DNA from: Parietaria judaica | Lineage: Eukaryota; Streptophyta; Magnoliopsida; Rosales; Urticaceae | Direction of reading: 5' to 3' | Length of the DNA: 64,000 nt | Assembly (NCBI GenBank): GCA_954871525.1 | Contig: OX940868.1 | Location: 21,757,056-21,821,055, forward strand | Shown: one piece after another, positions 1 to 64,000 of the stretch | Layout of the letters: the number at the start of each line of letters is the position of its first letter | How positions within the stretch are numbered: the stretch's first letter is position 1 | Notes under the pieces: model-generated | Seen by the model: the letters and a program-made list of their open reading frames with translations, nothing else | The model's database searches: none | What the model was told of the DNA's origin: nothing | Translations under genes and position numbers: made by a program

Positions 1-1187
1 GGAGCACTCACAGGAGATTCCTCAGGAGAAAAGCGAGACGTAATTATTACGATTCAGTTTCTGAGAAAGACGAGGTTTCCGAGAATAATGACACAGCTGA
101 GGAGAAGAACAACAACGAGGAAAGCGTTACCACTATCCTCGAGGAGCTGAGATTGGAAGAAGATCCATCGAAGGAGGCGCTAGAAGAAGAGATGAGCGGA
201 GGCGAAGAAGGAGAACACGCCGATATCAGTGAAGAGCCCGAGAACTCAGAGGTCTCGAGTGAGATCAACGAGAGTATTGACGAGAGTAGCGAGCAGAGTT
301 GGACCATCAGATCCTTGTCGGAGTCCAGTGTGGCATGTATAACCACCGACTACGCTATGCAAAACGTTTTACTTCAGATGGGTCTGCGCTTGGTGGCGCC
401 GGGAGGAATGCAAATTCGCCAACTCCACAGGCATGTAAATCAACCCTTTATTCCAATGTTTTTTTTATTTATTTATTAATGAAAGTCGAATTCTTTGCGG
501 CAAAAAAGGTTTTGACCCAAAACTATGTCTTTGATTCCAGGTGGGTCTTGAGGTGCCATGCCTGCTACACGGTGACCGCAGAAATTGGAAAAATCTTCTG
601 TCCCAAGTGCGGAAACGGTGGCACTCTGCGCAAGGTGGCGGTAACTGTTGGCGAGAACGGAATCACTTTGGCTACACGGAAACCTCGTATCATTCTCCGT
701 GGCACAAAGGTAAATTCAAATTGGAGATATTGTTAGGAATTGTATGTATTCATGATTTCTCCCTCGAAAAGTTGATCTTCGCACGAACATATTAATGATG
801 AATGTAATTGTTTTATCGACTTTTTGCAGTTCTCGCTGCCGTTGCCACAAGGTGGCAGAGACGCTGTTGCAAAGAATCTCATCTTGCGCGAAGACCAACT
901 TCCGCAAAAGTATCTGTACCCGAAGAATAAGAAGAAAGTGAATAAAGAGGTCAGTTCTTTTAAGTCCATCGAGCTGATTTTATTTAACATTTTACTCGCC
1001 CTTCATATTCTTAACCGTATATTAATTTTACGTTCAGAGAGACGATTTCAGCATGGACAACGTCTTCGACGTCCACCACAGCGACAAGAAATCTCCGTTT
1101 CAGCCTCCCGTCCGCAAGGCATTGGCAGTTTTCAGCAGCAAGAGGAACCCTAATGACAACCATTATTCGCGCTCAAAGCGGAAATAA
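1..1187 (+). CDS. NOB1: NOB1-like 18S rRNA 3'-end endonuclease, 3' part of gene
   Basis: C-terminal part of a NOB1 protein; the N-terminal PIN nuclease domain lies upstream of the window. Exons: 1-430 (frame from base 3), 541-709, 830-949, 1038-1187 (TAA). What is seen: an acidic Glu/Ser-rich linker, then the conserved stretch ending MQIRQLHR, a zinc ribbon with two Cys pairs (CHAC and CPKC), the GNGGTLRKV segment, and a basic tail ending SRSKRK. In the family, NOB1 cuts 20S pre-rRNA at site D to make the mature 18S 3' end in late 40S particles. The first visible intron (431-540) begins GC, not GT; the frame needs this joint, because the AG at 429-430 completes Arg with G541. The gene converges on the LRR kinase downstream, as in Arabidopsis At5g41190/At5g41180. 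Confidence 0.93.
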
Positions 1188-1403
1188 CTCGGAGAATTTT
1201 CCAAATTTTGTTTTTATTTTGCCATTTTTGCTTTAAGCTATTACGTTTTGTTTGGGTCGATGGCTCTTCTGCCACATTCAATTTTCTACCCTTAATTTGA
1301 AATTATATTTATTATAAAAAATTTAAGCCAAATACGTTTATAAGAAATTTTTACCTAAATGTTTGGTATGATAATATTGAATGGAGAGATTCAACGAAGA
1401 TAC
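1188..1403. other. NOB1 3' flank
   Basis: AT-rich 3' untranslated or flanking sequence after the NOB1 stop. It ends in the GAAGATAC target duplication (1396-1403) of the hAT-type element that follows. No other gene is seen. Confidence 0.5.
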
Positions 1404-1970
1404 TGGGTGAACAACTGGGTATTCGGTTCGGTGCGGCTTTTTTTAAAATAATAGATTGAATATTGTATTTTGTTAATTTTGTGAGAAAAATTGAATGCTC
1501 TATTTAAAAAGATAAAAATCTCATTCACGGCATATTCAATATCAGGTATCAACTGGTAATATCGGTATCTTAATCGCATTTACCATTTCGAAGATTTGAT
1601 GAAATTGAATCAAAATATTAATCAATATAAATTATAAATTTTAATAACGTTGTCATAAAGTAAGAAAATGATGATAAATAGACGTGAAATTAATAAACTC
1701 GGTAAGTATTATATAAGTAGAGATTAATACAATGTTGCAATATAAAATATAAATTATATTGAATTTTTGGTCATATGCAGTAAATTCGGTTTTCGGTTCG
1801 GTTTATTTTATGATGACCAAATACCGCAACTAAATGGTATATCGGTTTTCGATTTCTATTTGGTACATTCGGTTTTAACTGTTTAAATTCGGTCTTCGAT
1901 ATATATAATACCGGACCGGTATATCCGGCTTTCCGTTTTTTATTTTGTTCTTCTATTTTGTTCACCCGTA
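1404..1970. mobile_element. hAT-type MITE, 567 bp
   Basis: Flanked by perfect 8-bp direct repeats GAAGATAC (1396-1403 and 1971-1978), the target-site size of hAT elements. The ends are imperfect inverted repeats: TGGGTGAACA on the left and TGTTCACCCGTA on the right, the left end having lost about two bases. The interior is non-coding and rich in CGGTTTT/ACCG words. Its ends and size resemble the elements at 15036-15631 and 22382-24341. Non-autonomous: no transposase reading frame. Confidence 0.85.
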
Positions 1971-1978
1971 GAAGATAC

Positions 1979-2717
1979 ATGTCATTCTTTGCAAAAGAGA
2001 AAGACACAATATTCATTTTGGGGATTGCTTGATTGACAAGTCATGGATAATAGTTTCAGCATTCAACTCAGAGTTACACCAAAATAAAAAGGTCTTCTTA
2101 GGCGTGTAATAGGGAAATTAATATATTCGAATTGGTTATCTTACATAAATTTATACCCAAAACACTCTTTTGGGATCGAAAATTTTATTATATTATTTAA
2201 GTTATAAATTGAGTAATTATGTAGTGAATAGTGATTGGCATCATATAAAAATATTTTTTATCGAATAAAAATTTAACGAGATTCTATATCACCTAAAACG
2301 TCTTTAATTATTCAACTCAAATAACACAAAATACTCATATTACTTAAAAGATATAAATAAGTTTTTAAGGCGTAAAGGTAAAGATTAATCTCAAAAACTG
2401 AAATTAGTGTCGGAAAATCTTGAATAATTAATCATTAATATCTAAAAATATCTGTTTAATTTAAAAAATCAATACAACAGAGAATGTATGAAGTTGATCT
2501 TCATTTTGACTTGTTAGTTAGCAGTAACTTCATAGTTCATACACCATGAAACTCTCTCCAAACCAAAACATTTACAGAGCATTTATCAATAGCAAACACG
2601 CGACTTCAAAAACCGAAGTCGTGACGGGAACAAATTGGAGCAAACGATTAAAAAAAACGCTATATATTTCTCAGCTTTACAGTGTGTTAATTTGGCTAGC
2701 TCTCGGGCCCGACAGCA
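1979..2717. other. Intergenic spacer between converging genes
   Basis: AT-rich sequence between the hAT-type MITE and the stop codon of the LRR kinase on the other strand. The part next to 2717 should hold the kinase 3' untranslated region. No coding potential or repeat was recognised. Confidence 0.5.
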
Positions 2718-5700
2718 TCATAACGATGAGAGCGCGAGCTCGGCCCACGCCAAGGACGACGACTTGAGGTCCACCGCGAACGTTGTGTCGATCCCGCTCT
2801 CCAACATCTCGCTCAATACATGCATCAAAGGCCGCTCCGTGGGGTCCGGATGCAGGCACAGGCTCGCCACCCGGCAGATGACTTTGAGATCGTCGTGCTT
2901 GAAGTTCTTCAGCTCCGGATCCACCACGTTCGGCATCACCTCTGGAAGCTCGAGATACTCTTTTGCCTGGTCATCGGAGACAAACCCCATTAGAGTTTGG
3001 TTTTCGAGAAAGAAAAAGAAAGTATTTCCCGGAAAAATTATGGAAGTTTCCTCACCCAATCCACCAAGCAGCCCTTGTCCTTGCAATACGGAGGCCGACC
3101 GCTGATGATCTCCAATAGTAAAACACCAAAGGCGTAAAGATTGCCCTGAATATCGAGGTATCGCGCTTCAAGCGAGTTCGGGAGAACGCAAACCGAGCCT
3201 TGGCTGTCAAACGAGCCGGAGTATTTCTCTGACCTCGTTAGAATCGCCTTCCAGCACTCGAAATCAACGAGCTGCATTTCAAATGCGAGGCCGGTCAGTT
3301 AAGAATTGCAGTTAATTTTGTTCGTATTATTTTGTCTGAAAATGTAGTATTTACCTAAATGCTCTCGTAAAAATTAAGAACAAAATCAACATCAAAGTAT
3401 CGCTACAAAATTAAGCTGTCGTTTTTTTTTTTTTTTTTTTTACAATTATGCGAGAAAAGTTACAGTTTACGAATTTCGGGAAGAAACGACTATAAACATT
3501 GTTTAAGGGTGAAAAACTGTCACAAACGGGGATTTTGATAAGTCATTAGTACCTTGGGAGAGAAGTCTTCCGTCAGGTATACGGCACTAGAGTTCAACTC
3601 TGATATAGTAAATGGTGGCTCCAGTTCGGAGTGCAGATACTTTAATCCCCGAGCAATGCCAATCACAATTTTCATCCGTCGTGTCCAAGACAATTGGCAT
3701 CCTTCTCCATCTGTTATCGAACACTCACTCGTGTTGGTGAAACCCTAAACCCAAAAAAGAAAAAAGAAAAAGAAAAGATGAATGCGAGAGCAACTGACAA
3801 TGTAGGTGTTCGTAAAGCGTCCCGTTGGATGCATATTCCAAAACCAGCATCCTCGTGAATGGAACGCTCTCCCTGCAATAACCGAGCAGTTTTCCCACGT
3901 TCTCGTGATCGAGTCTCGCCAAATCCACCACCTAAGGCCGAACACAAAAAAATATATTTTTTAAATAAAAGACCTAAATTTCTGATTTTTATTATTGAAA
4001 CTTTGAAGCATTACCTCTCTCTGATAATAAAGTTCGAGAAAGCCGGTCCAATTCTCTTCTTTGATGCAGAGTGATATCACGGCAATCTCGGGCCCACCTC
4101 GTACGGTGCCCTTGTAGACCACGCTATCAGGCGAAGAACCGATTATGTTGCTGAAGTCTTCACAGGCTACTTCGAGGTCTTGTCTGTTGTACCTGACTAC
4201 GTCTTTCAACATCTCGGAATCTGTTTGAAACCCAAATCAGAAAAAATGAAAAAACTAAACTGAATATCAGTTCACGCTATTTCTTTACTGATAAGTATAG
4301 CTGACCTATATGTACAGCGACGTGCTCCTTTTCACTCGCCGATTTCTTCCACGGGATTATCAGAGAGGATTTGCTGTTGCATCGGTGGAAAGCTGTGAGG
4401 AGAGCGATGAGAAAGAGAGAGCCAACCATGATTCCCGTGACTATCTCCAGCGCTAAAAGCCAGGTCGGTTTTGAGTTTCCGGAGTGCCCGGATTCTGATT
4501 TGGGTGCCCGGTGCTTCGGGTTCAGTTCTGGATGAGCTTTGACGAGGGAATTTCCATCTAACGAAATTAAGAAATAAATTTCCTGTTCCAATTACTTTAA
4601 ATTATGCACATTTCGAGCTCGAGGTGAAGATATTGATTAATGTACCACATTGCTTTTTAGATCGTTGTTTTACATCTTCGTGCTGGAGGCAGTTTCCTTG
4701 AAAGCTCGTTCTGTATCAGACGATCAATACCGTAAGTAGAGGTTCTATAAAAATGAAAGAAAAAAAAAAACGAAGATGTCGAAAGGGAAATGAACATACT
4801 TTGGTAGAGACTTCAAGCACTTCGGGATACTGCCAACGAAGAAGTTGTACGAGAAATCAGCCGTTTTAAGCCGAGACAACCGGCAGAAACCCGTTGCATT
4901 TGAGGTAGACCTAAACAACGAGTTAAAGATATTATATCGATCGTGTATATATACATGTTTTTCAAACATGTTCGTACATTTTGTTGGAACTTACATTCCA
5001 CTTGCAGGGAGGGTTCCTTGAAGCCTATTCCGGTCCAATCGGAGCTCTTGGAGCGACTTCAAGTTCCCGAGTTCAGACGGGACATGACCAGTCAAACCAT
5101 TTGCCCCGAGGTTTCTGGAGGAAAGCAGAAATAGTTTACACTGATGAATGAAAAAGTCAATACCTCGAATCTAAACAAAAGCTCGAGCTATTGTAGTTCC
5201 GTTACATTTTCACCACACTGGATAGCTTCCCGATCTCAGGCGGGATCGGACCCGTTATTTCGTTCTTCCCCAAATCCAAGACCCTGAGATTCTTCAACAA
5301 GCTCAGCTCCTTTGGAATCGACCCGAGCAGCTTGTTTCCGTGCAAAATTCTACAGAATAACGAGATCGTACTTGAATCAGACTTCACTCACGACTCACAC
5401 TCATTTCGAATGCAAAAAAACCCGTGATTGAAACTCTTACAGCTCTTCCAAAAACTCGAGTTTCCCCAACTCCGGAGCGATAAATCCCCTCATCGCCGCC
5501 GCCGATATATTGCTGCAAAAAAGAAATTCAGCATCCATCACCATTTCAACAACAAACAAACAAACAAATACCCGAAACACAATCGTTTTTTTCGAGCCGC
5601 AAAAACAGACAATGCCGCGATCCTCACATCTTCCTGACGTGATCCCGAGCCCCGTCGCAGTAAATGCCGTTCCACTCGCAAGGATCGGAGGCGAGAGAGT

Positions 5701-5987
5701 TCCAACCCGACAAGATCATGCCGGGGTCTTCATATATCGCCTCCTTAAACGTTAAGAGAGCAGAAACTGCACAAAAAAACCACACAAGATCCTCAACTCA
5801 TCGAAAAAATTCAAGATTCAACGGAAAATCAACGAGCAAATTTCAGCTCAAATTTCAGTTAAAAATCAAGATCTGGGAAATAAATTTCAAAAAAAAAAAA
5901 AAAAACCCACGTACCTTCTTCGTAAGCAAAGGCCTCGGAAACCGCAAAGAGGAGACACAGAAGCGTGAATGAAGTGAAAATTCTCAT
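2718..5987 (-). CDS. LRR receptor-like protein with atypical (pseudo)kinase domain, At5g41180/At1g63430 type
   Basis: Thirteen exons (minus strand): 5987-5915, 5766-5628, 5512-5441, 5349-5206, 5114-4995, 4910-4800, 4710-4646, 4557-4306, 4220-4015, 3931-3799, 3710-3553, 3271-3056, 2966-2718; 645 aa. Order: signal peptide (1-22), N-cap motif with DPCEWNGIYC, a few LRRs, short juxtamembrane segment, one membrane helix (about 274-297), kinase-like domain (about 335-630). The family is plasma-membrane LRR receptor-like proteins with few LRRs. The kinase fold lacks key catalytic residues: AVISL where the VAIK lysine should be, no HRD (the loop reads ISELNSSAVYL), and DFE (494-496) for DFG. The Arabidopsis relatives, as I remember them, lack these too, so it is probably a signalling scaffold and not an active kinase. 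Partner and ligand are unknown. Every intron joint keeps the frame. Confidence 0.93.
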
Positions 5988-8900
5988 CTTTCCCTCAGTT
6001 TTTATCAATGCGAAGAAGACCCAGAAGCGAATTCATTAAACTGGACTGTCACAGAGAGAAACAGTGATGGAGAGAGAAAGAGAAAACCCAGATGGAGATT
6101 GGTTCAAGATTGAAGAAAAGACTGTAATCCGAGTGAAAACAGTTGGCTTGGTGAGAGAGGATTGAAGAAAGAAGAAGGAGAAGTACGTAGTCTTTTGAAA
6201 CGCAAAGTAGCAGAGGAGAATAAAGATAAAGACTTTAAAGCTTGAAAATTGAAATAAATAATTGAAATAAAATGTATTAAGAGAGACCAAAAGAGGGATG
6301 TTGATTGATGCCCCGAATTTAGATCGAGACTTGGATTCAAAGACAGGTTTTTGACAGTATTTATTTACTACTAAATGTACAGCTAATTCCAAAGATTTTG
6401 AATTAATCACTCACAAATAAAGGATATAGTTGGAAAGTCCCTTCCTTGTATTTTTCTATTATTCGCTTTCAATCTTATAACATTATTATATCTATTTTTT
6501 CTATGTGACATTTAAGTTTGGAAATTGTTACTTTTTATTTATACACAAGTTATTTATTTAACATAATAATTCCGAATGTCGAAAACGAAAAGAAAATTAA
6601 TTAAATATGTTTAACTTAATAAATTTTACTAAATAATTTATAAAAAAATCATGAGTTCAATCTTGATGAAATACAATAAATTTGTACATGTATAATTTTA
6701 TTATTAACTTGTAATCTAGAGTCTAGACTAACGGTGGCAATTCAGTAAACAAAATATAAATTCAGAGTCTAAGATAATCATTTTATAAAATAAGGGGTCA
6801 TATATATATATATAAATAAGAATAACAAATAGATATTTATTTTATCTAAAAAGGGGCAAAAGGAAAAAGAGAAAGAAAGAAGAGAAAGCTATGGAGTCCT
6901 ATAGACAGCAAACTCTCACCGATAAGGAGATAGGGGAGAGAATTTTTTGGCGGTATTTATTTAATTAGTTTTTTATTTATTTATATTTGTTCATTAATTA
7001 TATTTTTCATATGTATAAATTATAAATATTAAAGAAAATAGATCAGAATGTTTAGGAGTTAGTGGGGTATTTTGGCGAATGAATTATGGAATTGACAATT
7101 AGTGGTAATGATTGCCTTAACATGGGATGATTAATAGAGTGACGATATTTTAATTACATGTCTCTTGAAATAATAAAATATTTTTTTGGGATGGTTATCT
7201 AACAATTTATTAATTTTTATTTCTTAACCTCATGTTACCTTGATTTGGTCAATTTTGTTCACCACGCAGTGGATTTTATTCTTTGTAATTATACCTAATT
7301 TGATAATTTCCTTCAATATTAATTTGAAATTAATGTTTTTTAGTGCATGTCGTTTACTACTTCTATCTTATGCCCAACTAGACTCCGAACTTAGTAAAGC
7401 CTATAATAATTTAATTATAAAAATTGAAATTTATATTGCACATGGTAATTGATGAACATGGCTCTTCATTCCAACAAAGTGTTTATTATTATTTTTTTAC
7501 TAATCTTGTAAATATAATGAAGGAGAGTTTGATGAGTAAGTTGGGAAACAAATTAATAGTAGTATGTGGAGATAATAAAGTCAATTTACTCAAGGTAATA
7601 TTAATTAGATCATTTTTAATTACTTGAAAAGTTGACTTTGCTTCTTTAGGTCTTTATTTGTCATCAATCTATGCTTTCGACCTACTACAGATGTTTCAAT
7701 TTAAAAATTAAAAGAAGCAAGAGCATAGCAAAAAGATTAAACTTTCACAAATTTAAATGAACAAGTGGTGATTAAATTAGCAATCAATATATATATATAT
7801 ATATATAATTTCAATTTAGATTGTAAATTTTTTTATTGTTTATAATAAGACACACACCAACTAATACAAAGTTACAAAGCTACATCACATATATATATAT
7901 GTATATTATTTATATATATATATATGAAAAAAAAATTAATAATCAAATTAATTACATGTTGGGCCTATTGGGCCCAGATGTCTCATCCGGAATTTACGCC
8001 AGATAGTAATGACATGCACTTAAAGCCCACCGCCAATCATCAATATATCACGATATGGACTCCTTATCTCGTGAAAATATCGCAAGTGAACCTCATAATA
8101 AATAAATAAATAAAATATCAGACAACTGTAATTCATTATAATTCGATTTTTTAATGTGTTTATTTGTGTATTTTTTTATTATATATTTTATAGCTATTTC
8201 ATCTCGCGATATTCATAATTTTGAGATATTGAAATCATCATAAGATACTCGGATCAGAAAATGTAATTATTTCGTGGTATGATCTCAAATTCCTTTTCAA
8301 TTTGGTATTGATGTTGTCACATGAGAGTATGCAAGTACTTATTATTACTTCATTTTTTTTTACTTGAAGTATGACTATGATTTATTGAAAGGTGAAATAT
8401 TTATGTTGATTAAAGGGTGTTACTTATTAGCGCTCAACATGTAATTGAATTTTAATCTAATTAGTGCTTGTTAAGATTTTAACAGAAATAAATATGACAT
8501 GTATTCACGCAACACTAAATGAAAAGATATTTATTTATAACGATAACTTGTTCATGAGTTAATAGTATTTAAGAGGTCTAAAAAAATAAAAACAAGTATT
8601 TAAGAGGAATAAAAAAATTAAAACAATTATGTAAATTATAAGACAATTATAAATCCGTAGAATGGTGAGGCAAGAAAATGCAAGCCGTAAAATCCTGCTC
8701 GGCTTGAAGAACGTAATGCGTTGATGCGTCGTGCATATATACATGACTTTGCAATTATACAAAGCCGTACAAGTATGAGATCATATGATCGGAAAATCTT
8801 AAGAGAATTGATTGATATTTTCTATGTTAACAAATGCATAATCTCTACGTTATTTTATCCAAAAGAACTAATTAATTTTTTTCGTATTTGACCTAGAGAA

Positions 8901-9062
8901 GTCATAAAATGAATGAGACATGTGAATTGCGATAAAAAGATGCAAAAGAGGATAAAATAGGTAGAATTAGAAAGATTCGTACTAGCATGTAGGGACCATC
9001 ATCAATTTGATAAGAGTACGCAGTGCGAGCGTTACACTTAGAACATAGTATGTGATCGTATC

Positions 9063-9102
<40 letters not shown>

Positions 9103-11059
9103 ATAGAACTATAGTTTTGTACGGAAAGATGAATTCGTGATCATGATAACTTGTATACCATAAAATATACACACTATCACATGACCGTTGTAATACTAAT
9201 TACTACTACGTTGATATTTTCTGTTCTATATGAAGTAGAAAAAGGAATAATATGGATTTTATTAGTACTTCTCTCTCTGGCTCTTAGCTAGGCAACAAAT
9301 TTATTTAAAATTTAAAACTATGATATATATGGCTTAATGTGTGGTTAGAGCAAGGAATAATATGTTTATGATTATAAGTGTAACCAGAATCCAAAACAAA
9401 AATCATATTTTTTTGCTTTTTTTTTTTCGTACTGCTAGGGTCCCGTTTTTGAATAATTTATCATACTGCTAGGGATGCAATTCTTTCGAAATAGGCTCCT
9501 AATTTGGATTTTATTAACAATTTCCACGTTTTACAGTTGTTATCCATGAACACAATCATGTGTGAGCCATATTAACAAAAAAGTTGAATTCAATTTCAAC
9601 ATAGTTTTTCCTTTCTTTCTTTCTCTTTATTAATTTGATTTACATATATGTAAAGTTCAACAACCACCACTACTCTAGTCTTTTTTTATAATAAATATAT
9701 TTTTTATGATATATATATATATATTGAGGATTTAGGGTTTCAAGAAAGGGATGGACACCTAAACAAGATTGCATGCATCTAGTAGCAAATGTCTTCTGGC
9801 ATCACTACAAAGCCAAAACCAAAATTATTGCACATGATTGTAGGTACACAATTTTAATCAATTTTATTTAATATTGAAGTGGTTTTATTTCCACTTCACT
9901 ATTTGGCATTACAATAGACTCATTCTTTTAATAGAATATTAATATGACAAGAGACATGGGATTTGTTTAAGAATTAAGGGTCATGACATGAATGACCATG
10001 CTTGCAAGCAAGAAAGACACACTTTATAGATAGTTGAAGGAGACAAAGATATACTTATGTATTTCTTCATATATATATATATTGAAGTGCATTTAATTAT
10101 CAGATGACTCTCTTCTGTTTCTGTGAGAACTAAACATATGTCAGATATCTATTACAAGTCATAAAGATACATCACCATATTTTTATCAAGTGATATATTA
10201 ATATCTTATAGAGCACACGTATATATAGTATTGACCCATTATCTATTATGAGAAGTAGTGTTCTTGAAACATGGATGAGCAAAGACAGAACCCTAACTAA
10301 TTCAGATTTTAATAATTCATGTCCCTTAAAAATAGGGTAATACCCCAACTTTTCTTTTGTCACGTATATAATTTTTTGAAGCATTATGACTTATGATTAC
10401 TCGTATTAAATAAAGTTGTCGATGTTTTTGACTGATACGGTAAAGATAACTCGTTTACATTTCTAGTCATTTTAAAGACTCCTAAAACATTTATAATTTG
10501 AAAATAGTAAAATGAATATTGTTTATGCTCGACATGTTTAAGAAATTAGTTTTTGTTTGTTTGGTTTATTTGCCGTTTTGTTATCACGGTTTTCATTTGT
10601 CGTAATATATACAATAAAATTTTGACAAAAAAATATAAATACTTTTCTCTAAGTAACTCTTAAGGGTATTGTCCTTTGTTGATTGCTTCAATAGGACTAA
10701 GTCCAATGAGGTCTTTCCATGGCATAAAAGTCAATTCCAGTGAGTCATTTTCCTTGAGAAAGACCCTCTCACTTTGATTACATGTGTTTTGGTGACAAAG
10801 ACATTTGCTCTTTGAGGTTTTACTTTGTTAGGTCTAAGCATTAAATCACTTCCCTCCAACAATAATTCATACCCTCTTTTCCTTCTATCAAATGCTTTTC
10901 CTTTAATCCACAGCTTGTCAATATAAGTTAAAAAAAACACAACCACCATGCTCAAACCCTCTTGGCTTTTCCTATCAAAACCGAAAAGATTGTTTTGCCC
11001 TACCCTCAACTCAATCCTATATAAGTTCCCACAAAAGTATTTTTAAATGTGTAATTAAC
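5988..11059. other. LRR-kinase 5' flank and gene-free AT-rich region
   Basis: Holds the promoter/5' untranslated region of the LRR kinase (roughly 5988-6450, minus direction), then about 4.6 kb of AT-rich DNA with TA microsatellites (near 7787-7807, 7890-7925 and 9713-9724). Site-II-like GGGCC words occur at 7959-7977 with no gene nearby. A 93-codon minus reading frame (10731-11009) is not recognised. No gene can be supported. Confidence 0.5.
9064..9103. repeat. (ATT)n microsatellite
   Basis: About thirteen uninterrupted ATT units in intergenic DNA; a likely length-polymorphic marker. Confidence 0.9.
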
Positions 11060-11521
11060 GACAAAAGTACTCGAATTATTTAGAAATGGAGCGACATAGA
11101 GCCAATTTAAATAAAAGTATTCAAGTTTACTTTTTTAGCGGATCGTCATACCTCGTCCACTTTTTCCTTAGTATTTTGACTATTTTTGTCAGTGATGACG
11201 TCAACAAAAAAATAAAAAAAAAATAAACTCAAACAATCAAACCTGCGAACATTCAAATAAACCTGAATATAAACTATATATATTATTGGAACATCAATAA
11301 CGTAAATTTTTATTTTTCTTCTCCCTTTCTCTCTCCAACTTTTAGTCCATCTCCTTAATAACATCGCGATTTGCATTATTGAAGTCATCAGTGGTGGAAA
11401 TAGTAAAATAATAGCGAAAAAATGAATAAGGTCTACCGATCCAAAAAGATACATTTGAGTATTTTTGCCATAATTTTTTTAAATTAACGCCCCATTTTCA
11501 AATAAATTGGGTACTTTTACC
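11060..11521. mobile_element. MITE with about 70-bp inverted ends
   Basis: The left end (CAAAAGTACTCGAATTATTT and following) and the reverse complement of the right end (AAAAGTACCCAATTTATTTG and following) align imperfectly over about 70 bases. The centre is non-coding AT-rich DNA. No clear target duplication was found, so limits are approximate. Most like a degraded long-TIR (Mutator-type) MITE. Confidence 0.55.
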
Positions 11522-12638
11522 ACTAAGAACCCTTTTTAAATTATGTCTTGAACACTACAATTGCCAAAACATTGAATTGAATTATACCCCATGTAACACG
11601 CTGAGGGTAAAAAAGAAAGTGGGGGAACAACAATTATTGTATACATACTTTCTTTATGTATCAATGTGTATAACTTTTCCTTATGATGATTAATAGATTA
11701 GGGGGTTTGGAGCAGTGTAATATAACAAAATAAAACCAATTCCTTGAGTTCAAGGTTTAACTTTAAATTGCTTGATGGCAACTTTGGGTTTGACTTTGTC
11801 GTGGCCCGCGGGTATAATGCCCATTTTCTGAGCTGACCGCCCAGCAAATATTGTTAATAAATCATGTCGTTTTACAAAATGCCACGGGCAATCCCTCATC
11901 GTTTACAAAAATTACAGAAAGAGATATGACGAAAAAATATCGGTGGATTTAAGTAGAATAATACCCGCTTGAGGTTTTTGTGTATTGGTTGAAAATCTGT
12001 TATTTAATCTTTTAAGACTACCCTTTTACTTTAATGATTCAACGGGCTCTAAATACGGTATTTACCGTTATATACTTACATACTAAGAAAATATCAGTGT
12101 ATATATATATATATATAGCCCTGAAAAAGTGGCTTCAAAATAATCGAGAGGCTGTGTGGTGTTGGTTTAAAACATTAATGGATAAGTGGTCCTCAAATAT
12201 ACCACCAAGATATTTTGATAAATTATGAAAAATGCAAGAAAAAGAAAAAGAAAAACTTGTTAAGCTAATTAAATAATTAAGAAGAAGGTCAAAGTTGGTT
12301 GCTGAATTTGATCACAAGGTCCAATTTGGATATTACACTTAGGTATTAGATAAGTAAAGAACCATTTGATACTCTTTGTAGGTTTGAACCTTCCTTATTA
12401 CTTTTCAAAGAGGATTACTTTAATCCCAAGTTATATATTATCATCATCTTCCTAACACCTTTATATATCTTAATCTCATTTATCACACATGCGACAAAAC
12501 AGACCGATTCCGTAATATATTTGTAAAGTTCCATTATATGTATACATTAATATGGTTATATTTATAACGTTGGATGGTACCATATATTGTCAGCAATACC
12601 CTTTTTTTCACCATCGTATATATATTTTTTAATGTGTG

Positions 12639-12684
<46 letters not shown>

Positions 12685-13651
12685 GTATATCATGTCTTCA
12701 TTAATGAATTCATTTATGTGGGAGCTGCAACGTTTGTCATGTTTCAATCAGAATTCTGAATTACATGTATATATAAATGACGATATAATTATTTATATAT
12801 TTCAAATCAACATTGATAAATAACTTATTACCTAACGATAAAAAGGGCTCTCGGAGTATAACAGTACGAAGATTAAGGGTTAAAAAATAATTTTTGAAAA
12901 TATTTAATAAATTATGACAAGTTTCACTGGCACTTGCATTTCCAAGTTGCTTGCTTTAAATATGATAAAACGACACTCCATTCATATTCACTTTGATGCG
13001 TTGACTCAGAAGTCCAATTGTCGGACCTCGCAAACAAACGACACAGAATAGGCTCTGAACGACATGTCATTTAGAGTTTATCGATGGAGCGATCTGAAAC
13101 CGTTGTCATATGGTGAGCTGATCGCGTGGCTGTGATTCAAAGCCCTTCTCATTTCGTCTTCTCACACTGAAACATGTCGTCTTCTTTTTTAAAGAAAGCC
13201 GGGAATCACGTGTGTCGTAATATCTAGTATATAGCGGCTTTTGTGAGGCACATTTGGTTGTCTTCGTGCCTTTTTTTATTTAGGAATTTGGTTTATTCTT
13301 GATTTCGTTCTTTAATTCGCGCCAAATGTGCTTTCTGCAAGGAACAATGAATGCAATTTTTACATTGTTTAAGAATTTACATAATCAGTATAAAATCCGG
13401 TCTTTTTACCTACAAGTGACTAATTGAAAAAAAAAATATATATATTCAAAACCGGTCCCAGCCAGGTGCCCAGTTCTTAGAAAAATCGGATCTTGGCCCT
13501 GGTTTCGAAAGCCCAAAAACTGGGACTAGAAGCTGATAAATACAAGTCAATTTTTTTTTTCAACACAAATCAATAGCAAGACAAAAAGCAAAATCTTGAA
13601 GAGGAAATTCCAAATGATCCATTGAAAGTGCCACCAATATCGGATTGATTT
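11522..13651. other. Intergenic region downstream of serine racemase
   Basis: AT-rich intergenic DNA with TA runs and one long GT microsatellite. The last 100 bases or so should be the 3' untranslated region of the serine racemase gene on the minus strand. No gene recognised; the small frames crossing the GT run are repeat translations. Confidence 0.5.
12649..12682. repeat. (TG)n microsatellite
   Basis: About seventeen TG units directly after a TA run; intergenic. Confidence 0.9.
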
Positions 13652-16062
13652 TCATCTTTTAAGTGAATCCCAAAGGATTCCAAGATCCACATTACCTCCT
13701 GAAACAATAATCCCAATGTTCTTACACTTCTTCCAAGCCAAATTTGCCTTAAAACTCTCGGATAAAACCGCAGCCAAACCGATCGCTCCGCTCGGCTCCA
13801 CCGCAACTTTTAGAATTTCGTAACAGAGCTTCATGGCTGCTAATATCTCGTCATCATCCACGGTAATGACATCGTCGACGAGATCGCGAACTACAGGCCT
13901 GCTCAATCAAAAATATATTTTTATGTTAAATAATATAGAACTATATAAGATACGAGAATATTTTTGGTCTCTAAAATCGAGATTTCATTCGGTAGATCAC
14001 GTCGAAATTTGTTTCGTGCAATACCATGTAAGGTTTCCAAGAAATGCTCGAAGCCCATCGGCGATAGTGTCGGTTTCCGGCAATGTGATGATTTTTCCAG
14101 CGGCTTTGGACAGAGCTGCGTCGTTAGCTCCTTTAGGCTCAGCAGCGAATATGCGGATTTTTGGGTTGATCGCCTTGGCAGCCAATGCCACTCCCGATAT
14201 TAAACCGCCTCCTACATTTTGTTCGGTCGCAGCCTTTTCCATAAAAACAATTTTAAAAAAAGTTGAAAACGTGATTCTAAAAAAATGCTAAAAACCGACC
14301 ACTTATCGGAACTACAATAGTGTCGATTTCCGGGGCTTGCTCCAAAAGCTCCAACGATATAGTTCCTTGCCCACTACAAGATTTTTTTTTACACAAAGGC
14401 ATGAGTATCAACATAAGCGAATAACGGATATTAATTACGATTTTTTAGTTGAAATCTCGGTTTTAGATCTATCCATATACTCTTGCAAGTTTTGACGGAA
14501 GATGTTATACCTTATGATACGGCGGTCGTTATAAGGATGCAGAAGAACCGCCCCGGTTTCTTCCAACACCTTGGCGGCAGTGCTCTCCCGTGACTGCAAA
14601 TTGGGCTCACTCCAAATGATCTGACCTCCGTACCGGACAACGTTTTCAACTTTGCATCTTGGAGCATTTTTGGGCACCACAATGTATGCAGGAATTTGTC
14701 GCAACTTTGCGGCCAACGCCAGCGCTGCGGCGTGATTCCCACTGTATAATCAGGAGGAAATATTCTTAGGCCCCGGAAATTCCCCGATAGTTTTATGATT
14801 AAAAACGAGTGAACCTAAACGAGTAACGAGTTAACCTGCTATGAGTAACAACTCCTCTCGCAGCCTCGTCGTCGGTGAGCGAAAACACGGCATTGCAAGC
14901 ACCCCGGAACTTAAAAGCGCCGCTACACAATCAATTGCACAAGTACAAAAAATAAATAAATAAAATACATAAAATTGACAAGGATTCATACGCAAGAGAG
15001 TCCAAAAGCTGTTAATTGCCATTATTAGTCACACATAGGGGTGAGCATGGGTTGGGTTGGGCCGCCCCGATGCTTTTTATGGACCCGACCCAATCACTTC
15101 GGGTTCCTAAAAAAAAGCCCAATCCGACCCAAAATTTTTTAATGCCCGAACCAAACCGACCCGTTAAAAATCGAGTTGGGTTGGTTTGGGTCGCCATGGC
15201 CCGATTAATTAAAATTTAATCTTATATAACCAAAAATAATATGAAAAAATGCATCAATGTAACTCAAAATTCAAGTAAAAATACCCCAAATAAATTTAAT
15301 CAAACAAACATACACTAAACAATGTAAAACATGAAAATGGGAGATTGAGTGGTCTTTAATTGTAAATAAAATTGAGAATGAAAATTTTTAAAAGACTAAA
15401 GATTACACTACTTGAATAAAAATTAATATGAAATATATATTTATTATATTGGTCGGGTCGGAGACCCCGACCCGACCCAAGGTTTTGGACCCGACCCCGA
15501 CCCGAATAATAGTCGGGTCCGGCCCGATCCGACCCAATTTTGAGCGGGTTAGATTGGGCGGGTTAGATTGGGGTCGAGTCTCTAACGGATTGGGTTGGAC
15601 CATCGGGTTGGGTCTAAAATGCTCACCGCTAGTCACACATTCACAAATTATGCAAATCTTACCATTTGGGTATCTTTTTGAGGAACTCGCGGCGAAAGTT
15701 CTCATGTTATTAATTTTGGTGTGTACTTATGTTAAATCTTTGGTGGCGAAAGTAGTACATTTCGCTTGAGTGTACACAGTTATCAGAAAAATCACAAAGC
15801 TCGAATCTTTACTCAATGCGAACTATAGAGATTGGAAAGCCAAAAATCTGATTATTGTTTTTACCCATGAAGTGTTGGTGATTGAGGCTCTCACTCACCC
15901 CTTTTGGAAGAGCTCGCATTTGAAGAAGAGGTGCTTCCTAGAGAGAAGATTGAGAGCTTCAGAGGTCAACAATGGCGTCTTGTGTATGAATGGCTTGATT
16001 CGAGCTTCGGCTTCTTTGATCGAACCCAAATCAGCTGCATACTTTCCCTCTCTCGTTTCCAT
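13652..16062 (-). CDS. SR: Serine racemase (PLP fold type II)
   Basis: Six exons (minus): 16062-15899, 14922-14836, 14741-14511, 14373-14300, 14211-14025, 13898-13652; 329 aa, matching the usual plant length of about 330. The protein aligns along its length with plant serine racemases (Arabidopsis At4g11640). PLP lysine is K59 in the GGAFKFRGA motif, split across the exon 1/2 border. The Gly-rich phosphate loop SGGGLISG is at about 185-192, and VEPSGAIGLAAV and SGGNVDLG lie near the C-terminus. Family activity: interconversion of L- and D-serine and dehydration of serine to pyruvate, PLP- and divalent-cation-dependent; cytosolic, with no targeting peptide seen. Intron 1 (14923-15898) is large because a 596-bp hAT-type MITE sits in it. 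Frame is kept through all joints. Confidence 0.93.
15036..15631. mobile_element. hAT-type MITE inside serine racemase intron 1
   Basis: 596 bp flanked by perfect 8-bp repeats GTCACACA (15028-15035 and 15632-15639). Ends: TAGGGGTGAGCAT and ATGCTCACCGCTA, a 13-bp inverted repeat with one mismatch. The interior is rich in GGGTTGGG and GACCCGACCC words and does not encode transposase. Same end type as the elements at 1404, 22382 and 32014. It lies wholly within an intron, so it should not alter the protein. Confidence 0.92.
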
Positions 16063-17596
16063 CTTTACAAAGAAAAAAGGAACTAACTTTTCACAACAAA
16101 ACCACACAATCTTGTTTAAAAAAAAAACAAAAACAAAAAAACAGACAATCTCAAGTTGACTCAGACAAACCATAAGCTATGTCGTTTTCAGTTTTCTGTC
16201 AACTTTTCAGTTTTATGTCGTTTTTTTTACTGTATTCTGTGGTCTAACAAGATTAACAGTCTTATGGCGTTCTATTTGGTTTCCAGTTTATTTGTCGTTT
16301 TTTTTATGGTGTTTCAGTTTTATACGTGTTGGTTTGGTTAATGGTGGCATATATATTCAAGTTGTACTCTATCGCAGCGGTATGGATTTAAGTTTTTTTT
16401 TTTGATGGTATATATACTCAAGTTGTGTTTTACTGCGATTTTTTTAGAATCCCATTCATTTATAGTGGCGTCAAGTGCCTTCGAAGCTTAGATTTTTTTT
16501 TTCTTTCTTTCTCGTGTTCTTTGAAAGTAATTAATTGTGTATATACCAATGGAAAAAAAATACATTTAATCTATACCGTCTCACTTTAATACAATTGTGG
16601 TATAAATGCCACCGTTTAACCCTTCTCTACTTTAGGTTGTTTCCATTCCGTTTATGGAGATGTTATAATTAATGTCGTTTTTCAATTTCAATTGTTATTG
16701 ATCTAAGTTTTTCTTTCTGTCATTTTCAATTCCAATTGATATTTGACTTGATGTCCTTATGTCGTTTTTATTCTCCAAATTAACATGTTTTAGAATCTAA
16801 AAAATCAGCACAATCCATGAAGAATTTTTTATTTTAGTTAAAAACAGAGGCCCAAAATCTCATCAAAGGAACTCGAATCCCAACTAGGCTGGCATTAAAA
16901 ATCACAAAGTAAGAAACGAAAATCGGAATAATATGAATAAGAATATCAAAATTTACAAAAATGGAAATCGGAATAATATAATTGAAAATATCAAAATTTA
17001 CATAACAAATCAAAAAAGAAAAAAACTATCGTAATTTAAAATCCCCTCTCCAATAAATGTCATCGTTTACAAAAGACAAGGTAAAATCCGAGTGCGAATG
17101 CCACTAACAATGACCAAAATTTTAAGCACCATAATTAGATAATGCATCAACTACTCAATTTTCTCCCGAAAGATATAAGATACTTTGAAATTAAAGACTT
17201 TTACCAAGCAAATGCATTTAAACCAACGAGCCCGTAACCTCAAGAAACTCTACCGTCCATGAAGAATCTCAATCAACCGGAGGTAGTATCAAAATTTGAC
17301 TTGAATTCAATTAACAACCCAACTAAAATTCCCAAACATCAACACCTGACACCTTAAGATAAGTACCTTAAGATAAGTAAACACTATTAAGGCATTTAAT
17401 ACAACAACTTTATGAAGAAAAAAAAACAGCTACGATTATTTCACGATCAATATTGAGCCACGAATGAATGAGAGTTATTTACAACCTTTAAAATATATAA
17501 TATATATTGGAGGCTGTCGTATTGGAATATGACACTGAAGATTCAAATTTTGTTTGTGGTTAAGGAGTCATCCTTGACTTTATTATCGTCGTCAAC
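16063..17596. other. Serine racemase 5' flank and spacer
   Basis: Upstream region of serine racemase (minus direction) followed by AT-rich spacer. The word GTCGTTTT recurs (about 16180, 16215, 16303, 16673 and 16758). No gene recognised. Confidence 0.45.
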
Positions 17597-17911
17597 TGTG
17601 AAGTATCATGAGGTTCCGCCTCAAAATTAATGAGGAGAGTAGTAACCCATGACCTTTTAAACCTTGTCAAGTCCCCATGTCTATTTCATGTGGGACTCAA
17701 CATGCCCCTCGATACGGTGGCTCTTTAGCTCACTTGTCTCGGGCCGAATACTTTTTTTTTTGGACCGGTGCTCGTTTGAGCTTGATGGGCTCTGATATCA
17801 TGTGAAGTATCATGAGGTTCCACCTCAAAACCAATTGGCAATAAGGAGAGTAACCCATGACCTTTTAAACTTTGCTAAGTCCCCATGTCTTTTCCATGTG
17901 GGACTCAAACA
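17597..17911 (-). mobile_element. TRIM: miniature LTR retrotransposon
   Basis: Two direct repeats of about 106-111 bp, 17597-17702 and 17801-17911, both starting TGTGAAGTATCATGAGG and ending in CTCAACA or CTCAAACA, enclose only 98 bp. On the minus strand the base run just inside the repeat reads TGATATCAGAGCC (17800-17788), one mismatch from the primer-binding site complementary to initiator-Met tRNA, which sets the orientation. No coding capacity, so it is a terminal-repeat retrotransposon in miniature. No convincing 5-bp target duplication was found. Confidence 0.85.
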
Positions 17912-17950
17912 CAAAGAGGAAATAGGCTTTTGTGACATTGCGTCACTTTG

Positions 17951-18178
17951 TTCCGAACACGGGATACAATACGATTAAGCCGTGAAGTAAATTGATTTGG
18001 TTCAGTTATAAATAGGTTTCGACTAATTCCAAACACGGGATATAATAAGATTAATCCGTGAAGTAAATTGATATGGTTCAACTGTAAATAGATTTCGATT
18101 GATTCCAAACACGGGATACAATACGATTAAGCCGTGAAGTAAATTGATTTGGTTCAATTATAAATAGGTTTGGTTTTG
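17951..18178. repeat. 76-bp tandem repeat, three copies
   Basis: Units start TTCC(G/A)AACACGGGATA at 17951, 18027 and 18103, an exact 76-bp spacing. Each contains CCGTGAAGTAAATTGAT and a TAAATAG(G/A)TTT tail. Copies differ at a few sites. No reading frame is kept through it. Confidence 0.9.
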
Positions 18179-18267
18179 ATTCAATTAAATAATAAATAAA
18201 CACGATACTAACCCAGAAATAGAAAAAAATATATATCATTAGACGCAATTAAAGAGTATATATATAT

Positions 18268-18764
18268 GGGATAATAGCGGCATAAGTCCTCAAACTTTAC
18301 TCAACTGGGGCGGCATAGCCCCAACCTCATTTAATAGCGATATAAGTACCAAAAGATGATTTCCGTCCATATTTGACTAACGGAAGTAGTCAACGTTTGC
18401 GTGGTCAGCTTCTCGTCAACGTGGACGCCACGTAATCGACATGTCACCAAACATGTCATCCTCTATCACCATTAATTTTGCATTAAATTTGAATCCCTCC
18501 ATCACCACATGCGAGGGCAATGGCTCGAATCCCTCCATCACCATTAATTTTGCATTAAATTTGCACGAGGATGACGTGTGTGGTGACATGTCGGATTACG
18601 TGGCGTCCACGTTGACGAGAAGCTGACCACGCAAACGTTGACTACATTCCGTTAGTCAAATATGGACGGAAATCATCTTTTGGTACTTATACCGCTATTA
18701 AATGAGGTTGGGGCTATGCCGCCCCAATTGAGTAAAGGTTAAGGACTTATGCCGCTATTATCCA
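18268..18764. mobile_element. Long-TIR (Mutator-type) MITE, about 497 bp
   Basis: Inverted arms of about 190 bp, nearly identical, begin GGGATAATAGCGGCATAAGTCC on the left, with the mirror at 18764. The arms include a GTCAACGTGGACGCCACGT block. The centre carries a short direct repeat (CCTCCATCACC...TTTGCATTAAATTT). It is inserted in a TA microsatellite; the flanking 9 bp read TATATATAT on both sides, consistent with a 9-bp target duplication but not decisive inside a TA run. No coding capacity. Confidence 0.85.
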
Positions 18765-18805
18765 TATATATATATATTCATGTATCTTATGTCTTATGAT
18801 GTCTT

Positions 18806-18847
<42 letters not shown>

Positions 18848-19291
18848 CTTTTAAAAAGGATTGGCTCATATTTTATGTTAATTTTTTTTTTCCAATCTTA
18901 TATTATCTAGTTATACGAGCCTAATAAAACCGGATTTATTTGTCTCTTTAAGAGTACTAAGATCATTTTATGAATTAAACAGTTTAAACATGATGAACAC
19001 CGATAATAAATAAAATGAAATTAGGTCTCATCTTCAAATACGAATAATTAGAAGCGGTCCTTCTAATCGTAATATTTGGCCGTGTCTCGTCATGTCATGT
19101 GTATCACTCATCTTACGTATAATTATTAACAAAGCAAAAAAGGGTCTTTGCGTAGCCGTGTACTTTTTATTAACAAATAAAACAATCAATACTCTAATTA
19201 GTTATTCTCAGACAAGGACATTATAACATTTTTCGATTAGAGATTGAAAATTCTATCAAAAGTATACAAGAAGAAGTTGGATCCCACTTCC
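18765..19291. other. Spacer downstream of AAE3
   Basis: AT-rich DNA with a long TA microsatellite (about 18805-18842), ending in the likely 3' untranslated region of the ligase gene on the minus strand. Nothing else seen. Confidence 0.5.
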
Positions 19292-21805
19292 TCAAGCGCC
19301 GGATTTCGGTGCCTTAACCGCGAGGAATTTCTCCGCAACAATCCGCCTTTGGATTTTTCCCGAGGCTGTTTTGGGGAGTGAATCGGTGAGGAAGACCCGC
19401 TTCGGGACTTTGAACGCCGCGAGATGCTTCTTGCAGTGACGGAACACCTCTGCCTCGTCGATGCTCGTGCCTTCCCTCGCGATCACGGCACAGTTTATCT
19501 GGCGGGGTAGAAAAAAGGAACATGAGCACACGGAAAACAACACATAGCTTACAGACATTGAATTCGGACGTACCTCTTCGCCATATTTTTCGTCGGGGAC
19601 TCCGAAAGCGACTGCCTGAGCGATGTCGGGATGCGATAGAAGCACCGAATCTACTTCGATTGGTGATATTTTCTCTCCTGAAAAACACAAAATAAATAAA
19701 TTAATTAATTAATGTGACACGTTAATTTCAATGAATAATCTCAATATTTTAGAACTAACTAACTAGCTAGTGTGTACTTAAACACACCAACGTTATTTTC
19801 ATTGACTATCGCATTTTGATATTTTATTTTAAAAGTAAAATAAAATTTGTATTTACAGCATATTCGGTTATTTTTACCGAATGCTATACATAAAGATTGA
19901 ATTTTTATTTGATGTATTTAATTTTAACCATTTAAATTCGATATCGGAATATACAAATATTGGTATATCTCATTTTTAATTTAATATTCTATTTACGTTT
20001 TATGGTTAGTTAGCCCTACCAAAACAAGTATACAGAATACACCACAGGACCATAAATAACAAAGCTATATATATATATATAATTATATATATTAAGGACC
20101 TAAAAATGAAACACGTCTAAATCCAAAAGAGTTGATATTTAATGTAACTATAGTCCAATAATGACAAGTGAACAAATCAATATTTTCATCGGTGTAGAAA
20201 TTAGAATAGAAGCTCTCGAATTTATGGAAGCCTGACATTTAATAGTTTTCTAAACTCCATTTGTCTCATTCAAACGTTTATTTTTCCAACATGTTGCTTA
20301 ATTCTAAAGTTAAAATAAAGATCATTCATTTACAAAATTCTAAAGCTCAAAGTTTTTTTTTATTAATAATTAAAAAAAATCACACGTTTTCAAGACCAAT
20401 TGATATAAAAATGATCGAATAAATTATTTGAGAATTTTGAAAAAAATAATAAATAATATGTACCTCCACGGTTGATGAGCTCTTTGATCCGGCCAACAAG
20501 ATGCAAATACCCGTCTCCGTCCAAAAACCCGACGTCGCCGGTGTGGAACCACCCGAACTCGAACGCCGTCCGGTTCGCCTCGGGATTGTTCTTGTACCCC
20601 TTCGTCACGTTTGGCCCCCTAATGCACACCTCACCGCTCGCCCCCGCCGGCCGGGGGACACCGTCCTCACCCAACACTGCCATCTCCTGCCCCACGGGCC
20701 GCCCCACCGAGCCTGCCTTGTGCGGCCCGTCCTCCGGCAACGGGTTCGACGCCATCAAATGTGCGGCCTCCGTCATCGCGTAGGCCTCCAGCACCGGCGC
20801 CCCAAACGAGTCCTCTAGCCGCGCCAGGATCGTCGGTGCCAGTGAGGCGCTGCAGCTCCGGATGAATCTCAGCTTCGGGTACTCCGCCTCTGGCTTGCTG
20901 ACGTGGCGGTCGAGGATGATCTGGTGGATCGTCGGGACCGCCGTGTACCACGTCGCCCCGTGCGCGGCCATGTCGGGCCAGAACGACGAGGCCGAGAATC
21001 TCCCAGCGGCAGGGAGAGCCACCGAAGCGCCAGCGGCGAGCGAAGCAAGCAGCGCCGCCATGAGGCCGTGCACGTGGAAGAGCGGGAGGACGATCACCGT
21101 CGAATCAGACTCGGTGAGCCGGTACACCGATTTGATGTTCATCACCGAGCTCGCCAGGTTGAGCTGACTCAACTGAACTCCTTTCGGCCGGCTCGTTGTC
21201 CCGGACGTGTGGAGGAAGAGAGCCGTGTCCGACGGCTCGTTCGCCTCGAGTTTCTCCGTCGATGCCGCAAACTCCGGGCTCGGATCGAGCGCCACGTAGC
21301 AATCACCGCCAGCCAACGACGCGGCGACGCGGGGGATCCCGAGCTTCTCGGCGGCGGATTCCGCCGCCGTAATTCCCTCCGGCGAGGTGATCAGAAGCTT
21401 CGATTCCGAATCCGACAAGTAGAATTCGAATTCCTCGGCGGTGTAAGCCGAATTCAGCGGCGCCGCCACGGCTCGGCACCGAATCACCGCCAAGAACATG
21501 ATCACGTACTGCACAAAACACAACGAAACCTCTGTTTGGATGCCGAGGAAATAAAAAAGAAAAAGAAACCAGAAAAGGAAAATGGTGTATCGGTGCAATA
21601 CCTCGACGGTGTTGGGGAAGGTGAGAGCGACGACGTCACCGGGAGAGACGCCGCGAGCGAGGAGGAGCGTGGCGGCGTGGTCGACGAGGTGGTGGAGCCT
21701 GGCGTGGGAGAGTTGGAAGTTGCCGGAGACGGAGATGGCTCGTCGGTCGGGATACGCCATGGCCGTCTTCTTGAGCAAACCAGTAAGGGTGAGAGTGGTC
21801 TCCAT
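19292..21805 (-). CDS. AAE3: Oxalate--CoA ligase (acyl-activating enzyme 3 type)
   Basis: Four exons (minus): 21805-21602, 21508-20464, 19677-19574, 19498-19292; 519 aa. It aligns along its length with Arabidopsis AAE3 (At3g48990). The AMP-binding signature FLHTSGTTSRPKG is at about 167-178, HTGDVGFLDGDGYLHLVGR is the hinge motif, and K499 in PKTASGKIQRR is the C-domain catalytic lysine. Known family role: ATP-dependent formation of oxalyl-CoA from oxalate in the cytosol, the first step of CoA-dependent oxalate breakdown, linked in plants to oxalate tolerance and defence. No signal peptide; the C-terminus (SGA) is not a peroxisomal signal. Exon 2 is strikingly GC-rich, while intron 2 (19678-20463, 786 bp) is very AT-rich. 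A 308-codon open frame on the opposite strand is a GC-composition shadow. Confidence 0.95.
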
Positions 21806-21936
21806 TTTCGTGCCCTAATCTTCGAGTGACGATAACAAACAACAACAATGATATCTATGAACAAGAGACTCGGTGTTTGAGTATGTATATAAAATTATAT
21901 ATATATATATATATTTTGCGGTGGGCTTTTTGGAGA

Positions 21937-21946
21937 TGACGTGGCA
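21937..21946. promoter_or_regulatory. bZIP-type element TGACGTGGCA upstream of AAE3
   Basis: TGACGTGGCA lies 132 bases upstream of the AAE3 start codon, just beyond a TA-rich stretch that could serve as TATA region. It contains both a TGACG core and an ACGTGGC (ABRE/G-box-like) core, which bind plant bZIP factors. Function here is inferred from the motif and position only. Confidence 0.4.
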
Positions 21947-22373
21947 GATGGAAGGGTCAGAAACAGAATGAGAGTTGCCTTTTGGAAGAGGAAAGCATTG
22001 AGAAGTGTGCTTTCCGAGGATCTTATTCGTGTCCTTATTTGTTCAAATTTAATTATTTATTATTTTCATTTCAATTATTTTAAATTTACCCATTTTCTTT
22101 GGGCTACTGATTAAAAAGTCCATGTCAGTTTGATAGAACTTGAAGATCTTATTTTCGTATCGAGATTCGAGACTCTCACGTCTTTGGGAGCTGGATTTTG
22201 TTTAATCCAAAAATATATTCGGATGAAATACCTAAGAATCCGATCACATTTCACAATTTTTTTTATAAAAAAAATTATTAAACAAATTTTAATGCGTTTG
22301 TAAGTTTTTGAGTATGTATTACTTTTCAAAAAATTATTTTTTCTCTATTATTGACATTGATAGAGTTTTATTC
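21947..22373. other. AAE3 distal 5' flank
   Basis: AT-rich sequence between the AAE3 promoter and the hAT-type MITE. No gene or repeat recognised. Confidence 0.4.
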
Positions 22374-22899
22374 TTGGAAATTGGGGGTGAACAAAAGAAA
22401 CCGTAAACCGGATTTTTAATCGAAAACCGATCAAATCAATACCGATTAAACCGCAATCGCTTTTAAAGCGGTTAAAACCGAATATACTGAGAAAAAAACC
22501 GAATACCGAATTAGGTTAAAACGGAGTTTTCGGTTTTAATGTGAAAACCGCAACCGGTTACCCGGTTTTCCCGCTTAAACTTAATCTAATATTATATTTA
22601 TTATTTTATATTTACCATACCTATCAAGTATCAACACATCAATAAACTTTTCTTATCTACTCTCTCGGTGTAATATTGTGTAATATTAGTATTTAGTAAT
22701 CCGTTTATGTGTAATAATTTATAATATTAACATTTAGTAGTATGTTTATGTTTAATACTAGTAGTCAATTTATAGAAATGGGGATATTAATTTAAAAGCG
22801 GTAAATGTGTGCAAAAAACCGATAATACCGCAACCAAACACCGAATACCGATTATACGGTAAATGTGGTTTTCATCTTTAAAGATAAAGTATTCGTTAT

Positions 22900-24257
22900 T
22901 GATGCCGATCCAATATTCATTTATTAAAGTTTATTTATTATTTATTATTATTTCCTCTTATTTTCATTAATAGGGATATTAGGGTTTTTTTTTTTGGGAA
23001 TCGTCTAAAACCTAGGGCTATATAGGCTTTGTTTGCTATTTTTATAGCAGCCTTTTTTTTATTAATAAAATTCGAGCTTTGCTCTGGAAACCGAGTATCA
23101 GAGTAAATGGTATCAGAGCAACTCGTTTCTGTGCAGATGCACCGAAGAAGCTAGCCGTTCACGAAGCTTTCGTAGAGGATATGGTGAGACGAGAAGAGGT
23201 CGACGGATTGCGCGCTCAGGTGGAATTGCTGACCCGTCAGATGGCTGCACTAGTGCAGAATCAAACGGAGCAACGACGCCGAGACGAGTCCGACACTAAG
23301 GACGACCAAGCCAACCTGTTCGGGTAGAATTTTGGACGTGCGGCGGTCCCGGAAGATGCACTAAGGGTAGCGGTGTTCGAAGTGGCTAGCCCGGAGTACG
23401 ACGAATCGACGTATGATGAGGCGGAGCACGGAGAGGCCGTGTACGACGAATCAGTTTACAGCGATACAGAGTATGACAAACCTGTGTACGATGAATATGA
23501 CGAAGCCGTTTACGACGAGACAAAATGCGCCCGAAATCGTGTATGACGAGGCCGTGTACGAGGACAACGTCTGCACCGAGAAAGAGGAGTCTGTGTATGA
23601 TGAGGTCGGGCTTGAGGAGGCCAAAGAGGACAAGGAGCGATTTGATAGTGACACGACTATATTTCGTGTTGTTCATATGTCGTGTTTGACCGCAACGGTG
23701 AAGATAGATGTTTTGCGGAGCCCGAGCAATCTTTTCCCGGAAACAAAGCTCCAGACTCGCATTGAGAAAGAAGTGGAAGAATCCAAAATTATTTTTGGGT
23801 TAAAATCCAGGAAGATGCCCGAGGAAGAAGAACGACATGACAAGGTCCACGTGAAGCCAATAACTAAACGTGCGAAGGAGCCACCCGACAAGCTTCTCGA
23901 TATAACGATGGTGACGCCCAACTCCGACGAACCACCCCAGTTCACTACCAACCCGCCCCAAGAAATTCGAGGACGAATTTTCTCAACACCGAGAGAATGA
24001 TGCCGATCCAATATTCATTTATTTAAGTTTATTTATTATTTATTATTATTATTTCCTCTTATTTTCATTAATAGGGATATTAGGGTTAGTTGCTATTTTG
24101 TGGGAATCGTCTAAAACCTAGGGTTATATAGGCTTTGTTTGCTATTTTTATAAGCAGCCTTTTTTTTTTATTAATAAAATTCGAGCTTTGCTCTGGAAAC
24201 CGAGGATTCTACTCGTTGAGACGTGCTCTTATTTTCCCGTAATCTTACTCTACATCA
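22900..24257 (+). mobile_element. Small non-autonomous LTR retrotransposon (gag-like remnant only)
   Basis: Perfect 5-bp target duplication GTTAT (22895-22899 and 24258-24262). The 3' LTR is 23998-24257, from TGATGCCGATCC to CTACATCA. The 5' LTR is 22900 to about 23107 and lacks about 50 bases near its end. A perfect primer-binding site for initiator-Met tRNA, TGGTATCAGAGC, is at 23108-23119. The internal region is about 0.9 kb and ends with TTCGAGGACGAA, a word I associate with the 3' end of plant Ty3-type elements. No protease, reverse transcriptase or integrase. Best called a Ty3-related non-autonomous element (LARD/TR-GAG-like). Confidence 0.9.
23079..24000 (+). pseudogene. Broken gag-like reading frame of the nested LTR element
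   Basis: Starts in the 5' LTR end and reads a short coiled-coil-like segment (MVRREEVDGLRAQVELLTRQ) to a TAG at 23325-23327. The same frame continues past the stop into an acidic, Tyr-Asp-Glu-rich repeat (many YDE triplets, 23385-23523), then a shift to another frame carries the YDE repeat on to the stop at 23998-24000. No zinc knuckle or enzyme domain is seen. The YDE-rich part resembles acidic linkers of plant Ty3 polyproteins, but that match is from memory and uncertain. Confidence 0.6.
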
Positions 24258-24349
24258 GTTATCATTTCTAAAATACCGAAATGCGGTATTCGGTGTATTA
24301 TTTGTCAAAAACCACACCTAATACTGGCTTGTTCACCCCTATTGGAAAT

Positions 24350-27300
24350 TATAAGATTTTCATACATTATTTTCAAATAAAATGTCAAAGAATTTTAGAG
24401 CTTTAATTAATGAGTACTATTTTATAGAGAGAGCGGTTTCACATGGCCACGTATATAAATGTAATTGGGACCCACGAAAAGGCCTCTCTTATATAATAAA
24501 GAGAAAACACACTTTGTTGATCTCATAATTTTGGGCTGTTTTTAAGCTTGCTTAATTAGAATTTAACATTTTAAAATAATTAAACTTAGCATTCTTGCAA
24601 GAAAAACAGTACTTATGGTGATATTTAGAAAAAACAAACTTAAAAAGATCCAATTCTGATTCACAAATATAGAGTATCCGTCTATTTAATAAATTATAGA
24701 TAATTTAGATGGAAAAAAATATTTAAAAAATAATCATATCAAAATAAATTCTATAAATACTTGCCAAGACATAATGTTCATGAGCAAATATTGTGTAATC
24801 GCTAAACTAATTATTTTATTTAGTTATACAGACGTGTTTGGTTAGTCATGTTACATTAGTGGAACCAAGATGTTGATACATTAATGAATAATTTAAAAAA
24901 AAAAAAAAAAAAACTAAGAGAAGAATAACTAGACGCAAACATGTACTAGTAAATATTTTAAAAAAAAATTAATATTAAATTGTATCGTGAATGTCACGTG
25001 GCATTTCTTCTGATTGGCAACTAAAAACAGCTTTTAAATATCACTAGAGAATCACGAATCAGTGATACACAGTTGATTTTAAAGTTTTAATAACTAAATT
25101 GTATATAAATTTTGTGTGGATTTATAAGAGAAGAAAATTTGGTCAAACACAAAATTGCTTCGATGAATGTGCCTAGAATGAAGCAATTATTATTATGGGA
25201 ACGAGCTACGATGATAAACTCTATTCGTATCTCGTTAATAATAAAATACATGTTTCATATAATCAATTTTCTAGATCCTGCCGGGAATCGGTAAAAAAAT
25301 AATAATTTTGAATTGAAATTTGATCGGTGCAATTATTATTCAATACAAAAGTTTTAGCGGTACATATTTATAAACAGGACTAAGTTGAGGGTGCGTTTTT
25401 ATTTTTTAAATAAAATCAAATTATTTTTCATGTATTTAGTAAAATTATTTTTATTAAAAAAACACTCCAAAATGTTTTTGTATAAGAATAGTAAAAGATA
25501 GGATTCATGGTTTTTAGTTTAAAAAAAATATTTTTTAGTATATTTTAATCTTTTTATTTAAAATTTATTTATTTACCAAACGTTAATCAACTTTTATTAC
25601 AAAAAATAACTATTTTATAAATAATTTACCAAAACAAATGTTAGTTTTTTTTTTTTTTAAATAGTTTCTTTTTCTTTCAAAAACTGAAACTAAAAACATG
25701 TCTTTTTTATAACAAAGTTATACCAAACAGTGCATGTTATGATCAACGGTTAAATGTGATGTTATATTACGAATACAATTATTTTGTCTACTTTAATTTA
25801 TTGAATAACATAAGGTGATTGTTGTTGACTATATATATAAAAGTACACAAATATATCTATATATTTGATTTTAGAATCCCAAGTAAATATTAATACGGTA
25901 GACTAGTAAGTAGTAATACGTTTTGACGAGAAACGAAAACACAAAAAAAATATAAGAATGAGTCCCAAAAATTATTTCTCATTTTTTTAATTGTAATATT
26001 TTACATAAACAACTATAAAAATTATATTAAAAAAATAATTAAATAAAGAAAGTGAGCCTCAATTTTACATTGTCGATATTAACTTTTCACTTCCGTTTTC
26101 AAATGAATCTTCGCAAGACTGACAACCACAAAGGTTCTTCTTCCCATAGCGTTCGGCTTTCATGATAACTACGGACAATAGAGAAACGGACATAGGGCCC
26201 TTTGAAATTGAGACCAGAGCGGCCGCCTAGCTCGCCTTGCCTTAGGACCGGCTCTGAAAGCTTCAGTTGTAATGTATATATATATACACCAAAAACTAAT
26301 AATGACCTAACATTTACGGTGATAATAAATTTGTATTGCTTACTCGTAAATCACGAAAGTTTTGCCTTTCTTTGTCTTTATAAAAGTTGGTTCAAAAGCG
26401 TGTCGATCCAATATGTTTTTACGTTGGGATATTCATAGGCAATGCTTTATATATGAGGTGTTTCCTCGTGGATGGTTTTTACTTTTTTTTGCTTAGTTTA
26501 GTTTATGTAAAAGAGGAGTAAAGTAAAGTTCGGTTAAAAGATCAACAAACTACAAGCTTATTGGTAATATTCTATAGTGATCTCATACGTCACAAATATT
26601 TACCGTAGGGTAACTCATTTTCATATAAAATATTGGACCCGTGCGTCTCTTAGATATTTATCAAAAGTCACGGTACACTTTTTATTTGAAAGAGAAAAAA
26701 AAATCATATTTATAAGATATAAAGGACTGTCAATTTGTCAACACAATATTGTGGCATAAAAGGAGTCAAAATTATTTCTAAGAGCCGTCTCTAAGGAATG
26801 AGTATTTGAGTTTCTCCTATTAAGAAATATATATGAATAATTTAAAGGTGAGATAACTACACTTTCTCAAAAGAGCAATATTTATAATTATGTTTGGAGA
26901 ATTTTATTTTATATACTTTTTATTTTTCATTTTTACAAAAATACACTTTCTATACTCTAAAAAATAGCTCAATATATAATACATTCAAAGTGTACTTTGA
27001 TTTTATGTGTACCTCAAGCCATTTAAATTTTTTAAGAATACAAAATGCTCTTTATTAAAATTTAATAGTTTTATTTTTATAAAATATGTCATATATTAAA
27101 AAAAAACTAAAATAGAACCAACCATCTCTCTTTAATATATTATGCAAAATAAAAAAAAAATTATGCAAAATAAAAATAAAAACAAAGGATAGCAATTAAC
27201 GTTGTCAAATTACACTAAAACAAATTTTCCTTACGCTTGCTTACTCAATTAGTCACTACAAAATAACGAATACAAGAGTGTGAAGTTAATATAGTTTGTA

Positions 27301-28223
27301 TTTACAGTATTTGTTTTGATTTAAAAGACTCGAATATATTTTTGTCGCATGCAACTATATTAGGTTAAAAATGCAACGTAAGCGCTTACGCATAACAAAG
27401 ATGGCAAAGCTCGTGAGTGTGTGCTTGTTGGCTGCACAAATGAAAGCCTATTTTGGCTGCTTATAATACCTTCCTCGGTTGTGCCTTGTGAGCCAAAATA
27501 ATGCCCATCTTTCAATAATTTGGATTTATTTTTGTTCCTTTTGTTGAACTTTCCGTTTTCACATATTCTAGATAACGTAATAAATAGACCAAGCAAGATT
27601 GGCTTAGTTACACGGTTCAATCTTTGGCCAGACATAAAAATTACGTATATATGTAATTTTGATTGATAGTGTTTGCGAGAATTGTGTAGTCTACTCTAAT
27701 ATTGTGATATATTGTAACACGAGTAGAAGTACAATGTAATTGTGACAAATAAAATCACTCCATTAGAAAGAAGAAGAAAAAAGATAACATAATAAATAAG
27801 CCATAAAAGAAATAATGAAGTAGCCTTTCAAGAAAAAATGTAGTAGAAAACAGACCTTGTAAGGACCAGAGTATCCTGATTGAGTACAAGTGTTGGACAT
27901 GAGTTTTTCGCTTTAATTTTGGCGCTCCAGTTAGTAAATAACATGTGGAAAATGAGAATTTATTAATTAAATGTGCGTAAAAATAACACGTGGTAAATGA
28001 GAATCCAATGACATGTCATAGTAATAAACTAGCAGGAGTACATACAAAATGAAGACAAAAACATGAAACAAAAAACACCGACTCTATACTCAAAAAAGTA
28101 TTTGATGACATTATTCCGTAGCGACTCAACAGCAAAGGATTGAGACTCAACATCAAAAAGCGACTCAACCAACGAAAGGATTATGTAGTATGCTCACACA
28201 ATTATAGTTGAGCATTTTTTTTT
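24350..28223. other. Gene-free AT-rich region
   Basis: About 3.9 kb with poly-A and poly-T tracts. There is a probable MITE at about 25388-25735 and a GC-rich scrap at 26195-26260 that resembles hAT ends (GGGCCC..., ...GGACCGGCTCTG). A 92-codon minus frame (27360-27635) is not recognised. No gene can be supported. Confidence 0.5.
25388..25735. mobile_element. Probable MITE of the GTGCGTTTGGT type
   Basis: The left end GGTGCGTTTTTATTT and the right end TTATACCAAACAGTGCA are consistent with weak inverted ends of the common plant GTGTTTGG-type MITEs, also seen at 58879 and 62467. The interior is AT-rich and non-coding. Limits approximate, no target duplication defined. Confidence 0.35.
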
Positions 28224-28617
28224 AGGGTTCTTAAGGGTAATAGCCAATCTTGAAAGTGGGTTTAGCAAAATAGCCAAATTTTGGTTAATTTTGTAAACTA
28301 GCCAATTAACCATTTAAGTGAATATCTAATTACATTATTACCCTTAATAATTAAAAACGAAATTAAAAATAAATACAAATTAACCACGTAATTTGTGGGT
28401 TATTAATCTGAAAAAATCAATGACATTAATTATGAATAATTATATTAATTAAAAATTCATTTATTTTCATTAATTAAAAATATTGCTATTAATTGGAATA
28501 ACTATAAATATGGTGACAGCCAAAACCAAACCTTTTTTTTTATATAATTCAAATTTTAAATTCAAAACATTTATATAATTTTCGGATTTATTTTTTTTTC
28601 AAAAAATATCAACAAAT

Positions 28618-28811
28618 TAAAGACGCGAATTAACGTAAATTAACAACGAATCAAAATAAATTAACATCGAATTAACGTAAATTAACAACGAAATTACAAT
28701 GAATTAACAACGAATTTACGTTAATTTACGTAAATTAACAACAAATTTACAATGAATTAACAACGAAGTTACGTTAATTCGTAAATTAACAACGAATCAA
28801 CGTAAATTAAC
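28618..28811. repeat. Degenerate short tandem array (AATTAACAACGAA-like)
   Basis: About a dozen irregular copies of a 12-14 base word (AATTAAC(A/G)ACGAA or CGTAAATTAACAACGAA) fill this stretch inside the Pack-MULE-like element, next to the captured fragment. No coding potential. Confidence 0.7.
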
Positions 28812-28821
28812 AGGCCTCAAC

Positions 28822-28976
28822 ACGAGGCGTCAAAGATAGAGCCGCCGACTTTGGTCCCGACGAGGTGTTCGAGGCTGATGCCGTTGTACGGCCTCACGCC
28901 GACCTCGATCAGGCCGTCGCGGACGCCAAGCTGCCACGCCTTGGTGTATTCGTAATACACCATCACTTCCAATGGC
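28822..28976 (-). pseudogene. GMC oxidoreductase (HOTHEAD/mandelonitrile-lyase-like) exon fragment
   Basis: Read on the minus strand this gives about 50 codons with the pattern AWQLGVRDGLIEVGVRPYNG followed by LEHLVGTKVGGSIFD, then a stop. Plant HOTHEAD-family FAD oxidoreductases carry the matching segment (W-x-x-x-x-x-D-x-L-L-E-x-G-x-x-P-x-N-G-F-T-x-x-H-x-x-G-T-K-x-G-G-x-x-F-D) ahead of an exon border. Only this small piece is present, inside a transposon, so it is a captured fragment. Family assignment is from memory of the conserved motif. Confidence 0.65.
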
Positions 28977-29909
28977 GATTCGTCTCGTCATCACCACCAT
29001 CACTTGCCTGCGAGATCGCCGCTTCAGAGGCACAATCTGGGCTCGACTCCCATGCCCAACATCTCCGATCAAAACCCTAGGCCGAGATCCAGCTCCGAAA
29101 ACCGTCGCCGGAGGCAGCTCGACATGGAACAAACCTTGACGTCCTCCAATGGCGAGATTCAACCTCCCCAGGCTCAGATTCAGAGCTCCGAGGTCGCGTT
29201 CGAGCAAATCCCTCTCTCGACTCTTCGAAGACAGAGGTCGACTCTTCGAGCAAATTCGTTTGACATGGCTTGAAAAATGGAGCAATGATGCACTGGTTCC
29301 ACCGGGTGATGCTAAGAGTGCGGAACGATGAAGGCGGCGATCGAGAGCTGCTCGGCGGGGGGAGAACGATCTGCAATAAACAAAATACAATGAGGTGGGA
29401 GGGAGGTGGAAGAAGGATCTGCAGTTTTGGAGGGGATAAAGCCAACGTTCCTCAAATCCTATTTTGAAGTTGATTTTGAAAAAAATGACGATTCTTTTTT
29501 TGGCATATATTCATAGCTTATAGAACCTGATTAATAGGAAAGCACGTATTTTTTAAGAACCTGCTGATTCTCTTTTTGTATCATAATTAATAGGAAAGAT
29601 TTGGTCCTAGTCAATATATCTTAACCATTTACACGTGTTATTATATAACCTGATTTATATTATTTTTTTTCTTTTTTTAGTTAAATGAAAAGTAATCAGT
29701 TACCATGATTTGTGCTGATAAGATTAATTACCATTTTAATTAATTACGAAAATAATAATTTAAATTGATTAATTAAAAGGTATTTTAGGATTAAAAATTG
29801 AATTTAATATGCCACCTCATGTTAATTGGCTAGTTTACAAAATTAACCAAAATTTGACTATTTTGCTAAACCTATGTTTCATATTGGCTATTTGGTGCAA
29901 TTTCTCTCT

Positions 29910-30768
29910 TTTTTTTTTTTTTTGCGAAAATTAATACTAATATTGATATTAATTTTCAAGTTTATAAGTTTGCATTGACTTTTACATTCTTCTTAAGTTT
30001 CCTGTCGGTTTTAAAGAATATGTCGTTTTGTTGATATCTAGTTAAGTTGTCGTTTTCATGCCATTTTTTTACATTATGAACGTCGTTTCTAATTCTTGTC
30101 GTTTTCATGTCATTTTTTTACATTATGAACGTCGTTTTCTAAATCTTGTCGTTTTCAACATTTCATTTATTTGTTCGTGTTTTATCCATTTTGACATTAT
30201 AGCTGCTTCCATGTCGTGTCCCAAAGTCGCGCTTGTCGTTTTTTCAGTTTTTTTTTCTTATTTCATTTAGTGCTTGGATTTAATATTTTTATATGTTTTA
30301 ATTGGTTTTGTATGGCTTCAAAAGCTCTCGTCGTTCTTAAATTTCATGTGTTTTTTTTTTTTTTTTTTTTTGAATTTATGGATACGATCATACGAGTGAT
30401 ATGTCATAGAAGTATAACCAACACGTAACTAAGTACAATAAATATAAAGAAATTAAGAGGTTATTGATTAATGGATAATCATAAGTTATATAACTAATTG
30501 TCATTATCGATTACAGGCAGCATCCTTACCTTATAATTAAGATTTCCTAATTAAATAATAAGAATTTGGTCAAAACAATCCATGGCCGTTGGATTTATTC
30601 TTTGACTTATTCTTCACGCTAAAACTTTAAAAATTCCCCTCCAAATTTCAAACCTTATAGTATATGATGAAGAGAAATATGTGAAACGAAATGGTGTCAT
30701 CATGGTGTGCATCTGATATAACATAAATATATAAACATTAGTCAACTATATATTGTACGTTCTGAATT
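29910..30768. other. 5' flank of HMA5-A
   Basis: AT-rich sequence with long T tracts (29908-29923, 30350-30371) and a short tandem repeat at 30049-30160. No gene seen. Confidence 0.45.
30049..30160. repeat. About 49-bp tandem repeat (2.2 copies)
   Basis: Units start GTCGTTTTCA at 30049, 30098 and 30148 and contain CATTTTTTTACATTATGAAC. The third copy is cut short after the first bases. Confidence 0.85.
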
Positions 30769-30777
30769 ATTATATAA
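30769..30777 (+). promoter_or_regulatory. Possible TATA box of HMA5-A
   Basis: A TTATATAAA-like word about 115 bases upstream of the HMA5-A start codon, at a fitting distance for a short leader. The surroundings are AT-rich, so the call is weak. Confidence 0.35.
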
Positions 30778-30889
30778 ATATACAATAAATGGCTATCTTA
30801 AATACACAAGATTTCATTATCAATAACATAAATGATTCAAAGGGTACAAGATAAGAAATCCTCATAGCAGAGAGAGATCATCAGATTCC

Positions 30890-33800
30890 ATGGCTGAGAA
30901 GCTTCTAGCTTTGGCTTGTATCCGTGGCAGCGGCGATGTCGGCGGAGAGAGACTGTCGCCGCCCCGGCCACGCTACCCGTCGATGCCGAAATACCCGAAG
31001 GGGGCGTCTGCATCGGCATCACCGGCGGTGAGAAACGGCGAAGAGGAGATCACGACGGAGGCAACCGCGTTGTTGGCGGTGACGGGGATGACGTGCGCGG
31101 CCTGCGCTGGGTCGGTGGAGAAGGCCGTGAAGCGGCTTCCGGGGATCCGGGAGGCCGTGGTGGACGTGCTCAACGGCCGAGCTCAAGTCCTCTTCTATCC
31201 ACAATTCGTCAACGTAAGTCATCTCTTTGATCATCAAGATCGTTCGTATCAAGATGCTAGGGTTGTCTTGGGATCAAATTACGTTTTAATTTGTGATGAT
31301 ATATCAGGAAGTAACGTATTTAAATGGTGATATGTATCAAATTATTAAATTATACGTACGGACATTGGAAAAAAAAAATATAGCTGATCAATTGTTTAAA
31401 CCTTTATTTCGAGGTTTTGTATGATAAATGTTTCACTAATTAATAAGTTAAAATACTCGACCATTGATTTCATGCTTTCAGGAGGAGACGATCCGCGAGA
31501 CAATTGAAGACGCCGGCTTCGAGGCTGCGATTATCAACGACCGCGCGCTTACGCCGTCACGTTCTCAAGATCTTGGGGGCGATCGGAGCGGAGGGAGAGA
31601 GGAGCACAGAAAGGGAGAGATCAAGCACTACAAAAGGTTGTTCATGGTGAGCTTGATCTTTACTGTCCCAATATTCTTGACCTCCATGGTGTTCATGTAC
31701 ATCCCCGGGATCAAGCACGTCCTGGACAAGAAAGTCGTCAACATGTTGACTGTCGGAGAGACTCTCCGGTGGGTTCTCTCGACGCCCGTCCAGTTCGTCA
31801 TCGGGTGGCGATTCTACACTGGTTCTTACTATGCCCTAAGACGCGGCTCTGCGAACATGGATGTCTTGATCGCTCTCGGAACAAACGCCGCTTATTTCTA
31901 TTCAGTTTACTCCGTTCTGAGAGCTTCCACGTCAGAGAAGTTCGAAGGGACCGACTTCTTCGAGACGAGCTCGATGTTGATATCGTTCATTCTCCTCGGA
32001 AAGTACTTGGAGGTAGGGGTGAACAATTGAGCCTTTGGTTTCGATTTTTATGAGCATTAGTACCAAAAACAACATTTTAAAAATAAATTACACCCAACGC
32101 GGAAATTTTTAGGTTAAAATCCGTTTTTTAAATTAACGAATTTTCTCTTCATATTCGTTTTTTATCGAATTTTGACATTAATAAAAAAACGATCATTCAT
32201 ATTATTTTTCTTCCCAAATCTAAATTGTTTATTTTTACGCCTCTACTTGGAGGTGCTGGCCAAAGGGAAAACCTCCGATGCCATAGCGAAGCTGATGGAC
32301 TTGACACCGGCAACGGCGATACTACTGCGGCTTGACGGTGAAGGCAAGATTATCGGCGAGGAGGAGATCGATAGCCATCGGATTCAGAAGGGCAACGTGA
32401 TCAAGGTCGTCCCAGGGGCTAAAGTTGCGGCTGACGGGGTGGTGATTTGGGGGCAGAGCCACGTGAGTGAGAGTATGATCACTGGAGAGGCCAGGCCCGT
32501 GGCAAAGAGGAGCGGGGACATGGTGATCGGCGGTACGGTGAATGAGAACGGGGTGTTGCACGTGCGGGCAACAAACGTGGGGTCAGAGAGCGCATTGTCG
32601 CAGATTGTGAGACTCGTGGAGTCAGCGCAGATGGCCAAGGCTCCCGTGCAGAAACTCGCTGACCGGATTTCTAAATTCTTCGTACCTTTGGTATGTCTTT
32701 TACTACAAGAAGTGTTATGAATAACCCGAAAAATATAGGAACTAGTAAAACTAACCTGTTTTCGCTTACCTTGTTGAAAAACCGGTACCGATTCTCAAAA
32801 TCCGATAAGTTTAACATGCCATCTTGTATATTCCCAAGATAGCGGTTTATATTACCATTTTTGTTAAATTCATAGTTCAATCAGTCGCAAAAAATTGAAA
32901 AACGCACACCAATTTCGGACAGGTGATTGTTCTATCTTTCTCAACTTGGCTCGCATGGTTTTTGGCCGGCAAATTCCACGGCTACCCAAAATCGTGGATT
33001 CCGTCTTCCATGGACAGCTTCGAGCTTGCTCTCCAATTTGGCATATCGGTGATGGTAATTGCTTGCCCGTGCGCGCTCGGCTTGGCCACACCCACCGCAG
33101 TAATGGTTGGCACCGGCGTTGGCGCTTCTCAGGGAGTGCTCATCAAAGGAGGCCGAGCATTGGAGAGTGCCCATAAGGTCAAATTCAATCCATTTACATG
33201 ATCAAGCTTCAATGAGTCCTTTGATTAATGTTTGAATGTTGTGTAGGTGAATTGCATAGTGTTTGACAAGACAGGAACACTGACAATTGGGAAGCCCGTG
33301 GTGGTCAACACAAGGCTCTTGAAAAGCATGGCACTTTCCGACTTCTACGAGCTCGTTGCGGCCACGGAGGTAGCTAATTACTTCTTTCTCACGTTCTCTT
33401 TGTGCTTCAAGCATTACGAAATTCGGTCACACACATATAAGCTTAGAGCTACATATAAGTAAAGTCTTCGTAGCGGTTCCAATGAATTAGGCTTCACAAC
33501 TCAACAATTTGATTACTTGATTCTCGAATACTCGTGTCTTGTTCGAGCATTATTGAATAGGAAATTCATATACATTCTTGTAATGCTTCTTCTTTGAAGG
33601 TAAATAGCGAGCACCCTTTGGGCAAGGCAATGGTGGAGTACGCCAAGAGGTTCCGAGAAGACGAGGATAATCCCGTCTGGCCAGAAGCAAGAGAGTTCGT
33701 GTCAATCACCGGCTATGGAGTGAAGGCAACGGTGCGAGGCAAGAAAGTCATGGTCGGCAACAAGAGCTTGATGTCCGGATACAGCATCGCAATCCCCGCT

Positions 33801-34820
33801 GACGCTGAGGAGATGCTGGCCGAGGCCGAAGCGTTGGTTCAGACGGCAGTTCTTGTGTCCATCGACGGGGAAATCACAGGTGTTGTGGCCGTGTCCGACC
33901 CACTCAAGCCAGGGGCCAAGGAGGTGATCTCGATGCTGAAGTCTATGGGAGTAAAGAGCATCATGGTGACCGGCGACAATTGGGGCACCGCGAAGGCGAT
34001 AGCGAAGGAGGTCGGGATTGAGGATGAGTCTATTCTTGCGGAGGCTAGGCCCGAGCGGAAAGCGGAGAGAGTGAAGGAATTGCAGGTATACTTGCAAGAG
34101 AAAGACGACTAGAATCAGTGAATAACAAAATATGTGAACGGATCTAAAGGATCTAAGATCCGTTCACATATTTTATTGTTCACTGATCTACTCGTTAGAC
34201 TTAAAAATAATTTGTTTAAATTGATTAAAATAAAAAATATTTATGTTATACATATTTAGATTATATTAGACATATCTAAATTGTCATTATGTTATAAGTG
34301 AGATATTAATTAATAAAAATTAAGACGGAATTAGGAAAACGAATGACTTTCGGCTTCTTCAACTTGAGCCATTGCTCTCACATAATATCTTTCTTTTTGG
34401 TAGATCTCGGGTTACACGGTGGCAATGGTAGGAGACGGGATCAACGACTCGCCCGCGTTGGTGGCAGCCGACGTGGGAATGGCGATCGGCGCCGGCACCG
34501 ACATAGCCATCGAGGCGGCGGACATCGTCCTGATGAAGAGCAACTTGGAGGACGTCATCACGGCCATTGACCTCTCGAGGTCAACGTTCTCCCGGATCAG
34601 GTTAAACTACATCTGGGCACTCGGATACAATGTCCTCGGAATCCCGATAGCCGCTGGAGTCCTCTTCCCGTCCACCGGATTCCGGCTGCCTCCGTGGATT
34701 GCTGGAGCAGCCATGGCGGCGTCGTCGGTGAGCGTGGTGTGTTGCTCTTTGCTGCTGAAGTACTACAAGAGGCCTAAAGGGTTGGATGGTCTTAGCATCC
34801 GTGGGATTAGGGTTGAGTAG
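30890..34820 (+). CDS. HMA5: Copper-transporting P1B-ATPase, HMA5 type, copy A (lacks second metal-binding domain)
   Basis: Seven exons: 30890-31213, 31482-32012, 32253-32690, 32923-33177, 33247-33369, 33600-34085, 34404-34820; 857 aa against 1002 in copy B. HMA5 exports Cu(I) using ATP; in Arabidopsis it serves root copper detoxification. Seen: one N-terminal metal-binding domain (GMTCAAC, C69 and C72), transmembrane CPC motif (IACPCALG), TGEA actuator loop, DKTGT with phosphorylated D523, SEHPL nucleotide motif, GDGIND. Odd points: the second metal-binding domain is absent, the reading passing from the end of the first domain to a short Gly/Arg linker and the first membrane region; and two introns (32013-32252, 32691-32922) interrupt what is one exon in copy B, the first being a hAT-type insertion. 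If that insertion is not spliced, translation stops soon after LGKYLE. All catalytic motifs are intact, so a working pump is possible. Confidence 0.9.
32014..32245. mobile_element. hAT-type insertion in HMA5-A coding sequence, forming an intron
   Basis: 232 bp between perfect 8-bp repeats CTTGGAGG (32006-32013 and 32246-32253). The left end TAGGGGTGAACAATT matches the TIR family at 15036 and 22382; the right end (CGCCTCTA, with AAATTGTTTA further in) is a more diverged inverted copy. HMA5-B reads straight through this point ([10 protein letters not shown]). The target duplication's last G plus the element's first T make a 5' splice site GAG|GTAGGG, and the second duplication gives the 3' site TTGGAG|GTG. 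Removing 32013-32252 restores GAG GTG CTG GCC in frame. Confidence 0.85.
34114..34187. repeat. Small hairpin (32-bp arms) in the last HMA5-A intron
   Basis: Arms from ATCAGTGAATAACAAAATAT to its mirror match at 30 of 32 positions around a 10-base loop. HMA5-B has nothing like it at this position. Probably a very small foldback element. Confidence 0.75.
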
Positions 34821-36273
34821 TTTTTTGGCTATAAATTAGGGACTATGTTGTAAATAAATATAAATATAAATATATATATATATACATATACATATACATA
34901 TATAAATTAGTATCGCAAGTTTTTGTAATGTAGAATTTTATGTGTATTTGACTATTTGTTGTATGTATTAAACTATTGTGCATTTTCATATATACTTCTA
35001 TTTGCGTATAAATAGAGATTTAACTGTAAGGGATTTAATTCTGATATGTGAAATACCAATAATATTATTAATATACACACAAACACATACACAGTAGTAT
35101 ATATATATATACCGAATGATGCTTCACCAGACGTATCTATAAAAACTACAAAAAAAAAAAAAAAAAAACTGTGACACTTAAACCTAAAGATTGAGATCAT
35201 ACAATTGTACATGTAAGACATTCATATAATACTATTATCCTTCAAAAAAAAAAAACACATTCATAATACGGTCAATGTATATATATATATGCAATACCGT
35301 GTTTAGATACAGCAGTATTGATTTATACCGGTTACGAACAAAATTCACGTATTTAGACACAAGTACGTACGGAAGTGTAATACAATCGAATACCATACGT
35401 GCAGATTAGGTTTTCTAATAAGTATTAAGGAGATATAAAATAGTATAAATCGAGATCAATTATAATTATGCAACATAATTCTAATTAAATTAGTGAACCA
35501 CTAATTAAGGGAAAATATTTTGTAATTAAATACATTTTGTTATTTTACATATAATTCTTAAGTAAAATTCTTTGAGACTGTAATACCTAATTAAAATGAC
35601 TACATGTTTTATTTCTTGTTCTTGTAGAAGACAAATAGATATAAATTGACCATAGATAGAATAATGCCAAAAGTGATCACACCTGTTCCATGGAAGGCAA
35701 AAAAACCGTTTCCAAAAAAACTCACGCAACATGTTTCTTTATTTCGAAAAGTACTATAGATATAATCTAATGTTTCTTGTAATATAAGCAACTGAATACA
35801 TATATATATATATAGACATATATATATACATTCACACGTCAAATTAATTATAGGAAAAACAAACGAAGGCATGCTTCATGCATGGAATAAATCACTATCG
35901 CTATATATGATGATACGGCATATATATTAATACAAGTGCATTGTGACAAATCTCTCATATAGCTTTTTGAAAAGCTTAAATAATGCAAATATAATAATTT
36001 GACAAAATATAACCTAAGAAATTTGGTTTGGCTATTTTGGATTATTGAGGACATTCCTTAAATAATGTGACAAGACTATACTTATCAATTTATAAAATAA
36101 TAAGTCGTTAGTAGATTTTCCACGTTAAGTCTCTTCAAAATTATATATGATCAATGATAGTGTTAGTTGGAAGTTGGAACTATCCACAAGTAATATAGGA
36201 GAAAATTTCCCAATCGTTATTTTAAGTTCCACTAGCTAGTTATGTCAATACTTTGGTTGTTAATTATGATTGA

Positions 36274-36572
36274 AAAATTTGCGGCACAAGTATAAAAAAA
36301 AAATCATCAAAAATTGGCGGCCTAATTTCCTAAATTTAAATATTTTGTGATAAAAATGCCCGATGTCTAACATACAGTAATTTTGTTGGGTCTAGAATTC
36401 TTCGATCGCATGTCTAGCATTAAGCAACACATGTATTGAGTTTTCGGAAACGTTAGTCATGGACCGAAAAAATTTATAGTATAGAAATGGAAATTTTCCG
36501 TTGATCACTTTTAAATTTTGAGAATAGGCTTTAATTTTTCATGACTTTGGGATACTTGTGCCCTAAATTTCT
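36274..36572. mobile_element. Probable MITE with degenerate inverted ends
   Basis: The left end AAATTTGCGGCACAAGTAT and the reverse complement of the right end (GAAATTTAGGGCACAAGTAT) align, and the similarity continues weakly for about 50 bases (ATCATCAAAAATT against GTCATGAAAAATT). Limits approximate, no target duplication defined. Confidence 0.5.
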
Positions 36573-36893
36573 CATTATGAATTTATGATAAGCTATTTCT
36601 AGCAAGACTTCCAAGAAATTCCATCCAATAAGCTGATTTTGATCAAGATTTAAAAGAAGAAAAACATATTATATTGAGTAATTAGTTGGTCAATGTTGAT
36701 TGACCATTATTATAAGTTTGGTCAGCCAATATCTAAGTCATTTATATTAAATAAAGAATTCACCATATGAAAAATCTATTAGTTTATGTGTAACACTATT
36801 TTCGGCCATATATTTAGCTAAATAATTTGGGGTTTCATTTGAGTGCGTAAAGCAAAGAAAATAAATATTGATTTAAGTACCATCTTCCAATAA

Positions 36894-36895
<2 letters not shown>

Positions 36896-36946
<51 letters not shown>
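36896..36946. repeat. (AT)n microsatellite
   Basis: About 25 uninterrupted AT units between the two copper ATPase genes. Confidence 0.9.
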
Positions 36947-36948
<2 letters not shown>

Positions 36949-38752
36949 GAGGACAAACTACAAATAGAATTAGATTAAGATCATAAACATTATAGTGCTT
37001 CATCCAACAAATATGTTTTGACAAAAAGTTCATGGAAAAGTTAGTTTACCTTTTTTTCATCTTTCTGTAATATATTTTTGCTTTGTTTATAAATGATTTT
37101 TTTTCATATTAGAGCAAGAAAGCAAAATATGTATGACCTAGCAAAACCAAACAAACCAACTAACTATTTATATACAATTTTGTATACACCGGTTTCAGTT
37201 TTTATTTTTATTTTACCAAAAGACTGAAACTCCTCCGAACAGACTCAAATTCTAATTAAATTAATATCTAGAGAACACAAAGAAAGAAGTGGGGATCGAC
37301 AAACTCACATGAATACACTAATTTTATAGTGAAATATTGATATCGGGATAAAATCGTCCTAAGCGAACCATAATCTATTCCTAAAATGCAAAACAAGTAA
37401 TGGGTTTCGAAAGAGAGAAAAGTCCGAGAGTTTACATTAAAAAAAATACCTTATAAAGCACGCCCTTTAGTGTCCTCAAAAGTTTACCTCTTCATTTTAT
37501 AGTGGCGAATTATGTATTTAAAAAAGTTGGTAAATAATAACTTTATTATGCCTAATCAAATCATCGTTATTCATGCCTAATATAACTTGAATGCTTATTT
37601 TTCGGGATGTCACAAAATAAGCATGAGACAATATTATCCATAAATAATTATATTACGTAACGTGGGACTTTATACTATCTTCCTCACAAACCTAAAAACA
37701 TCTTAAAATGGCGTAATAATGTTATATTTGAATTTCGATATAACACTATTTCTCCATCACCTTCGAATATGCCTATCTTTGTCAACTTTTTATCTCTTCC
37801 ATATTTGACCAATTAATGTGTAAATTCTTTAACGTAATTACTCTGGAAAATAGTGATTTTGTACAATCAAATCATTCAACATTTAGTGACCAATAAGAAA
37901 TAGGTGAGTCATTTGATGATCATAGAGTTTGTGCAATTTTTTTTTTATGCTAGGTTAGTTAGACTTGGTTTTTTATTCTTCTTTATTATGGTATTATGTC
38001 GTTTTCTACATCATTCATGCATTATATATATATATATATATATATATCATTTGTAGATTGAAAGGAGAAAACACAAACTATTGTTATTCTATTTGTAATT
38101 TTTCAAACGTCAATATATAAACGAAATTGCAATACAATTAAATGCCTAAAAATAAAAATTACACTGATACAATATGTTTTTCAAATAAGTTAAAGAAAAT
38201 TACAACCACCGATTTTTAAAAAGTCGATATTTCTCTACTAAACATAAAAAATCCGCAATGACTTTTATTTTAGCTCGACATATTAAAGAAGACAACTAGA
38301 TGGAATGTATGCTCCTGATAACGAAAATAAACATTTAATAACACCATTCTAAAAAACCAAGACATTAAAGTTTAAACTAACTAGTATTACTAATTATTTA
38401 AAGATCATATAAATACCAATTTAACATATATATATATATGTATATATATATTATATACACGTACGTTGCTTATCAAGTCGTACAACTGAAATCTTCTTGA
38501 TTTATAATTATTTACCATGTAAATAACAAAAAGTCCACTGAGTTTCTTTTCCCTTAAAATTTCCCGTAAACTCTCGTTGGATCCCACATTGCAAGTCATG
38601 AAAAAAGTATATTAAAACCCTAATGTGGCGGGACCCACCAAGCACTTTTAAATTACTATTTGTATACAATATAGTTCTAATTCCTTTGAATAATCATTAT
38701 TTGTCTTGCAAGCTAGTGCTCATTATTGCCCATATCTAAAGCAAAAGGCAAC

Positions 38753-38760
38753 TATATAAA
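38753..38760 (+). promoter_or_regulatory. TATA box of HMA5-B
   Basis: TATATAAA followed by a less AT-rich stretch (CCCTCC), 208 bases upstream of the HMA5-B start codon. Implies a transcription start near 38785 and a leader of about 180 bases. Inferred from motif and spacing. Confidence 0.6.
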
Positions 38761-38967
38761 CCCTCCTTGATCATCGATTATAATCATATGATCTCTTGCT
38801 TGATTAATTTCATAAATATAAATATATATTTGTGTATATATATAAGAGAGAGAAGAGCCACATGATCATGAATTATTATTCACATAAATAAAGGCATATA
38901 CATAGATATACTTTATGTAACATATTTTGGTCCACAAGAACAAAAAGCTATACATAATATTATAGAT

Positions 38968-41900
38968 ATGGGGAGTTCTAGTCCTGCTCCAAAGTGCATT
39001 CCATGGAGTTGCATTTGCATCGACGAGAGCCTCTGGACCGGTCCCGCCTCGCCCCGTCCACGGTATCCAGCAGTGCCAAGCCACCCCAAAGGCGCCGCCA
39101 GCTCCCCAGGGAAGGAGTCGCCTGGGCCGGCGCTGGCTTCGAGGGCGGTGTTCGGTGTAGGCGGGATGACTTGCTCGGCTTGCGCCGGTTCCGTGGAGAA
39201 AGCGATCAAGAGGCTTCCCGGGATCAGAGAAGCCGCGGTCGACGTGCTCAACAACAAGGCTCTTGTTCTTTATTATCCCAACTTTGTTAATGTGAGCTCT
39301 TTTCTCTCGTCAAATTAATTTCTTTTTTTTTTCTTTTTTGTTTGATATATATATATATATATATATACCATGTACTAATTTGAGTAAATCCCGATTCAAT
39401 TTTCATTCACATAACCACATACGACATAAAAAATACAATATTTTTCTTTGTATTAAATTATAATTATCTGTTAGTGTGTATGTGATTATATATATGTATT
39501 TATAAGCTAATAATATATTGTGGGAATATGAATATTGATATATCGTTTTACTTGGTATTAATATTTCAGCTAACTTGAACTTGCGTGTATTAATGCGTTA
39601 TGTTCGAGTTGTACAGGAAAGGAACCATTCCATCGTGATTGCCACTAGTATTAATGTAACGTCCAATAATAATAATATTAATAATAATTATTTTTTTGGA
39701 ATTTATAAAAATATATATATTGTCCGAAAAGCATGCTTTTACGAAAGGTTTTCTTACACACCAATCCCACTGAGATTAGAAGATTTACGGAATAAGTTTA
39801 GTGCTATAATGACATTTTGTTATTATTTTTTTCGTCCACCTTCTTTCCAATTCCATGCAAATCCTATCCCCATCGTAAAAATCAGGTGTACTTGGTAAAT
39901 TCACTACATAACTCTTTTAAAAAAAAATGGGATTCAGACTCAACGATACACAAAATTGTGTATATTTTTATGTAATCTTGATCGATGTTGTCAAACATAT
40001 TTTTTTTTACACTTTCTTTTAATGAATCTTATTACTCTTGTAATGCAAGTACATATAATATATATATATTTTTAGCTTATATTGCCTCTCCAACATGATC
40101 CACGTTTTAACCTCTAAAAATGGCTTGGTATATTCTGCTTTATCTGGAATTTATGTTCATATTTTTTCATACTTTTATCTATGAAAGTTTTTGTATTATT
40201 TTTTGGTATATTCTCTTGTTATTTCCCTATTTAGGAATATTAATGATATTTGGTCCCAAACGACAACACTTGTCTGGTTTCAGGAGGATATGCCCCACCT
40301 CCTCTTTACAGTTACACCATTTAGCATCGTTGACTTCATAAAGTTAACTTTTTTTTTAAATCTCTGTCCGTACTTATGTATTCGAATAATTTTCGTTTCT
40401 TTTCTCTTTTGAAGAAAAGTTTGGGACCAAATATCATTAATATTCCTAATGTATTCGAATGGTGGCTTGACATGGATTACAATAAATTCTCAATTAAATC
40501 CAATCAAAATAATTGTCTCCGTTCTTCTTTCTTTCGGTTATCGCAAGAATTCTACCGCGATAAAAATATAAAAGAAGAACGAGACTACTATTATTAGACT
40601 AATTCGAACGAAGATCGAATGTATGATCACTCTTACTTTGGTAGAAATTCCGAAATTATATACTAAAATATTATCGGGATTACACACCCGAGAAAGAAAG
40701 AAAAGAAATACAATCAAGATCATTATAGCCGTCGGATCGGGCTTAATCTTACTTAAGTCGAAACGACTTGTCATTATATCTTTCTTTGTCGTTTTGGGCT
40801 TTATAATTATTCTGATGCTGTGTAGCAAATATATTTGACCCATCCTAAAGTCAAACCATACAAATAATCATACTAATTAAATTAAATAACTCAGTATTAG
40901 CCTTTCCCTCTCTTTCATTATAGGAGGAGAAGATCCGGGAGGCAATCGAAGACGCCGGATTCGAAGCGACGATCACCGGAGAAGGACCGAGCTACGAGCG
41001 GTCAGTCCAAGTGTGTCGTATCCAAATCAACGGCATGACATGCACGTCTTGCTCGTCTACCATCGAGTCAGCCCTGTGCTCGCTCCGTGGCGTCCAAACT
41101 GCCCAAGTTGCCCTAGCCACCGAGGAAGCGCAGATCTCTTACGATCCCAAAACCCTAACCCCGGCCCAGCTCCTCCAAGTTATCGAGGACACGGGCTTTG
41201 AAGCCGTGCTGATCAGTGTCGGCGAGGACATAAGCAAAATTGATATCCAAGTCGATGGATTCAAAACCGACCACTCCCTCAAAGCTTTAGCATCCTCGCT
41301 TCAGTCCCTCCCCGGTGTTCACGAGATCGAGACATTCCTGGAGCTGAAGAAGATCTCGATATCTTACAAAGCGGATATGATCGGTCCAAGAACGTTCATT
41401 GAGGCCGTCGAATCATCTGGGTCGGGTCATTTCAAGGCTGTGATATTCCCCGACGACGATGGAGGCAGAGACAAGGCGAGGCAGAAGGAAATCCGGCAGT
41501 ACCGCAAGTGGTTCCTGTGGAGCTTGTTCTTCACCATTCCAGTGTTCCTCACCTCCATGGTGTTCATGTACATACCATGGATCAAGAAAATTCTCGACAT
41601 AAAGGTCGTCAACATGTTGACGGTAGGCGAGATTCTACGGTGGGAATTAGCCACCCCGGTTCAGTTCATTATTGGTCGGAGATTCTATGTCGGATCTTAC
41701 AAGGCTTTACGCCACGGCGCCCCGAACATGGACGTGTTGATCGCGTTAGGGACAAATGCAGCTTACTTCTACTCGGTCTACATTGTCTTGAGGGCTGCGA
41801 ATTCGAGAGACTTCGAAGGCACGGATTTCTTCGAGACGAGCGCTATGCTCATCACGTTCATACTTCTCGGGAAGTACTTGGAGGTTTTGGCAAAGGGAAA

Positions 41901-43924
41901 GACCTCGGAAGCTATAGCGAAGCTGATGAACTTGGCCCCGGAGACGGCACTTCTGCTGAGATTCGACGAGGAAGGGAATGTGGCGGGGGAGGAGGAGATC
42001 GACGGGCGATTGGTGCAGCGGAACGACGTGATCAAGGTCGTCCCGGGGGCGAAGGTGGCGTGCGATGGGCTGGTGGTGTGGGGGCAGAGCCACGTGAACG
42101 AGAGCATGATCACCGGCGAGGCAAGGCCGGTGGCGAAGCGGAAAGGCGAGATGGTGATCGGAGGGACGGTGAACGAGAACGGCGTGCTTCATGTTAAGGC
42201 GACGAGGGTCGGGGCGGAAAGCGCGCTCTCGCAGATAGTGAGGCTCGTCGAAGCGGCGCAGATGGCCAAGGCTCCGGTGCAGAAGTTCGCTGACCGGATC
42301 TCCAAATACTTCGTGCCAATGGTCATAGCGTTTTCGTTTGCTACTTGGCTTGCGTGGTTTTTGGCCGGGAAGTTGCGGAGCTATCCACGTTCGTGGATAC
42401 CGAACTCCATGGACAGCTTCGAGCTCGCCCTTCAGTTCGGTATCTCGGTAGTCGTCATTGCCTGCCCGTGCGCCTTAGGGCTGGCGACGCCCACCGCTGT
42501 CATGGTCGGGACCGGCGTCGGTGCGTCGCAAGGCGTCCTCATCAAAGGAGGCCAAGCTTTGGAAAGTGCTCACAAAGTACGTGTACCAATTATGAAAAAA
42601 GTCTCATGTCATGCATTATGCATGATTTCACTAAAGGAATGACCAAAACAGTAAATTTTACAGGTTAGTTGCATCGTCTTCGACAAGACCGGAACTCTCA
42701 CGGTCGGAAAACCCGTAGTTGTCAGCACAAGATTACTCGTCAAAAACATGACCCCTCGCGAATTCTACGAACTCGTCGCCGCGACAGAGGTATATACATT
42801 ATTTTGTATATTATAGCTTATATCAAATAAACCTATATATATTCTACAAACTATAACCCCTCCAAATTCATGCAATTCTTGTACCACAGGTTAACAGCGA
42901 ACACCCACTAGCGAAGGCCATGGTCGAGTACGCGAAGAAGACGAGAGAGCATGATCGCGAAGAGACCACAGCGTGGCCGGAGGCCCGAGGGTTCGAATCC
43001 CTCACCGGCCAGGGAGTGAAGGCCACGGTGAAGGCGAAGGAGATCCTCGTGGGAAACAAGAGCTTGATGACCGACAACAAAGTGGCCATTCCAGAGCAAG
43101 CCGAGGAGGCGCTCGAGGAGGCCGAAGCGAGTGCTCAAACCGGCGTGTTGGTTGCAATAGGTGGTGAAATCGCCGGAGTTGTGGCCATCTCCGACCCTTT
43201 GAAGCCTGGTGCTCGAGAGGCTATTGCGATACTGAAAGCGATGAAGATAAAGAGCATCATGGTCACTGGGGACAATTGGGGCACCGCTAAGTCTGTCGCC
43301 GGAGAAGTTGGGATCGAGACTTTCGTCGCCGAGGCCAGGCCGGAGCGTAAAGCTGAGTATGTCAAGGATTTGCAGGTATTTACCTCCATAGTTTATAAAT
43401 GGACTATTTAACTAATTTGCTTAATGCGTTTTGCAAAGGAAAACTAGAAAACTTTTTTCCTTCTTAGTTGCTTTTATAAGTATTGAACTTCTTGCTCGTT
43501 ATAGGCCTCAGGCCACACGGTGGCGATGGTAGGGGACGGGATCAACGATTCACCGGCACTGGTTGCGGCTGACGTAGGGATGGCGATCGGCGCCGGCACT
43601 GACATCGCCATCGAGGCAGCGGATATAGTACTCATGAAGAGTAATTTGGAGGATGTCATCACCGCCATTGACCTCTCGAGGTCAACGTTTTCTCGGATCA
43701 GATTGAACTACATTTGGGCGATGGGCTATAACGTCCTTGGAATCCCGATAGCCGCCGGAGTTCTCTTCCCGTCCACCGGGTTCAGGTTGCCCCCATGGAT
43801 CGCCGGAGCGGCCATGGCGGCATCGTCGGTGAGCGTTGTCTGTTGCTCTTTGTTGCTGAGGAACTATAGGAGACCCAAGAAGTTGGACAACCTTGAGATA
43901 AGAGGGATTCAAGTTGAAGAGTGA
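38968..43924 (+). CDS. HMA5: Copper-transporting P1B-ATPase, HMA5 type, copy B (full length)
   Basis: Five exons: 38968-39291, 40924-42576, 42664-42789, 42890-43375, 43505-43924; 1002 aa, the usual HMA5 length. Domains in order: metal-binding domain 1 (GMTCSAC, C69 and C72), metal-binding domain 2 (GMTCTSC, C148 and C151), a degenerate third ferredoxin-like unit without Cys pair (about 180-250), then the eight-helix P1B core with CPC (IACPCALG), TGEA, DKTGT (D666), SEHPL and GDGIND. Expected to export Cu(I). The first and fourth exons are exactly the length of their counterparts in copy A (324 and 486 bases), confirming a tandem duplication. Intron 1 is long (1632 bp) and contains a 31-bp perfect inverted repeat. 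Transcribed towards the theta GST. Confidence 0.95.
40231..40449. repeat. Perfect 31-bp inverted repeat in HMA5-B intron 1
   Basis: The arm 40231-40261 (TTAGGAATATTAATGATATT and on) and its exact reverse complement at 40419-40449 flank a 157-base loop. Pairing does not extend inwards. No target duplication found. Confidence 0.85.
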
Positions 43925-44397
43925 TTTCTTTTATATAAAATGTGTACAAATTGTATGTATTGATCTTGGACAAGAATAAATGTAAATAATTTAATTTTGT
44001 AGTCAGTCACAGAGCAGCAAAACAAATAGGCATGTTTGTTCGAGTGATTGCTCGATAACCGACCGATGATCTAATTTTATAGGTAGCCGACGGGTTACAT
44101 GTGGGTTTCAGGAAGGTAATATGGTTCGTGTTTAAACAGAAATAAAATTGAGAGCTCCGACAGGTAAATTGTAAATCAAAACATAAAAACGAGATCATAA
44201 CGGAAAAACAGACACATATTGTATTATTATTTATTAGAATTCTTTTTGCAAATTACAAAGTACAAGCTTAGAGTAACACTTATTTTTATGGTCTCCATAA
44301 AAGCAGTTTCACAATGTACAAGCATGGAGGTCAAAATAACCGGAAACTCGACAATGCCCGCGATCAGACGATACATGGCGAAAGGCTAGAGATGATC
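43925..44397. other. Spacer between converging HMA5-B and GST genes
   Basis: 473 bp that must hold the 3' untranslated regions of both genes, which point at each other. No repeat recognised. Confidence 0.5.
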
Positions 44398-45892
44398 TCA
44401 CATGTTTGACCGAATGTTCGTCTTCGAGCTCGATGCTGACTTTGATCGCTGCTCTTGGAATCTTGCTTTGGCCCTGAAAAGAATCTTGTGAATCTCATCA
44501 AAGTGGGGGTTTGTTGCAGTTCTTGTATTCTCAATCCATTCCTGAACTTTCTTGTGGGGTCCAAGAATGCGATCGCGATCCTTGTCATCCAAAACCTGTT
44601 TACGAGATATTGCTTGTGCCGTAAGTTATCGAATGACGGAAAATTACAGAAGGAAATGAAGATTAGAGGAATATATTTTCCTTTCAATCACAAACTTTTA
44701 TCTGTAAGATTAATCAGATTATTTACCTCGAGCTGCATAATCTCGCAGACCATGCTGAGATCTGCAATTGAAGGTTGAAGCCCGCCCAATAAGAATTTAC
44801 CGTTACGCCCTTTGAGCCAAAAGGATTCGATCTTCGACAAAGAGGAAGAAAGAATTTTCTCTGCTTCGGCGGCTGCTTTTGGGCTTGTTTGAATGCCAAG
44901 GGCGGGCCCGAGAACTGTATTTAGGACATATTTGGCTGATAGAAATCACGGAGGAGAATAAGAGCAATAAGCGAGTCTACCTTCGATCAGCGGGATTAAA
45001 ATCCAAAAAGGGCATTGAGTGACATTAAAAAAAAACACTCGGGGAATATAATGAAGCACCTGCCCCGAGGCGTAAGTTGGAGTGGTGCCAATCCAATACC
45101 GACTGGATTTTCGATCGCCGGAGAAGATCAGCAGTATACCTGAAAGAAAGAAAACATAAGAAAGAATTCGGCTTTTTTAAATTTCTCCTATCATCTAAGA
45201 ATGAGAAACTATCATTTCTGCTGTAAACGTATAGAGCTATGAAACAAGCGAGCTAAACGAAATCGAATTCCGGTCGCCACAAACTCGTTCCAACTCAGTC
45301 AAAACCGACGCTCAATAAACCCGCGAACAAAGTAAACGGAGTTACCAATGATCTGCGATCCCCGGAAATGCACAAGCAAGATAAATGAGAATAGCATGGC
45401 TGCAAAAAGAATCAAAAGAGAGATTATCAGCGAAGTTCATAAGCAAATCAGAAGCAGCAAATCATCGCAAGATGATGATCGATTCCATGGAATCTAAGCT
45501 CAATTGCACATTCAATTACGTAAACAAGGCAAGGAATCACCTCTCAAACAGCTTAAATCTTCCGTCAACAATGGCAGGAACTTGCGCCATGGGATTCACA
45601 TCTGAAAAAGATATGCGGTTTCTGAATCACTGATCTTCATTCATCGAGTCATAGCCACACAGCATAAGAATCATACCTTTGAACTCGGGAGACAAGTGCT
45701 CGCGCTTCGCTAAGTCCACTTTCACCTCCTCGAACTCTATGCCGTTGACCCTGGCAAAATCCGAAGCCGCCATTGTTAAGGAACAGAGATCGATCAACGC
45801 AAAGAGAGAGAGAGGAGAAGTGATTACTTGCAGAAGATGAGAATCGCTCGCGAAGGTTGGGACATTCGATCGACATAGACTTTGAGCTTCAT
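44398..45892 (-). CDS. GSTT: Glutathione S-transferase, theta class
   Basis: Seven exons (minus): 45892-45828, 45750-45677, 45601-45541, 45399-45346, 45139-45060, 44935-44727, 44595-44398; 246 aa, typical for the class. It aligns along its length with Arabidopsis GSTT1 (At5g41210). The start MKLKVYVDRMSQPSRA carries the theta-class catalytic Ser near residue 11. FESHAILIYL is the glutathione-binding part of the thioredoxin fold; the C-terminal helical domain follows from about residue 85. Theta GSTs conjugate glutathione and reduce organic hydroperoxides. The protein ends SNM, which only loosely fits a peroxisomal PTS1; Arabidopsis GSTT1 ends SKI. The start at 45892 was chosen because a later ATG at 45778 lies inside intron 1 and would drop the catalytic Ser. 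Confidence 0.93.
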
Positions 45893-47073
45893 CGTTCTCA
45901 AATCAATCCAGAAACTCTTCGTGTCGATGATACTCGCTTCTTCTCTTCTCCTGATCTTATCGGTTATTGATTTTTTATTTTTTTATTTATTATAATATTT
46001 CATTTTTGTCTCTTCTGATATCATAAATAAATGTGAATTTACGTATTTATACCTATAGAATTTGCGGCAAAATACCCCATAATACGACTTTCATTCCCTT
46101 TTTTTTGTTAGTGACACAATTTTTTACTAGTATAGAAAACTGGTGCAAGTATAACATATTTTTCCGTTAACTAACAACTGCAAAATTCATGAGACGGTGT
46201 ATGATTTATTATTCACGGTTTTGCCTCTTTCAACTACGTATGAGCTACGAGAGCTTAAAAAATGATAACAAAAAGTTAAATTCTCGCATAATATAGTCAA
46301 AACATGTCCTATAATATAATAACTAATGCAATATATAAGTCGATTTTGTCTGTCACGCGATCAAAAAGAGCAAATAAAAGGAATGAAAACATTGATCAAA
46401 TCATACGTCACCATATAGTAAATAGTTTTAAAAATAAACTACTAAGTTAATTTTTTTTACGTCATTTAAAAGAAAAAGTAGAAATATCGAAAAATGTATT
46501 TTAGTCACTATAATATAGTGTAAGTACATGTTATAGTGTAAATAAAAATATAAAATGGTAAATTTAGGCATTTTCGCTCTCTCGAGTCAAGCTTTAGCGG
46601 CATATTGGGCACGTCTTATTGGGCATTTCAAAAGCCCAAAGCAAAGCATGCTTTACAGGCCATATAAAAGCCCATATTAGTATTGGATTGTAAAACGACA
46701 TTGTTTGCCCATATGGTCCATGTGATCACTTCCGCAACCTGACACCTTCTGATTCTGACAGTGCATTGATTAGGCAATGAATCATGATTCATGAATGGTA
46801 GGGAGAGACCATTTCATGTGGGCCCACTAAAACCTGGTCGTGTTGACCACTCTAGTCAACGATTGACACGTGGCGATATCGTGAGGTCTCAATCAGTCTG
46901 ATCTCGTGGAGCACAGTCGATGATGAAGAGCCGGCCCACACATGGTCATTACTGAACAAGTTTTGTGCATTCAATGTGTTTTATTGCAATATGGTAAGTT
47001 ACACCATGCATATTGCATAGTATAGCATAGCTACAAAATATGGGATTATATATATATATATAAATAAATATTG

Positions 47074-47245
47074 CGTATCTCTATATGTAGCTTGGATTAA
47101 CTTCTATTTAAAGAAGCGGATACACAGAATTTGTAGTTGTTTTGCACGGTATATATATTCGTATCTCTATATTTAGCTTGGATTAACTTCTATTCAAAGA
47201 AGCGGCAACACGGAATTTGTCGTGTTTGCACCGTTAACGAGACGT
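47074..47245. repeat. 86-bp tandem duplication
   Basis: Two copies start CGTATCTCTATAT(G/T)TAGCTTGG at 47074 and 47160, both running through AAAGAAGCGG and CACGGAATTTGT-like words; moderately diverged. Confidence 0.85.
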
Positions 47246-48705
47246 GACGCTTCTAATGACAACGGGTCTCTTTATAATTGTACATCTAAGAAATTTCACG
47301 ATGAACCTTCAACTTTGATCATTTCATTTCTACACGGAGATTAGGTAATACGTGGGCGATCGAGATGCAATGGTCAAATGAAGATCCGATGACACGTCTT
47401 TTCTTCTTAGGGCGCTTTTTAAGAGGGAAAGCCTCTAAGATCTTAGTTTTTTTAAAATCAACTTGCCTAAACAGTTAGATAAGCGAGTGTATAGTGATTA
47501 TCAACAATTAAGTTTTATTAGGATGGTGATAAGGATAAATCATGAGCTAAACACATGGATTGGTTTATAATCAAAGCTAATTATCATAATGTGCACAAAC
47601 ATTGATATTAGTTTGGTATAGAAAAACCTCATTGGAAACTATATAGCAAGTATTGTCACTTTCATAGATTTCTTTAATGTATATAGTGGTCATTGTCCAA
47701 ACTTCATCACTATGATATTACGAGGATCAAGCTTACCATATGTTTTCTCTCTTGAAAGAAGATAAAATAAATACACATATAGAGGCGTTTGTGTCACTCT
47801 CATTACTATAATAACTAATGGAAGAAACACTATTTTTTTATGAGCATTTAATTGACATTATTGCTAATTTTCTTATTACACGCTTTCTTCTATGAATGGC
47901 CAATGCCATTATTACTTTTTTCCAAGACGAGAGAATACAAAGTAATATACATGAGTAATTCATGGGTTGAGTATAGCTATGTTAAATAGGGTATAGTTTA
48001 ATTAGATGTAAATTCATTGAAATTGACATTTTAACTAGTCAAATATATATTTTCTTGGTTAACCTTTTTTTTTTTTTTTTTTGGAGAAATATTTTGTATG
48101 CTATAAGATAATATTAGATAAAATAATGTCACTCCATAAAACAATCTCATTATTTATTGGAATTCATATATAGTTAAATATCTTCAATAAGACATAAATA
48201 ATTTAAGTCAGGGACTGTCCATGTTTCCAACGCCAAAAGACAGTAATAACATATAATACAATAGTACTAGCTTTTAACTTTTTCACAAGTTTACAAATTA
48301 CCTCTATAGTATATAATTTAATGGGATAATGACAAAATATATCTTTGGTTTTGCAAAACTAAGAAAGTGGTGTATAATGATCACTAAATATCAATGGTTA
48401 GAGATTTAGGAAATCGTTCGGGGCTTGTTTAATTTTAGGAATGTACCGAAAAGTTTACGAGTACATATTGATAAAAAAAATACTTAAAAATTAATTGTAT
48501 CGGTCCGATTTTATGAGTATAATATATGATTTCAATGTTACACTACATTACAACTATCCTTATCCTTTATGAATTACTAGTTTAATTAGTTAATTAGAGA
48601 AAATAATTAAATTACTATATGAGTGTTCAATTTTAATTTATTTATTGAGGTGGTACTATATTGACGATGATTATATATAATCATATATAAAATTGACGTT
48701 GTTGA

Positions 48706-48856
48706 CAGGGCCGGCCCTGAATTTTGGGGCCCCTTTCGTAATTATAAAATTAAATTTCAATGCTAAGTGTACAACATGTATTTGTATTTTTTTTTCATTT
48801 GAGGTCATTGTAGGTCCAGGCTTATCATGTATATCCTCAAGCCCAGCCTAGCCCTG
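48706..48856. mobile_element. Short hAT remnant with CAGGGC ends
   Basis: Starts CAGGGCCGGCCCTGAATTTT and ends GCCTAGCCCTG. The flanking 8-mers GTTGTTGA and GCTATTGA match at 6 of 8 positions, as for an old hAT target duplication. 151 bp, no coding capacity. A different TIR family from the TAGGGGTGAACA elements. Confidence 0.6.
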
Positions 48857-49368
48857 GCTATTGACTATAAGAAGTTGAACTGTAGAACAATTGACACTAT
48901 TGATTACCCACATTATTGACTAAAATTAAATATTAACTTAATTTCTTCACAAAAAAATATTAATATATATATATATATATATTTATCGCTGTAAACCAAA
49001 CCAAGGTATTAAATTTCTCGAATGCCCATCGAAAATCTTTTTTCGAGGATATGCGAAACGATATATCTATCGACATATCCATCAATTTACCTATGATACC
49101 AATCGACAAGCGATATATCCATAAAATAAAAAATACGAAACGACATCAGCGAGCGGTATTTAAAACCTTGAACCAAACAAGTTTGATACGAGTGCGCGAT
49201 ATTAAACCGAAAGAAACTCAATCTACGAAAGAGTAAATACACTGACACATAAAGCCAAAGCTGACTCAGAAGCTTAAATAGAAAGAGAAGAACTCTCATT
49301 TTATTTTTTATTTTTTATTCATTAAATAATTTAGCTGATCAGTAGAAGCTGAAACAAGAAGTTATGGC

Positions 49369-49376
49369 TATAAAAA
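49369..49376 (+). promoter_or_regulatory. TATA box of the MCTP gene
   Basis: TATAAAAA followed about 30 bases later by a CT-rich stretch (from 49393), the usual look of a plant transcription start and leader. The start codon is about 1.2 kb further on because of a leader intron. Confidence 0.55.
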
Positions 49377-49396
49377 TCAAAATACAAACACACCCC

Positions 49397-50624
49397 TCTC
49401 TCTCCCCCTCGTTCTGTGAGCCCATCTTCGAACACAAACACAAACACACTCTCTCTCTCATCTCTGATCTCTCTCTCTCTCTGATAGAGACTTGGGACTT
49501 TCATGGGTTTCAGCTTCACGGTGGAGACATCTTTTCCGAGCTCTTGAAAATGGTGACCGAAGTCTGAGTCTTTTTAAAGCTCAAAGCTTTCTAGAAGTAG
49601 AAGGTAAACAAAACACAGTGCTGCTTAGCTTTAATGGTGATCAGTTATTTTACGTGTGTTTTTCAGTGTCAACTTATTCATATATGTATCACCTTGCTTT
49701 TTATGTTTCCTACTTTATTACCACTCCGGTTTTTTCCGTGTCAACCTCGTTCAAGTTCGGGTTTACTTAGTTAGATATCGGGCTTAAAAGATGCAATAAC
49801 ACCGGCAAGCAAAATTGGCGTCTCGAGCCTCCAAAATTAATGGCCATAATATTTTTATATTTAATAATATATAACAAAATTTAATAATATTCTTAGAGTC
49901 GGACAAAGATAAAGACTTTACTAGAAATAACTAAGTAATTATAGCTAAAACCCCATGTGTGATAACCGGGCTTGTAGGATCTCTAGCTTCAAGCGTGTAT
50001 TTAATTTTATATTATTTTGCTTCACGAGCTTGCATATTAAATATTAAATTAAATTATTTGTAGAGATTGAGTTTAATTAGATCTTTTGAGTCATTTACGA
50101 AGAATTAATGCACATGCTTGTGTACCCAAAGTCCTTAACCTTTATCTCGATGCAATCTACGCAAAAAACGGTCCAAATGTCACCTTTAGTCATTCACAAG
50201 TTAAGTCAACACTCTTCATCCCAATAAAAACTTTCTTTTGAAATTTAAATTCAACAAGTTAAAACATAAATATAATTAAATAAGTAAGGAAGTCACTAAG
50301 AACTATTAGCATTATTATTATTTTATTATTTTTTAATTATATATAAAATTTCCCTTTTGTTTTCATTTCACAAATATTCTACACAAATACTATAGAATTG
50401 AACAAACAATGCTTCAAAAATTCCCAATCCCATATATTTATCATAACCCATATAATCTTTTAATATAGAGGTATAAGTGTTAATTTTTTTATTTATTTTA
50501 GTTTTAAATGCTCAACAAACTTTGAGATGTAAGTTCAAATCTCATTATACACTCTTAATGTTCTCTTATAATTTGCAGGTACACTTCATAGATCTTCAAA
50601 ACCCTAACACCTCTCGGCATCGCC
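49397..50624 (+). other. MCTP 5' leader exon, leader intron and short upstream ORFs
   Basis: A CT-rich leader exon (about 49397-49603) ends GAAG|GTAAAC, and an AT-rich intron reaches TTTGCAG|GTAC at 50578, leaving 46 bases of leader before the ATG at 50625. Two upstream ORFs are seen in the leader exon: 49503-49547 (14 codons) and a 5-codon frame starting at 49550. Inferred from splice-site words; no RNA evidence available. Confidence 0.5.
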
Positions 50625-53600
50625 ATGAACAGCCTCAAGCTCGGCGTGGAGGTGATCGGCGCACATAACCTGCTGCCCAAGGACGGGCAGGGCTCGTCGA
50701 GCGCCTTTGCCGAGCTGGCCTTTGACGGCCAGCGCTTCCGCACGTCCGTCAAGGAGCGCGATCTCAACCCCGTGTGGAACGAAACCTTCTTCTTCACCAT
50801 CTCCGACCCCGCCAACCTCCCCTTCCACGCCCTCGAGGTCTCGCTCTACAGCCACGTTCGCGCCACCGGGTCGCGCACTTTTCTCGGCCATGTAACCCTC
50901 GCGGGCACCTCCTTCGTCCCGCTCCCGGACTCCGTTGTCCTTCACTACCCGTTGGAGAAACGCGGCGTCTTTTCCAGGGTCCGGGGCGAAGTCGGTCTCA
51001 AGGTGTACGTCACCGACGATGCCTCGATGAAGTCCATGAATCACAGAGATGTTCATCAGAATATCTCAAGAAGTACTCACAAAGAACCTGTCAGACACAC
51101 TTTTCATCACCTTCCCAATCCAAGCCATGCTCCTCAAGCTCATCAACAACAGCAAAACCATAATGATAATCATAATCATAATCACGATCATCACGATCAC
51201 GGCCATGATCATAGGCGGCCCGAGGAGAAGTATGTGGGCGTGGTCGACCGGCCGGTGAAGCCGCCAGAGCCAGGGAAACTGGTGAGGGTTTACTCAGAGG
51301 CGTCGGCGCAGCCGGCAGACTACGCACTTAAGGAGACGAGCCCGTTCTTGGGAGGCGGGCACGTGGTGGGGGGGCGTGTGGTGAGGGGCGGGAGGGACAA
51401 GGCGGCGAGCACGTACGATCTGGTGGAGAAGATGTATTTTCTGTACGTGAGGGTGGTGAAAGCGAGGGAGCTTCCGGCAAAGGATATCACCGGAAGTTTG
51501 GACCCTTTCGTGGAGGTGAAGATCGGCAACTACAAGGGGATCACGAAGCACTTCGAGAATCGGCAAAACCCCGAGTGGGCCCAGGTACCAAAATCTTCAT
51601 AAATTAATATTATCAAAACTCTAGGAGAATAATTTATTAATTTAAAGATTATTTTCAAATTTATATATAGACATTTATATTTAGTTTTGATACAAAATAG
51701 TTGAGGAACTCGTATTATATTACTAATTTTAATGCTCGTATTGTTTCAAATAAAATTGTACATACTAGTTGTATTGTAGACATTACACTTCCATGTACTA
51801 AATGTAATCAATGCGGATGAAATCGAGATCAGAATTGATTTTCGAGGTCATTCAGTGCCGTGTCAATTATGTAAAATAATTTTTTTTTTTTTTTTGGTAA
51901 TCGGTATATGCCAGTTTAGAAAATATTAAAAGCTACTGAAAAACCGGAACCAGAAAATATACGTGTTCTTGTCTTCCTAATGTATTTAAAAAGATTTCGG
52001 TTTCGGTTTTCGAAATTAAGACCATTAGTACTTATTTATGGTAAAAAATAATATTCCAAACCGATTTTCAAACCCGGAAACCGTGAATTGATATTCAAAC
52101 GGTAACCTAAATTTTTTTTATAGGGTTTTAATAGATTGGTTTAGAGACTAATCAATCAAGTTTATATTTGGATAAGGTCTTTGCCTTCTCCAAGGACCGC
52201 ATGCAGGCCTCCGTCCTGGAGGTGGTGATCAAGGACAAGGACCTCGTCAAGGACGACTTCGTCGGGATCGTCCGGTTCGACATCAACGAGATTCCGCTGC
52301 GGGTCCCACCCGACAGTCCGCTGGCGCCGGAGTGGTACCGGTTGGAGGACAAGAAGGGCGAGAAGATTAAGGGCGAGCTCATGCTGGCCGTGTGGATTGG
52401 GACGCAGGCCGACGAGGCCTTCTCCGATGCGTGGCACTCTGATGCTGCCACGCCCGTTGACTCCGGCCCAATGGGCTCCGCTGCGATACGGTCGAAGGTC
52501 TACCATGCGCCGCGGCTGTGGTATGTGCGGGTCAACGTCATCGAAGCGCAAGATTTGGTCCCGACGGAGAAGAACCGATTTCCCGACGCCTATGTCAAGG
52601 TCCAATTGGGCCACCAGGTGATGAAGACAAAGCCAGTCCAAGCCCGGACGCTGAACGCGATGTGGAATGAGGACCTCGTCTTCGTCGCTGCAGAGCCCTT
52701 TGACGACCACCTGGTCCTAACCGTGGAGGACCGCGTCGGCCCCGGCAAGGACGAGATCATCGGGAGAGTCTACATCCCTCTCAACGCCATCGACAGACGA
52801 GCCGACGACCGCATGATCCACTCACGGTGGTTCAACCTCGAGAAGGCCGTCCTCGTCGATGTCGACCAGCTCAAGCGGGAGAAATTCTCGAGCCGCCTCC
52901 ACCTCCGCCTCTGCCTCGATGGCGGCTACCACGTCCTTGATGAGTCCACCCACTACAGCAGCGACCTCCGCCCGACGGCCAAGCAGCTCTGGAAGCCCGC
53001 CATCGGCCTTCTTGAGCTCGGGATCCTCAGTGCCAACGGGCTTCACCCAATGAAGACCAGAGACACAAGAGGAACTTCCGACACGTACTGCGTCGCGAAA
53101 TACGGGCACAAATGGGTCCGGACACGAACAATGGTCGACAATCTGAGCCCTAAGTACAACGAGCAATACACGTGGGAGGTCTTCGACACCGCAACTGTGC
53201 TCACCATTGCGGTATTCGACAACTCCCAGGTCGGGGAAAAGGGCGGTACCAGAGACACGAAAATCGGAAAAGTCCGGATCCGAATCTCGACCCTCGAAAC
53301 GGGTCGGATCTACACGCATTCGTACCCGCTTCTCGTTCTTCACGCAACGGGGGTGAAAAAGATGGGAGAGCTTCACTTGGCGATAAGATTCTCGTGCACG
53401 TCGTTCGTCAACATGCTTTACGTGTACTCCAAGCCACTGCTTCCGAAGATGCACTACGTGAGGCCCTTCGGCGTCATGCAGCTCGACATGCTCCGTCATC
53501 AAGCCGTTAATATCGTTGCGGCACGGCTCGGTCGAGCCGAGCCACCACTTCGGAAGGAGGTGGTCGAGTACATGTCGGATGTCGACTCTCACCTATGGAG

Positions 53601-54234
53601 TATGAGAAGGAGCAAGGCTAACTTTTTCCGGTTGATGACGGTGTTTTCCGGGCTATTCGCCGTTGGGAAATGGCTCGGGGATGTGTGCTACTGGAAGAAT
53701 CCGGTGACAACGGTCTTGGTTCACGTTCTGTTTCTGATGCTGGTCTGCTTCCCGGAGCTGATTCTCCCGACGATGTTCCTCTACATGTTCTTGATCGGGA
53801 TTTGGAACTACCGGTACCGGGCGAAGTACCCGCCCCACATGAACACGCGGATCTCGCAGGCGGAGGCAGTGCACGCCGATGAGATGGACGAGGAGTTCGA
53901 CACGTTCCCTACGACGAGGAGCCCGGACATTGTGAGGATGAGGTACGACCGGCTGAGAAGCGTCGCCGGGAGGATCCAGACCGTGGTGGGCGATGTGGCG
54001 ACACAGGGCGAGAGAGTGCAGGCCCTGCTAAGCTGGCGGGATCCGCGCGCCACCGCCATGTTCGTCGCCTTCTGTCTCGTTGCCGCCATGGTTATGTACG
54101 TCACGCCTTTCCAGGCGGTGGCCGCGCTGGCCGGATTCTACATGATGCGACACCCAAGGTTCCGTCACCGCCTGCCACCGGTGCCGGTCAACTTCTTCCG
54201 TCGCCTTCCAGCGAGGACGGACAGTATGCTGTAG
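50625..54234 (+). CDS. Multiple C2 domain and transmembrane region protein (MCTP)
   Basis: Two coding exons, 50625-51584 and 52177-54234; 1005 aa. Domains: C2-1 (about 1-125), a linker with a His-rich run (13 His between 161 and 196), C2-2 (about 275-400), C2-3 (about 430-560), C2-4 (about 600-730), then the plant PRT_C region with membrane helices (about 830-1005). Ends NFFRRLPARTDSML as in plant MCTPs. Closest remembered relatives are Arabidopsis MCTP6/MCTP7 (At1g22610, At4g11610). Known family role: ER-plasma membrane tethers at plasmodesmata, binding anionic lipids through C2 domains; QUIRKY and FTIP1 belong here. The coding intron (592 bp, 51585-52176) splits C2-2 at EWAQ|VFAF; most plant MCTP coding regions I know are intronless. 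GC-rich coding sequence; the large opposite-strand frames here are shadows. Confidence 0.93.
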
Positions 54235-55608
54235 ATATGCTTGTCTTTGCGCTGGTTTGTCTCTATGTTTTTTATGTTGGTATTACTCATGTAAGCATGT
54301 TGGGTTGTTTTTCCTCCTATGTAATATTCTGACATGGTCATAACGTCCTCGTTTTCTTTGATATTTTAGTAGCTCCAATATTATTTTTCGTTCGAAAATC
54401 ATGATACTATGATAAGCATATGATATGAATGACACGTTCTTCAAAAAAAATATAATAGGTATATTTATATGGATACATTTGATTTGGTATTCTTCATCAA
54501 ATGTATGCATATATATTTGGATGTTTTCTTGGTGTATAACTACCCTTTAATTGGTATATAGATATTTATATAATAATAGTCATTATTTCGAAATGGTCAA
54601 CAAATATAGTGCATGTATATATACAATAATATTTAACATTTTCATCTTGATATTGTACTTATTGCTGGTTCGTTTATTTATGGTTGATTATACTATAAGC
54701 TGACACGTCTCTTAAACAGAGGCTCCCACTAATATCGCACGTTCCTCTAATCATTACATTATGACAAGCAGATTATATGTTACTTTTATAGTATATATAC
54801 TTGGATCAGCGCATTTGGATTTTGTATTTGTTATATTAATATATATACATATATAATATATTCCCTATCAAAGTGATATATATGCATGCATGTCAACTGC
54901 ATGATGCGTGTATGTGTATGTATGCTTATATTTGCTTTGAGTACGTCCAACGAAAAAATGTCAACTTTTCCTCCACAAGTCATTTGATACTTGATAGAGA
55001 TCATTCATATTTTACAGGATATTCACGGCAAACAGTTCTAAATTTTAACTAAATGAATTATGTGTTGAAAATGAAAAATTTACGGCAAAATACTCAAAAG
55101 GAACACATATATGAAGGGAACATATTTTTTTTCCTATTTTTTTTATTGAAGATGTTGAGTTTTTTAATATAGTACTATTAAATCATACTTAAAATACACA
55201 TTTGCGTATTCATTCAACAAGTTATTTATAATCTTTTTTCCATTTGAATTTGATAGAAAAATTGGACGAATAAAATACAATGTCGCCCTCGTATATATTG
55301 ATTGTAGGTACTCTTAATGCTATTTTTGCATTTTTGAACTCTTACCGCCTCAACCAATCAAAGTTTAAGTACTTTTTACGCGATATATTATAATCATGTA
55401 TTGTATATATACATCACTCATTGCGTCTTTTGTTCCTATAACGTCCAACCAAATCAATTTTTATATTTCATAATTAAATCTTGCCAAGTACTCTCATGAA
55501 AAAGGCCATGTCAACTACATGGCTTCATCAATATTATTCCCTTTGCGTTACAATCCAAAGACGGCCAAAATCACCAACCCAACGTGCAAACAAATATAGA
55601 ACAACTTC

Positions 55609-55664
<56 letters not shown>

Positions 55665-55789
55665 GTGCCTTCATGTTTAACCAATCATTAATATGCAACC
55701 AAAAATATAGTTAAATGATTCCTGATCTTCATGCATTGCACATAGAGAAAGAGAGAGAGAGAGTCGACAGACAATTCTCACAAAAATTA
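54235..55789. other. MCTP 3' flank and GT47 promoter region
   Basis: AT-rich sequence with a long (AT)n run ending 128 bases before the GT47 start codon; that run may supply the TATA function. I looked for a root-hair element (as expected for a RHS8/XUT1 promoter) and found no full match. No gene seen. Confidence 0.45.
55611..55661. repeat. (AT)n microsatellite in GT47 promoter
   Basis: About 25 AT units immediately upstream of the first GT47 gene. Confidence 0.9.
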
Positions 55790-57888
55790 ATGGCGTTTTC
55801 TCTGTCAAAGAAGAAGCCGAAAGCTCCCATGAAAGTGGAGGTTAAACAGAGAGAGTTTTGTTGTTCTCCGGTCAAAGTACCTATTTTCCTCTCATTGTTG
55901 CTTGTCTTATATCTTTGGTCTTCTTCTTCGACCATCATCTCCGGGAAGATCGTGCATGTCTGCGTCTCATCGAGGAAGCTCAACAGCCTCTACTGCCTCT
56001 CTGCGGGCACGCAGCCCAGCTTCGAAATCCCGGTTTCGTCGCTCGAGAAAAGCGTCGTAAATAGCTCTTCTTTTAGTCGTGCCGTCGCTTTGGATGTGAA
56101 AGAAGAAAACCCTAGTCAAGTTTTTGAAGAGGTGAAAAAAGAAACCGTAGTGTACACTGTTGATAGTCCTATCAGTTTCAACGAGGAGGTCAAGAGAGAA
56201 ATCCCATTTCCGATTCTTGACAACGCTACAGTTGTCGGCGACGGGTCCGAACCAGTGGTCGGAGATGAGATAAATCCGGTGATGGTAGTCGAAGACTACA
56301 TGCGCGTGCTCCGCTCGTGGACGTCGAAGAAGAAGAGAGACACATGTGAAGGTCGCGGGATATACGTGTACGATCTGCCGTCGAAGTTCAACAAGGACTT
56401 GGTGGGTCATTGCAAGGACATGGCTCCGTATATGGACTGCAAGCACTTCACCAATGGCGGGCTCGGCGAGCCAATCGCGGAGCTTGGACCGGAGTGGTAC
56501 CACACCCACCAATACGCCCTCGAGCCCATATTTCACTCGAGAGTCCTCAAGCACCCATGCAGGTATGGGTAAAATCGAACGTCCATTACTCGTTGTGTAG
56601 AGAATTCAACCGGAATTTGATTTTACGAAATCCGGATGGCAGGTTTGGAATAAAGAATCTGCTTATAATAAATTTCAAAAACAGAATTTAACTCAACATA
56701 TACCTGATTTTTTCTCTTCGAAACCTTTAATAATTTTGAAAATAGTACTTAAACTAACTCCGGGCTTTAAAATATTCAGGTTTGATCAATATACTTAGTG
56801 GTTTCTTGTGTATATAAAACCTAAAAACGGAACTTGTAATCAATTTAGTTATATAATCAGATTTAAAATCGGATTTAAAATTCGGTTATCTCCAGTTGCG
56901 AATTTTGAAACTGGAACTTCCTACATGCAGGGTCCACAATGTGGACGAGGCCAAGCTCTTCTATGTCCCATTCTACGCTGGCCTAGACATCCTCCGGTGG
57001 CACTTCCGCAACGTCTCTAACGACGTCAAGGACGCCCTCGGCCTTGATCTCATCAAATGGCTCCAGCGGCAAAACTCTTGGACCAAAAAGGCCGGCATAG
57101 ACCATGTCTTCGTCCTCGGAAAGATCTCATGGGATTTCCGGCGAAAAGAAAATTTTACTTGGGGGACAAGATTCCTCGAGCTCGACCAGATGCAGAATCC
57201 CGCCAAGATCCTCATTGAACGACAACCATGGCACGAAGGCGACATAGGGGTCCCACACCCGACGTTTTTCCACCCCCGATCCGACATGGACATCGCCACG
57301 TGGCAGGCCAAGATCATCAGCTCTGAACGGAAAAGCCTCGTTGGCTTTGCCGGGGCAGCCCGACCAGGAGACCCAGATAGCATACGGTCAGTTCTCATCG
57401 ACCAGTGCAAATCCATTGACTCCAATCGTTGCAGATTCCTAAATTGCAAATACGGTGGGTGCAAGCGACCCGAGTCGGTTACCCAACTCTTCTTGGAGTC
57501 AGAGTTTTGCCTGCAACCACCGGGTGACAGCCCGACCAGGAAGTCGGTGTTCGACTCGCTGGTGGCAGGCTGTATCCCGGTGCTGTTCGATCCGTACACC
57601 GCGTACTATCAGTACCCGTGGCACTTGCCGGAGGATCACGGGAAGTACTCGGTATTCGTTGACCAGAAAGAGGTTCGGGAGATGAAAGTCAACGTGGTGG
57701 AGAGGTTGAGCAAGGTGTCGAAGAGAGAGAGGGACGATATGAGGAGGTTCATAGTGTACGAGCTTTTGCCGGGTTTGGTCTACGGTGGCGATGATGCCCG
57801 GTTTGACCGGTTTCAAGATGCGTTTTCGATCGCGATCAACAGCTTGTTGGAGAGAGTCAACGCTTTGGGATCAAGTCAAACCGATTGA
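55790..57888 (+). CDS. GT47 (exostosin-family) xyloglucan glycosyltransferase, RHS8/XUT1-like
   Basis: Two exons, 55790-56562 and 56931-57888; 576 aa. A type II Golgi membrane protein: short basic N-terminus with KKK, one membrane helix (about 31-49), a variable acidic stem, then the exostosin domain (about 186-545) starting CEGRGIYVYDLPSKFN and including SEFCLQPPGDSPTRKSVFD, the most conserved part, expected to bind the nucleotide sugar. GT47 subgroup A holds MUR3 and XLT2 (xyloglucan galactosyltransferases) and XUT1 (galacturonosyltransferase of root hairs). Location in the HMA5 block points to RHS8/XUT1 (At1g63450), but donor specificity cannot be read from sequence alone. The 5' ATG at 55715 is in frame; 55790 was chosen because its product aligns with the start of the third copy. 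Confidence 0.88.
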
Positions 57889-58878
57889 TTCATTTGGAAT
57901 CCGCTTTTGTATTTAACATTTTCTTTCTGTATTTAGTTTTCAAACATTTTTGTCGCGTCCAAATCAATTCAGAAGCTCAAAATTGCTTACACTTGGAGTT
58001 GAGTCAATTTGAACGCTTAAAGCTATATTGGCTTTTAATTTTTTTTTTGTTCACATGGACATGGTGCTTTTTATTATTATTTTTAGCACAATCAATCTGA
58101 AAGCCCTCCAGTTTAGCTGTGTCTCTTTATTTAGCCCATCGCTTTTTTATAGATGATCGTATGACACTTTTAACTTACAATTTTGTCTATGTGTAGCTCT
58201 TTTGTTAGTTTTTTACAGAAGAATATATTTGTGTAGTCACCCTTGAGATCAAATACTAAATACAAAATCTAGGGATTTATTTAGCACCAAAGGTACCATG
58301 ACAAAAAATATTTTTCCATAAAAACTAACAAAAATCTAATAGAAAGGCTAAATATTGATAAACTTATAAAATTAAAGATATCATAGGATCATTTTACAAA
58401 GTTAGTGATTAATTAAGGGCAAAAAATAAATTGGATGGCTTCTAGAATTGATTGCCTTTATTTTAATATTAAATGTGTTATGACACGCTAACTCGTGAGG
58501 ACTATATATAAAAATGTGCATCTAATACAATATGGAATAATATGCAATATTTCAAAGGCACAAAAATATAAAATAGGCATTTGATAGAGTCACGCAACAA
58601 AAATAATACATTTAATTTAGATATATTTGTGGAAAAAGTGTCCCAAAATACGTTTTTTTACGCAACATATTTCAAAAAAAAAAAAAAAACTCGTAGTAAA
58701 AATTTCAAAAAAAAAAAAGTTTTGGCCATAAGAAATTGAAGACTTATATGTACATCAGGACCATTTTTTATTTTTTGGAACTTTTCTAACAACAAAACTG
58801 TAATTTTGAATATGCTGTAAAAAGAGATATTTCAAAATACTTTTGTCGCAAATATCTTTATAATTTAAATATGTATAT
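57889..58878. other. GT47 3' flank
   Basis: AT-rich DNA with A tracts (58674-58690, 58709-58718); the first 200 bases or so should be 3' untranslated region. No other feature recognised. Confidence 0.45.
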
Positions 58879-60236
58879 TGGGTGCGTTTGGTTCAGCTTA
58901 AAAAGTATTGTTTTTGTTAATAAAATAAACTAAACTGCTTTTAAGTGTTTGGTAAAATTATTTGTAAAAAAATTCAAAAGCGATTTTGAATTTTTTACAC
59001 AAGTCGTAATAGCTAAGATTCGTAGATTTTATTTTTTTTTAACAAAAATACAATATTAGTCTTTTTAGCTAAATAATTTTTTTTGCTATACGCCTAGATA
59101 ACTTTTGTTACGAGAAACATCTGATTTATAAAATAGTTTATCAAACACATGTGAGTGTTTTAAAAAAGGGTAAACTGTGGCTAATGTACCCAATGTTTGA
59201 TTTTCTGCGGATTATGTACACAATGTTTATTTTCGGCGGCTAATGTACCCAATGTTTGATCCGTTAGATATTTTCGTGTTTTCCGTCAGTTGACCGTTAG
59301 AGATGATTCCTCCTCTATAGGTACACTTTTCGTATTTTTGACATAACTCACTCATATTTTGTCCAAATTTTATGCACGACATATGGTTGGAAAGATAAGA
59401 GATAGATCTACAACTTTGGAACTTTAAGTTTTGTAAAAATAGGTTTTGAAAAATATGAAATTTTAATTACAACGTAAAACTGGACATTAGTTTAATCCAA
59501 AATATTTGTTTAGAGCAAATTTTAATATACTTAATGATTTTTTATGATGAAACGTAAAACTAAAAAGTTGTAGATAAATGTTTTATCTTTCCAACGGGTG
59601 TTTATTTATAAATTTTGGACAAAAAATGAGTGAGTTATGCCAAAAATAGGAAAGATTATTTTACATCACATATTTCATATTTTTGGCATAACTCACACAT
59701 TTTTTGTCACAAATTTATAAATAAACACCCGTTAGAAAGATAAAAAACTTATCTATAACTTTTTAGTTTTATGTTACATCATAAAAAGTCATTAAGTATA
59801 TTAAAATTTTCTCGAATCAAATATTTTGAATTAAACTAATCTCCAATTTTACATTGTATTTGAAATTTCGTATTTTTCTAAAACTTATTTTACAAAACTT
59901 AAAACACCAAAGTTGTAGATCTATCTCTTATCTTTCCAACCATATGTCGTGCATAAAATTTGGACAAAAAATGAGTGAGTTATGTCAAAAATACGAAAAG
60001 TGTACCTATAGAGGAGGAATCATCTCTAACGGTCAACTGACGGAAAACACGAAAATATCTAACGGATCAAACATTGGGTACATTAGCCGCCGAAAATAAA
60101 CATTGTGTACATAATCCGCAGAAAATCAAACATTGGGTACATTAGCCGCAGTTTACCCTTTAAAAAATAATAATAATAAATAAACTAAAACTAAAAACAA
60201 ATTTAAAAAAAAAATTAAGCTGTGTCGTGACCTTGA
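58879..60236. mobile_element. Probable GTGCGTTTGGT-type MITE carrying a nested foldback element
   Basis: The left end GGTGCGTTTGGTTCAGCTTA and the reverse complement of the right end (CACGACACAGCTTAATTTT) align as weak inverted repeats; the inner bases resemble the elements at 62467 and 25388. The 991-bp foldback element is inserted inside it. Limits approximate. Confidence 0.45.
59168..60158. mobile_element. Foldback/Mutator-type MITE, 991 bp, almost wholly palindromic
   Basis: Perfect 9-bp target duplication TTTAAAAAA (59159-59167 and 60159-60167). Ends GGGTAAACTGTGGCTAATGT and its mirror. The two arms pair along nearly their whole length of about 490 bases, and each arm contains its own smaller inverted repeat, so the ATAACTCA(C)TCAT-type word occurs four times in alternating direction (near 59342, 59612, 59690 and 59960). 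No coding capacity. Confidence 0.9.
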
Positions 60237-60253
60237 TTTTCTTAAGAGAAACT

Positions 60254-62356
60254 AATGCCGTTTTTCTATGATTTAAGAAGAAAGTGAAAGCTCCCCATCA
60301 AAGTAGAGATCAAACAAAACGAGAACTCTTGATGTTTCTTCCCACTAGCTTTCATGAGGAATCTGATCAAAGTATCGATTGTCGCTTCAGTTCTGGTCGT
60401 GATTTACCTTTGGTCTGCGTCTTCGAGCATGCACGTCTGGCTCTCCTCCAGGAAGCTCGACAGCCTCTATTGCCTATCTGCAGGCACACAGCCCAGCTTC
60501 GAAATCCCGGTTTCTTCGCTTGAAAACGCCACGGTTAATAGGTCTTCGTTCAGTCCCGTCATCACGTTGGATGTCGAGAAAGAAAACCCTAGTCCAGTTT
60601 TTGAGGACGTTAAAAGAGAAGAGGAGAAAGAAATCCCATCTTCAGATATTAACAATGGAGCTATTGATAGATCTGTTGATAAAGTCAACGCAATAGTTGA
60701 TGGCGACGGGTCCGATTCACCGGTCGGAGATGAGATAGACCCGGTGACGGAGGTAGAAGACCATATGCGCGTCCTCCGGTCATGGGCGTCGAAGAAGAAG
60801 CGAGACACGTGCGAAGGTCAAGGGATATACGTTTATGATCTGCCGTCGAAGTTCAACAAGGACTTTGTGGGACGTCAATGCGAGAAAATTATGGCTCCGT
60901 ATATGAACTGCAAGGACTTCACCAAGGGCGGGCTTGGCGAGCCAATCCCGGAACTCGGACCGGCGTGGTTTCGCACCCACCAGTACACTCTCGAGATCAT
61001 TTTTCACTCGCGAGTCCTCAAGCACCCGTGCAGGTAATGGGTGAAAATGGAACGTCCAAAAATCGTTTTATAAAGAGTCAAAACCGGAATAGATTTTAGA
61101 GAAAACAGAAATGCCGGTTTAAGGCTTTAAGCAATAACCAAAATTATTTTCTTCAATTTGAAAATACTTTAAGCTCTAAGTTCAGGCTTTAAAATCCGGG
61201 CCTTCTCCGGTTTCGGTTTTTGAACTCGGATTTACCTATATGTAGGGTCTACAACAAAGACAATGCCAAACTCTTCTATGTCCTATTCTACGGCGGCCTA
61301 GACATCCTTCGGTGGCACTTCCGTAACGTCTCCGACGATGTCAAAGATGCGCTCGGCCTCGACATCATCACGTGGCTCCAGCTACAACACTCTTGGACCA
61401 AGAACGCCGGGAGAGACCACGTCTTCGTCCTCGGAAAGATCTCCTGGGATTTCCGAGGAAGAGAAAATTTTACATGGGGGACAAGATTCCTCGAGCTCGA
61501 GCAGATGCAGAATCCCGCCAAGATCCTCATCGAACGACACCCGTGGCACGAAAACGACATAGGGGTCCCGCACCCGACATTCTTCCACCCTCGAACTGAT
61601 GCGGATATCACTGAATGACAGGACAAGATCATCAGCTCTGACCGGAGAAGCCTCGTCGGGTTTGCTGGGGCAGCAAGACCCGGTGACCCGGATAGCATCC
61701 GGTCAATCCTCATCGACCAGTGCAAATCTGTTGACTCCGACCGTTGCAGATTCTTGAACTGCAAGCTTGGCGGGTGCATGCGACCCAAGTCACTGACCAA
61801 ACTCTTCATGGAGTCGGAGTTTTGCCTGCAGCCACCGGGTGACAGCCCGACCCGCAAGTCGGTGTTCGACTCCCTGGTGGCGGGCTGTATCCCGGTGCTG
61901 TTCGATCCTTACACCGCGTACTATCAGTACCCGTGGCACTTACCGGAGGAACACGGGAAGTACTCAGTGTTCGTTGACCAGAAGGAGGTTCGGGAGACGA
62001 AAGTCAACGTGGTGGAGAGGTTGACCAAGGTGTCAAAGAGAGAGAAGGACGATATGAGGAGGTTTATAGTGTACGAGCTTTTGCCGGGGTTGGTCTACGG
62101 TGGCGATGACGCCCGGTTTGACCGGTTTCAGGATGCGTTTTCGATCGCGATCAACAGTTTGTTGCAGAGAGTCAACGTTTTGTTCACCGTGTGGTTTCAT
62201 TGTATTCATTTGTGTATTTACATTTTATTGAATATTAGTCTCAACCAATTCACAAGCTCAATGATGCTTACACATATCAATCATCAATTATTCAAATATA
62301 TGTATATTCGTTATTTACATTGTACGGCTTTATTATTCTATTATATTAACTCGTGA
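60254..62356 (+). pseudogene. GT47 copy 2, disabled by an in-frame stop and a broken 5' end
   Basis: Exons 60254-61033 and 61246-62356 align with copy 1 along their length. Two lesions: the original start region (ATG at 60254) hits a stop after 10 codons, leaving ATG 60354 just before the membrane helix as the best start; and the Trp codon of the DIATWQ-equivalent motif has become TGA (61616-61618). Past that stop the same frame stays open and conserved to the C-terminus, including PPGDSPTRKS, showing recent loss. The normal stop is also gone, the frame running on to 62356. The truncated product from 60354 would keep the membrane anchor and first half of the exostosin domain but lack the conserved C-terminal part. 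Confidence 0.9.
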
Positions 62357-62466
62357 ATTATACACTATATATAAAGTTGTGCATTAGAATAATGTGCAAT
62401 ATTTTAAGAGGAAACTATAATATAATTAGGCATTTGATTGAGTCACTCAACCAAAGATAACACATA

Positions 62467-62834
62467 CCGGTTTGGCGTAGCTTAATTTTTACAAAAAATA
62501 TTTTTAGTTTTAGTTTAAAAAAAAAACAGTTTTTGAAAAAAAATACGGTAGGTGTTTGGTATATTGATTATAAAACAGTTGTTGTTGGTAACAAAAACTG
62601 ATTTAGCGTTTGGCAAAAAAAATTATTTAGTCTAAAAAGACTAATTAATTAGACTAAAACTATATTTAAAAAAAAAAAAAAAAAAGCTACGAATCCTAGC
62701 TTTTACGATTTACGTACAAAAATCCAAAATCGATTTTGTGTTTTTAGAAAAAAATAATTTTGCTAAACACCTAAAAAGCGGTTAAGTGTATTATATAAAC
62801 AAAAATAAGACTAAATAAGTTGTGTCAAACGCAT
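62467..62834. mobile_element. Probable MITE of the GTGTTTGG type
   Basis: The left end GGTTTGGCGTAGCTTAATTTT and the reverse complement of the right end (GCGTTTGACACAACTTATTT) are weak inverted repeats, with inner TTTAGTCTAAA-like symmetry. Similar to the element at 58879. Non-coding. Its right end was later copied in the 178-bp duplication. Confidence 0.4.
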
Positions 62835-62872
62835 AAAATGCATAGAAAACTTTCATTTTCTTACAGAAACTA

Positions 62873-62932
62873 ATGGCGTTTTTTTTTTTTTCATTAATCA
62901 AGAAGAAAGTGAAAAATCCGCATCAAAGTTGA
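62873..62932 (+). pseudogene. GT47 5'-end stub 1
   Basis: ATG GCG followed by a T tract and SLIKKKVKNPHQS, then TGA. Matches the first 20 residues or so of the intact GT47 proteins (MAFSLSKKKPKAP). Only the N-terminus remains. Confidence 0.8.
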
Positions 62933-63050
62933 GATACAAACAACCGACCGACAGATCACTGTAAACGCCATGCAAATAAAAAACAAGACTAAATAAGTTG
63001 TGCCAAACGCATAAAATGCATAGAAAACTTTCATTTTCTTACAGAAACTA

Positions 63051-63119
63051 ATGGCGTTTTTTTTTTTCATTGATCAAGAAGAAAGTGAAAAATCCGCATC
63101 AAAGTTGAGATACAAATAA
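63051..63119 (+). pseudogene. GT47 5'-end stub 2
   Basis: Second copy of the stub, made by the 178-bp tandem duplication. Its T tract is two bases shorter, shifting the frame, which runs out at TAA about 22 codons in. Confidence 0.8.
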
Positions 63120-63159
63120 CCGACCGACAGATCACTGTAAACGCCATGCAAATCGGCCT

Positions 63160-63444
63160 TACGTCCGTGCATGAAGGCCCGAGATCGATGTAACAGGAAA
63201 GAGCGCCGCAAATCACTTGTGAGTTGACCAGAGAAGATCGACTTTTAATTCTCCCGATCCTCATCGATTTGGAGTATTTCCATCATTTAATTTTAGCATT
63301 ATTTATTTACGTTTTTGGCTCTTTTATTTTTACTATTCTATTTCACACTTTAAATTATTTGTTACCAATTTTATCTCTCTCTCTGCTGTTTAATTATTAT
63401 AATAAAAAGGTGCATAGAAGACTTCCATTTTCTTACAGATATCA
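63160..63444. other. Leader/promoter of the third GT47 copy
   Basis: Unrecognised sequence turning CT-rich (63375-63386), then TTTTCTTACAGATATC just before the ATG at 63445; this resembles a splice acceptor and recurs before the stubs (TTTTCTTACAGAAAC), so a leader intron is possible. Confidence 0.4.
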
Positions 63445-64000
63445 ATGGGGAGTTTTTCTCTCGTTAAGAAGAAAGTGAAAGCTCCGATATATCAAACTTC
63501 AGAGTACGGAGATCAAAACAAAAGTTTACTGTCGTTTTCCTTTGCAACAGTTTTGATGAGGAATCTGGTAAAAGTACCTATTGTTGTTTCAGTTTTGCTT
63601 CTAATATACCTTTGGTCTTTGTCTTTGTCGACGATCTCCGGAACAATCCCGGTTTTGTTGCTTGAAAACGCTACCGTAAATAGCTCCTCCTTTAGTCCCG
63701 TCGTCACTTTGGACGTGGAAAAGGAAAACCCAAGTCCAGTTTTTGAGGATGTTAGAACTAGAAGAGATGTGAAGAAAGAAATCCAATCTTTAGATATCAA
63801 TAATGGAGCTATTATTAGTTCTGTTGAGATCAACGATAGCAAGTTAATAATCCCGATACTCGAAAATGCAACAATTGTTAGCGACGTGGGAGACGAGAGA
63901 GATCCAGTAGTGACGATGGTCAAAGACTACATGCGTGTCCTCCGGTCATGGGCGTCAAAGAAGAAGCGGGACACGTGCGAAGGTCGCGGGATATTTGTGT
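63445..64000 (+). CDS. GT47 glycosyltransferase copy 3, 5' part (cut by window end)
   Basis: Open without a stop from ATG 63445 to the last base (185 codons). The N-terminus MGSFSLVKKKVKAP, membrane helix (about 48-68), acidic stem, and the start of the exostosin domain (RDTCEGRGIFV) match copies 1 and 2. It lacks about 26 residues present in copies 1 and 2 just after the membrane helix, including the Cys-containing VSSRKL...YCLSAGTQP segment. Whether the rest of the gene is intact lies outside the window. Confidence 0.85.
   Translation, partial: MGSFSLVKKKVKAPIYQTSEYGDQNKSLLSFSFATVLMRNLVKVPIVVSVLLLIYLWSLSLSTISGTIPVLLLENATVNSSSFSPVVTLDVEKENPSPVFEDVRTRRDVKKEIQSLDINNGAIISSVEINDSKLIIPILENATIVSDVGDERDPVVTMVKDYMRVLRSWASKKKRDTCEGRGIFV

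Follow-up and report, generated by a model that had tools for sequence, protein, structure and literature searches.

How new introns originate in plants is an open question, and the locus described here poses it in concrete form: has a transposon that landed in an exon of a copper ATPase gene become a lasting intron of that gene? The gene, HMA5-A (positions 30890–34820, forward strand), lies in a window of 64,000 nucleotides, the whole stretch of DNA that was analysed (C10:21757056–21821055 of a 538.7-Mb assembly). An 857-aa open frame, Pfam domains and sequence motifs predict that it encodes an HMA5-type copper P1B-ATPase. Its predicted exons (30890–31213, 31482–32012, 32253–32690, 32923–33177, 33247–33369, 33600–34085 and 34404–34820) are separated by introns that are all in phase 0. 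The protein scores above the Pfam cut-off for E1-E2_ATPase, Hydrolase and one HMA domain, and the motifs DKTGT, CPC, TGE, HP, TGDN and GDGIND are present, so that the P1B core motif and an HMA domain occur together. Relative to HMA5-B, its tandem paralogue, and to other HMA5 proteins, the second HMA (metal-binding) domain is deleted; the loss is in frame, lies within exon 2 (31482–32012) and is common to the copy of the gene found on contig C5, and the related protein P0238 keeps this domain with its CxxC already broken (GMTCTSSVE). Note also a near-perfect hairpin in the last intron (34114–34187; its two arms, 32 nt each and 94% complementary, stand 10 nt apart), which is probably another small element.

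Exons 2 and 3 are separated by 232 bp enclosed, exactly as the original prediction had described, between two identical copies of the 8-bp word CTTGGAGG (32006–32013 and 32246–32253, forward strand). The insert proper (32014–32245, forward strand) has no coding capacity, and the GC content is 26.7% in the insert, 52.4% in exon 2 and 57.3% in exon 3. Its left end reads TAGGGGTGAACA and its right end, read inward from outside, TAGAGGCGTAAA, with 4 mismatches out of 12 between the two; the right end of the C5 insert, TAGGGGAGTAAA, has 3 mismatches out of 12. The terminal inverted repeats are thus of the hAT type, though imperfect on both C10 and C5. The end had been described as shared with other elements of the window, and it is: the left-end 12-mer has one further exact match in the window (24330–24341), and a scan of the whole window for end pairs flanked by an exact 8-bp duplication returned two elements besides the insert (15036–15631 and 22382–24341), the shifted-flank control yielding 1 match in 8000. 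The 12-mer is weak by itself, with 7 matches in the window at up to 2 mismatches for a shuffle mean of 3.50 (4 of 100 shuffles reach 7), so the hAT-type case is carried by the ends together with the duplication. The genome-wide search for other members of the element gave at least two matches, a lower bound, both of which are the HMA5-A insertion itself, one here and one at the same site on C5; the multiple copies typical of a MITE did not appear in that search, and family membership is therefore read from the ends and the duplication. These features make it likely that the 232-bp insert is a hAT-type miniature transposon.

The predicted new intron (32013–32252, forward strand, 240 bp, phase 0) has the borders GAG^GTAGGG ... 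CTACTTGGAG^GTG, where ^ marks the predicted cut; the last G of the first duplication copy is its first base, and the 3' splice site is predicted within the second copy, as TTGGAG^G. Its removal brings back the pre-insertion codons exactly, including the 10-residue stretch named beforehand, and leaves the 857-aa frame intact. As was also foreseen, with the insert kept the frame reads KYLEVGVNN and then stops, within six codons, so that translation ends after 290 residues. Out of 16 donor/acceptor pairs tried, four keep HMA5-A open, and only 32013/32252 yields the ancestral 10-residue junction stretch. The original prediction had both splice sites supplied by the target duplication. This holds fully for the acceptor, which lies entirely inside the second duplication copy, but only in part for the donor, of which the duplication contributes the G, the following TAGGG being the element's own end; the splice sites are thus drawn, as in Introners, from the duplication and an element end. 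A branch-like word, CTAAA (32220–32224, forward strand), precedes the predicted acceptor by about 30 nt and is the same in the C5 copy. The predicted acceptor is weak: a G at position -3 is rare among plant acceptors, and GAG does not close any of the other introns predicted in HMA5-A and HMA5-B, nine in all.

To see whether the intron is derived, we compared HMA5-A with 355 plant protein sequences taken from three lists, each holding the best 120 of 6081, 7929 and 418, respectively. Among these matches listed, 346 of the 355 run uninterrupted through the insert site, as judged at the protein level with a loose pattern. Ninety of the 346 also read past FVPLV into the non-exon sequence of the next intron, according to a filter of our own: four are NCBI-annotated models (P0008, P0303, P0339 and P0343), and the 86 others, derived from contigs, look like unspliced genomic frames. 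The nine listed relatives that are not continuous (P0068, P0081, P0102, P0108, P0109, P0112, P0113, P0116 and P0127) comprise, in the excerpts, five without an upstream stretch and four without the words searched for; no insertion at this codon boundary was seen in these excerpts. Two of them, the Citrus sinensis models P0113 and P0116, omit some 20 residues and resume at EVLAKGK or VLAKGK, as would be expected of a cryptic acceptor at the same codon boundary; in P0116, it is another point upstream that is joined to VLAKGK.

Cannabis, Morus, Parasponia and Ulmus are the nearest relatives among the matches listed, and by them the source plant is an urticalean rosid. In a tree of 17 rows (Rosa, Theobroma and A. 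lyrata were left out of the 20 chosen), P0238 is the sister of HMA5-A (support 97/97), with 87.1% identity over the 278 columns that they share, and P0082 is the sister of HMA5-B (support 99/96). P0238 is a 449-aa frame on a 2037-base contig, which reads through the insert site and then into the next intron, and a scan of prokaryote genome contigs found no relative of it. It is known at the protein level and might represent a transcript from which only some introns had been removed; at that level, it is the nearest HMA5-A orthologue among the matches listed and is insert-free. Since P0238 and 346 of the 355 listed relatives read through the site, the intron appears to be derived. The absence from orthologues and outgroups applies at the protein level and among the matches listed. 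The original prediction had named, as evidence against it, outgroup genes in number with an intron of other sequence at the same place; no such pattern was seen among the relatives listed.

HMA5-B (38968–43924, forward strand; exons 38968–39291, 40924–42576, 42664–42789, 42890–43375 and 43505–43924) had been put forward as the unoccupied paralogue that makes this a clean case. Its coding sequence is indeed continuous at the insert point, where a single CTTGGAGG stands without insert (41877–41884, forward strand). However, HMA5-B also lacks the intron that HMA5-A has at 32691–32922, the place of which falls in the HMA5-B exon 40924–42576. P0082 and many other relatives read into this neighbouring intron, which indicates that HMA5-B lost it, and Cannabis and Ulmus proteins occur in both the A and the B groups of the tree, so the A/B duplication is old. 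An old duplicate that has lost a neighbouring intron is a poor empty-site control, and we downgraded HMA5-B in this role; comparison with P0238 and with the C5 copy serves better. The C5 copy of HMA5-B is likewise continuous over the 40924–42576 stretch.

The C5 match (C5:20020894–20021119), the one further match listed in the assembly, is 84% identical to the insert over its full length and sits at the same site in a second HMA5-A gene. Both duplication copies, the donor GAG^GTAGGG, the acceptor CTACTTGGAG^GTG and CTAAA are identical to those on C10, and splicing in silico gives an 856-aa open frame, free of stops and frameshifts. Pairing across the two contigs extends to HMA5-B and to further HMA loci, which suggests that these are homeologous or otherwise duplicated segments. 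Between C5 and C10, the introns of HMA5-A display, in order, 16/260, 31/234 (the insert), 17/230, 8/69, 54/227 and 22/274 mismatches, and the exons from 8/417 to 25/438. Within the insert, 27 of 163 aligned bases differ in the interior and 4 of 71 at the ends (Fisher p=0.022), a value that depends on boundaries set after the alignment had been inspected. The HMA5-A pair has, by the NG86 method, a dN of 0.0083 and a dS of 0.128 (855 codons), close to the insert-free HMA5-B pair (dN 0.0053, dS 0.128). At a rate of 7e-9 per site and year, a dS of 0.128 would place the C5/C10 split at roughly 9 million years. Upstream of the insert, we counted 7 nonsynonymous differences per 645.2 sites and 21 synonymous differences per 203.8 sites; downstream, the counts are 9 per 1300.8 and 52 per 415.2 (p=1.3e-24). 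The exons beyond the insert are under strong purifying selection in both insert-bearing copies.

Altogether, a hAT-type insertion acting as a predicted intron, as originally proposed, is the best reading, and the C5 copy, the selection downstream and the insert-free P0238 add to its support. We hold it to be very probable, on the sequence data at hand, that the insert is a hAT miniature transposon that has been spliced as an intron, through splice sites of the duplicated target, since before C5 and C10 separated. The sequence of events may be pictured as follows. The target ended in AGG and the element begins with T, so that the first duplication copy and the element end together read AG^GTAGGG, the predicted donor; the second copy reads CTTGGAG^G, the predicted acceptor, and a cut at both sites returns the coding sequence exactly to its pre-insertion state. 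Use of the two sites by the spliceosome would be aided by the low GC content, by CTAAA and by the T-rich stretch that precedes the acceptor. The insertion would have occurred after the split from the plant lineage of P0238 and before the C5/C10 duplication, and would then have been kept in both copies, the interior of the insert drifting and the exons staying constrained.

Several other readings of the locus have to be weighed. Were the insertion a disabling one, the insert would stay in the mRNA, HMA5-A would be dead or dying and the intron-like borders would be a matter of luck. The stop that follows within six codons of a retained insert and the weak GAG acceptor are compatible with this, and a length-preserving GT..AG cut would arise by chance at about 6.3% of the HMA5-A coding positions (162/2567). 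Protein change is also faster on the A branch: HMA5-A departs from near-invariant columns at 8 of 148 positions in the stretch shared with P0238 (5 for HMA5-B, 2 for P0238, 3 for P0082, 3 for P0001 and 4 for P0008), and the tree gives it a branch of double the length found for P0238 (0.16 versus 0.076), so that some relaxation is possible. Over the whole protein, however, its departures (13/396) are like those of HMA5-B (10/416), Cannabis (11/380) and Ulmus (12/386), and the divergence of the insert between C5 and C10 (31/234) is too high for an insertion that has only just occurred or for gene conversion in the recent past. An insert kept in the message would leave the downstream exons untranslated, and these should then not be conserved; the strong purifying selection that acts on them in both copies, which bear no stop or frameshift, would be difficult to account for if the insert remained in the mRNA. 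We rejected the pseudogene reading on account of this selection in both copies, and regard a disabling insertion as very unlikely; in our reading, HMA5-A is a working gene that evolves faster.

It is nearly as improbable, in our judgement, that the insert is spliced out mainly at other sites, for example from a donor at 32019, which would add Val-Gly, or to an acceptor at 32291, which would drop 13 residues, with an open but altered protein as the result. Four donor/acceptor pairs do keep the frame open, the GAG acceptor is weak and the element end offers a second GT at 32019. Against this, only 32013/32252 restores the ancestral stretch, which 346 of the 355 listed relatives keep in some form; the 32019 donor, GGG^GTGAAC, fits the usual donor consensus less well than GAG^GTAGGG; and the loss of 13 residues would delete a conserved stretch. 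Least credible is an old HMA5 intron that has disappeared from the other genes, the transposon having merely landed in it or at its border, and we consider it extremely unlikely. Losses do happen here, since HMA5-B has lost another ancestral intron (at the place of 32691–32922), and PMC4256211 warns that apparent intron gains in plants are often repeated losses. However, the whole predicted intron consists of the element and one duplication copy, with no remainder for an older intron, and very many losses would be needed given that P0238 and the listed relatives read through the site; it is on these read-through relatives that we rejected an ancient intron.

If the insert is, as we favor, a transposon turned intron, its ends may matter beyond this gene. 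The first T of such an element would complete a GT wherever the target ends in G, and the last A would complete an AG wherever the target begins with G. Computed over 11114 positions in seven coding stretches of the window, an element with T...A ends would give an exactly removable GT..AG intron at 6.04% of positions, versus 2.1% if neither end base helped; such ends would thus roughly triple the share of suitable coding positions. We think it reasonably probable, with less assurance than for the insert itself, that hAT elements of the form TAGGGG...CCCCTA are ready-made intron makers in plants and that the HMA5-A insertion became a lasting intron of a working gene. Two other elements of the window have the same kind of ends, one of 1960 bp with the duplication TTGGAAAT (22382–24341) and one of 596 bp with the duplication GTCACACA (15036–15631). 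The former is absent from C5, where TTGGAAAT stands once, a clean empty site which indicates that this kind of element has been mobile here; it contains a 195-aa frame with no Pfam match. Genome-wide, the pattern AGGTAGGGGTGARCA (AGG followed by TAGGGGTGARCA) was found at 39 places, versus 3 for the reversed pattern, in a scan that covered the AGG-flanked class (the mirror class would correspond to TGYTCACCCCTAGGT). A partner end and a duplication within one mismatch accompany 29 of the 39, 24 of them with an exact duplication (control 2/975), and two of the listed places, L025 and L026, are the opposite ends of a single element. Elements sharing only such ends are thus common in the genome. 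The other 10 had no partner in the stretch examined. Among the 29 places with a partner end, only the two in HMA5-A are flanked on either side by an open frame of over 150 codons, so HMA5-A is not part of a burst. A 584-bp element of the same class, L036 (G000 C5:31483901), has joined flanks that are open over 134 and 108 codons. It was rejected as a sister case: the protein has no Pfam match, and at least 115 matches across the genome show that the host frame is a dispersed repeat.

How does this insertion compare with known systems? Maize Ds elements inserted in exons are reportedly spliced out as introns (the names attached to this work being Dennis 1988, Wessler 1991 and Giroux 1994), examples being Adh1-Fm335 and sh2 alleles. 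The likeness is close, as it includes the hAT superfamily, the 8-bp duplication, the insertion in an exon and the removal by splicing, which is predicted in HMA5-A. The reading originally offered, a hAT insertion that serves as an intron in a flowering plant, is supported but is not the first plant case of its kind, given the maize Ds introns; Introners provide a further precedent. The difference is that the maize Ds introns are mutant alleles of a crop, whereas the HMA5-A insert is common to two diverged gene copies, the code beyond it having been conserved since. Ds itself belongs to the hAT superfamily and has an 8-bp duplication and the ends C/TAGGGATGAAA...TTTCATCCCTA, according to PMC3260210. 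Introners, as portrayed by Gozashti et al. 2022 (PMC9860276), resemble the HMA5-A insert in being non-autonomous DNA elements with a target duplication, in drawing their splice sites wholly or partly from that duplication and in leaving mRNA length unchanged. They form families of 5 to more than 2,000 intronic copies per genome, and that survey states that none was found in land plants. The HMA5-A insert, in contrast, has one other detectable copy (a lower bound), which is the same event on C5, and our genome search, whose counts are lower bounds, did not return many near-identical intronic copies.

Among flowering plants, two of five introns gained in rice segmental duplicates resemble transposable elements, namely Ty1-copia and the CACTA-like Rim2, according to Lin et al. 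2006 (PMC1779517), and a term for direct repeats was not found in its main text. HMA5-A shares with them an intron gain and a transposable-element-like sequence; it differs in that its ends, duplication and splice sites can be read base by base. In the model of intron gain by tandem duplication at AGGT (PMC3443670), both splice sites likewise derive from an AG^GT-type exon word that has been duplicated, but the 8-bp duplication in HMA5-A encloses 232 bp of foreign, hAT-ended sequence rather than duplicated exon. A new intron that stems from a MITE and takes its two splice sites from the duplication is not described in the passages considered of the plant MITE papers PMC12595863, PMC8227079 and PMC5454002, within a search of open-licence literature. 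According to the 2014 survey PMC4256211, individual alleles were the sole in vivo evidence in plants for a transposon turned intron, and none of the fixed intron gains in plants had been linked to the structure of a transposon. In HMA5-A, the ends, the duplication, the splice sites, an insert-free orthologue and a second copy are all legible, and the selection downstream has been measured. If our reading is correct, the insertion has outlived a later duplication as a lasting intron, a case that this survey gave as unrecorded. What is unusual about HMA5-A is that a predicted intron of hAT origin is old and has been retained in a flowering plant, and that its history can be read.
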